The notes under the pieces: model-generated
Database searches by the model: none
Seen by the model: the letters and a program-made list of their open reading frames with translations, nothing else
What the model was told of the DNA's origin: nothing
Shown here: positions 1-43,133 of the stretch, one piece after another
Numbering within the stretch: the first letter of the stretch is position 1
How the letters are laid out: each line of letters opens with the position of its first letter
Assembly: GCA_016200675.1 (NCBI GenBank)
Contig: JACQEH010000006.1
Coordinates: 1-43,133 of the forward strand
Direction of reading: 5' to 3'
Source of the DNA: Chloroflexota bacterium
GTDB taxonomy: Bacteria; Chloroflexota; Limnocylindria; Limnocylindrales; CSP1-4
DNA: 43,133 nucleotides
Position numbers and translations under genes: made by a program

Positions 1-1245
1 CACCGCGGACGTCGCCGACGGATCGCCGACATCGACGATGCCGCTGACCAGCGTGTCGCCGAGGATGCGGCCATCGGCTCCCACCCGGCGAAGGACGGAT
101 TGGCCACCGTCGACGCTCGCGCATGCGAGCCACCATGCGCCGCCCGCGACTTCGCCGGCTTCGGAGACATTGCCCCCGCAGCCCGAGGCCACGGCAAGGG
201 TGTCGGCCCCCGACAGGCGCGCGCCATCGAACGTCACGACGAACGTGTCCGTCGAGAAGAGGTAGTTGGGGTTGACGGCTCCGGGGGGCGACCATCGGTA
301 GGTCGGTCGGGCGACGGCGAGACGGCCGCCACCGATGGATCCGATCACGCGCGGGGCGTCGACGCCAGTCCGGGTCGTCTCGGTGCCATCGGCGTCATCG
401 GGGAGCGAGAAGCGCTGGAGGACGGCGCCCGTCGTCACATCCACCAGGTCCAGACCGCTCCGCCAGGCGGGGTGGGCGTGAACGGTCCAGCCGACGAAGG
501 CGATGCTCGGATCCGCCGTGTACGAAACGTGGACTGCCACGTGCTGCGCCTGTTCGGTCACCCCGACGTCACGGGGATCCGGCGATCCCACGAAGTCGCC
601 GACGGGCGCGCTCCCCGTTACCGATCCGGTAGCGTCGTAACGGTTCCATGTCACGGTCATCCTGGTAAAGCTGCCGCTCTCGTATCCGTCGGCACCGATG
701 CAGATGCAGTAGAGGACGCCGTTCGGAGCTCGCCGGACGTCGGTGCCCCATTGCCCCTGGCCGAAGGTCTGGCCCACCGTCCCGGTCGCCAGGTCGACGA
801 GGGAGAACGTCGACTCGATGCTCGCGATCAGCAGCGAGGGCGACGGCATGTCCCCATTCACGAGGAGCTTGGGTAGCTGGCTTGCGGCAACACGGCTGGG
901 CTCGGGGCGCGCCGTCCCGGACGGACTCCGACCGGGCCCCTGGCTGGGGCTTGCCGGGCCCGAGGGCCTCGTCAGCCAGACTCCCAGGACCGCCGCCGCG
1001 ACCGTCAGGACGATCGCCCCGCCCGCAGCCCGACCGAGGCGGCCGGCGGTGCCGCGGAGGAACGCCGCGCGCCGCGCTCGAGGCGAGCGTGCCCGGTCGC
1101 GCCAGCCCGGTTGATCGAGTCGCACCGGTGGCATCTCCCAGGCCCCGGCGACATCGCGGACCAGGCGGGAGATCTCGGCATCATCGGGTGATGCGACGTC
1201 GTTGGCGGCGCTGGCCATCGGGGGTCGTCCTTCGTCGGGTGTCAT
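1..1245 (-). CDS. Putative anti-sigma factor: short cytoplasmic N-terminus, one TM helix, large extracellular beta-propeller-like domain; partial, runs off the left edge
   Basis: My translation of the minus strand from ATG at 1245: MTPDEGRPPMASAANDVASPDDAEISRLVRDVAGAWEMPPVRLDQPGWRD...GGAIVLTVAAAVLGVWLTRPSGP...LLIASIESTFSLVDLATGTVGQTFGQGQWGTDVRR..., open to the window edge. Missing from the ORF track because no stop lies inside the window. Start overlaps the upstream ECF stop (ATGA, 1242-1245). Alternative start at 1218. Confidence 0.75.
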   Translation of the reverse strand, partial: MTPDEGRPPMASAANDVASPDDAEISRLVRDVAGAWEMPPVRLDQPGWRDRARSPRARRAAFLRGTAGRLGRAAGGAIVLTVAAAVLGVWLTRPSGPASPSQGPGRSPSGTARPEPSRVAASQLPKLLVNGDMPSPSLLIASIESTFSLVDLATGTVGQTFGQGQWGTDVRRAPNGVLYCICIGADGYESGSFTRMTVTWNRYDATGSVTGSAPVGDFVGSPDPRDVGVTEQAQHVAVHVSYTADPSIAFVGWTVHAHPAWRSGLDLVDVTTGAVLQRFSLPDDADGTETTRTGVDAPRVIGSIGGGRLAVARPTYRWSPPGAVNPNYLFSTDTFVVTFDGARLSGADTLAVASGCGGNVSEAGEVAGGAWWLACASVDGGQSVLRRVGADGRILGDTLVSGIVDVGDPSATSAV

Positions 1246-1862
1246 GGCAGGACCTCGGGCGGTTCACGGTCGGGATCGGCTCGGTGGGGCAGGACGCGAT
1301 CAAGGCGGATCTCCGACGTCACGGCCGGGGGCGCCTGGCGCGGGGCGTCGGCGGGCCCGAGCCGGCGTCGGAGCTGGGCGTGCGCTCGCGAGAGCATCGA
1401 GCCGACGGTGCCGCCGCCGATCCCGAGGAAGGCGCCGATCTGGGCATAGTCGTAGCCGTAGTAATGGCGCAGCACGAGGGCCGCCCTGGTGCGCGGTTCG
1501 AGCGTGGCGAGTGCGTCGTCGACCACGTCGCGCCTCGCGAAGTCCGAAGCCGGGTCGGCGCCCCGGCGGCCGCCGGGGTCATCGACCGTCGCTCGGCCGA
1601 GCACCGGGATCGCCTGGTGGCGCACCCGCCGTCGCCGCAGTTGATCGAGCGCGACGTGGACCACGATCCCGTGGAGCCAGGCGAGCAACGACCGCTGGCT
1701 GTCGTACTGGTCCCAGCGCTCCCAGGCGCGCGCAAACGCATCGTGCGTCGCGTCCATCGCCTCCTCGCGGTCACGGAGCACGCCGAAGGCAACCCGGTAC
1801 ACCTCGGGCGCGTGCTCACGATAGGCGAGGTCGACGGCCCGTTCCTTGAAGCTGGCTTCCAT
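1242..1862 (-). CDS. ECF-type RNA polymerase sigma factor (sigma-70 family)
   Basis: Region 2-like EVYRVAFGVLRDREEAMDATHDAFARAWERWDQY and region 4-like LEPRTRAALVLRHYYGYDYAQIGAFLGIGGGTVGSMLSRAHAQLRRRL. Start taken at MEASFKERAVDL (1862); the track gives 1979; 1880 is also possible. Confidence 0.88.
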   Translation of the reverse strand: MEASFKERAVDLAYREHAPEVYRVAFGVLRDREEAMDATHDAFARAWERWDQYDSQRSLLAWLHGIVVHVALDQLRRRRVRHQAIPVLGRATVDDPGGRRGADPASDFARRDVVDDALATLEPRTRAALVLRHYYGYDYAQIGAFLGIGGGTVGSMLSRAHAQLRRRLGPADAPRQAPPAVTSEIRLDRVLPHRADPDREPPEVLP

Positions 1863-1871
1863 CACAGCAAA

Positions 1872-1900
1872 CCTACGCATGGGCGGCGCAGTTCGTTGCA
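1872..1900 (-). promoter_or_regulatory. Candidate ECF-type promoter upstream of the ECF sigma gene (possible autoregulation)
   Basis: Minus strand reads TGCAACG-N16-CGTAGG; the -10-like element ends about 10 nt from the ATG at 1862. -35 'AAC' and -10 'CGT' cores with 16-nt spacing are typical of ECF promoters. Single-site inference. Confidence 0.35.
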
Positions 1901-2085
1901 CCGATTCTGGCGTTCGTCCCTCACGCCACCCTTCCAGGCGCACTGCCGCTCGACCATGCGCTTCGGACCGACTCGACATGCCTCCTCTGCCACCACATCA
2001 AGGTGGTCGGGGAGTCGCCCTCGGCGGATGCTTCCACGGTGGATCCGACTGGCCTCCTGCTCTCGTCGAGCGCGCCGGTCAAGGC

Positions 2086-2403
2086 TCAGCCGGCGGGGCC
2101 GGGTTCGCCCCGCACGCCCTGGTCGCCAAAGCGTCGCAGCGCCTTCTGGGAGATCCAGCGCGCAGCCCATCCCAGCGGCGTGTAGCGGCCCGGCAGGATC
2201 GCCCTTGGACCGCCGGGACGGCGAAGGTCGTTGACGAGGTCGCGCCGATCGTGGACGACGCGGCCCACGAGGACCCGGACCAACCGGCCGTGGGCCGCGC
2301 CGGTGATCAGGCGACGGGTCTCTGGCAGGGTGGCAAGGCGGGCAAGCCGGCCCAGTCCGCGGACGGTCGGCACGTGGCCTCCGGTTGCGTGGTGGATGGC
2401 CAT
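2086..2403 (-). CDS. Small hypothetical basic protein (105 aa)
   Basis: MAIHHATGGHVPTVRGLGRLARLATLPETRRLITGAAHGRLVRVLVGRVVHDRRDLVNDL...; fits the gap between the ECF gene and ndvB; no recognised family. Confidence 0.4.
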   Translation of the reverse strand: MAIHHATGGHVPTVRGLGRLARLATLPETRRLITGAAHGRLVRVLVGRVVHDRRDLVNDLRRPGGPRAILPGRYTPLGWAARWISQKALRRFGDQGVRGEPGPAG

Positions 2404-2565
2404 GGTGCACCGGCAAGGTCGCCGGGGTCATGACGGGCCGTAACGCGGCTGGAAGGCATCCCACCCGCGACCGGAGGGGGATTCAGCAGACAGGCCGGTA
2501 TCATCGCGACGTTCCCACCTGAAGGCGCATTCAGCCCGGGTCAGGGCGACGCGCTGAAAGCCGAC

Positions 2566-5500
2566 ATGACCGCAAACCAGGCCTTCCCAGATTCGCCCGG
2601 CCGGGCCCGCCGGCGGGTCAGACCGCCGCCCGAGCTCGACGAGCCGATCCTCGCGGAGCTCTTCAGCGCGGAGCGCCTGGAGCAGCATGCCCGGACCCTC
2701 GCGGCGGCCCAGCCGGTCACGAGCACGCCCCGCCGCGGCCGGGCGGTGGCCCCGAGGATCGCGGACAACGGGCGGGTCCTCCTGGAGTCGTACCGGATCC
2801 TCGCCCGGGCCATCAAGGACGAGCGCTCGATCACGCCGGCGGCCGAATGGCTCGTCGACAACTTCCACATCGTCGACGAGCAGCTCCGCGAGATCCGCGA
2901 CGACCTGCCTCCGGACTACTACCGCGAGCTCCCGAAGCTCGCCGAGGGCCATCTCGCCGGCTACCCGCGCGTCCTCGGCATCGCCTGGGCCTACGTCGCC
3001 CACACCGACAGTCGCTTCGACCCCGACAGCCTCCGCCGGATGATCCAGGCCTACCAGGAGGTGGAGCCGCTGACGATCGGCGAGCTGTGGGCCATCGCGA
3101 TCAGCCTCCGCATCCTCCTCGTCGACAACCTCCGCCGCCTGGCGGAGCAGATCGTCCGGAGCCGGGTTGCACGGCAGCTCGCGGATGACCTTGCCGACGG
3201 CCTGTTGGGGCTCGGAGGCGGGAGCCCCACCGAGGCGATGGCGGCCCTCCGCCGCCGGGCGAAGGCCTCGCTCCCGACGGCGGCCCGCGTCCAGCTCTTC
3301 CAGCGCCTCCGGGACCAGGATCCCGACGTGACCCCGGCCCTCGGCTGGCTCGAGGAGCTCCTCGCCGCCCAGGGCACCACGACCGAGGAGATGGTCCGTC
3401 TGGAGCACCAGCGGCAGGCGACGATGAACGTCACCGTCCGGAACGTCATCACGAGCATGCGCATCATCTCGTGGTTCGACTGGGCCCGGTTCGTCGAGAG
3501 CGTCAGCCTCGTCGACCGCCTCCTCGAGGCGCAGAGCGCCTTCGCGGCCATGGACTTTGCGACCCGCGATCGGTACCGGCATGCCGTGGAGGCGCTGGCC
3601 CGAGCGTCCGGGTCCACCGAGATCGAGGTCGCCCAGGCGGCGGCCTCGATGGCCGCGGCCGCCCCGGGACCCGTCCCGGGACCCGCCCCGGGACCCGCCC
3701 CCGGAGCCTCGGCGTCCGCCCCGGCCCGGGACCCGGGCCACTACCTGATCTCGACCGGCCGCCACGAGCTCGAGCGGCGGCTCGGCGTCCGCGCCTCGCT
3801 CCCGAGCCGACTCCGGCGGGCCGTGGTGGTCCCCGCGACGATCGGCTACCTGGGGACCGTCGCTTTCGTGACGGGCGCCGCCCTGGCCGTCCCGCTGGCC
3901 CTCTCGGGGCGCCTCGGGCTCGGAACGCTGCTCGTGGCCATGGCCGCGATCCTGCCGGCGTCCGACCTGGCAATCGCCCTCGTCAATCGCCTCGTGACCA
4001 ATGTCCTCGGGCCCCGGCCGCTGCCGCGGCTCGACCTGGACGAGGGCGTGCCGACCGCGATGCGAACGCTCGTCGTGGTGCCGACCCTGCTCACGTCAGC
4101 GGACGCCGTCGAGGGCCTCGTCGGCCAGCTCGAGGTCCACTATCTCGGCAACACCGAGGGCGACCTCCGGTTCGCCCTCCTGACCGACTGGCGCGACGCC
4201 CCGACCGAGCATGTCGAAGGCGACGACGAACTCCTGTCGGTCGCCGCGGCCGGCATCGAGCGCCTCAACGACCGCTACGGCGAGGCACCCGGCGGTGGTG
4301 CCCGGTTCCTGCTCTTCCATCGCCTCCGGCGCTGGAACGAAAGCGAGAACTGCTGGATGGGCTGGGAGCGCAAGCGCGGCAAGCTCGAGGAGCTGAATGC
4401 GCTCCTGCGAGGTGCGACGACCACGAGCATCCTGGTCACCGGTCGTCCCGTCTCGACCCCACCGCCGGGGGTCCGCTTCGTGGTCACCCTGGACGCTGAC
4501 ACCCGGCTGCCGCGCGGCGCGGTCGGGCGCCTGGTCGGGACGATCGCCCACCCCCTCAACGAGCCGACGTACGACCCGGGCGCGGGTCGGGTCACCCACG
4601 GCTACGGGATCCTCCAGCCGCGCGTCACGCCGACCCTGCCGGCCGAGCACGAGGCCTCGCCCTTCCAGCGGATCTTTTCGGGATCCGCGGGGATCGACCC
4701 CTACGCCTCGGCGGTGTCGGACGTCTACCAGGACCTGTTCGGCGAGGGAAGCTTCACCGGCAAGGGCATCTACGACGTCGATGCCTTCGCCGCCGCCCTC
4801 GGCGGGCGGGTCCCCGAGAACACCCTCCTCAGCCACGACCTCTTCGAGGGCACCTTCGCCCGGGCCGGGCTGGTCACGGATGTCGAGCTCTTCGACGAGT
4901 TCCCCCAGAACTACCTCGTGGCGGCGGCGCGCCAGCATCGCTGGGCGCGGGGCGACTGGCAGCTGCTGCCGTGGATCCTGGGTCGGGCCCGTGGCGCCGC
5001 CGGCCGGCGGCCTGGCGCCATGCCCGGCATCGGCCGCTGGAAGATGGTCGACAACCTCCGCCGGACGCTGTCCGCGCCGTTCACGGTCGTGGCCCTCGTC
5101 CTCGCCTGGGCCCTGCCGTCCGTCGCCGCCGGCCCCTGGACGGCCTTCGTCCTCGCCTGCTTCGTCATCCCTGAGAGCCTGCCGATCCTCTCGGGGATTC
5201 TTCCGAAGCGCAGGAACATCTCGAAGCGCAGTCACCTTCGGGCCGTCGGCGCCGACGTGGCGCTCGGGGCGGCCCACGTGGGGCTCGGCCTGACCCTCCT
5301 CGCCCACCAGGCATGGCTCATGGCCGACGCCGTGGCCCGGACGCTGTGGCGGCTGGTGGTCACGCATCGGATGCTCCTGGATTGGACGACGGCCGCCGAG
5401 GCCAAGGCCAGCCAGGACCTCGACGCCCCGGGGTTCGCCCGCCAGATGGCCGGCAGCGTCGCGATCGCGGCCGCCGCCACGGCCGCGGTGCTCCTCGGGA

Positions 5501-8500
5501 ACCCGCCCGCGGCGCTCATCGCCGCGCCGTTCCTCGTCCTGTGGGCGGCCTCGCCCATCGTCGCCCGCTGGGTGAGCACGCCGCGGGCCGACGGCGTAGC
5601 CGAGCTGCTCTCGGCCGCAGACGTCGGCGTTCTGCGCCAGGCCGCGCGCCGGACGTGGCGCTTCTTCGAGACCTTCGTGGGGCCGGCCGACAACGCCCTG
5701 CCGCCCGACAACTTCCAGGACGATCCGGTGCCGGCCGTCGCCCACCGGACCTCCCCGACGAACATCGGCATGTACCTCCTGGCGACGGTCACGGCCCGCG
5801 ACTTCGGCTGGATCGGGACCCTCGAGATGGTCGAGCGGCTGGAGGCGACCCTGGCCTCGATGGAGCGACTGGAGCGCTATCGGGGCCATCTCTACAACTG
5901 GTACGACACGCGGACGCTGGCCCGCCTGGAGCCGGCCTACGTGTCGTCGGTGGACAGCGGCAACCTCGCCGGCCACCTCCTCGTCCTCTCGAACGCCTGC
6001 CGCCTCATGATCGAGCAGCCGCTCCCGATCGCCGCCGCCGAGGCCGGCATCGAGGACGCGATCTCCCTGGTCCGGGCCGCGGCCGGCGCGATCACGGACA
6101 ACCGCCGCAGCCAGACGCTGGGGCGCCGGCCCCTCGACGAGGCGCTGAGCGCCCCGCGGCCGAACCACCCGGCGGACGGTGTCACCGCGACGTCCTGGAG
6201 GGCGGCCCTCGCGGGGCTCGAGGCCTATACGCAGACGCTGACCGATGTTGCGGCCGCCCTGACGGCGGAGCGTGGGGACGGCGACCAGACCGAGCTCGTC
6301 GCCTGGGCGGAGAGCGCCAGGTCCGCCGTCGCAAGCCACGCCCGCGACGCCGAGCTCCTCGCGGGCGCCGGGGAGGCAGGCAGGCTGCCGACGCTCGCCG
6401 AGCTGGCGGACGACGCCCGCGCCCGGGGACCCATGGCGGGTGACCAGGGGCTGATGGTCGGGTCGTCGGCCACGAACCTCGTCCGGCGCCTCCGGGCCAT
6501 CGCCGATCACGCCCAGGACCTCTTCCGCCAGACGGACTTCAGCTTCCTCTTCGACCCCACCCGGAAGCTCCTCTCGATCGGCTTCCGGGTCCTCGACGGG
6601 ACGCTGGACCCGAGCTGCTACGACCTCCTCGCCTCGGAGGCCCGACTGGCAAGCTTCCTGGCGATCGCGAAGGGCGACGCGGGTCCCGAGCACTGGTTCC
6701 GGCTGGGCCGCGTCCTCACGCCGGTCGGCCGCGGCTCGGCCCTCATCTCGTGGTCGGGCTCGATGTTCGAGTACCTGATGCCCGCCCTGGTCATGCGCTC
6801 GCCGGCCCTGAGCCTCCTCGACCAGACCTACCGTCTGGTCGTGGCCCGCCAGATGAGCTACGCGGAGGAGCTCGGCGTGCCCTGGGGGATGTCCGAGTCG
6901 GCGTTCAATGCGCGGGATCTCGAGCAGACCTACCAGTACGCGAGCTTCGGCGTCCCCGGCCTCGGCCTGAAGCGCGGGCTCAGCCAGGACGTGGTCGTCG
7001 CGCCCTACGCGACGGCGCTGGCGGCGATGGTCCAGCCCGAGGCCGCGGTCCGGAACTTCGACCGCCTCGCGGCAGCCGGTGCGGCCGGTCGGTATGGGTT
7101 CCGGGAGGCCCTCGACTACACCACGCGCCGGCTGCCCGAGGGCGCCACGGTCGCGATCGTCCAGAGCTACATGGCCCACCACCAGGGCATGGCCCTGGTG
7201 GCCCTCGGCAACGTCGTCAACGGCCGGCTGATGGTGGAGCGCTTCCACGCCGATCCGATCGTGGAGGCGACCGAGCTCCTGCTCCAGGAGCGGATGCCGC
7301 GCGACGTCCTGGTCGGCCGGCCACGCGCGGAGGAGGTCAAGGGCGCCGCCGACGTCCGCGACCTCGTGCCGCCGGTGGTGCGGCGGTTCACCTCACCTCA
7401 CGACGCGATCCCGAGGACCCACATCCTCTCCAATGGGCGCTACGCCGTCATGGTCACCGCCGCCGGTTCCGGCTACAGCCGCCGCCGCGACCTGGCCGTG
7501 ACCCGCTGGCGGGAGGACGCAACGCGCGACCCCTGGGGCGCGTACCTCTTCCTCCGCGACATGCAGAGCGGCGCGGTCTGGTCGGCCGGTCACCAGCCGA
7601 CGGGCGCGGAGGCCGACTCCTACGAGGTCAACTACGCCGAGGACCACGCCGACTTCCTGCGTCGCGACGGCTCCATCGTCACCGGTCTCACGATCGTCGT
7701 CTCGACTGAGCACGACGCCGAGATTCGGCGGGTGACGCTGGCGAACCTGGGATCGCAGGTCCGGGAGATCGAGCTCACGTCCTACGCCGAGATCGCCCTT
7801 GGCCCCCAGGCCGCCGACGTCGCCCACCCGGCCTTCGAGAACCTCTTCGTCCAGACCGAGTTCATCCCCGCCATCGGCGCCCTCCTCGCGACCCGCCGGC
7901 CACGGTCCGCCGACGAGCCGCCGATCTGGGCCGCCCACGTGGCCGCCGTCGAGGGCGACGGCGCGGGAGTCCTCCAGTACGAGACCGATCGGGCTCGGTT
8001 CCTCGGTCGCGGCCGGACGGTTCGCTCGCCCGTGTCGGTCATGGACGGCCGGCCGCTCTCCGATACCGTGGGGCCGGTCCTCGACCCGATCTTCAGCCTT
8101 CGCTGCCGCGTCCGGCTGGCCCCCGGCGAGACCGCCCACGCGATCTTCTCGACCGTCATCGCCGGCTCGCGCGACGAGGTCCTCGATCTCGCCGACAAGT
8201 ACCGCGACGCGGCAACCTTCGAGCGGGCGACGACGCTGGCGTGGACCCAGGCGCAGGTCCAGCTGCACCATCTCGGGATCGAGTCGGACGAGGCCCACCT
8301 CTTCCAGCGGCTCGCCAACCGGATCATCTTCTCGGACCCGTCCCTCCGACCAGCCGCCGGCATCCTGGCGGCCAACGATCGCGGCGCGCCGACGCTGTGG
8401 GCCCACGGTATCTCGGGCGACCTGCCGATCGTCCTCGTCCGGATCGACGAGGCCGAGGACCTCGACATCGTCCGCCAGCTCCTGCGCGCGCACGAGTACT

Positions 8501-11253
8501 GGCGCCTCAAGCTCCTGGACGTCGATCTCGTGATCCTGAACGAGCACGGCGCCACCTACGCGGCGACGCTCCAGGAGGCCCTCGAGACCGTCGTCCGGAC
8601 GAGCCAGTCCAGCCTCTCCCAGGACGGCCACCCCGGCCGGGGCAGCGTCCACATCCTGCGCGGCGACCAGCTGGCCGGGCCCGACCGGACGGTCCTGCTG
8701 GCCGCGGCCCGGGCGGTCCTCCTCAGCCATCGCGGAACGCTCAGCGACCAGGTCGTCCGGATGGAACGGCCGCAGCGGATCGCCGCGAGCCCGCCGCTGG
8801 TCGCGCCGCGCAGCGCCACGCCCGACGCCCCGGTGGCGCGTCCCGAGCTCGAGTACTTCAACGGCCTCGGGGGCTTCGCCGACGAGGGCCGGGAGTACGT
8901 TGCGATCCTCGGCCCCGGCCAGGCGACGCCGGCCCCGTGGCTCAACGTGATCGCCAATCCGGGGTTCGGGTTCCAGGTCTCGGAGTCTGGGGCGGGCTAC
9001 ACCTGGTCGGGCAACAGCCACGAGAACCAGCTGACACCCTGGTCCAACGATCCGGTCAGCGATCCGGTCAGCGAGGCGATCTACCTGCGCGATGACGAAA
9101 GCGGCGAGCTGTGGGGACCCACCGCCCTCCCGATCCGGCTGGAGGACTCGACGTACGTCGCCCGTCATGGCGCCGGCTACAGCCGCTTCGAGCACCTCCA
9201 CGACGGCATCAACCTGGGTCTCGTCCAGTTCGTCCCGCTCGACGGGGCGGTCAAGGTCTCGGTCGTCACGGTCGAGAACCGCTCCGGCCGTCCGCGTCGG
9301 CTGTCCCTGACCGCCTACGCCGAGTGGGCCATGGGGACGTCGCGTGCCGCGAGCGCGCCGTGGATCGTGACCTCGCTCGAGCCCGACACGGGCGCACTCC
9401 TCGTGCGGAACCCCTCGAACACGGAGTTCGCCGGTCGACATGCCTTCCTCGACCTCGGCGGGCGCCAGACCGCCTGGACCACCGACCGGACCGAATTCCT
9501 GGGCCGCAACGGGGCGCCGGACCGGCCGGCAGGCCTGGCGCGCGGCCACGTGCTGGCCAGCGCCGCGGGCGCCGGCCTGGATCCGTGCACCGCCATCCAG
9601 ACGACGTTCGAGCTGGCGAGCGGGACGCGAACCGAGGTCGTCGTCCTCCTCGGAGAGGCCGCCGACGCGGCCGCCGCCGCCGCTCTTGTCCGCACGTCGC
9701 GGGCGATGGACCACGCGGCGGAGCTCGCGGCGATCGCGAAGCACTGGGACGACACGCTCGGCGCGGTCCAGGTGCGGACGCCGGAGCGGGCGATGGACCT
9801 CATGCTCAACCGCTGGCTCATCTACCAGACCATCGCCTGCCGGCTCTGGGCACGCGCCGGCTTCTACCAGGCCGGCGGCGCCTACGGCTTCCGTGACCAG
9901 CTCCAGGACGTGATCGCCCTCGTCACCCCCCGCCGCGACCTCGCCCGGGGGCACCTCCTCCGGGCAGCGGCCCGGCAGTTCCCCGAGGGCGACGTCCAGC
10001 ACTGGTGGCACCCGCCGTCAGGTCGGGGTGTCCGGACCAGGATCTCGGACGACCGGGTCTGGCTGCCCTACGTCGTCGATCGCTACATCGCCGGCAGCGG
10101 CGACGTCGCGGTCCTCGAGGAGGTCGTTCCGTATCTCGAGGGACCGGTCCTCCAGCCCGACCAGGTGGACGCGTACTTCCTGCCCGGGCGCACCTCGACG
10201 CCGGCGTCGCTCTTCGAACACTGTGCGGCGGCGCTCGACCGCAGCCTCGCCCTCGGCACGCACGGCCTGCCCCTGATCGGGTCCGGCGACTGGAACGACG
10301 GGATGAACCGCGTCGGCCGTGAAGGGCGTGGCGAGAGCGTCTGGCTGGCCTGGTTCCTGTACGCCGCCCTGGCCGCCTTCGTCCCGTATGCCGAGGCTCG
10401 CGGAGCGGCCATCCGCGCGGAGCGCTGGCGGGACACGATGAAGGGCCTTCGACGGGCCCTCGAGCGGCACGGCTGGGACGGCGACTGGTATCGCCGGGCG
10501 TTCTTCGACGACGGCACGCCCCTCGGGTCGGCGGCGAACGTCGAGTGCCGCATCGACTCGATCGCCCAGTCCTGGAGCGTCCTGTCCGGGGCCGCGAATC
10601 CCGTCCACGCGGCGCGAGCGATGGCCGCCGTCGAGGAATACCTCCTCCGCCGCGGCGACGGGCTCGTCCTGCTCCTCACGCCGCCCTTCGACCAATCGGA
10701 CGTGGACCCCGGCTATGTGAAGGGCTACCTGCCCGGGATCCGCGAGAACGGCGGCCAGTACACGCACGGGGCGATCTGGTCCGTCCTCGCCTTCGCCGCC
10801 CTCGGCGACGGCGACAAGGCGGGCGAGCTCTTCTCCATCCTCAACCCCGTCAACCACGCCAGCACCCGGGCCGGGGTCCATCGCTACAAGGTCGAGCCGT
10901 ACGTCATGGCCGGCGATGTCTACTCGGAGACGCCCCACGTCGGGCGCGGCGGGTGGACCTGGTACACGGGCTCGTCGGGCTGGATGTACCAGGCCGGGAT
11001 GGAGGCCATCCTCGGCTTCCGGGTCCGAGGAGCCACGCTCGCGATCGATCCCTGCATTCCGCGTTCCTGGCCGCGCTATGAGATCGACTTCCGGTACCAC
11101 GCGGCGAGGTACCGGATCGTCGTCGAGAACCCTGCCGGGGTCAGCCGCGGCGTGGCCTCGATCCTCGTCGATGGGGCGCGCCTGGCACCCGGGGCGGCCG
11201 TCCCCCTCGTCGACGACGGCCTGACCCACCAGGTGGCCGTCGTCCTCGGCTGA
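2566..11253 (+). CDS. ndvB: Cyclic beta-1,2-glucan synthase (GT84 + GH94-type, NdvB/ChvB family)
   Basis: 2895 aa. GT core VTLDADTRLPRGA, FTGKGIYDVDAF, ENTLLSHDLFEG, RQHRWARGDWQLLPW; C-terminal GH94-like phosphorylase region with GSGDWNDGMNRVG; family-typical GYTWSGNSHENQLTPWSNDPVSDP. Confidence 0.95.
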   Translation: MTANQAFPDSPGRARRRVRPPPELDEPILAELFSAERLEQHARTLAAAQPVTSTPRRGRAVAPRIADNGRVLLESYRILARAIKDERSITPAAEWLVDNFHIVDEQLREIRDDLPPDYYRELPKLAEGHLAGYPRVLGIAWAYVAHTDSRFDPDSLRRMIQAYQEVEPLTIGELWAIAISLRILLVDNLRRLAEQIVRSRVARQLADDLADGLLGLGGGSPTEAMAALRRRAKASLPTAARVQLFQRLRDQDPDVTPALGWLEELLAAQGTTTEEMVRLEHQRQATMNVTVRNVITSMRIISWFDWARFVESVSLVDRLLEAQSAFAAMDFATRDRYRHAVEALARASGSTEIEVAQAAASMAAAAPGPVPGPAPGPAPGASASAPARDPGHYLISTGRHELERRLGVRASLPSRLRRAVVVPATIGYLGTVAFVTGAALAVPLALSGRLGLGTLLVAMAAILPASDLAIALVNRLVTNVLGPRPLPRLDLDEGVPTAMRTLVVVPTLLTSADAVEGLVGQLEVHYLGNTEGDLRFALLTDWRDAPTEHVEGDDELLSVAAAGIERLNDRYGEAPGGGARFLLFHRLRRWNESENCWMGWERKRGKLEELNALLRGATTTSILVTGRPVSTPPPGVRFVVTLDADTRLPRGAVGRLVGTIAHPLNEPTYDPGAGRVTHGYGILQPRVTPTLPAEHEASPFQRIFSGSAGIDPYASAVSDVYQDLFGEGSFTGKGIYDVDAFAAALGGRVPENTLLSHDLFEGTFARAGLVTDVELFDEFPQNYLVAAARQHRWARGDWQLLPWILGRARGAAGRRPGAMPGIGRWKMVDNLRRTLSAPFTVVALVLAWALPSVAAGPWTAFVLACFVIPESLPILSGILPKRRNISKRSHLRAVGADVALGAAHVGLGLTLLAHQAWLMADAVARTLWRLVVTHRMLLDWTTAAEAKASQDLDAPGFARQMAGSVAIAAAATAAVLLGNPPAALIAAPFLVLWAASPIVARWVSTPRADGVAELLSAADVGVLRQAARRTWRFFETFVGPADNALPPDNFQDDPVPAVAHRTSPTNIGMYLLATVTARDFGWIGTLEMVERLEATLASMERLERYRGHLYNWYDTRTLARLEPAYVSSVDSGNLAGHLLVLSNACRLMIEQPLPIAAAEAGIEDAISLVRAAAGAITDNRRSQTLGRRPLDEALSAPRPNHPADGVTATSWRAALAGLEAYTQTLTDVAAALTAERGDGDQTELVAWAESARSAVASHARDAELLAGAGEAGRLPTLAELADDARARGPMAGDQGLMVGSSATNLVRRLRAIADHAQDLFRQTDFSFLFDPTRKLLSIGFRVLDGTLDPSCYDLLASEARLASFLAIAKGDAGPEHWFRLGRVLTPVGRGSALISWSGSMFEYLMPALVMRSPALSLLDQTYRLVVARQMSYAEELGVPWGMSESAFNARDLEQTYQYASFGVPGLGLKRGLSQDVVVAPYATALAAMVQPEAAVRNFDRLAAAGAAGRYGFREALDYTTRRLPEGATVAIVQSYMAHHQGMALVALGNVVNGRLMVERFHADPIVEATELLLQERMPRDVLVGRPRAEEVKGAADVRDLVPPVVRRFTSPHDAIPRTHILSNGRYAVMVTAAGSGYSRRRDLAVTRWREDATRDPWGAYLFLRDMQSGAVWSAGHQPTGAEADSYEVNYAEDHADFLRRDGSIVTGLTIVVSTEHDAEIRRVTLANLGSQVREIELTSYAEIALGPQAADVAHPAFENLFVQTEFIPAIGALLATRRPRSADEPPIWAAHVAAVEGDGAGVLQYETDRARFLGRGRTVRSPVSVMDGRPLSDTVGPVLDPIFSLRCRVRLAPGETAHAIFSTVIAGSRDEVLDLADKYRDAATFERATTLAWTQAQVQLHHLGIESDEAHLFQRLANRIIFSDPSLRPAAGILAANDRGAPTLWAHGISGDLPIVLVRIDEAEDLDIVRQLLRAHEYWRLKLLDVDLVILNEHGATYAATLQEALETVVRTSQSSLSQDGHPGRGSVHILRGDQLAGPDRTVLLAAARAVLLSHRGTLSDQVVRMERPQRIAASPPLVAPRSATPDAPVARPELEYFNGLGGFADEGREYVAILGPGQATPAPWLNVIANPGFGFQVSESGAGYTWSGNSHENQLTPWSNDPVSDPVSEAIYLRDDESGELWGPTALPIRLEDSTYVARHGAGYSRFEHLHDGINLGLVQFVPLDGAVKVSVVTVENRSGRPRRLSLTAYAEWAMGTSRAASAPWIVTSLEPDTGALLVRNPSNTEFAGRHAFLDLGGRQTAWTTDRTEFLGRNGAPDRPAGLARGHVLASAAGAGLDPCTAIQTTFELASGTRTEVVVLLGEAADAAAAAALVRTSRAMDHAAELAAIAKHWDDTLGAVQVRTPERAMDLMLNRWLIYQTIACRLWARAGFYQAGGAYGFRDQLQDVIALVTPRRDLARGHLLRAAARQFPEGDVQHWWHPPSGRGVRTRISDDRVWLPYVVDRYIAGSGDVAVLEEVVPYLEGPVLQPDQVDAYFLPGRTSTPASLFEHCAAALDRSLALGTHGLPLIGSGDWNDGMNRVGREGRGESVWLAWFLYAALAAFVPYAEARGAAIRAERWRDTMKGLRRALERHGWDGDWYRRAFFDDGTPLGSAANVECRIDSIAQSWSVLSGAANPVHAARAMAAVEEYLLRRGDGLVLLLTPPFDQSDVDPGYVKGYLPGIRENGGQYTHGAIWSVLAFAALGDGDKAGELFSILNPVNHASTRAGVHRYKVEPYVMAGDVYSETPHVGRGGWTWYTGSSGWMYQAGMEAILGFRVRGATLAIDPCIPRSWPRYEIDFRYHAARYRIVVENPAGVSRGVASILVDGARLAPGAAVPLVDDGLTHQVAVVLG
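3666..3701 (+). repeat. 3 x 12-bp in-frame tandem repeat (gggacccg[t/c]ccc) encoding a PGP(V/A) linker
   Basis: gggacccgtccc gggacccgcccc gggacccgcccc, translating to GPVPGPAPGPAPGA between the N-terminal domain and the first TM/GT region. Confidence 0.8.
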
Positions 11254-11283
11254 GCGCAGTTCTCGGACCGCCGCCCTCCCGCG

Positions 11284-11317
11284 GCCCCGCGCAATCGCCG
11301 ACCTGCGGGCGCGGGGC
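11284..11317 (+). terminator. Hairpin 31 nt after ndvB (possible terminator, no U-tract)
   Basis: GCCCCGCGC - 16 nt - GCGCGGGGC: perfect 9-bp stem. Confidence 0.4.
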
Positions 11318-11435
11318 GTCCGCATTCGAGGACGACGAGGCGCGGGATCCGCCGACCAGCGACGGCGTCGCCGACGTGGGCCACACATGGGCCTCGACAG
11401 GGGACTCACGTTGGCGGCCCTGCGATGTCGGGCGG

Positions 11436-11447
11436 CCGCACGTGCGG
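11436..11447. promoter_or_regulatory. 12-bp perfect palindrome CCGCACGTGCGG in the non-coding gap upstream of the cupin-cyclase gene
   Basis: CCGCACGTGCGG is its own reverse complement; lies in a roughly 430-bp gap. Confidence 0.25.
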
Positions 11448-11681
11448 TCGTTCCGATCGGGCGAGCGTCGCAGCCCGTCGTGGCTGGTGCGACCGGCGCG
11501 CTGGTACCGAGAGGGGCCGGACCTTCAGGCCCGGGGCCGGCGATGCCAGAACGTCACCGCGCGGCGACTGCGCATGCCGCCGACGCCGGTAGCGCCGGTC
11601 CGATGGATGTCGCATCATCGCCGGCACGCCACCTGCAGCGGGGCCCCTCCCGACGCAGGCGCCGTGCATGAGGACCGACCG

Positions 11682-12542
11682 ATGGCCCGTCTCCAGGCCA
11701 AGGCGCTCGATCTCCCGGACGAGGTCCGGCCGACGCCGTTCGGGCGTGTCGACATCTACAACCTCGACGACCTGGTCATCGGACGGATGGTCTTCCAGCC
11801 CGGCTGGCACTGGATGGAGCACGTCCAGCCGATCGCGGGCACGAGCCTCTGCCAGTACCACCATGTCGGCGTCTGTATCAGCGGCCGGCTCGGGAATCGC
11901 CTCGAGGATGGCACGGTGCTCGAGATCGGCCCGGGCATGGTCTTCGAGATCCCGCCAGGCCACGACGGCTGGGTCATCGGCGACGAACCGTTCGTGGCCT
12001 ATGACGTGGCCGGCGTCCGGTCCTTCGCCCGGGTGGACCAGGCGACCCAGCGCATCCTCGGGACGATGCTCTTCACCGACATCGTCGACTCCACCGCTCT
12101 CGCCGAGTCGCTCGGACCGGCCGGCTGGCGGGAGCTCGTGGGAACGCATAACGAGCGCATTCAGTTCGAGCTCGATCGCTATCGCGGGCGGCTCGTCAAG
12201 ACGACCGGTGACGGCGTCCTGGCCATCTTCGATGGGGCGGAGCGGGCCGTCCGGGCCGCGGCGGCAATCTGCCTCGCGGCGAAGTCCCTGGGCCTCGCCA
12301 TCCGGGCCGGGATCCACACGGGCGAGGTCGAGATCGCCGCGGGCGATGTCCGGGGGCTGGCCGTGCACGTCGCCGCGCGGGTCATGGCCCAGGCCGGCCC
12401 GAGCCAGGTCCTCGTGTCGGCAACCACCCGGGAGCTTGTTGCCGACTCCGGACTGGCGTTCGTGGACGCGGGCAGCCACGAGCTGAAGGGGGTCTCGGGC
12501 GCGCGCCAGCTCTACCGCCTCGCGGCGGCTCCGACGGGCTGA
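11682..12542 (+). CDS. Cupin-domain protein fused to a class III adenylate/guanylate cyclase catalytic domain
   Basis: From MARLQAKALDLPDEV: cupin-like VFQPGWHWMEHVQPIAGTSLCQYHHVGVCISGRL...LEIGPGMVFEIPPGHDGWV, then cyclase motifs LFTDIVDSTALAESLG, TTGDGVLAIFD, IRAGIHTGEVE, VHVAARVMA. AGGA precedes the ATG; upstream part of the track ORF looks non-coding. Confidence 0.88.
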   Translation: MARLQAKALDLPDEVRPTPFGRVDIYNLDDLVIGRMVFQPGWHWMEHVQPIAGTSLCQYHHVGVCISGRLGNRLEDGTVLEIGPGMVFEIPPGHDGWVIGDEPFVAYDVAGVRSFARVDQATQRILGTMLFTDIVDSTALAESLGPAGWRELVGTHNERIQFELDRYRGRLVKTTGDGVLAIFDGAERAVRAAAAICLAAKSLGLAIRAGIHTGEVEIAAGDVRGLAVHVAARVMAQAGPSQVLVSATTRELVADSGLAFVDAGSHELKGVSGARQLYRLAAAPTG

Positions 12543-12612
12543 CCGTCGCGAAGCGGCCCGAATCTCGGGGTCGCCGGAACCATTCGGCCCCTGGGCGCGA
12601 CATACACGCTGA

Positions 12613-12632
12613 GCGCGACCTGACGGTCGCGC
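12613..12632 (+). repeat. 8-bp hairpin 17 nt upstream of the second ECF sigma gene
   Basis: GCGCGACC-TGAC-GGTCGCGC. Confidence 0.5.
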
Positions 12633-12649
12633 CGCGAACGAGGGCCGGC

Positions 12650-13216
12650 ATGGACCAGCGAGAACGCGTCGAACGGGCGAGGCGAGGCGATCATGACGCC
12701 TTCGCCGTGCTCGCCGGCACGTTCGTCGCGCGGCTGGACGCGGCGGCCCGCCTCATCCTCCGGGACCCCGAACTTGCGCGAGACGCGGTCCAGGAGGGCG
12801 TCATCCACGCCTGGCGGAACCTGCCCACGCTCCGTGACCCCGATCGATTCGAGGCATGGCTGCACCGGCTGGTGATCCGTTCGTGCATCGACATCCTGCG
12901 CCGGCGAGGTCGTCGACCGATCGAGGTCGAGCTGAGCCCGATCGATGGCCCAGCGATGGCCGATGTCTCTGCACTCATTGCCGACCGCGAGGTGCTCGAC
13001 GCGGCGCTCAGGCGCCTCGATCCCGAGTGGCGAGCGGTCGTCGTCCTGCACTTCTACCTCGGCCTGCCGCTGCCGGCCGTGGCCTCCACCCTCGGCATTC
13101 CCGTCGGCACCGCCAAGTCACGACTCCACCGATCCCTGGCCGCCATGCGGCTCACGATCGATGCGGATCAAGGCGAGGCTGGACCGACATCACGCAGGCA
13201 AGGGCAGTACGCATGA
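12650..13216 (+). CDS. ECF-type RNA polymerase sigma factor
   Basis: RLILRDPELARDAVQEGVIHAWRNLPTLRDPDRFEAWLHRLVIRSCIDILRRR; LDPEWRAVVVLHFYLGLPLPAVASTLGIPVGTAKSRLHRSLAAMR. Confidence 0.92.
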   Translation: MDQRERVERARRGDHDAFAVLAGTFVARLDAAARLILRDPELARDAVQEGVIHAWRNLPTLRDPDRFEAWLHRLVIRSCIDILRRRGRRPIEVELSPIDGPAMADVSALIADREVLDAALRRLDPEWRAVVVLHFYLGLPLPAVASTLGIPVGTAKSRLHRSLAAMRLTIDADQGEAGPTSRRQGQYA

Positions 13217-14481
13217 CCCCGTTCGACCGGCTGGAACGCCACCTGCCCGATCTCCTGTCCGACCTGGCTTCGGCCCGCGTCCCGGACTACTTCGACGACC
13301 TCCTCCAGGCCACCGCTCGCACCCGCCAGCGTCCCGCCTGGGCTTCCCTCGAAAGGTGGCTTCCCGTGGATCTGACCCTGCCCGCACCGCTGGGCCGAGC
13401 CCGCCTGGCACCGCGGCTCGCCCTTCTCCTCCTGGCCGCCCTGCTCGCCGCAGCGGCCCTCATCGCCTACGCCGGCTCGCACCAGGTCCGATTGCCGGCC
13501 CCATTCGGGGTGGCGGCCAACGGCTCGCTTCTGTTCAACACCGCGGGCGGCGACATCGTCTCGGCGGATCCGGCGACCCTGAACGGGACGACGATCGTTG
13601 CCGCGAAGGCGGCAGCGACGGCCGATGGGGTGATTCCGTCCCGGAACGGACGATTCATCGTGCTGGCAAGCAAGCTTGGAGGCGGTGAGCAGTTCTCGAT
13701 CGCCAACGCCGACGGCTCCAACGTGCGCCCCCTTCCGGGCACCTGGATCAACCAGTCCGAGATCGACACGTCGCCGACGGATTCGCAGGTGGCCATCGTC
13801 TCCGAGATCAACGGTGTTCCGTCGATCTCGACGATCGAGACCGACGGGTCGTCCTTCCGGACGCTCCGGCTGGGCCTCGAGGTCAACAGCCTGTGGTACC
13901 TGCCGGACGGGCGGCTCCTGTTTCATGGCGCTTCCACGTCCGGCGCCCCGACCTACGGGCTGTACACGGTGAAGCCGGACGGCACCGGGCTTCGCGGGAT
14001 CGGCCAGACCTCGACCGTCGATGACTGGCTGGCCATCTCGCCATCTCCCGATGGCAGTCGCCTCGTCTACCACAAGTGGGTCGACCTCCCGCTCGAGCAC
14101 GGCCGGCTCCATGTCGTCGACATCGCGTCGGGCACCGATACGACCCTCCCGGTCGCCGGTGCCACACCGGCCGACGAGTTCGAAAGCGCGACCTTCTCGC
14201 CGGATGGCCGGACGATCCTCTTCAAGTGGTTCAGCGCGGACCAGAACGTCCGGCTGGCGATGATGCCTGCCGCCGGAGGGACCGCCGTCCTCCTCGGGCC
14301 GGCCGTTCCCTACGACGTCTCGCCCGACGCCCTCTTCTCACCGGATGGCCGTTCGGTCATTGCCTGGTACCCATCGCGTGGCGAGCTCTGGCTCCTCGAC
14401 CCCGCTGGCCACTCCGGGGCGGATCGGAAGCTGCCGCTCGCTGTCGTCAACCTCCCGACCTGGCAGCGCGTCGCTCCGTGA
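13213..14481 (+). CDS. Putative anti-sigma factor with one TM helix and extracellular TolB/WD40-like beta-propeller
   Basis: MTPFDRLERHLPDLLSDLASARVPDYFDDLLQATARTRQRPAW..., TM LAPRLALLLLAALLAAAALIAYAG, repeated FSPDGR/ISPSPDGS blades. ATGA overlap with the sigma gene (13213-13216). Confidence 0.82.
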   Translation: MTPFDRLERHLPDLLSDLASARVPDYFDDLLQATARTRQRPAWASLERWLPVDLTLPAPLGRARLAPRLALLLLAALLAAAALIAYAGSHQVRLPAPFGVAANGSLLFNTAGGDIVSADPATLNGTTIVAAKAAATADGVIPSRNGRFIVLASKLGGGEQFSIANADGSNVRPLPGTWINQSEIDTSPTDSQVAIVSEINGVPSISTIETDGSSFRTLRLGLEVNSLWYLPDGRLLFHGASTSGAPTYGLYTVKPDGTGLRGIGQTSTVDDWLAISPSPDGSRLVYHKWVDLPLEHGRLHVVDIASGTDTTLPVAGATPADEFESATFSPDGRTILFKWFSADQNVRLAMMPAAGGTAVLLGPAVPYDVSPDALFSPDGRSVIAWYPSRGELWLLDPAGHSGADRKLPLAVVNLPTWQRVAP

Positions 14482-14596
14482 CGTGGCGCTCGGGGGCCGT
14501 CGTGGACGATGGGTTCGCGGCGGCCGCCGGGCGTCGTTCCGACGCCTCCAGGGCCCGGAATCCGGTGTCGCCTTCGTCATCGCCAAGGGGAGGTGG

Positions 14597-14669
14597 AGCG
14601 GGAGACGGGGTTCGAACCCGCGACATTCAGCTTGGGAAGCTGACACTCTGCCAACTGAGTTACTCCCGC
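14597..14669 (-). tRNA. tRNA-Gly (anticodon CCC)
   Basis: Minus strand folds as a cloverleaf: GCGGGAG TA ACTC AGTTGGCA GAGT G TCAGC TTCCCAA GCTGA ATGTC GCGGG TTCGAAC CCCGT CTCCCGC T. Anticodon loop TT-CCC-AA; discriminator U as expected for bacterial Gly. Confidence 0.95.
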
Positions 14670-14733
14670 TCGGGAGAGCGCGGATTCTAGCCGCCGGGAA
14701 CCAGCGCCGCAATCGCGGGCATCGACGGCGTCG

Positions 14734-15234
14734 CTACTCGCCCATCACCGTGACGTGCACCGTGCGGTCGCGCGGACGTGTCCCGTCGAAGTCGACGAAG
14801 TAGATCCGCCCGAACTCGCCCAGCTCCATCGCGCCGTCGTTGACCGGGATCGTCTCGGAGCGGCCGATCAGCCCGGAGCGGATGTGGGCGTCGGTGTTGA
14901 GGCTCCACCAGGCCTCCTCGCCGAGGTTGCCCGTGGCGTGGGCGATGTGGAGCGGGCCCGGGTGCATGTACTGGCCTTCATGGCGACAGGTCGGGGCGAC
15001 CATCTCGAGGCGGTCGAGCATGTCCTGGAGCAGGAACTCGGTCCCGTCGAAGGTCCGGTCGTGCGACGCCTCCTGGATGATGACCGAGCAGGTGGTGTGC
15101 TGCGAGTAGACCGTGACCGTGCCGGCCCTGATGCCCGATGCCGACACCGCGGCGGCCGCCTCGGCGGTGACGTCGTGGAAGGTCGGCTTGCGGAGGGGAC
15201 TGCTGACGCTGACGACAACGTGGTGGACGGTCAT
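14734..15234 (-). CDS. yjbQ: YjbQ/UPF0047 family protein (secondary thiamine-phosphate synthase-like)
   Basis: TVTVYSQHTTCSVIIQEA, HEGQYMHPGPLHIAHATGNLGEEAWWSLN, LGEFGRIYFVDFDGTRPRDRTVHVTVMGE are typical of the family. Confidence 0.88.
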   Translation of the reverse strand: MTVHHVVVSVSSPLRKPTFHDVTAEAAAAVSASGIRAGTVTVYSQHTTCSVIIQEASHDRTFDGTEFLLQDMLDRLEMVAPTCRHEGQYMHPGPLHIAHATGNLGEEAWWSLNTDAHIRSGLIGRSETIPVNDGAMELGEFGRIYFVDFDGTRPRDRTVHVTVMGE

Positions 15235-15259
15235 GAGAGGTCCTTTCGCTCGCCGGTGT

Positions 15260-15988
15260 TCACGCCTGCCGATCGGGATGGAGGTCCTGCCAGGTGCGGG
15301 CGGTTGCCTCGAGCATCGCCCGCAGCATCGCCACGGGGTCGGCGGCCCTGAGGACGCCGCTCGACGAGCCGGTTCCGTCCAGGCCCAGCCGCATCACGGT
15401 CTCGACGTCGGCGGGGCCGTTCACGCCGGCCCCGCTCATCACGAGGATCCGGGGGTCGACACCCTTGACGGCCGCCACGGCCTCGGCCACGAACCCGGCC
15501 ATGACGCTGCCGACGGAGCGGCCGCTGGCGATGAGCTCCGGGGGCTCGGCCAGGACGATGTCCGGGCCGAGGCGGGCGAACGCCTCCGCCTCGGCGGGCG
15601 AGTCGGCAAAGACGAGGGTCGCCAGGCCGGCCGCCCGGGCCCGCTCAATGGACGCCTCGAGCTCGGCCGGCGACAGCCGCCGCTCGGAGTGGTTGAGGAG
15701 CGTGCCCACGGCTCCGGCCTCCCGGACCGCCTCGGCCAGCACCGCCCCGACGCCGCGCCCGGGCGGGAGGGCGTCGACATGCTGGGCGAAGACGAGGATT
15801 CGGCTCGTCGCCGCGGCCACGGCGGGGATGTCCACGGCCTGGGGATCGAAGACGATCGAGACGTCGAGCTCCACGGCCAGCCGGTCAGCGGCCACGGCGA
15901 GGCGGACCGCGGCGGCCCCCCAGGCGTAGCCCTTCAGGCCGACCTCGAAGACGGGCGGCCGGATTCGGGGCCTGGGCTCGGCGCTCAG
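15260..15988 (-). CDS. Triose-phosphate isomerase family protein (LerI/TpiA-like sugar-phosphate isomerase)
   Basis: FEVGLKGYAWG (catalytic Lys), TLLNHSERR (catalytic His), VLAEPPELIA (catalytic Glu), GAGVNGPADVETVMRLGLDGTGSSSGVL (phosphate loop). No ATG/GTG/TTG at the expected N-terminus; CTG at 15988 overlaps the upstream stop as CTGA. The 502-aa track ORF upstream is the isomerase gene read out of frame. Confidence 0.85.
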   Translation of the reverse strand: MSAEPRPRIRPPVFEVGLKGYAWGAAAVRLAVAADRLAVELDVSIVFDPQAVDIPAVAAATSRILVFAQHVDALPPGRGVGAVLAEAVREAGAVGTLLNHSERRLSPAELEASIERARAAGLATLVFADSPAEAEAFARLGPDIVLAEPPELIASGRSVGSVMAGFVAEAVAAVKGVDPRILVMSGAGVNGPADVETVMRLGLDGTGSSSGVLRAADPVAMLRAMLEATARTWQDLHPDRQA

Positions 15989-17155
15989 ACGACCACCGCC
16001 TCGATCCCCAGCATCGCGGCCAGGTGCAGGAGCTGGGCGGTCCACCGACCCCGGGCGGCGCCCATGTGGTGGGTGGCGCCGGCCCGGAGCCAGGCGTCGC
16101 ACCAGTCGGCGATCTTCAGCGTGTCGTGGCGGAAGAGGGTCTGGGGCGCCGAGATCGCACGCGGCGGGAAGGGCAGCAGCTCGCCCTCGCTGATGACGAA
16201 GCGCCAGCGATTGCCGCCCACGGTCACGAGGGCCAGGTTGGTGATGGGTCCCGGCTCGTAGGCGAACTCGAAGCCGGCGCCGAAGCCGTGGACGCCCTTG
16301 TAGTAGATGGAGTGCTTGACCTTGACCGCACCCGGGGTCCCCATCGCCGGGTTGCCGTGGCCGTCGTGGGAGAACATCACCGCGTTCGTGTCGTAGTCGA
16401 CGACGTAGTTCTCGAGGGTCGTGGCCTGGCCGGCAAGCTCCTGCATGACCAGCTGTGCCACCGCGGTGTTCACGTCGCCCTCGGGCGAGGCCGGGATCCC
16501 GATCTCGCACAGGCGCCCGGTCCCGTAGCTGGGGATGATCCCGACCCGCGGATCCGTGAGCCAGACCTGGTCGAAGGCCGTGAACGCGTCGAACCGATGC
16601 TCCCGGACCACGGCCTCGAGGGCGAGGGCAAGGCGGCACGACCGCTCGAAGAGGGCGGGCTCCATCTCGACCGCATAGCGTGCCCGTTCGGCGGCCATGA
16701 GCCGGTCGACATCGGCCTGCGGGGTCTCGCCCATGCGGACGGCGACCTTCTCCGGCTCGAGGGGCCACGTCACCGGGCCGATGGACTCGCGCATCGAGAG
16801 GCCGTCGAACATGAGGTCCGTCATGCCCTCGAAGTGGTGGCCGACGAGGGCCACGCGGGCCTCCCGGAGCCGCCGCCGGACGGCCGCGGCCTGGATCACC
16901 TCGCGGACGCGGCGGCGTCCATCGGGGTCGTCGAAGGTGGAGGTCACGATCGCGAACTGGCGGCCCGTCCGGATGAGGACCGCGGTCAGCTCCGGCATGC
17001 CGGCCATGCCGGAGTTGAGCATGACGACATCGAAGCCGTCGTCCTCACCGAGGCGCCGCGGCGGCCGTCGCGGCCGGGCGCATGTGGGCGGTCTTGTTGT
17101 AGTCGTCCTCCAGCAGCGCCATCACCAGGACGCCGATCTTCGCCGTCGTTGTCAC
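15985..17155 (-). pseudogene. L-arabinose/L-fucose isomerase-like protein, split by an apparent +1 frameshift near 17049-17065
   Basis: N-terminus VTTTAKIGVLVMALLEDDYNKTAHMRPAATAAAA (GTG at 17155) is in the frame of ORF 17045..17401; the rest LGEDDGFDVVMLNSGMAGMPELTAVLIRTGRQ... is in the frame of ORF 15985..17022. Dropping one C in GCGCCTCGGTGAGGAC restores a continuous frame. Body has EGDVNTAVAQLVMQELAGQATTLENYVVDYDTNAVMFSHDGHGNPAM, as in the isomerase fold family. Could be intact if the indel is a sequencing error. Confidence 0.75.
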
Positions 17156-17207
17156 CTGCCGCTCTCCCTTGCTCCGTTCGCTGGTGTGCCTCGGTTGGTG
17201 TGCTCCG

Positions 17208-18731
17208 TCATCCCGGCCCCGCGGCCCGTTCGAACTCGGGGCGGAGTGCCTCGAACAGGCGGACGTAGCGGTGGTACGCGTCGTCGTAGGCCGGCCCGTT
17301 CGCGGGCCCGGGCTCGAATCGGTCACGGGTGGACACGAGCGCGGCTTCGGCTTCGGCCAGGTCTCGAAACGCACCAACGGCCACGCCCGCCAGCATGGCA
17401 TCGCCGCGGACCGCCGCGTCCTCGCCCTCGAGGGTCACGATCGGCAGGCCGCATACGTCCGCCTTGACCTGGTTCCACAGCCGGCTCCGCGCGCCGCCAC
17501 CATTGGAGCGGATCTCGGTCGCGGTCGCGCCAGCTTGGGCCAGGAGCTCGACGTTGCGACGGAGCATGAAGGCCACCGCTTCCAGGATCGCCAGGGCGAA
17601 GTGCCCGCGGGTGTGGGCGAGGGTGAAGCCCGCGAACACGCCGCGGGCGGCCGGCACGTACTCGGGACTGAAGGCACCGGCGAGGTGCGGCAGCATCGTC
17701 AGGCCCTCGCAGCCCGGCGGCACCGCCGCCGCGAACGCGGTGAGTCCCTCGTAGCTGCCGGATCCCCCCGGCCCGTGCGATTCGCCGGACCCGAGTTGGT
17801 CCCGGAACCAGGTGAGAGCCATCCCGCCGGTCGGACAGACCGGGCAATAAAGATAGGTGCCCGGGGCGGAGTGGACGTAGACCGGCGTCCGCCGCGTGGG
17901 ATCGCCGCCGTGGTGGTCGACGGCCGCCTGGATCGTGAGCGCTCCGCCGGTGCTCTCGGAGATCATCCCGCCGGCGATGTTGCCCACGCCCACCGCGCCG
18001 GCGCCCTGGTCCATGCCTCCCGCGACCACCGGCAGCCCGGCGCGGAGCCCGAGGGCCTCGGCCGCGTCGGCCTGGAGCGTGCCCACGATCGTGCCGGGCG
18101 CGGCGAGCTCGGGCAGCCGCTCCGGCCCCACGCCGACCGCCTCGAGCATCGGCGCCCACCAATCCCCCGAGCGGATGTCGAGGAGCATGGTCGTGCACTG
18201 GATCGAGCCGTCGGTCACGAAGCGGCCGGTCAGCCGGCGCAGCACGAAGTCCTCGGCCAGCACGAACCGGTGGGCGCTTCGGAACAGGTCCGGCTCGTGG
18301 CGTCGCCACCAGAGGAGCTTCGGGGCCGTCCACGTCGGGTTGACGTCGGGCACGCCGGTCCGGTCGTAGACGTCGGTGGTGCCGAACCGTTCCGCCAGCT
18401 CGCGGGCCTCGGCGGCAGCCCGGTTGTCGAGCCAGACGAGGGCCGGTGCGAGCGCCCGTCCCCGACCGTCGACGGCGGCGACGGTCTCACCCTGGCTGGA
18501 GACGCCGATCGCCGCGATCGCCGCTCGTTCGACGCCGGCTGTCGAGAGCAGCTCGCGGACGGCCGACAGCGCCGCGGTCCACCACGTCTCGGGGTCGATC
18601 TCGACGCGGTCGGGCACGGGATGGACCAGCCGGTACTCCCGCCCGGCCCCGGCGATCCGGCTGCCCGCGGCGTCGTAGAGGCCGGCCTTGACCGACGTCG
18701 TGCCGATGTCGAGGCCGAGGAGGAGCGTCAT
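17208..18731 (-). CDS. FGGY-family carbohydrate kinase
   Basis: MTLLLGLDIGTTSVKAGLYDAAGS..., ALVWLDNRAAAEA, VVAGGMDQGAGAVGVGNIAGGMISESTGGAL, RSNGGGARSRLWNQVKADVCGLPIVTLEGEDAAVRGDAMLAGVAVG. Internal start MTLLLG at 18731 preferred over the track start. Confidence 0.93.
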   Translation of the reverse strand: MTLLLGLDIGTTSVKAGLYDAAGSRIAGAGREYRLVHPVPDRVEIDPETWWTAALSAVRELLSTAGVERAAIAAIGVSSQGETVAAVDGRGRALAPALVWLDNRAAAEARELAERFGTTDVYDRTGVPDVNPTWTAPKLLWWRRHEPDLFRSAHRFVLAEDFVLRRLTGRFVTDGSIQCTTMLLDIRSGDWWAPMLEAVGVGPERLPELAAPGTIVGTLQADAAEALGLRAGLPVVAGGMDQGAGAVGVGNIAGGMISESTGGALTIQAAVDHHGGDPTRRTPVYVHSAPGTYLYCPVCPTGGMALTWFRDQLGSGESHGPGGSGSYEGLTAFAAAVPPGCEGLTMLPHLAGAFSPEYVPAARGVFAGFTLAHTRGHFALAILEAVAFMLRRNVELLAQAGATATEIRSNGGGARSRLWNQVKADVCGLPIVTLEGEDAAVRGDAMLAGVAVGAFRDLAEAEAALVSTRDRFEPGPANGPAYDDAYHRYVRLFEALRPEFERAAGPG

Positions 18732-18744
18732 GGCGCCGCCGGCG

Positions 18745-19560
18745 CTACGCGAGCCCGTGCGTGGCGGCCGCGGCCGCCGGATCGGCGCCTCGCTTGACGA
18801 CGTCCTGGAGGGCGGCCATGAAGCGCACCGGGTCCACCGCCCCGACGAGATTGCGGCCGAACACGACGCCGCGCGCGCCATCCCGGATGGCCGTCGCCGC
18901 GAGCTCGAGGGCATCGACCTCGTGCGGCAGCTTCTTCGCCCCCAGGGCGAGGACGGGCACGGGCGTGGAGCGAACGATCTCGGCGAAGCGTTCGCCCGTG
19001 TGGAACGTCTTGACGAGGTCGACGCCGAGCTCCGCGACGATCCGACAGCCGATCGAGATCACCTCGTGGCGCTCCTCGGGCGAGACGTCCTCGTGGCCGG
19101 CCGGGTAGACCTCGCCGACGATCGGGACGCCGGCTGATCGCGCCTCGTCCACGCAGCGAGCGACCATGGCCACGTTCTCGGCGTCCACGGCCTCCGAGCC
19201 GGTCTTGATGGACATCCCGACGAGGACGATGTCGGCCCCGAGAGTGATGGCGCCCGCCGCCGAGATCATGGGCACGCTCCGGCTCTCGCGATAGCCCCAC
19301 TGGGTGGCGTACTGGGTGCCCCAGTTGAGGCGGACGAGCATCGCCGGAGCGCCGCGGCGACTGAACGCCGACGCGAGGTGGGGTGCCATGCCGGGGCTGA
19401 GGAGGATCGCGTCGGCGCCGGTCAACAGGCCGATGACCGAGGAGAGGTCCTCGAAGCCGGGCCGTGGGCCGTTGTAGAGACCGTGGTCGATGGCGGCCAC
19501 GACCGCATTCGAGCCGCCGTCGAAGAGTCGTGCCAACCGGATCTGGCCGCCGGAACCCAC
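18745..19560 (-). CDS. LsrF/DhnA-like class I aldolase
   Basis: AAIDHGLYNGPRPGFEDLSSV (LsrF-like), GVDLVKTFHTGERFAEIV (Schiff-base Lys), VLALGAKKLPHEVDALELAATAIRDGARGVVFGRNL. GTG at 19560 is preceded by GGAGG-CGATCCC (strong SD); upstream part of track ORF is intergenic. Confidence 0.88.
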   Translation of the reverse strand: MGSGGQIRLARLFDGGSNAVVAAIDHGLYNGPRPGFEDLSSVIGLLTGADAILLSPGMAPHLASAFSRRGAPAMLVRLNWGTQYATQWGYRESRSVPMISAAGAITLGADIVLVGMSIKTGSEAVDAENVAMVARCVDEARSAGVPIVGEVYPAGHEDVSPEERHEVISIGCRIVAELGVDLVKTFHTGERFAEIVRSTPVPVLALGAKKLPHEVDALELAATAIRDGARGVVFGRNLVGAVDPVRFMAALQDVVKRGADPAAAAATHGLA

Positions 19561-19643
19561 GGGATCGCCTCCAGGTCGATGGCCCCGCGGCGGTCCGATG
19601 GGCCGGCCGGCGACGCCGGGAAGGTGTTCGGATTGATGCTCAT

Positions 19644-19671
19644 ATGCTATGCGGAACGTGCCGAGTGTCAA
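19644..19671 (-). promoter_or_regulatory. Candidate sigma-70 promoter for the catabolic (minus-strand) arm
   Basis: Minus strand TTGACA (19666-19671) - 16 nt - TAGCAT (19644-19649). Confidence 0.55.
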
Positions 19672-19684
19672 GGCACACGCGTTT

Positions 19685-19700
19685 GTATCGACCTCGATAC
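19685..19700. promoter_or_regulatory. Inverted repeat GTATCGA-CC-TCGATAC: candidate regulator operator between the divergent arms
   Basis: Perfect 7-bp arms, 2-bp spacer, in the divergent intergenic region of the sugar locus. Confidence 0.45.
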
Positions 19701-19744
19701 TGCATGTTTCGCGCATGAGCCACCACATTCGTGCAGGAACCATC

Positions 19745-19774
19745 TTGCGATCGGTCGTCGAATCGGCGTACGAT
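19745..19774 (+). promoter_or_regulatory. Weak candidate promoter for the transporter arm
   Basis: TTGCGA (19745-19750) - 18 nt - TACGAT (19769-19774). Confidence 0.3.
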
Positions 19775-19911
19775 CCTGCAGATGCCGCTCCCCGTGGGGG
19801 CGGCGTGCTGGCGACCCGCTCGCGGGTCCGCTCGAGTGCAGCGCCCAAGGCCGGACGCTCGGGCGCCAGGAGGCCCGCGGCAGGATGCACGCCGGAAAGG
19901 AGACAGGGACT

Positions 19912-21261
19912 TTGAACCGAAAGTTGCTTGCGTTCGCAGCGACCCTGGCGATCGTGGGGGCTGCCTGCGGCAGCGCGTCGTCGCCGTCACCGGCCGCCAC
20001 GGCCGCCGGTTCGCAGCCCGTGACGAGCGCCAGTCCCACCACGGCCGCGCCCGTGACGCTGACCCTCTGGCACAACTACGGGACCGAGGCCAACGCCAAG
20101 GTCACCGACGCGTTGGTCAAGGCCTACACGACCGCGAACCCCAACGTCACGATCAACGTCGTCAGCCAGCCGGCCGACAACTACTTCGCGCTCCTCAAGA
20201 CGGCGGCGATCGCGGGCTCGGGCCCGGACCTGATGACGATGTGGACGGGCCTCTTCGCCCTCCAGAACCAGGGCTACCTGGAGCCGCTCAACTCCTATAT
20301 CCCGACCGCCACGCTCAAGAAGTTCACCGGCATCGACTGGTGCTCGAAGGGCCTGTCGCTCGACCAGGGCGCCATCTGCGTGACGCTCGACATGCAGCAC
20401 TACAACGGCTTCTACAACAAGGACCTCTTCGCCCAGGCCGGGATCACGACGTTCCCGACGAACTGGGACGAGTTCATGGCGGCCAGCGCGAAGCTCAAGG
20501 CCAAGGGCATCCTGCCGCTGGCCTACGGCACGGGCGGCCAGGCGCTCAACGCCGGCTTCTACCCCTACTACGACCTCAGCTACCTGATGATGTACCTGCC
20601 GGTCGCAGACTGGCAGAAGCTCTACAGCGGCAAGCTGCCCTGGACGGATCCGGCGATCGTGGCCCAGCTGAAGAAGTGGGGCTCCCTCAAGACGCAGGGG
20701 TACACCAACTCGGACGTCCTGACCAACACAGATTCGGTCGCCCAGTTCGAGGCCGGCAAGGCCGCCATGACCCTCGAGGGCTCGTGGGACTTCAAGGAAT
20801 TCCACGACAAGATGGGCGACAAGGTGGGCGTCTTCGTCCCGCCCTTCACCGACACCCAGGCCAAGGGCGTCGTCGAGTTCCCCGGCGACGGCTTCGGCGT
20901 GACGAGCTACTCCAAGCACAAGGCGGACGCCGCCGCGTTCCTGGCCTGGCTCGTGACCCCCGACGCCCAGAAGATCATCGCCGACGGCGGCCTGATCCCG
21001 GTCGTCGCCGGGCAGGCGGCGTCCGAGCCACTCGCCAACGCGATGCTCGACTTCGCGGCCAAGCAGGGCTACACCCGCTACCCGATGATCGACAACGTCC
21101 TCCAGCCCGAGGTCACCGACGTGGCGACCAAGGTCCTCAACGCCATCCTCGCCGGGACGATGAGCGCCGAGGATGCGACCAAGGCCATGGCCAACGCGCT
21201 GAGCCAGTTGCCCGCCGATCGGCGCGGCGACACGTACACGGCACCTGCCGCGGGCGGGTGA
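19912..21261 (+). CDS. Extracellular sugar-binding lipoprotein (ABC family 1, CUT1 type)
   Basis: TTG start preceded by AGGAG; LNRKLLAFAATLAIVGAACGS lipobox; VTLTLWHNYGTEANAKVTDALVKAYTTANPNVTINVV; AAFLAWLVTPDAQKIIADGGLIPVV. Confidence 0.9.
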   Translation: MNRKLLAFAATLAIVGAACGSASSPSPAATAAGSQPVTSASPTTAAPVTLTLWHNYGTEANAKVTDALVKAYTTANPNVTINVVSQPADNYFALLKTAAIAGSGPDLMTMWTGLFALQNQGYLEPLNSYIPTATLKKFTGIDWCSKGLSLDQGAICVTLDMQHYNGFYNKDLFAQAGITTFPTNWDEFMAASAKLKAKGILPLAYGTGGQALNAGFYPYYDLSYLMMYLPVADWQKLYSGKLPWTDPAIVAQLKKWGSLKTQGYTNSDVLTNTDSVAQFEAGKAAMTLEGSWDFKEFHDKMGDKVGVFVPPFTDTQAKGVVEFPGDGFGVTSYSKHKADAAAFLAWLVTPDAQKIIADGGLIPVVAGQAASEPLANAMLDFAAKQGYTRYPMIDNVLQPEVTDVATKVLNAILAGTMSAEDATKAMANALSQLPADRRGDTYTAPAAGG

Positions 21262-21270
21262 TCGACTTCG

Positions 21271-21299
21271 GTCGGCGGCGGACCACGTCCGCCGCCGAC
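21271..21299 (+). repeat. Perfect 13-bp intercistronic hairpin between binding-protein and permease genes
   Basis: GTCGGCGGCGGAC-CAC-GTCCGCCGCCGAC. Confidence 0.85.
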
Positions 21300-21313
21300 A
21301 TCCGGGCGACCTC

Positions 21314-22252
21314 ATGACCACCTCGTCGCCGCTTGCCGGCGCCCCGGCAACCGCGCTGCCGGGGCGATCACGGCCGCGCCCGGGCCGGCTCCGGGCCGGG
21401 CAGCGGCGGGCGGGCCTTGCCTTCGCCCTGCCCGTGATCGTCCTCGAAGTGCTCTTCCTCCTGATCCCGATCGCCCAGGCGGCCTACTTCAGCTTCACCC
21501 GCTGGGACGGCATCACTGCCAGCTGGATCGGGCCGGCCAACTACCAGCGCCTCTTCGGCGACCCGACCTTCTGGCGGGTCATGGCCAACAACCTCCTCCT
21601 CCTGGCCTCCGTGCCGCTGGCGATCCTGATCCCGCTCCTGGTCGCCTACCTCCTCAACGAGCACGTCCCGGGCTGGCGCTTCTTCCGGTCCGCCTACTTC
21701 CTGCCGACCGCCATCTCGTGGGTCGTCATCGGCATGGTCGCCCTTCGCGTCTTCGCCCGCGAGGGCCTCCTCAACCACCTGCTCGACGCGGTCGGGCTGG
21801 GGTTCATCCATACGGACATGCTGGCCGGAGAGCTGTCGGCGATGGAAGCCGTGGCCATCACCTTCATCTGGTCCGTCTTCGGCACCAACACGATCATCTT
21901 CATCACCGGCATGGCGACCCTCGACCGGGAGGTCTACGAGGCCGCCCGCGTCGATGGCGCGGGGGCCTTCACGACGTTCGTGAAGATCACCATCCCGATG
22001 CTGATGCGCTTCATCCAGTTCGCCTTCATCCTGACCCTCATCACGGCCTTCACGGCCCTCTTCAGCCTGATCTTCGTGATGACCGGGGGCGGGCCCGGGT
22101 ACGGCACGACGACCCTCGAGTTCTACGTCTACCAGCAGGGCTTCCAGGTCGGCGTGTTCGGCTATGCGGCGGCGATCGGGATCGTCCTCTTTGCGATCGT
22201 CTTCGCCATCAGCCTCGCCCAGCTGCGGATCTTCCGCAGCCGGCTCGACTAG
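21314..22252 (+). CDS. Sugar ABC transporter permease (MalF-like)
   Basis: Multi-TM; VIVLEVLFLLIPIAQAAYFSFTRWDG; EAA-type loop YEAARVDGAGAFTTFVKITIPMLMR. Confidence 0.92.
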   Translation: MTTSSPLAGAPATALPGRSRPRPGRLRAGQRRAGLAFALPVIVLEVLFLLIPIAQAAYFSFTRWDGITASWIGPANYQRLFGDPTFWRVMANNLLLLASVPLAILIPLLVAYLLNEHVPGWRFFRSAYFLPTAISWVVIGMVALRVFAREGLLNHLLDAVGLGFIHTDMLAGELSAMEAVAITFIWSVFGTNTIIFITGMATLDREVYEAARVDGAGAFTTFVKITIPMLMRFIQFAFILTLITAFTALFSLIFVMTGGGPGYGTTTLEFYVYQQGFQVGVFGYAAAIGIVLFAIVFAISLAQLRIFRSRLD

Positions 22253-22261
22253 GGCCGGGCG

Positions 22262-23080
22262 ATGGGCATCGCCCGGCGACGGGTCGGCCGCGGCCTCATC
22301 TTCCTGGTCCTATGCCTGGTCGTCGTGATCATGCTGTTCCCGTTCCTGTTCATGGTCCTCACGGCCTTCCGGTCCCGGGACCAGTACCTGACCGGACAGG
22401 GCTTCTCGCTCGACAGCTGGCGCGAGCTGTTCAAGTTCCTGCCGGTCGTGCAGGAGCTGATCAACTCCGCGGTCGTGACCGGCGGTGCGGTCCTCCTGAT
22501 CATCGCCGTCAGCACCACCGGGGGGTTCGCCTTCGCGAAGCTCGGCTTCCGCGGCTCCGGCTTCGTCTTCCTCGGGATCCTGGCCGGAATGATGATCCCG
22601 ATGCAGTCGATCATCATCCCCGAGTTCGTGAACATCGCCCGGGTCCTCCACCTCAACAACCAGTACCTCGGGGCGATCCTCGTCTACGCCGCGCTCGGGG
22701 CACCGTTCGCGACCTACCTCATGACGACCTACTACCGGGGCGTCCCAACGGAGCTCGTGGAGGCCTCGGTGATGGACGGGGCGTCCTACTGGCAGGTCTT
22801 CCGGAAGGTGATGCTGCCCCTCAGCATCCCGGCCATCACGACGGTCGCGGTGCTCCAGTTCATCCAGGTCTGGGACGATCTGCTGGTGGGCCTCCTCTTC
22901 CTCAACGAGCCGCACGTCCGGACGATCACCGTGGGGCTGGCCGTGATCCAGACCGGCCGCGTGGTCAACGTCCCGGCGCTCATGGCCGGTTCCCTGCTGT
23001 CCGCACTGCCGGCGATCCTCGTCTACCTGATCTTCCAGCGGAACCTCATCCAGGGGCTGACGATGGGCGTCAACAAGTGA
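22262..23080 (+). CDS. Sugar ABC transporter permease (MalG-like)
   Basis: Multi-TM; EAA loop LVEASVMDGASYWQVFRKVMLPLSIPAITTVAVLQFIQVWDDLLVGLLFL. Confidence 0.92.
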   Translation: MGIARRRVGRGLIFLVLCLVVVIMLFPFLFMVLTAFRSRDQYLTGQGFSLDSWRELFKFLPVVQELINSAVVTGGAVLLIIAVSTTGGFAFAKLGFRGSGFVFLGILAGMMIPMQSIIIPEFVNIARVLHLNNQYLGAILVYAALGAPFATYLMTTYYRGVPTELVEASVMDGASYWQVFRKVMLPLSIPAITTVAVLQFIQVWDDLLVGLLFLNEPHVRTITVGLAVIQTGRVVNVPALMAGSLLSALPAILVYLIFQRNLIQGLTMGVNK

Positions 23081-23889
23081 GCCTCGCGATGGGCGTCGGG
23101 ACGGCGGCGTGGGGCCTGCCCGCGCACGAGCGGCGTGAGCAGATCGCCCGTCTGGTCGAGGAGGCCCAGCGCGTCAGCGTGGCCGACCTGACGGCCCGCT
23201 TCGGGGTCACCGATGCCTCGATCCGGCGCGACCTGATCCTGCTCGAGGCGGCCGCCAGGCTGCGACGGGTCCACGGAGGCGCGGTGAGCCACGGGGCCAG
23301 ACTGGCGGCCGGCGCCTACTCGACCAAGCTCCGGATCAACCGGGAGGAGAAGACCCGGATCGGCCTGGCGGCCGCCCGCCTCGTCCAGCCGGGCGAGGTG
23401 GTCCTGTTCGACTCCGGCACCACGGTCGCCCAGGTCGCGGCCCAGATGCCGGCCGTCCTGCGGGCCCCGAACGCGATCACGGCCGTGACCTACTCGCTGC
23501 CCGTCATCGACGAGATCGGGGGCTGGGAGGCCCCCCACCTCGTGGTGGTGGGCGGCCTCTACCTGCCCGAGTACCGGGCCTTCGTCGGCCCCCAGGCGAT
23601 CGACGGCCTGCGGGATCTGACCGCGGACGTGATCTTCCTGGGCTGCGACGGGCTGACCGTCGAATCGGGCCTGACGACCCCCCACGTGCTCGTCGCCGAG
23701 GTCGGCGCCGCCGCCACGTCCCGCTCGCGGCGTGTCGTTGCGGTCGCCGACTCGTCCAAGATCGGGCGCCAGGGGTTCAAGCCCATCGTCGCCCTGTCCG
23801 ACGTGCACGTGCTGATCACCGATACCGCGGCGGATCCAGGCCGTGTCGCCGAGATCCGGGCGGCCGGCGTCGAGGTCGTCCTCGCGTGA
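23077..23889 (+). CDS. DeoR/GlpR-family transcriptional regulator
   Basis: ERREQIARLVEEAQRVSVADLTARFGVTDASIRRDLILLEAAARLRRVHGGAV; FDSGTTVAQVAAQMP. GTG at 23077 overlaps the permease stop (GTGA). Track ORF upstream part is out-of-frame permease sequence. Confidence 0.92.
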   Translation: MSLAMGVGTAAWGLPAHERREQIARLVEEAQRVSVADLTARFGVTDASIRRDLILLEAAARLRRVHGGAVSHGARLAAGAYSTKLRINREEKTRIGLAAARLVQPGEVVLFDSGTTVAQVAAQMPAVLRAPNAITAVTYSLPVIDEIGGWEAPHLVVVGGLYLPEYRAFVGPQAIDGLRDLTADVIFLGCDGLTVESGLTTPHVLVAEVGAAATSRSRRVVAVADSSKIGRQGFKPIVALSDVHVLITDTAADPGRVAEIRAAGVEVVLA

Positions 23890-23896
23890 GGGCGCC

Positions 23897-24904
23897 GTGA
23901 ACGCCGTCCGGGCGTTCGCCACGACCTGGCGCGGCCTGGATGCGCTGGCCCTCGAGAATGCGAGGCTGCGGGTCACGGTGGTGCCATCGATGGGCGGCCA
24001 CGTCGCCGAGTTCGTCGACCGCGCCGCGGATCGCGACCTCCTGTGGCACAACCCCCGATCCACGCCCCGGCCGGCACCGTATGGCGCCCACTTCGACGAC
24101 TGGTGGTCGGGCGGCCTTGACGAGATCTTCCCGAGCGGTGACGCCGGCCGGCTCCACGGCGAGCCGCTCCCGAACATGGGCGAGCTGTGGTGCGTGCCGT
24201 GGGAGGCTGCGCCGATCGCTTCTGTGGACGGCCGCGAGGCGTCGATCCTCGGCGTGGCGTTCGGGACCGTCGCGGCAGCCCGGTTCGAACGGCGATTGAC
24301 GCTCGGCGCCGACACGCCGGTCCTGCGGGCCCACTATCGGATCGAGAACCTCGACGTCCGGCCCCTGCCGTTCACCTGGGGAATCCATCCGGCCTTCGCG
24401 GTCGGTCCGGCGCATCGACTCGATCATCCGGGCACTCGGATGCTGGTGGGGACATCATCGTCCCCCGAACTCGGCAGCGAGGGCCTCGCCTACGACTGGC
24501 CGTTGATGCCGGATCCCACGCTCCCGGGCGGGCGCGATGTCTCGGCCGTCCGTGGCCGTGACGCCGCCGTGTTCGGCGGCCACTGGGTGACCGACCTCGC
24601 CGAGGGCTGGCTGGCGCTGACGGACACCTCCACGCGTCGGGGTGTGGCGATCGCTTTCGACCGGGAGATCTTCCCGGTCGCCTGGCTGTGGCAGGTCTAC
24701 GGCGGCTGGCGGGGTCACCAGCACGTGGCCCCCGAGCCCTGGACCAGCCTGCCCATGGACCTCGACGGCGCGATCGCCGCCGGCCGGGCTCGCAGCCTGG
24801 CGCCCGGCGAGATCCTGGAGACCGAGGTCGCCTTCGCCCTCCATGCCGGCCTCAGACGCGTGACACGGGTCGAGCGGACGGCCGAGTCGATCGTCGTCGG
24901 CTGA
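23897..24904 (+). CDS. Galactose-mutarotase-like (aldose 1-epimerase fold) protein
   Basis: LENARLRVTVVPSMGGHVAEFVDRAADRDLLWHNP, FTWGIHPAFAVGPAHRL, FPVAWLWQVYGGWRGH; GTG start 23897. Confidence 0.8.
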   Translation: MNAVRAFATTWRGLDALALENARLRVTVVPSMGGHVAEFVDRAADRDLLWHNPRSTPRPAPYGAHFDDWWSGGLDEIFPSGDAGRLHGEPLPNMGELWCVPWEAAPIASVDGREASILGVAFGTVAAARFERRLTLGADTPVLRAHYRIENLDVRPLPFTWGIHPAFAVGPAHRLDHPGTRMLVGTSSSPELGSEGLAYDWPLMPDPTLPGGRDVSAVRGRDAAVFGGHWVTDLAEGWLALTDTSTRRGVAIAFDREIFPVAWLWQVYGGWRGHQHVAPEPWTSLPMDLDGAIAAGRARSLAPGEILETEVAFALHAGLRRVTRVERTAESIVVG

Positions 24905-24916
24905 AGCCATGCCGGC

Positions 24917-24937
24917 GAGGTGCAGGCATCGCACCTC
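24917..24937. terminator. Hairpin between convergent genes
   Basis: GAGGTGC-AGGCATC-GCACCTC, 7-bp stem, between stops at 24904 (+) and 24959 (-). Confidence 0.4.
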
Positions 24938-24958
24938 TCCAACGCGAGGGATCCGTCC

Positions 24959-25993
24959 CTACCCGGACGGCGTCATCTTGGCCAGCACCTCGGCCGGGCT
25001 GAACGATGCGCCGACCTCGATCCGAGGGGCCTCCAGGCGGCGATCCCACCTCTCGCGGCTGCCAGCCTCGGTCGTTACCGCCATCGAGAACCCGGCCTGG
25101 CGCACGATCGACTCGACCCCGGCATCGAAGGCGCCGAAGGGGTAGGCGAAGGTCGTCGGCGCCGAGCCGAGGGCGCTCGTCAGGAGTGCCTGGGCCGAGT
25201 CGACCTGGGTCCGGACCTCGGCGCCGGGGAGGCGGCTCAGGACCTGGTGCCCGAGGGTGTGGTTGCCGATCTCCATCCCCTCGGCGGCCAGCTCGGCGAC
25301 CTGCGCCCAGGTCAGGTTGTGGGGGTTGCCGATCCGGCCGGCGACCACGTAGAAGGTCGCCACGTCGCCATACTTCCGGAGGACCGGCAGGGCATAGGTG
25401 GCGCCGTCAGCATGGCCGTCGTCGATCGTGATCACGAACGTCCTGGGGGCCACCTCGCGTCCGCTGGCAAGGGCGTTCGCCAGCTCGCGGGTCGTGATCG
25501 TCCGCCAGTCTGCCGCTCGCAGCGCCGCCAGCTGCGCATCGAACAGGGCCGGGTCGACGGCGAGCGCCGGCAGGGCATAGGCCCGGGCCACGGCCCACGG
25601 CGCGATGACATGATAGGTCAGGATCGGAACGCGAAGGCTGAAGCCGGGCGAGGGCGAGGCGACCGGCAGGCCGGGCGTTCCGGCCGCCGGCGCCACCGGC
25701 GTCGCGGCAACGGACGGGTCGGCGGAGCGCGTCGGGACCGGGTTTCCGGACGGCAGGGCCGGCGGCGTCGCGGATGGTGGCGGGGTGGCCGCGGGAATCG
25801 ACGAGACGCACCCCCCGACGCTGCCCGCGGCCAGCATCCACGCGAGGGCCCGCCAGCGGGCGCGCCGGCGTAGCGACCGCGCGCCACAGGCCGATGGCGT
25901 GTGCTCGCTGCGCCGCAGGGGATGCCGCCAGACCACGATCCACTCCTGCCAGCAGGCCCATCCGGGGTCCCCTCGCCCCGGGGCGATGAGCAT
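24959..25993 (-). CDS. Polysaccharide deacetylase (NodB/CE4 domain), probable secreted lipoprotein
   Basis: VPILTYHVIAP, FVITIDDGHADGATYALPVLRKYGDVATFYVVAGRIG, EIGNHTLGHQVLSRLPGAEV; WMLAAGSVGGCVSS lipobox-like. Start uncertain. Confidence 0.88.
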   Translation of the reverse strand: MLIAPGRGDPGWACWQEWIVVWRHPLRRSEHTPSACGARSLRRRARWRALAWMLAAGSVGGCVSSIPAATPPPSATPPALPSGNPVPTRSADPSVAATPVAPAAGTPGLPVASPSPGFSLRVPILTYHVIAPWAVARAYALPALAVDPALFDAQLAALRAADWRTITTRELANALASGREVAPRTFVITIDDGHADGATYALPVLRKYGDVATFYVVAGRIGNPHNLTWAQVAELAAEGMEIGNHTLGHQVLSRLPGAEVRTQVDSAQALLTSALGSAPTTFAYPFGAFDAGVESIVRQAGFSMAVTTEAGSRERWDRRLEAPRIEVGASFSPAEVLAKMTPSG

Positions 25994-26077
25994 AGTCGTC
26001 GAGCCCTCGCGGCGCGCCCTGCGCCCGTGCGGCCTCGGTCCGGCTCCGCCGGTCGATCGTGAGCGGCGGCGTCGCGT

Positions 26078-26866
26078 TCAGCCGATCACGTAGACGACGG
26101 CCACCGTCACGGAAACCTCGTTCGTGCCCGGCTGGACGGGCGTTGCGGCGGCCTTGTCGGCGGCGACCCCGGCCATCGCCCCGTAATAGACGGGGTAGGG
26201 GATCGGGGCCACGGTCTCGCTGATCGAGGCCACCGTGCCGAGGGAGATTCCCGCGGCCGAGGCCAGCGTCTGGGCCTTGGACTTCGCCTCGGCCATGGCC
26301 GCCTCGCGCGCCCGCTTCTCGGCAGCCGCCTGGTCCTCGACCCGGAAGGTCACGCCGTCCATCGTGGTTGCGCCGGCGGCCAGGGCGCCGTCGATGGCGT
26401 CCCCGACCTTGTCGAGGTCCCGGATCGTCACGGCGATGGCGTTCGAGAGGCTGTAGCCGGTCAACCGCGGGCGGCTCGAGTTCGACGAGTAGTCGTAGAC
26501 CGGCTGGAGGGACAGGATCGTGGTCTGGATGTCCCGGTCGGCGATCCCGAGCTTCTTGAGGCCGGCGATCACGGCGGTCATCGCCGTGGCATTGGCCGCC
26601 CGGGCGTCCTTGACCGTCTTGGCTGTGATCGAGACCCCAAGGCGAAGGTCGGCGATGTCGGGGCTGATCATGACCCGCCCGGTTCCGCTGACGCTGATGG
26701 TGTGTTCGGGTTTCGTGGCCGTGGGATCGGCGGCGAGGATCGCGTGCGGCGCCAGGGCCGGGCCGGCGATCATGGCCACCAGCAGGCCGGCCGCGAGGCC
26801 GAGGGCCGCCCAGCGCACCCGCGGCCCGGGTACGGGGATGGCGACAGTGACGGTCGTGCGAGTCAT
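26078..26866 (-). CDS. SIMPL-domain (DUF541) secreted protein
   Basis: HTISVSGTGRVMISPDIADLRLGVSITAKTVKDARAANATAMTAVIAGLKKLGIADRDIQTTILSLQPVYDY. Internal ATG at 26866 preceded by GGAG. Confidence 0.88.
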   Translation of the reverse strand: MTRTTVTVAIPVPGPRVRWAALGLAAGLLVAMIAGPALAPHAILAADPTATKPEHTISVSGTGRVMISPDIADLRLGVSITAKTVKDARAANATAMTAVIAGLKKLGIADRDIQTTILSLQPVYDYSSNSSRPRLTGYSLSNAIAVTIRDLDKVGDAIDGALAAGATTMDGVTFRVEDQAAAEKRAREAAMAEAKSKAQTLASAAGISLGTVASISETVAPIPYPVYYGAMAGVAADKAAATPVQPGTNEVSVTVAVVYVIG

Positions 26867-27020
26867 CGGGTGCTCCAGTCGAGGTTCGGGCGGCGATGTC
26901 GGCCGCGTTGGCCCGCTGACGCCGCGACTGCGGGCCAGGTTCCGTCGCGCCCCTGTCGATTCCCGGGCGACCCGTTCGTGGTCCCGCTGAACCCGACCCA
27001 GCGCCGGAAGGAAGGACGAC

Positions 27021-27374
27021 ATGGGCAACCCGATCGTGCACTTCGAGATCCGCTCCGACGACCCGGACCGGACCCGCGAGTTCTACGCGAAGCTCTTCGG
27101 CTGGAGCTACCGGCCAGGCGACTTCGCGGGCTACACCTACGTCGACAGCGGCGTCCCGTCGGGCACGATTCCCGGTGGCATCAGCCCCCTCCAGGGCGGC
27201 CGGCCGATGGTCACGGTCTTCGCCGGGGTACCGAACGTCCAGCAGGCCCTCGACAAGGCGGTGGCCCTCGGGGGGCGCGTCGTCCAGCCCGCGCAGAGCG
27301 TCCCCGGGGTCACCTTCGGCCTGTTCGAGGACCCCCAGGGCTTCGTCGTCGGCGTCGCATCGAATGACGCGTAG
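27021..27374 (+). CDS. VOC (glyoxalase/bleomycin-resistance fold) family protein
   Basis: MGNPIVHFEIRSDDPDRTREFYAKLFGWSYRPGDFAGYTYV...FGLFEDPQGFVVGV; AAGGA SD. Confidence 0.9.
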   Translation: MGNPIVHFEIRSDDPDRTREFYAKLFGWSYRPGDFAGYTYVDSGVPSGTIPGGISPLQGGRPMVTVFAGVPNVQQALDKAVALGGRVVQPAQSVPGVTFGLFEDPQGFVVGVASNDA

Positions 27375-27433
27375 GGGAGCGGGACCCGGGGCCGGATCCG
27401 CGTCGGGCGAGGATCCGTTCGGTCGACGCCGGG

Positions 27434-27462
27434 CCGGGTCCCGGTACCGGCCCGGGACCCGG
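27434..27462 (+). terminator. Perfect 11-bp stem hairpin after the VOC gene
   Basis: CCGGGTCCCGG-TACCGGC-CCGGGACCCGG; no U-tract. Confidence 0.5.
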
Positions 27463-27545
27463 GGCGCCTAGTCCTATCGGGTCGGAGGCGGCTGGGCCTG
27501 TTGGGTCGTGGACTGACGGGCCGCCGGCGTTGACGCTGGCTGCCC

Positions 27546-29975
27546 GTGAAACCACGACGTCACCTCAACCGGCCGCCCGTCCCCGGCGGCGCCCATCTCG
27601 GCCTGCGGCGATCGTTGGCGATCCCCATGATCGTCGCGCTCCTGCTGGCGCTGCTCTCGGTCGCCCCGGCCGCGGCAACCTCGACCACGATGGCGCCTGC
27701 CTGCGACGGGATCAACATCCGGACCGCAGCTTCGACTAGCGCGACCGTGGTCGTGAGGCTCGGTCCGGCCGTCACCGTCACGGTGACCGGCACGGTCGCC
27801 GGCGGAAGCTGGGCCGCGAGCTGTCCGACGGCCAAGGCGGGATCCACCTGGTACACCGTCTCGGCGATCAACGGGACGGCCGCGGCGACGCTCTACGGGG
27901 CCTCGATCGTCTATGCCGCGACCGGCGTCCTCACGAGCCCGGCCGCACCCGCGGGGGCGGCGGCCACGGCGGCTTCGGCCGTCGCGGCGACCGCGACGCC
28001 GGCAGCACCGGCTGCGCCGTCCACGCCGCCGGCAGCACCCACTGCGCCGTCGCCCGCGCCGCCGGCTGCCGGCGCGACCGCCCTGGCCCCGGCCTGCGAC
28101 GGCGTCAACATCCGGAAGTCGCCCTCGACGGCGGCCACCGCCGTCGTCCGCCTGGGCGTGACCGCGAAGCTGACCGGGACCGGGACCGTCACCGGCGGTG
28201 CCTGGAGCGCGACCTGCCCGACATCGAAGTCGGGCTCCACCTGGTTCGCCATCACGGCGGTCAACGGGACCGCCGTCGCCTCGATCTACGGAGCGACAGT
28301 GGTGTATGCGGCGACCGGCGTAATGAACGTTCAGCCAGCGTCGCCGACGGCCGCGACCCAGCCGCCGCCCGCGACCCCGACGAGCGCACCGCCGGCCGCG
28401 GCGGCTGCCACCCCGACCCCGGCGCCCGTCGCCGCGAGCCCCACGCCCGTCGCGACGAACCCCATCGCCGGCGCGTCATCGGCCCCGACCGGCCAATCGC
28501 TCGTGCCGGCCTGCGACGGCGTCAACATCCGGGCGACGGCCTCGACCAGTGCGGCCGTGATCGCCAAGGTGGGGCTGGCAACCACGCTGGTGGTGTCGGG
28601 GACGACGACCGGCAGCACCTGGAGCACCACCTGCCCCACCGCCAAGTCGGGTTCCGGCTGGTACGTCGTGACGCACATCAACGGAGCAACCGTTCAGGCA
28701 CTGTTCGGTGTCCCGTCGCTGTACGCGGCGGTCGGCGTCCTGACGGCGCCCGCACCACCCGCGGCGCCCGCCGCGACGACCGTGACGCTCGGCTCGGCGA
28801 CCACCTTCTACGGCCGCGGCTACGGGCACGGCGTCGGCCTCTCCCAGTACGGCGCCCGCGGGCGCGCCCTCGCCGGGCAGACCGCGGCCCAGATCCTGGC
28901 CCGCTATTACGCGGGGACCACGATCGGCACGATCCCGTCGGGAAGCACGATCCGCGTCCTGGTCCTCGACACCTTTGCGGCGTCGGCGACCGCTCCCCTG
29001 ACGATCGCCGGTCGTGGCGGAGCGTGGAGCGTGAGCGGCATCGGGAGGACCTTCCCGGCCGATGCGATCCTTCGCCTGGCGCCCGCGACCGCCAGCCCGA
29101 CGGGCTGGCAGGTGACGGTCAGGGATGCCTCGGGCGCGGTCCTCTCCGACGGCCCCGCACCCCTCGGGGCGACGGTGGCCGGGACGTCGGAGGCGACGAC
29201 CCTCCAGCTCGTGTCGAAGCCGACGAACTACGACCTCTTCCGGGGCGTCCTCCGCTGGTCCCTCTCGGGCTCGACGGCCACCGTCGTCAACGAGCTGCCG
29301 CTGGAGACCTATCTCCGGGGGGTCGTGCCATCCGAGATGCCGAGCTCGTGGCCGGCGGACGCGCGCCTCGCCCAGACGATCGCCTCGCGCTCGTTCGCCG
29401 CCTACCGTCTCCGTCCCGGAACCGGCACCTTCGACCTCTACGACGACACCCGCTCGCAGGTCTACCGCGGCGTCCACGCCGAGACGGCGGTGAGCGACGC
29501 CACGATCGCGGCATCGGCGAACCAGGTGCTTCGCAGCGGGACGGCCCTCGTCAATGCCCTCTTCCACTCGACCGCCGGCGGCGCGACCGAGAACAACGAG
29601 AACGTCTTCGTCTCGGCGTCCGGTGCCCGCACGGCCGGGGTCGTCGCCTACCTCCGGGGTTCGCTGGATCGTGACTCGGCCGGCGTGTCCTATGACGCAG
29701 CCGCGCCCTATGCCACGTGGCAGACGGGCACCTACGGCATCGCCCAGCTGTCGTCCATCTTCGGCGCCGACAGCCGGACGGCCGTCGGAACTCTGACCGC
29801 CATCGACCTCTCGAACCGGGGTGTCTCGGGACGGCTGATCAGCGTCACCCTGACGGGCTCCGGCGGATTCAGGACCGTCTCGGGCCAGGTCTTCGTCGAC
29901 GTCTTCAACGCCAATCGACCGAGCGGCGACCTGCCCCTCCGGAGCACCCTCGTCGGCCTCGCCCCGATCCCCTGA
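27546..29975 (+). CDS. Secreted SpoIID/LytB-domain protein with three N-terminal SH3-like repeats
   Basis: Three repeats of type (A/V)PACDG(I/V)NIR...CPTxKxGSTWY...; SpoIID-like [38 protein letters not shown] and [39 protein letters not shown]. Confidence 0.9.
27693..28743 (+). repeat. Three SH3-like protein repeats (about 27693-27932, 28082-28323, 28499-28743) with Ala/Pro-rich linkers
   Basis: [23 protein letters not shown] / [23 protein letters not shown] / [23 protein letters not shown]. Confidence 0.85.
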
Positions 29976-29980
29976 CATTG

Positions 29981-30010
29981 CCGCCGGCATCCGCCGGCAT
30001 CCGCCGGCCA
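29981..30010 (+). repeat. 3 x 10-bp tandem repeat ccgccggcat / ccgccggcat / ccgccggcca
   Basis: Direct reading, immediately after the SpoIID-gene stop. Confidence 0.85.
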
Positions 30011-30034
30011 CGCTCGTGCCGGCGAGCCCACTGC

Positions 30035-30040
30035 TAGAGT
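30035..30040 (+). promoter_or_regulatory. -10-like TAGAGT upstream of trpB2
   Basis: ctgcTAGAGTcacgg; leaves about a 29-nt leader with a GAGAGG SD-like element. Confidence 0.4.
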
Positions 30041-30075
30041 CACGGTCCCCAGCCGACGACGAGAGGGATCACGAC

Positions 30076-31446
30076 ATGGCCGCTGACCGGACGAAGTTCA
30101 TCCTCGACGAGGAGCGCATTCCGCGGGCCTGGTACAACATCGCCGCCGATCTCCCGAGCCCCGCCCCGCCGGTCCTCCATCCGGGCACGGGCCGGCCCAT
30201 CGGGCCTGCCGACCTGGCGCCGCTCTTCCCGATGGAGCTCATCAAGCAGGTCGTCAGCCAGGATCGCGAGATCGAGATCCCGGGACCGGTCCGGGACGCC
30301 TATCGCCTCTACCGGCCGAGCCCGCTCTTCCGGGCCCACCGCCTGGAGAAGGCGCTCGATACGCCGGCCCACATCTACTACAAGTACGAGGGCGGCAGCC
30401 CGTCCGGCAGCCACAAGCCGAACACCGCCCTGCCGCAGGCCTTCTACAACCAGCAGGAGGGCGTGACCCGCCTCGCCACCGAGACGGGGGCCGGCCAATG
30501 GGGCAGCGCGCTGGCCTTTGCCGGCGCGGCCTTCGGCCTCGAGGTCAAGGTCTTCATGGTCCGCAGCAGCTACGACCAGAAGCCCTACCGGCGAGTGCTC
30601 ATGGAGACCTACGGGGCGGAGGTCGTCGCCAGCCCCAGCCCGGACACCGCGTACGGCCGGAGCGTCCTGGCCGAGCTCCCCGATCACACGGGCTCCCTCG
30701 GCCTCGCCATCAGCGAGGCGATCGAGGATACCGTCACCCATCCCGGAACGAAGTACTCGCTCGGCTCCGTCTTCGACTTCGTGCTCCTCCACCAGACCGT
30801 CATCGGCCTCGAGGCGATCGAACAGATGGCCCTGGCCGGCGAGGAACCGGACGTCCTCATCGGCTGCGCGGGCGGCGGCTCGAACTTCGCCGGGCTGACG
30901 TTCCCGTTCCTCGGCCGTGGCCTGCGGGGCGGTCCGAAGCCTCGGATCATCGCGGTCGAGCCGGAGGCGGCGCCGTCGCTCACGAAGGGCGTCTATCGCT
31001 ACGACTTCGGGGACACGGCCCGGATGACGCCGCTGGTGAAGATGCACACCCTGGGTCACGACTTCATCCCCGAGCCGATTCATGCGGGTGGTCTTCGCTA
31101 TCACGGCATGTCGCCGCTCGTGTCGAAGCTCAAGGAAGAGGGCCGCATCGAGGCCCGCGCCGCCCACCAGCGGGCGACCTTCGAGGCCGGGGTCCAGTTT
31201 GCCCGGGCCGAGGGGATCCTGCCGGCTCCTGAGCCGACCCACGCCATCAAGGTCGCGATCGACGAGGCCCTCGAGGCCCGGGCGGCCGGCCAGCCGCGGG
31301 TCATCCTCTTCAACCTCTGCGGCCACGGGCACTTCGACCTTTCGGCCTACGAGCGCTACCTGTCCGGGGCCCTGGAGGACTACGAGTACCCGAGCGCCAA
31401 GGTCGCCGAGGCGCTCAAGGCCCTCGAGGGTCTGCCGGTCGGCTGA
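30076..31446 (+). CDS. trpB2: TrpB2-type tryptophan synthase beta chain
   Basis: [95 protein letters not shown]. Internal start at 30076. Confidence 0.92.
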
Positions 31447-31523
31447 TCCTGCGGTCGCGGGCCGCTCGGGCGACCGCCATCCCGGCGTCCGCACCGTCGC
31501 GGGCGGGCCGACCGCCCGCTCGC

Positions 31524-31529
31524 TACAGT
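31524..31529 (+). promoter_or_regulatory. -10-like TACAGT exactly 6 nt from the GTG of the ABC ATPase gene
   Basis: TACAGT-CTGCCG-GTG. Confidence 0.5.
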
Positions 31530-31535
31530 CTGCCG

Positions 31536-32557
<1,022 letters not shown>

Positions 32558-32561
<4 letters not shown>

Positions 32562-33361
32562 GGATCTTCGTGGCGGGGATCCGCAAGCTCCTGCGTCGGC
32601 CGGCGACCTTCGTCACGTTGGGGCTGCTCGTGGGGCTCCTTGGCCTGATCCTCATCGCCGTGAGCGCGACAGCCGGCCAGCGAACCGGCCGAGCGGCCCA
32701 GGAGAGCCTTCTCCTGGTGACCTTCCCAGGCGCCTACTCCCTGATCCTGTCCTTCATCCTCGGGCTCGGCGGCCTCTTCGCCGTGATCTACGGCGCAGCG
32801 ATCGCGGGATCCGAGTGGACGTGGGGGACGCTGAAAGCCGCCGTCGCCCGAGGCGAGAGCCGCAGCGGGTACCAGCTCCTGTCGTTCGCGGCGATCGTCG
32901 TCATGGTCGGCGTCGGGCTCGTCCTGGCCCTCGCGGCCGGGGTCGTGGTGGCCATCATCGGGGCCAATATCGCGGGCGTCTCCACGGCTGGTCTGAACGA
33001 CACGGAGACCTTGGGGAAGATGCCGGAGCTCATGGCCCGGGCCTGGCTGGCGATCGTCGAGGAAGGTGCCCTCGGCTTTGCCATCGCCACCCTGGCTCGC
33101 AGCCAGCTGGCCGGCATCGGGGCCGGCATCGGCGTCTACTTCGGCGAGCAGTTCGCCTCGATCTTCCTGCCCGACATCGTCAAGTACCTGCCCTTCAACG
33201 CCGCGACCGCCGTCGTCGCCACCTCGGGCACCGGCGGACCCGGCGGCGGCGCAATCGCCAGGCTGGAGCCGAACGTCGCCCTTCTCGTGGTCGTGGCCTG
33301 GCTCATGGGCGCCCTCCTCGTGACGGCCATATTCACGGAGCGGGCCGAGATCTCGGGCTGA
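32558..33361 (+). CDS. ABC-2 family permease
   Basis: Multi-TM; ATGA overlap with the ATPase (32558-32561). Confidence 0.88.
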
Positions 33362-33411
33362 CACGGGCCGCCTCGGCGGAGCCGCGGGACGGAACCGCGC
33401 GACGGCGCCTG

Positions 33412-33481
33412 CCGAACGGAACCGGCCGAACCGAGCCGGCCAAACCGAGCCGGCCGAACCGAGCCGGCCGAACGGAACCGG
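33412..33481 (+). repeat. 5 x 14-bp intergenic tandem repeat in mirror order A-B-C-B-A
   Basis: A=ccgaacggaaccgg, B=ccgaaccgagccgg, C=ccaaaccgagccgg, B, A. Confidence 0.9.
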
Positions 33482-33517
33482 CGGGAAGGCGACGCGGGTG
33501 GTCCCGTTGGGCGGCTG

Positions 33518-33542
33518 CGCGCCGGACGGGCCGTCCGGCGCG
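33518..33542. terminator. Near-perfect palindrome between convergent genes (possible bidirectional terminator)
   Basis: CGCGCCGGACGG-G-CCGTCCGGCGCG: 12-bp arms around a single G, between stops at 33361 (+) and 33629 (-). Confidence 0.5.
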
Positions 33543-33628
33543 GCGTGACCGTGCTCGAGGCCCGACTCCCCGGGATGTTCGGGCAGATGCGGGCGAGTCC
33601 AACCGGAGCACCTCACGCCCTTCGGCAG

Positions 33629-34930
33629 TCAGGCCTCCGCCGGTGCCGTCGTGGCGAATACTGCGGGCAGCGGGATACCGAATCGCCGACACAGGGCAGT
33701 CACGTCCGCGACGTCCTTCGCTCCGGGCTCGTAGCCCGTGTGGAAGCGAACGAGCCACTCGGGCGCAATGCAGGCGACATCGCGCCCGCCGATGCTGCCC
33801 ATGCCTGCGAGGGCGGCCGACGGGTAGGCGTCGCCAACCTCGGGCGGGCCGTAGGCACCCGACCCTGTCTCGTCCCGAACGATGACGTGGAAGTCGATCT
33901 CGTGTCCCTCGTCGTCGCCGAGGACGAAGTTCCACGGGCGCGTATCGTCGCGTGGCACGTGGCCGTAACCGAGGTCCGTGAGGGCCGCGACCACCGTTGC
34001 GAGGTCGTGGAGCTCGATGACGATGTCCAGGTCCCCGTGGCGTCGCGTCTGCTCGCCCAGGCAGGCATCCACGGCCCAGCCGCCGTCAATCCAGATGCGA
34101 ACCCCGAGGCCACTCATCAGGTCCAGGAAGGTCACCACATCGTCGACCGTCGTCTCGGGCACGATGAACGGGCCGCCGCGCAGCCACTCCACGTCGGGCT
34201 CCCAGGAGCCGACCACCGCGCCATGACCAGCAAGGTGGGCCGCGACCTCGACATGCCGGAAGACGCTCCGCTGCATCTCGGGGCCCTGATTCGAGGCGAG
34301 CTGATCCGCGACGCGGGCGACATCCACGAAGGCGAGTGGGCGCGCCGCGAGCTCGTGACGGAGCCACTTGTTGAACGGCCGGACGCGACCCTCGAAGGCG
34401 AACGAGGCCGTGAGCAACGGATCGATCGAGGCCAGGGCGTCGAGGCGGCCCTCGAGCTCGCGGCCGGCCTCGAGGTTCCGGAGCGAGCGATAGAGGGAGT
34501 TGATGTAGGCGCCGAGGCTGTCCGCCCCGATCGCCCTGGCCTCCTCCGGCTGCAGGGTCCGCTTGTCGGCGACGAGCCGGCCGATCTCACCGTCGAGCCG
34601 GTCGAGGAGGACGGTCACGCCCAGGAAGGCCGGTCGGTTCCATTCGTCGCGGTCCCCGGGAAGGCCGTGGCCCCGGAACGCGTCGATCGTCATGGGCCAG
34701 GTTTCGACGGCCGCCCCGTGCTCGAGCTTCCACGGCGTGATGTCGTCGGCGACGATGACCAGCATGTCGTAGTCGGACGACGCGTGGATGTAGCCGCCGT
34801 AGCCGCGCGACCCCATGAGGACCAGGCCGAGGATGTCGGGATCCGCCTCGGCTCGCTTGCGAACCGCCTCGTAGGCGGCGGCGATGACATCCGGGTCCAG
34901 GACCCGTTGGGGCAGGGGGCCTTCGGTCAC
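33629..34930 (-). CDS. Fused double nucleotidyltransferase: NTP_transf_2-like N-domain + ANT(2'')/LnuA-like C-domain
   Basis: N-domain LGLVLMGSRGYGGYIHASSDYDMLVIVADD (GS-x-DxD); C-domain GVRIWIDGGWAVDACLGEQTRRHGDLDIVIELHD...HEIDFHVI. GTG start 34930 (VTEGPLPQRV). Confidence 0.82.
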   Translation of the reverse strand: MTEGPLPQRVLDPDVIAAAYEAVRKRAEADPDILGLVLMGSRGYGGYIHASSDYDMLVIVADDITPWKLEHGAAVETWPMTIDAFRGHGLPGDRDEWNRPAFLGVTVLLDRLDGEIGRLVADKRTLQPEEARAIGADSLGAYINSLYRSLRNLEAGRELEGRLDALASIDPLLTASFAFEGRVRPFNKWLRHELAARPLAFVDVARVADQLASNQGPEMQRSVFRHVEVAAHLAGHGAVVGSWEPDVEWLRGGPFIVPETTVDDVVTFLDLMSGLGVRIWIDGGWAVDACLGEQTRRHGDLDIVIELHDLATVVAALTDLGYGHVPRDDTRPWNFVLGDDEGHEIDFHVIVRDETGSGAYGPPEVGDAYPSAALAGMGSIGGRDVACIAPEWLVRFHTGYEPGAKDVADVTALCRRFGIPLPAVFATTAPAEA

Positions 34931-34936
34931 TGGCGA

Positions 34937-34942
34937 AGTATC
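34937..34942 (-). promoter_or_regulatory. -10-like GATACT exactly 6 nt from the GTG start (leaderless promoter candidate)
   Basis: Minus: GATACT-TCGCCA-GTG. Confidence 0.45.
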
Positions 34943-34991
34943 ACCCTCGGCGCCAGCAGCCGCGGAGCTCGCGACCTCGAGATCGGACGGG

Positions 34992-34997
34992 CATGAT
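34992..34997 (+). promoter_or_regulatory. -10-like CATGAT exactly 6 nt from the ATG start (leaderless promoter candidate)
   Basis: CATGAT-GCGCGG-ATG. Confidence 0.45.
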
Positions 34998-35003
34998 GCG
35001 CGG

Positions 35004-35441
35004 ATGGAGCAGCCGTCGCCGGAGGTCTTCCTCGCCGAGTTCCCCGGCCCGCTGCGGGAGATTGCCGACGGGCTACGGGGCGTCGTCGCCCGGGCGGTGC
35101 CGGCCGCGACCGAGCGCGTCCGCTGGGGCTGGCGGATCATCGGCTTCGACCTGCCGGTCGGCCCGCGACGGTCCGTGTACTTCGCCTGGATCATGATCGA
35201 GCCCGCGCACGTCCATCTCGGCTTTCCCCAGGGCGTCCTGATGGCCGATCCCGGCGGGCTGATGAGCGGCGCCGGTATCACGAAGAAGGCACGGTGGGTC
35301 ACGCTGGCCACGGCCCAGCAGCCAGCAGCGGCCGCCCTCGCCGGTCTTGTACGCGAAGCTGCTCGGATCGCCACGCTGTCGCGCGGCGAGCGTGCGGCCC
35401 TGGCGATGGCACATGAGGAGATCGAGAGAAGCGCACCGTGA
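35004..35441 (+). CDS. DUF1801/YdhG-like protein
   Basis: MEQPSPEVFLAEFPGPLREIADGLRGVVARAVPAATERVRWGWRIIGFDLPVGPRRSVYFAWIMIEPAHVHLGFPQGVLM. Confidence 0.75.
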   Translation: MEQPSPEVFLAEFPGPLREIADGLRGVVARAVPAATERVRWGWRIIGFDLPVGPRRSVYFAWIMIEPAHVHLGFPQGVLMADPGGLMSGAGITKKARWVTLATAQQPAAAALAGLVREAARIATLSRGERAALAMAHEEIERSAP

Positions 35442-35992
35442 ACGACCCAGGAGCAGCCCAGCCAACGCTGAGCGACGAAGTTGTCACCCTTCGGCCATGG
35501 CGACCCGACGACGCCACTGCCGTCGACCGTGCCTGCCAGGACGCCGAGATCGCACGCTTCGTCCCCATCCCGCAGCCGTACACGCTCGACGACGCCCGCT
35601 GGTTCGTCGCCAGCTGTGCCGAGGAGTCGATCACCGGCCCAAGCGCCCACTTCGCCATCGTCGACCCGGCGACGGACCTGCTCCTCGGAGCCATCTCGCG
35701 GCACGGACCGCGGGCCGAGACCCCGCACCGTGCCGCCATCGGCTACTGGCTGGCCCCGGAGGCCAGGGGTCGGGGCGTCGCCACCCGTGCCGTCCGCCTT
35801 CTCGTCGATTGGTCGTTCGCGACGAGCACGACCGTCCGGATGGAGCTCTACACGGACGTGGAGAACGAGCGCTCCGGTCGGGTTGCCCGTCGAGCCGGGT
35901 TCGAGCCGGAGGGGATCCGGCGCGCCTGGGACCTCGATCGCGCGGGTCGCCCGATCGATTCCGCGTTCTACGTGCGGCTTCGGTCGACCTGA
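35438..35992 (+). CDS. GNAT N-acetyltransferase (RimJ/RimL-like)
   Basis: VTLRPWRPDDATAVDRACQDAEIARFVPIP, IGYWLAPEARGRGVATRAVRLLVDWSF, ENERSGRVARRAGFEPEGIRR; GTGA overlap with DUF1801. Confidence 0.92.
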   Translation: MNDPGAAQPTLSDEVVTLRPWRPDDATAVDRACQDAEIARFVPIPQPYTLDDARWFVASCAEESITGPSAHFAIVDPATDLLLGAISRHGPRAETPHRAAIGYWLAPEARGRGVATRAVRLLVDWSFATSTTVRMELYTDVENERSGRVARRAGFEPEGIRRAWDLDRAGRPIDSAFYVRLRST

Positions 35993-36022
35993 TCACCCAA
36001 GGGTCACGTGAGCGGCCCCTGC

Positions 36023-36028
36023 TATCGT
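36023..36028 (+). promoter_or_regulatory. -10-like TATCGT exactly 6 nt from the lipB ATG
   Basis: TATCGT-CAGCGC-ATG. Confidence 0.5.
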
Positions 36029-36034
36029 CAGCGC

Positions 36035-36835
36035 ATGGATGAGGAGCGGCGCGCGCCGGTCGCGGGTTCGGGCGCCGACGACCCGATCGCCACGGCCTGG
36101 CTCGGCCGGATCGCCTACCGGGAGGCGTGGGCCCTCCAGAAGCGCCTCGTGGACGCCCGCGTGGCCGAGGCGATCCCGGACACGCTCCTGACCCTCGAGC
36201 ACGATGCCGTCCTGACCCTCGGCCGCCATGCCGATGAGGCGCATGTGCTGGCCTCCCCCCGCGAGCTTCGACGGCGAGGCCTGGAGGTCATCCACGTCGA
36301 GCGTGGCGGCGAGGTGACCTACCACGGCCCGGGCCAGCTCGTCGCCTACCCGATCCTCCGCCTCGGCCACCGCGGAATCCTGATCCGGCCGCTCGTCCGC
36401 GCCCTGGAGGAGGCGACGATCGCCACCTGCGCCGCGCTCGGCGTCCCGGCCGGCCGCCGCGAGGGGCACCCCGGGTGCTGGGTGCTGGACGACGGCCGGC
36501 CACCCCGCAAGATCGGGGCACTCGGCATCCGCGTCGAGCGCGGCGTCAGCTATCACGGCATCGCCCTGAACGTCGATCCCGATCTGCGCGACTTCGAGCT
36601 CATCGACGCCTGCGGGATGCCGGGCGTCGTGTCCACCTCGATCGCCGAGGAGCTCGGACGAACGGCGGAGCCGCCCTCGACCGACGCGGTGGAGCGTGCT
36701 GCCGGGATCTTTGCCGTCGCGTTCGCCGCGCAGCTCGGCGCCCGGCTCCAGCGGGTCGAAGCCGGAGCCCTCGAGGACCGCCACGCCACCGACGGTTCGA
36801 GCCCGCGGTCCCTGGCCGGCGCCGGAGCGACCTGA
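36035..36835 (+). CDS. lipB: Lipoyl(octanoyl) transferase
   Basis: TLEHDAVLTLGRHADEAHVL, VERGGEVTYHGPGQLVAYPIL, RKIGALGIRVERGVSYHGIALNV, DACGMPGVVSTS (active-site Cys region). Confidence 0.95.
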   Translation: MDEERRAPVAGSGADDPIATAWLGRIAYREAWALQKRLVDARVAEAIPDTLLTLEHDAVLTLGRHADEAHVLASPRELRRRGLEVIHVERGGEVTYHGPGQLVAYPILRLGHRGILIRPLVRALEEATIATCAALGVPAGRREGHPGCWVLDDGRPPRKIGALGIRVERGVSYHGIALNVDPDLRDFELIDACGMPGVVSTSIAEELGRTAEPPSTDAVERAAGIFAVAFAAQLGARLQRVEAGALEDRHATDGSSPRSLAGAGAT

Positions 36836-36836
36836 C

Positions 36837-37835
36837 ATGCCGGCCGGCCTCTTCGAGCTCCGCAAGGACGCCATCACCGGCTGGTGGGTCGCCACGGTGG
36901 TCGATCGGGCCTTCCACCGCGACCGCTTCGCAACGGCGGCTGCACAGATCGCTGACGGCGGCGATTGCCAGAACTGCCGGCTGCCCGAGGGTGACGGCGT
37001 GCGCCTCCGGGTCCTCAAGGACTACGCCTTCCACGTCGTCGGGACCGAGGAGGAGGCCCGCGAACTGGACCAGCGCTTCGCCCAGGTCGCCCTCGACGGA
37101 GCCCGCGCCGCGGGCAGCTGGCGGACGATCGTCGCCCCGCCGCTCGAGCATCGGCCGCTCCATCTCGTCGGCTCCGCCATCGTCGAGCGCCTCGTCACCG
37201 GTGCCCGGGATGCGATCCAGGCAGCCCGGGAGGCGAACCAGACCGACTACCTCCAGGTCGTCCAGCACTGGGGGGACCAGTCGGGCGCCCGGACCAACCA
37301 CCTGTGCCTCGAGTTCTACGACCTGCCGCAGATCCCGCACCGGATTGCCGAAGAGCTCGGCGGCGCGGCCCGCTTCGTGATCCGCGAGGGCGAGTGTCCC
37401 TACTGCCGGCTGGTCCGCGAGACGACGCGGACCCGCAACCGGCTCGTCTGGGAGGACACCGACAGCGTCGCCTTCGCTCCCTGGGCGTCGCGTTCGCCGT
37501 TCGAGCTGTGGATCGTCCCTCGGCGCCACGAGGCCGACTTCGGGCGGGCCGGCGAGGCCGACATCCGGGCCACCGCGACAGCCCTCCGGAACGTCCTCGC
37601 GACCCTGGCCCGGACGCTCGACGGCCCGCCCTACAACCTGATCCTCCACACGGCGCCCCTCCGCGAGCGCGTCGACGCCACGTACCACTGGCACTGGGAG
37701 ATCCACCCGCGCCTCCGGGAGATCGCCGGCCTGGAGCTGGGAACGGGGCTGCCGGTCAACCCGGTCTCCCCCGAGGACGCCGTGGAGGAGCTCCTGGCCC
37801 GTACCGCCGCGGGGAGCGGGGAGCGCTCAAGTTGA
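36837..37835 (+). CDS. GalT-like (HIT-superfamily) nucleotidylyltransferase/phosphorylase
   Basis: MPAGLFELRKDAITGWWV..., paired CxxC (DCQNCRL; ECPYCRLVRE), SPFELWIVPRRHEADF, TYHWHWEIHPRL. Confidence 0.82.
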   Translation: MPAGLFELRKDAITGWWVATVVDRAFHRDRFATAAAQIADGGDCQNCRLPEGDGVRLRVLKDYAFHVVGTEEEARELDQRFAQVALDGARAAGSWRTIVAPPLEHRPLHLVGSAIVERLVTGARDAIQAAREANQTDYLQVVQHWGDQSGARTNHLCLEFYDLPQIPHRIAEELGGAARFVIREGECPYCRLVRETTRTRNRLVWEDTDSVAFAPWASRSPFELWIVPRRHEADFGRAGEADIRATATALRNVLATLARTLDGPPYNLILHTAPLRERVDATYHWHWEIHPRLREIAGLELGTGLPVNPVSPEDAVEELLARTAAGSGERSS

Positions 37836-37932
37836 CGGGGCGGCGTCACACGGCCTTCCGGCGCCTCGTCCCTGGGCTTGGCGACGCGCGGCGCCCATTC
37901 CCCGCGCCTGCGACCACCGCGGAAGGACCTGC

Positions 37933-38589
37933 ATGTTCGGCAGCGGCGAGCCGGGGGGCTTCGCGACGACGACCGGGACGCTCGAGCGCCAGGGTCGGGC
38001 GGTCGCCGTGACCGGCAGCTGGGACCGCGATGCGGCCGGGACCTTCGTCGAGGCGCTCTTCGCGAAGCACCATCATGAGATCTACGCCTACCTCATCCGC
38101 ATGGTCCGCGATCCAGAGCTCGCCGCGGACCTCGCCCAGGATGCGTTCGTGAAGGCCTACAAGGCATACGACACCCTCGAGAAGGGCGAGAACGCCCGGG
38201 CCTGGCTCTACCAGATCGCCCACCGCGTCGCCCTCGACGACATCCGGCGCAAGAAGATCGTCCGCTTCGTGCCGCTCGTGGGCGACGGCCGGGGTTCATC
38301 GCCATCCGCCGAGCGGCTGGCCATGGAGGCCCGCCTTTCCGGCCCGCTCGAGCGGGCCATGGCCCGCATTCCCGAGCGACAGCGAGCCGCGCTCCTCATG
38401 GCCGAGCTCCACGACCTCACGGGCCTCGAGCTGGCGGCCGCGCTCGGGATCAGCCACGTCGCGGCTCGGGCGCTCCTCACCCGCGCCCGAGAGTCCCTTC
38501 GCCAGGCGCTCGCGGCCGAACGGGCAGCGGAGGCAGCGACCGAAGCCGAGCGCGATGCCGGCTATGCCCAGGGCCGGGGCGGCAGCTGA
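37933..38589 (+). CDS. ECF-type RNA polymerase sigma factor
   Basis: IYAYLIRMVRDPELAADLAQDAFVKAYKAYDTLEKGENARAWLYQIAHRVALDDIRRKK; IPERQRAALLMAELHDLTGLELAAALGISHVAARALLTRARESLRQ. Confidence 0.94.
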   Translation: MFGSGEPGGFATTTGTLERQGRAVAVTGSWDRDAAGTFVEALFAKHHHEIYAYLIRMVRDPELAADLAQDAFVKAYKAYDTLEKGENARAWLYQIAHRVALDDIRRKKIVRFVPLVGDGRGSSPSAERLAMEARLSGPLERAMARIPERQRAALLMAELHDLTGLELAAALGISHVAARALLTRARESLRQALAAERAAEAATEAERDAGYAQGRGGS

Positions 38590-40457
38590 TGACTCTCCCC
38601 TTCCGCCGCCGCCATAACGACGCCGAGGCGTCCCACGATCGGGCGCGCTCCCTCATCGCCTCCGGACTCCTCGACCCGCTCGAGGCGGCGGATTCGGCGT
38701 GGCTTGCGGCCCACCTCGGCGGCTGCCCGGAGTGCACCGCCGACGCCGAGGCCTACGAGGCGGATCGTCAGCTCCTCCGCTCCCTGCGCGATCGACCGAT
38801 CGAGCCGCCGCGCGACCTGTGGGCCCGAACGGCCGCCGAGATCGAGCGCAGCCGAGGCCGCGGCGTCCGCTCCACGACGGCGCTGCCGCACCGGTTCGGC
38901 CGGCTGCCGCTCGGCGTCGCGTCGGGGCTCCTCGTGGTGCTCGTCGTGATCGGCGCCGCGTTGGCGCCGCGGATGGGTCTCCCGCTCGTGGGGCCCGGCC
39001 TGAGCGGCTCGGCCAACCGGTCCGCCGGGACGGAGGCCACGCCCATCGCCGTCACCGCCGACGCGCTCGCCTGGATCCAGGTGTCTCCCGATGGGTCCTA
39101 CGAGTTCCTCCAGGCCAACGTGGACGAGGTCTGCGCGGACGCCCGTGAGGGGTGCGCGCCCCTCAACACCCGGAACTCGACGCGCCTCAGGCTCACCCAG
39201 GCGCCGCAGTCAGTCCTCCTCTCGCCGAACCAGGCGCAGATCGCGGTCGTCACGAAGTCGACGGCCTCGAGCGGTTCGGCCATCGTGGTCGTCCCGGTCC
39301 CGACCGTCGCGCCCCAGGGGCCGAGTCCCGCCCCCACCGCATCCGCGGAGGCCACGCCGCCCGTCGGTACGCCCGGCGCGAGCGCGAGCCCGCCCGAGGC
39401 GACCCCCACGCCCGTCCCGACGCCGGGCCCTTCGCCCACCACCGCTCCGGGCGTGTCGCCGTTGCCGAGCGCGAGTGGCGAGCCCCCGGCGGGTCATGCG
39501 ATCGTCAGCGGCGTGATCGTCGTCGGCGACGCCGCGTATTCGGCCGATGGCGCCTGGCTCGCCTTCTCGGCGCGCCCGGCCGACGGGTCGAGCGGCCCGG
39601 ATCTCTATACCTGGCGTGTGGGCGACGAGCTCGCAACGCCCGTCACGACCGACCATCGGACGTTCTTCTCGGGCTGGCTGGGGTCAACGATCGTGGCCAA
39701 CCGCGTGGAACCGGGTGACGAGCGCCCCGGGGCCTCGGCCGGGCCCGACCCCTCGATCCGTCCCACGGCGGCGACGGCAGTCCCGAGTGCCGGGCCGGCC
39801 TCCAGCCCTTCGGCCTCGCCGGCCGCCGTTCAGGATCATCCCGTCGCCTTCCTCCTGGACCCTGTCACCAACGCGATCACCCCGCTCGGCGCCACCGACA
39901 TCTGGCATCCCACGTTCGATCCCACGGGTGCATCCGTCGTCTACTGGGCGGGGACGCTCGTGCGCGATGCGAGCGGCACGGGCTGGACGCTGGGCACCGG
40001 CCAGCTCGTGATCGACGGCTGGAACGATGGCACGCCGTCGGCGTCGACCGGCGCCGCGACGTCGCCGGCCGCGTCGCCCGGACCGACCATCGTGCCGGTC
40101 GGCCCGGCTGGCCACCCGGCGGCCCTGACCTCGGATCCCGTGACCGACTTCGACGCCTGGTTCGACCCGACCGGGACGCGACTCGCGATCTGGATCGCCG
40201 ATCCGGCCGATGCCACGATCGGGACACTTCGCCTCGAAGTCATCGACCCACACACCGGGCTCGTCGACGCGACCGCCGCTCCGCTGCCCGGCGTGTCCGC
40301 CCTGCGCGGCGTCTCGATCAGCAGCGGGCGCCTCGCCTGGGTGACTCCGCCCGGCCAGGACGGCCAGGGCTCGCACGTCCAGGTCCTGGCCTGGAACGGC
40401 CGGGACTTCGGCCAGGTCCGGACGATCCAGGGTGACCGATTCCTCGTCGCCCGCTGA
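38589..40457 (+). CDS. Zinc-finger anti-sigma (ZAS) membrane protein with Pro/Ser/Thr-rich linker and extracellular propeller-like domain
   Basis: ZAS motif HLGGCPEC; TM LGVASGLLVVLVVIGAALAPRM; PST-rich PVPTVAPQGPSPAPTAS...PGVSPLPSASGEP. 1-nt TGATG overlap with the sigma gene. Confidence 0.85.
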   Translation: MTLPFRRRHNDAEASHDRARSLIASGLLDPLEAADSAWLAAHLGGCPECTADAEAYEADRQLLRSLRDRPIEPPRDLWARTAAEIERSRGRGVRSTTALPHRFGRLPLGVASGLLVVLVVIGAALAPRMGLPLVGPGLSGSANRSAGTEATPIAVTADALAWIQVSPDGSYEFLQANVDEVCADAREGCAPLNTRNSTRLRLTQAPQSVLLSPNQAQIAVVTKSTASSGSAIVVVPVPTVAPQGPSPAPTASAEATPPVGTPGASASPPEATPTPVPTPGPSPTTAPGVSPLPSASGEPPAGHAIVSGVIVVGDAAYSADGAWLAFSARPADGSSGPDLYTWRVGDELATPVTTDHRTFFSGWLGSTIVANRVEPGDERPGASAGPDPSIRPTAATAVPSAGPASSPSASPAAVQDHPVAFLLDPVTNAITPLGATDIWHPTFDPTGASVVYWAGTLVRDASGTGWTLGTGQLVIDGWNDGTPSASTGAATSPAASPGPTIVPVGPAGHPAALTSDPVTDFDAWFDPTGTRLAIWIADPADATIGTLRLEVIDPHTGLVDATAAPLPGVSALRGVSISSGRLAWVTPPGQDGQGSHVQVLAWNGRDFGQVRTIQGDRFLVAR

Positions 40458-40522
40458 TCGCGGCCGACCGCGATCGAGCGGTCGTGGATGGTCGTGGCGG
40501 GACAGGGTGGGTCCACATGTCG

Positions 40523-40528
40523 TAGAGT
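40523..40528 (+). promoter_or_regulatory. -10-like TAGAGT exactly 6 nt from the GTG of the RlpA-like gene
   Basis: TAGAGT-CGGGTC-GTG. Confidence 0.5.
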
Positions 40529-40534
40529 CGGGTC

Positions 40535-41086
40535 GTGCGACCCAGCAGGACGGTCGCGATCGCGGCGCTCACCGCCGCCCTCGCGCTCGGTTCGCTGCCG
40601 GGCCTGGCGGGCTCCCGTGAACCGAGCCTCGATCAGCAGCCCACGGCAGATGCGTTCCGGGAAGTGATCCTCGCGGCAACCGGCGGCCGATCGACGACCT
40701 CGATCGTTGCCCCCGATTCGGCGTATGCCTCGGCGGGTCGCCTCGCTCCCTCCTCCGTCTACGCCGAGCCCGGCGTGGCCGCGGCCCCCGCCGACCGGCT
40801 GGCCGCCGCCATCCCGGCCGTGCCGGTTGCCTGGAGCTGGAAGCCACCCCGCTACAAGATCAGCGGTACCGCGACGTTCTATGACAACGGGACGACCGCG
40901 ATGCGCCTGCCACGCGGCACGATCATCGTCATCTGCGCCGCGGGCGGCTGCATCGACCGGGTCGTGAACGACTACGGCCCCCAGATGCCCTCCCGCGTGG
41001 TGGACATGTACCGGCCCGACTTCTTCGCCATCTGCCGCTGCGGCTGGTGGACCGGAACCATGTTGGTGACCGTTTCCGTGTACTGA
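40535..41086 (+). CDS. Secreted RlpA-like/double-psi beta-barrel protein
   Basis: Signal peptide RTVAIAALTAALALGSLPGLAGS; ISGTATFYDNGTTAMRLPRGTIIVICAAGGCIDRVVNDYGP...VVDMYRPDFFAICRC. Confidence 0.78.
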   Translation: MRPSRTVAIAALTAALALGSLPGLAGSREPSLDQQPTADAFREVILAATGGRSTTSIVAPDSAYASAGRLAPSSVYAEPGVAAAPADRLAAAIPAVPVAWSWKPPRYKISGTATFYDNGTTAMRLPRGTIIVICAAGGCIDRVVNDYGPQMPSRVVDMYRPDFFAICRCGWWTGTMLVTVSVY

Positions 41087-41091
41087 TCGGG

Positions 41092-42686
<1,595 letters not shown>

Positions 42687-42690
<4 letters not shown>

Positions 42691-43133
42691 CCGCGCCGGT
42701 CGGGTCGCGTGGCTCGGGCGGACCGGTCGGGTTGCGCCAGGCGACGGGACCGGTCGGCGCGCGCCTCGCCGACCTCGAGATCAGCCGGGCCTGGCTCGTC
42801 GACCCGGCGACGGGTCGCGAAGGCCCGGGCGAGATCGTCGTGACCGACGGGATCCTCGAGGCCGTCACGTGGCTCGAGGGCGCCGAGGCTCACGGCATCG
42901 ACGCCTCGGGCGTCATCGTCGCGCCGGGGTTCGTCGACCTCCACGCGCACTTCCGCGAACCGGGCACCGAGGACGCCGAAACCGTCGCGACAGGGCTGGC
43001 GGCGGCAGCCCACGGCGGCTTCACGACGGTCTGCGTGATGCCCAACACGTCGCCCGCCATCGACGAGCCGTCGGTCCTGGTGCGGATCCGGTCCGCGGCC
43101 TCGGCGTCCGGATCCCCGGTGGCCCTCGTGGCG
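42687..43133 (+). CDS. pyrC: Dihydroorotase, partial at right edge
   Basis: My translation from GTG 42687 (GTGA overlap with pyrB): ...[51 protein letters not shown]...; open to the edge, so absent from the ORF track. Confidence 0.94.

Follow-up and report, generated by a model that had tools for sequence, protein, structure and literature searches.

Loci that combine a sugar isomerase, an FGGY kinase and an aldolase are known from the catabolism of L-fucose and L-rhamnose in E. coli (FucIKA, RhaBAD), where a mutarotase also takes part and the aldolases FucA and RhaD are of class II. An FGGY kinase is likewise paired with a DhnA-family enzyme in the Lsr system (LsrK, LsrF), and in the erythritol system a sugar operon encodes, besides an FGGY kinase and a DeoR regulator, a second TIM; this paralogue, EryH/TpiA2, has been described as a tetrulose-phosphate isomerase (PMC5992420). 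The locus analyzed here follows the fucose/rhamnose logic as far as its predicted enzymes go, yet the membership tests for those two pathways, for L-arabinose and for Lsr were negative. It differs from FucIKA and RhaBAD in having a class I DhnA-type aldolase, an AraA-fold isomerase, a TIM-like protein and YjbQ as a module, an ABC importer and a DeoR regulator, and from Lsr in the absence of LsrG- or LsrB-type genes. EryB, EryC and EryI (RpiB) are not among the recurrent genes of the cluster, and EryH derives from the bacterial TIM whereas the TIM of the cluster is of the archaeal type. Literature searches found no description of the present gene set and, as far as that literature goes, the cluster is undescribed, joining familiar enzyme types in an undescribed combination.

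The locus lies within the window, the whole 43,133-nucleotide stretch of DNA that was analyzed, which is contig C33 of a fragmented, high-GC metagenome-assembled genome (MAG; 81.6% complete, 278 contigs). The features are as follows.

14734-15234, minus strand: YjbQ/UPF0047 protein (PF01894 1e-27; TIGR00149 above cut-off)
15260-15985, minus strand: archaeal-type TIM-like isomerase (NF003302/PRK04302 193.7 bits, cut-off 132)
15985-17155, minus strand: sugar isomerase with the L-arabinose-isomerase fold, interrupted (PF11762 5.9e-12; homologues; fold of a relative)
15985-17058, minus strand: open 3' frame of the isomerase, separate from the frame of the N-terminal fragment
17059-17155, minus strand: N-terminal fragment of the isomerase (GTG at 17155; KIGVLVMALLEDDYNKTAHMRP)
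17208-18731, minus strand: FGGY carbohydrate kinase (PF00370 4e-60; PF02782 6e-28)
18745-19560, minus strand: DhnA/DeoC-type class I aldolase (PF01791 6.8e-20; PRK07226 151.9 bits; Lys and Tyr present)
19626-19638, minus strand: candidate operator CATCAATCCGAAC in the divergent intergenic region (recurrence of CGTCAATCCGAAC)
19912-21261, plus strand: CUT1-type sugar-binding lipoprotein (PF01547 7.6e-34)
21314-22252, plus strand: ABC permease 1 (PF00528; UgpA-like 97 bits, cut-off 335)
22262-23080, plus strand: ABC permease 2 (PF00528)
23089-23889, plus strand: DeoR-family regulator (PF00455 7e-41; PF08220)
23897-24904, plus strand: aldose-epimerase/DUF4432-like protein (PF14486 8e-7; PF01263 6e-5; both under curated cut-offs)

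The minus arm runs from the inside outwards through aldolase, FGGY kinase, isomerase, TIM and YjbQ, and the plus arm through binding protein, two permeases, DeoR and mutarotase-like protein. All ten genes were found where the earlier note had placed them, and Pfam and NCBIfam models back each family, the mutarotase weakly. The two-arm divergent layout proposed in that note was borne out by these models and by the retention of the arrangement in relatives, as was its description of a sugar locus that encodes an isomerase, a kinase and a class I aldolase of the DhnA type and is served by a CUT1 importer. Its view that the locus could be assigned to no pathway also stood, the locus fitting no known pathway by the equivalog cut-offs and membership tests applied here. 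The same note had called the locus complete, which fails for the present assembly because the isomerase gene is frame-broken.

The isomerase N-terminus and the long 3' frame are read in different frames. Relative to the intact gene of relative L033, ∼218 nt, not a multiple of three, are absent near 17047-17062. The deletion lies in sequence of 71% GC. The whole assembly of this genome carries only positions 105-462 of the isomerase family, with no second copy. Intact homologues of ∼462 aa were found in relatives, and the isomerase frames are open in the ten other carriers of the same 400-genome sample. The pathway in this genome is either decaying or mis-assembled, and an assembly error may lie behind the break in a GC-rich MAG of so many contigs.

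The family of the isomerase was examined with the intact homologues. An AlphaFold model of the L063 homologue (pLDDT 82.8) aligned with L-arabinose isomerases with TM-scores up to 0.88 at 17-21% sequence identity, L-fucose isomerases ranking behind them. When aligned with AraA of E. coli, intact homologues proved to keep all four metal ligands, E306, E333, H350 and H450 in the numbering of that protein; the matching residues E298, E321, H336 and H436 were invariant in 19 sequences. Altered ligands suggested by a loose HMM alignment were rejected on the basis of this alignment. With the modeled AraA fold and the four ligands that define the L-arabinose isomerase superfamily, the intact homologues belong to it. 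The interrupted window copy, without the N-terminus, scored 49 bits with the AraA equivalog NF002795 (cut-off 622), and the score with the sulfoquinovose isomerase SftI model NF048012 was 41 bits against a cut-off of 700. Also unlike the AraA system, the cluster has no AraD, and an aldolase follows the isomerase.

The aldolase belongs to the DeoC/LacD family by Pfam and is the sole aldolase at the locus, where no class II (zinc) ketose-1-phosphate aldolase was found. Translation probably starts at GTG 19560, yielding 271 aa, since this codon is preceded by a GGAGG (Shine-Dalgarno) sequence. The open reading frame given in the earlier note extends further upstream. The best model was ADTH synthase PRK07226, followed by the LsrF and archaeal FBP aldolase models, with all equivalogs far under cut-off, and the nearest solved PDB structure was MJ0400 (2qjg). 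The ADTH synthase/archaeal class I FBP aldolase group is thus the closest relative of the aldolase in family and structure, with the same Lys, although the cluster aldolase resides in a sugar-import operon. The Lys in VKTFxTG, the Tyr in EVYP and the GRN phosphate motif were invariant. VKTFxTG and Y-P were so in ten homologues, all of which contain the Schiff-base Lys and the general acid/base Tyr that define a DhnA-type class I aldolase. In class I FBP aldolases the Tyr has this acid/base role. E. coli LsrF is without the FBP-aldolase catalytic Tyr that the cluster aldolase keeps, and the two are 29% identical. Among 301 genomes of the phylum, the cluster aldolases form a group of their own with 71-78% identity within the family (about 70-77% for the seven relatives that have the cluster) and at most 38% to the next homologues. 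LsrF is one of several distant relatives, and the emphasis placed on it in the earlier note is weak. The aldolase is as far from LsrF as from the rest of the DhnA type, which, with its Lys and Tyr, speaks against AI-2. The retention of Lys, Tyr and GRN, with the Tyr missing in LsrF, favors DHAP-type aldol cleavage over LsrF-type chemistry.

The kinase reached no equivalog among the NCBIfam models. The score with the XylB model was 351 bits, just under the cut-off of 380, and those with the FucK and RhaB equivalogs were 179 and 72 bits against cut-offs of 471 and 528. In the FGGY tree, which has long branches and weakly supported forks, the cluster kinases stand apart from the E. coli FGGY kinases and have no clear characterized partner.

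The conservation of neighborhoods across related genomes, a comparison that the earlier note had proposed, revealed that the cluster is kept. Seven relatives in the 301-genome phylum sample have the same divergent cluster, truncated by a contig end in L028, stopping short of YjbQ in L025 and without TIM and YjbQ in L029; the cluster-bearing relatives sampled are labeled Chloroflexi, Candidatus Limnocylindrales or Candidatus Dormiibacterota. Scanning an alignment of the isomerase against a species-level genome collection yielded 37 loci, and in 34 of these, from other named genomes, the core of aldolase, FGGY kinase and isomerase occurs together. The carriers are Chloroflexota (Limnocylindria-like, Dormibacterota-labeled and Anaerolineae), two Syntrophaceae and one short Thiobacillaceae contig. 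Since the same cluster recurs in seven relatives and the core in nearly all of these loci, the arrangement is far beyond chance and the locus is a real, conserved sugar-catabolic cluster. The isomerase is ∼60% identical in the Anaerolineae and Syntrophaceae loci, where the importer is mostly an SBP_bac_6/PhnS-type system instead; because the core persists with different importers, what stays constant is the set of enzymes rather than the importer. A GHMP kinase often joins these loci (nearest deposited structure of the Anaerolineae enzyme, AbGHMP, 9ulx) and, in Anaerolineae only, so does a 490-aa protein without a Pfam match, the structure model of which was too poor (pLDDT 56.5). In a 400-genome phylum sample, the isomerase was found in 11 genomes, all in the family of the window. 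The cluster is patchy, as none of the five same-genus genomes searched carries the isomerase. An empty-site comparison with sister genomes showed no conservation of the flanks. No further carrier was found in 297 genomes from the phylum of the Syntrophaceae genome, and horizontal acquisition or a binning error is possible for that cluster; the Thiobacillaceae contig, of only 3.4 kb, may be contamination.

The nearest PDB relatives of the binding protein are oligosaccharide and sugar binders. Assignment of a ligand from these relatives was abandoned, as they bind many sugars. The DeoR gene is retained with the cluster in Limnocylindria-like and Anaerolineae loci, and the gene at 23897-24904, the product of which is a probable mutarotase judging from its family matches, accompanies the cluster in most of the Limnocylindria-like loci. 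In about a dozen loci, CGTCAATCCGAAC recurs with at most two mismatches upstream of the aldolase gene, where the window shares a CRTCAATCCGAAC-like site with about a dozen other loci, compared with a chance estimate of ∼0.01 site with two mismatches per random 400-base region. This candidate site may be a DeoR operator, an argument weakened by the relatedness of the loci.

The TIM-family assignment made previously holds, with the subfamily corrected to the archaeal type: the protein exceeds the PRK04302 cut-off and falls below that of the bacterial TIGR00419. Its start codon is uncertain and may be a CTG that overlaps the stop codon of the isomerase gene (CTGA). The protein retains Lys, His, Glu and the phosphate-binding region; the catalytic Asn is absent, the NxK motif reading GLK or GPK, and SVK in L056. 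Of the ∼30 distinct copies aligned, one has Ser in place of Asn and the others have Gly. The EryH paralogue from the erythritol-type locus of R. leguminosarum reads TSWKMN, in which Asn is replaced by Ser, likewise a small residue. A full-strength canonical TIM match was found elsewhere in 12 of the 14 carrier genomes checked, G000 among them; in the other two, the Anaerolineae G303 and G304, the cluster TIM alone was found, for which genome incompleteness could account. The presence of a separate canonical TIM in most carriers and the loss of Asn make plain triose-phosphate isomerization, the final step proposed in the earlier note, doubtful, and the cluster enzyme most likely does not catalyze a simple DHAP/GAP exchange.

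YjbQ had previously been regarded as a bystander, a view at odds with its tie to TIM in every locus where both were seen. The gap between the two genes is 0-98 nt in 25 of 25 such loci, including relocated copies (L041, L042, L056), and both are missing together in L044, L048, L053 and L055, each with at least 5 kb of downstream sequence; in three of these four, a zinc dehydrogenase, a class III aminotransferase and a HAD phosphatase occupy that place. These results suggest that TIM and YjbQ function as a module whose target is a phosphorylated product or intermediate. A review mentioning YjbQ/UPF0047 gives UPF0047 as a family of unknown function (PMC7954711).

Taken together, gene content, conservation, families, catalytic residues and the TIM-YjbQ coupling, all observed, lead us to infer a pathway, reactions and order alike, and we regard it as reasonably probable that the locus is a divergent regulon for uptake and breakdown of a monosaccharide or small glycoside. 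The CUT1 importer would bring in the substrate, which would then undergo mutarotation. The AraA-fold metal enzyme would convert the aldose to the ketose, to be phosphorylated by the FGGY kinase, probably at C1. The class I (Schiff-base) DhnA-type aldolase would cleave the ketose-1-phosphate by a retro-aldol reaction to DHAP and an aldehyde, and the archaeal-type TIM-like enzyme and YjbQ would serve as a dedicated two-gene module on a phosphorylated product or intermediate, with control by the DeoR regulator. The best model for the kinase is XylB, and phosphorylation could be at C5. Loss of the Asn might reduce, not alter, TIM activity. The isomerase of this genome is itself broken.

That break raises the possibility, which we hold to be on the unlikely side, that what this genome holds is a remnant in decay, or a cluster in the course of being lost, without a working pathway. 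The frame-disrupting deletion, the lack of a second isomerase copy in the assembly and the absence of the isomerase from the same-genus genomes searched are consistent with decay, but the nine other genes are open and, in a fragmented MAG and such GC-rich sequence, a short deletion may stem from faulty assembly. Where the pathway does function, it could be a plain analogue of L-fucose/L-rhamnose catabolism in which an ordinary TIM draws DHAP into glycolysis, with YjbQ as a bystander. The PRK04302 match, the catalytic and phosphate-binding residues retained and the expectation that the aldolase product should be DHAP speak for this explanation; it is nonetheless unlikely given the Asn missing from every distinct copy aligned, the canonical TIM encoded separately in most carriers and the strict TIM-YjbQ coupling.

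A tetrose route is a more doubtful proposition, with isomerase and kinase leading to erythrulose phosphate, the TIM-like protein acting as a tetrulose-phosphate isomerase analogous to LerI/EryH to form erythrose-4-phosphate, and the aldolase cleaving or making erythrulose-1-phosphate or sedoheptulose bisphosphate. In its favor are the small residue in place of Asn, as in EryH, the occurrence of fba and fbp in another ery locus, and an engineered cycle (PMC10733421) that has established both the formation of erythrulose-1-phosphate by DHAP aldolases and its isomerization by LerI/DerI. However, the conserved genes of the cluster include no tetritol dehydrogenase, EryC or RpiB/EryI, the known substrates of AraA-fold isomerases are pentoses and hexoses, and the likeness to EryH is one residue across distant TIM subfamilies. 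Lsr-like processing of AI-2/DPD is highly improbable: the pairing of an FGGY kinase with a DhnA-family aldolase is what recommends it, and against this the proteins missed the LsrK (227 bits, cut-off 528) and LsrF (129 bits, cut-off 297) models, no LsrG-type gene is among the annotated cluster genes, the importer is CUT1 and not LsrB-type/CUT2, the aldolase keeps the Tyr that LsrF lacks and an AraA-fold isomerase has no role there.

The divergent regulon for sugar uptake and breakdown, the reading preferred here, provides a testable pathway in poorly cultured Chloroflexota in which several enzymes share less than 40% identity with their nearest characterized relatives. YjbQ is strictly paired with a TIM-like isomerase lacking the catalytic Asn, which gives a concrete lead as to what UPF0047 proteins do. 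A more specific proposal, and a speculative one to which we give little weight, is a natural pathway composed of a DHAP-type class I aldolase, a TIM-derived tetrulose or pentulose phosphate isomerase and YjbQ as a sugar-phosphate enzyme. If true, parts of the engineered erythrulose-monophosphate chemistry would have a counterpart in nature, and YjbQ/UPF0047, a widespread orphan family, would gain a metabolic role.

In three of the loci from other genomes, L048, L053 and L055, the adjacent genes for the archaeal-type TIM-like isomerase and YjbQ (UPF0047) were replaced by three genes encoding a zinc dehydrogenase, a class III aminotransferase and a HAD phosphatase, located in L048 as follows.

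L048:10421-13622, zinc dehydrogenase, class III aminotransferase and HAD phosphatase in place of TIM and YjbQ

The HAD phosphatase gene also adjoins YjbQ in four loci (L035, L036, L037 and L066).

Further variation was found near the DeoR regulator and mutarotase genes, which in L024, L025 and L029 are separated by a gene for an SDR dehydrogenase and one for a second class III aminotransferase. Genes for a cupin and an SMP-30 lactonase are additionally present in L024 and L037, and L038 has a tandem pair of regulator genes, each resembling the regulator of the window.

L024:1314-3523, SDR dehydrogenase and second class III aminotransferase between DeoR and mutarotase genes
L038:1011-2779, two DeoR regulator genes in tandem

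Extra genes occur in Anaerolineae and Syntrophaceae loci.

L065:3760-5226, conserved 490-aa protein between the ABC ATPase and binding protein, Anaerolineae locus
L063:783-1823, GHMP kinase, divergent to the cluster

The 490-aa protein, encoded in the same position in the Anaerolineae loci L058, L059, L061 and L062, had no match in Pfam or NCBIfam, and its predicted structure was a model of poor quality. The divergent GHMP kinase gene occurs in both Anaerolineae and Syntrophaceae. The top PDB match of the L063 kinase was AbGHMP (9ulx; 5e-45), for which a literature search gave no paper on the structure.

Outside the cluster in the window, the translation of the ORF at 11376-12542 suggests a cupin-like N-terminal part followed by an adenylate/guanylate-cyclase-like domain, and that of the large ORF at 27546-29975, inspected by eye, suggests SH3-like repeats with a SpoIID-like region after them. 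A tRNA gene lies directly 3' of YjbQ, at the edge of this cluster of patchy distribution.

Window 14594-14669, minus strand, tRNA-Gly (CCC)
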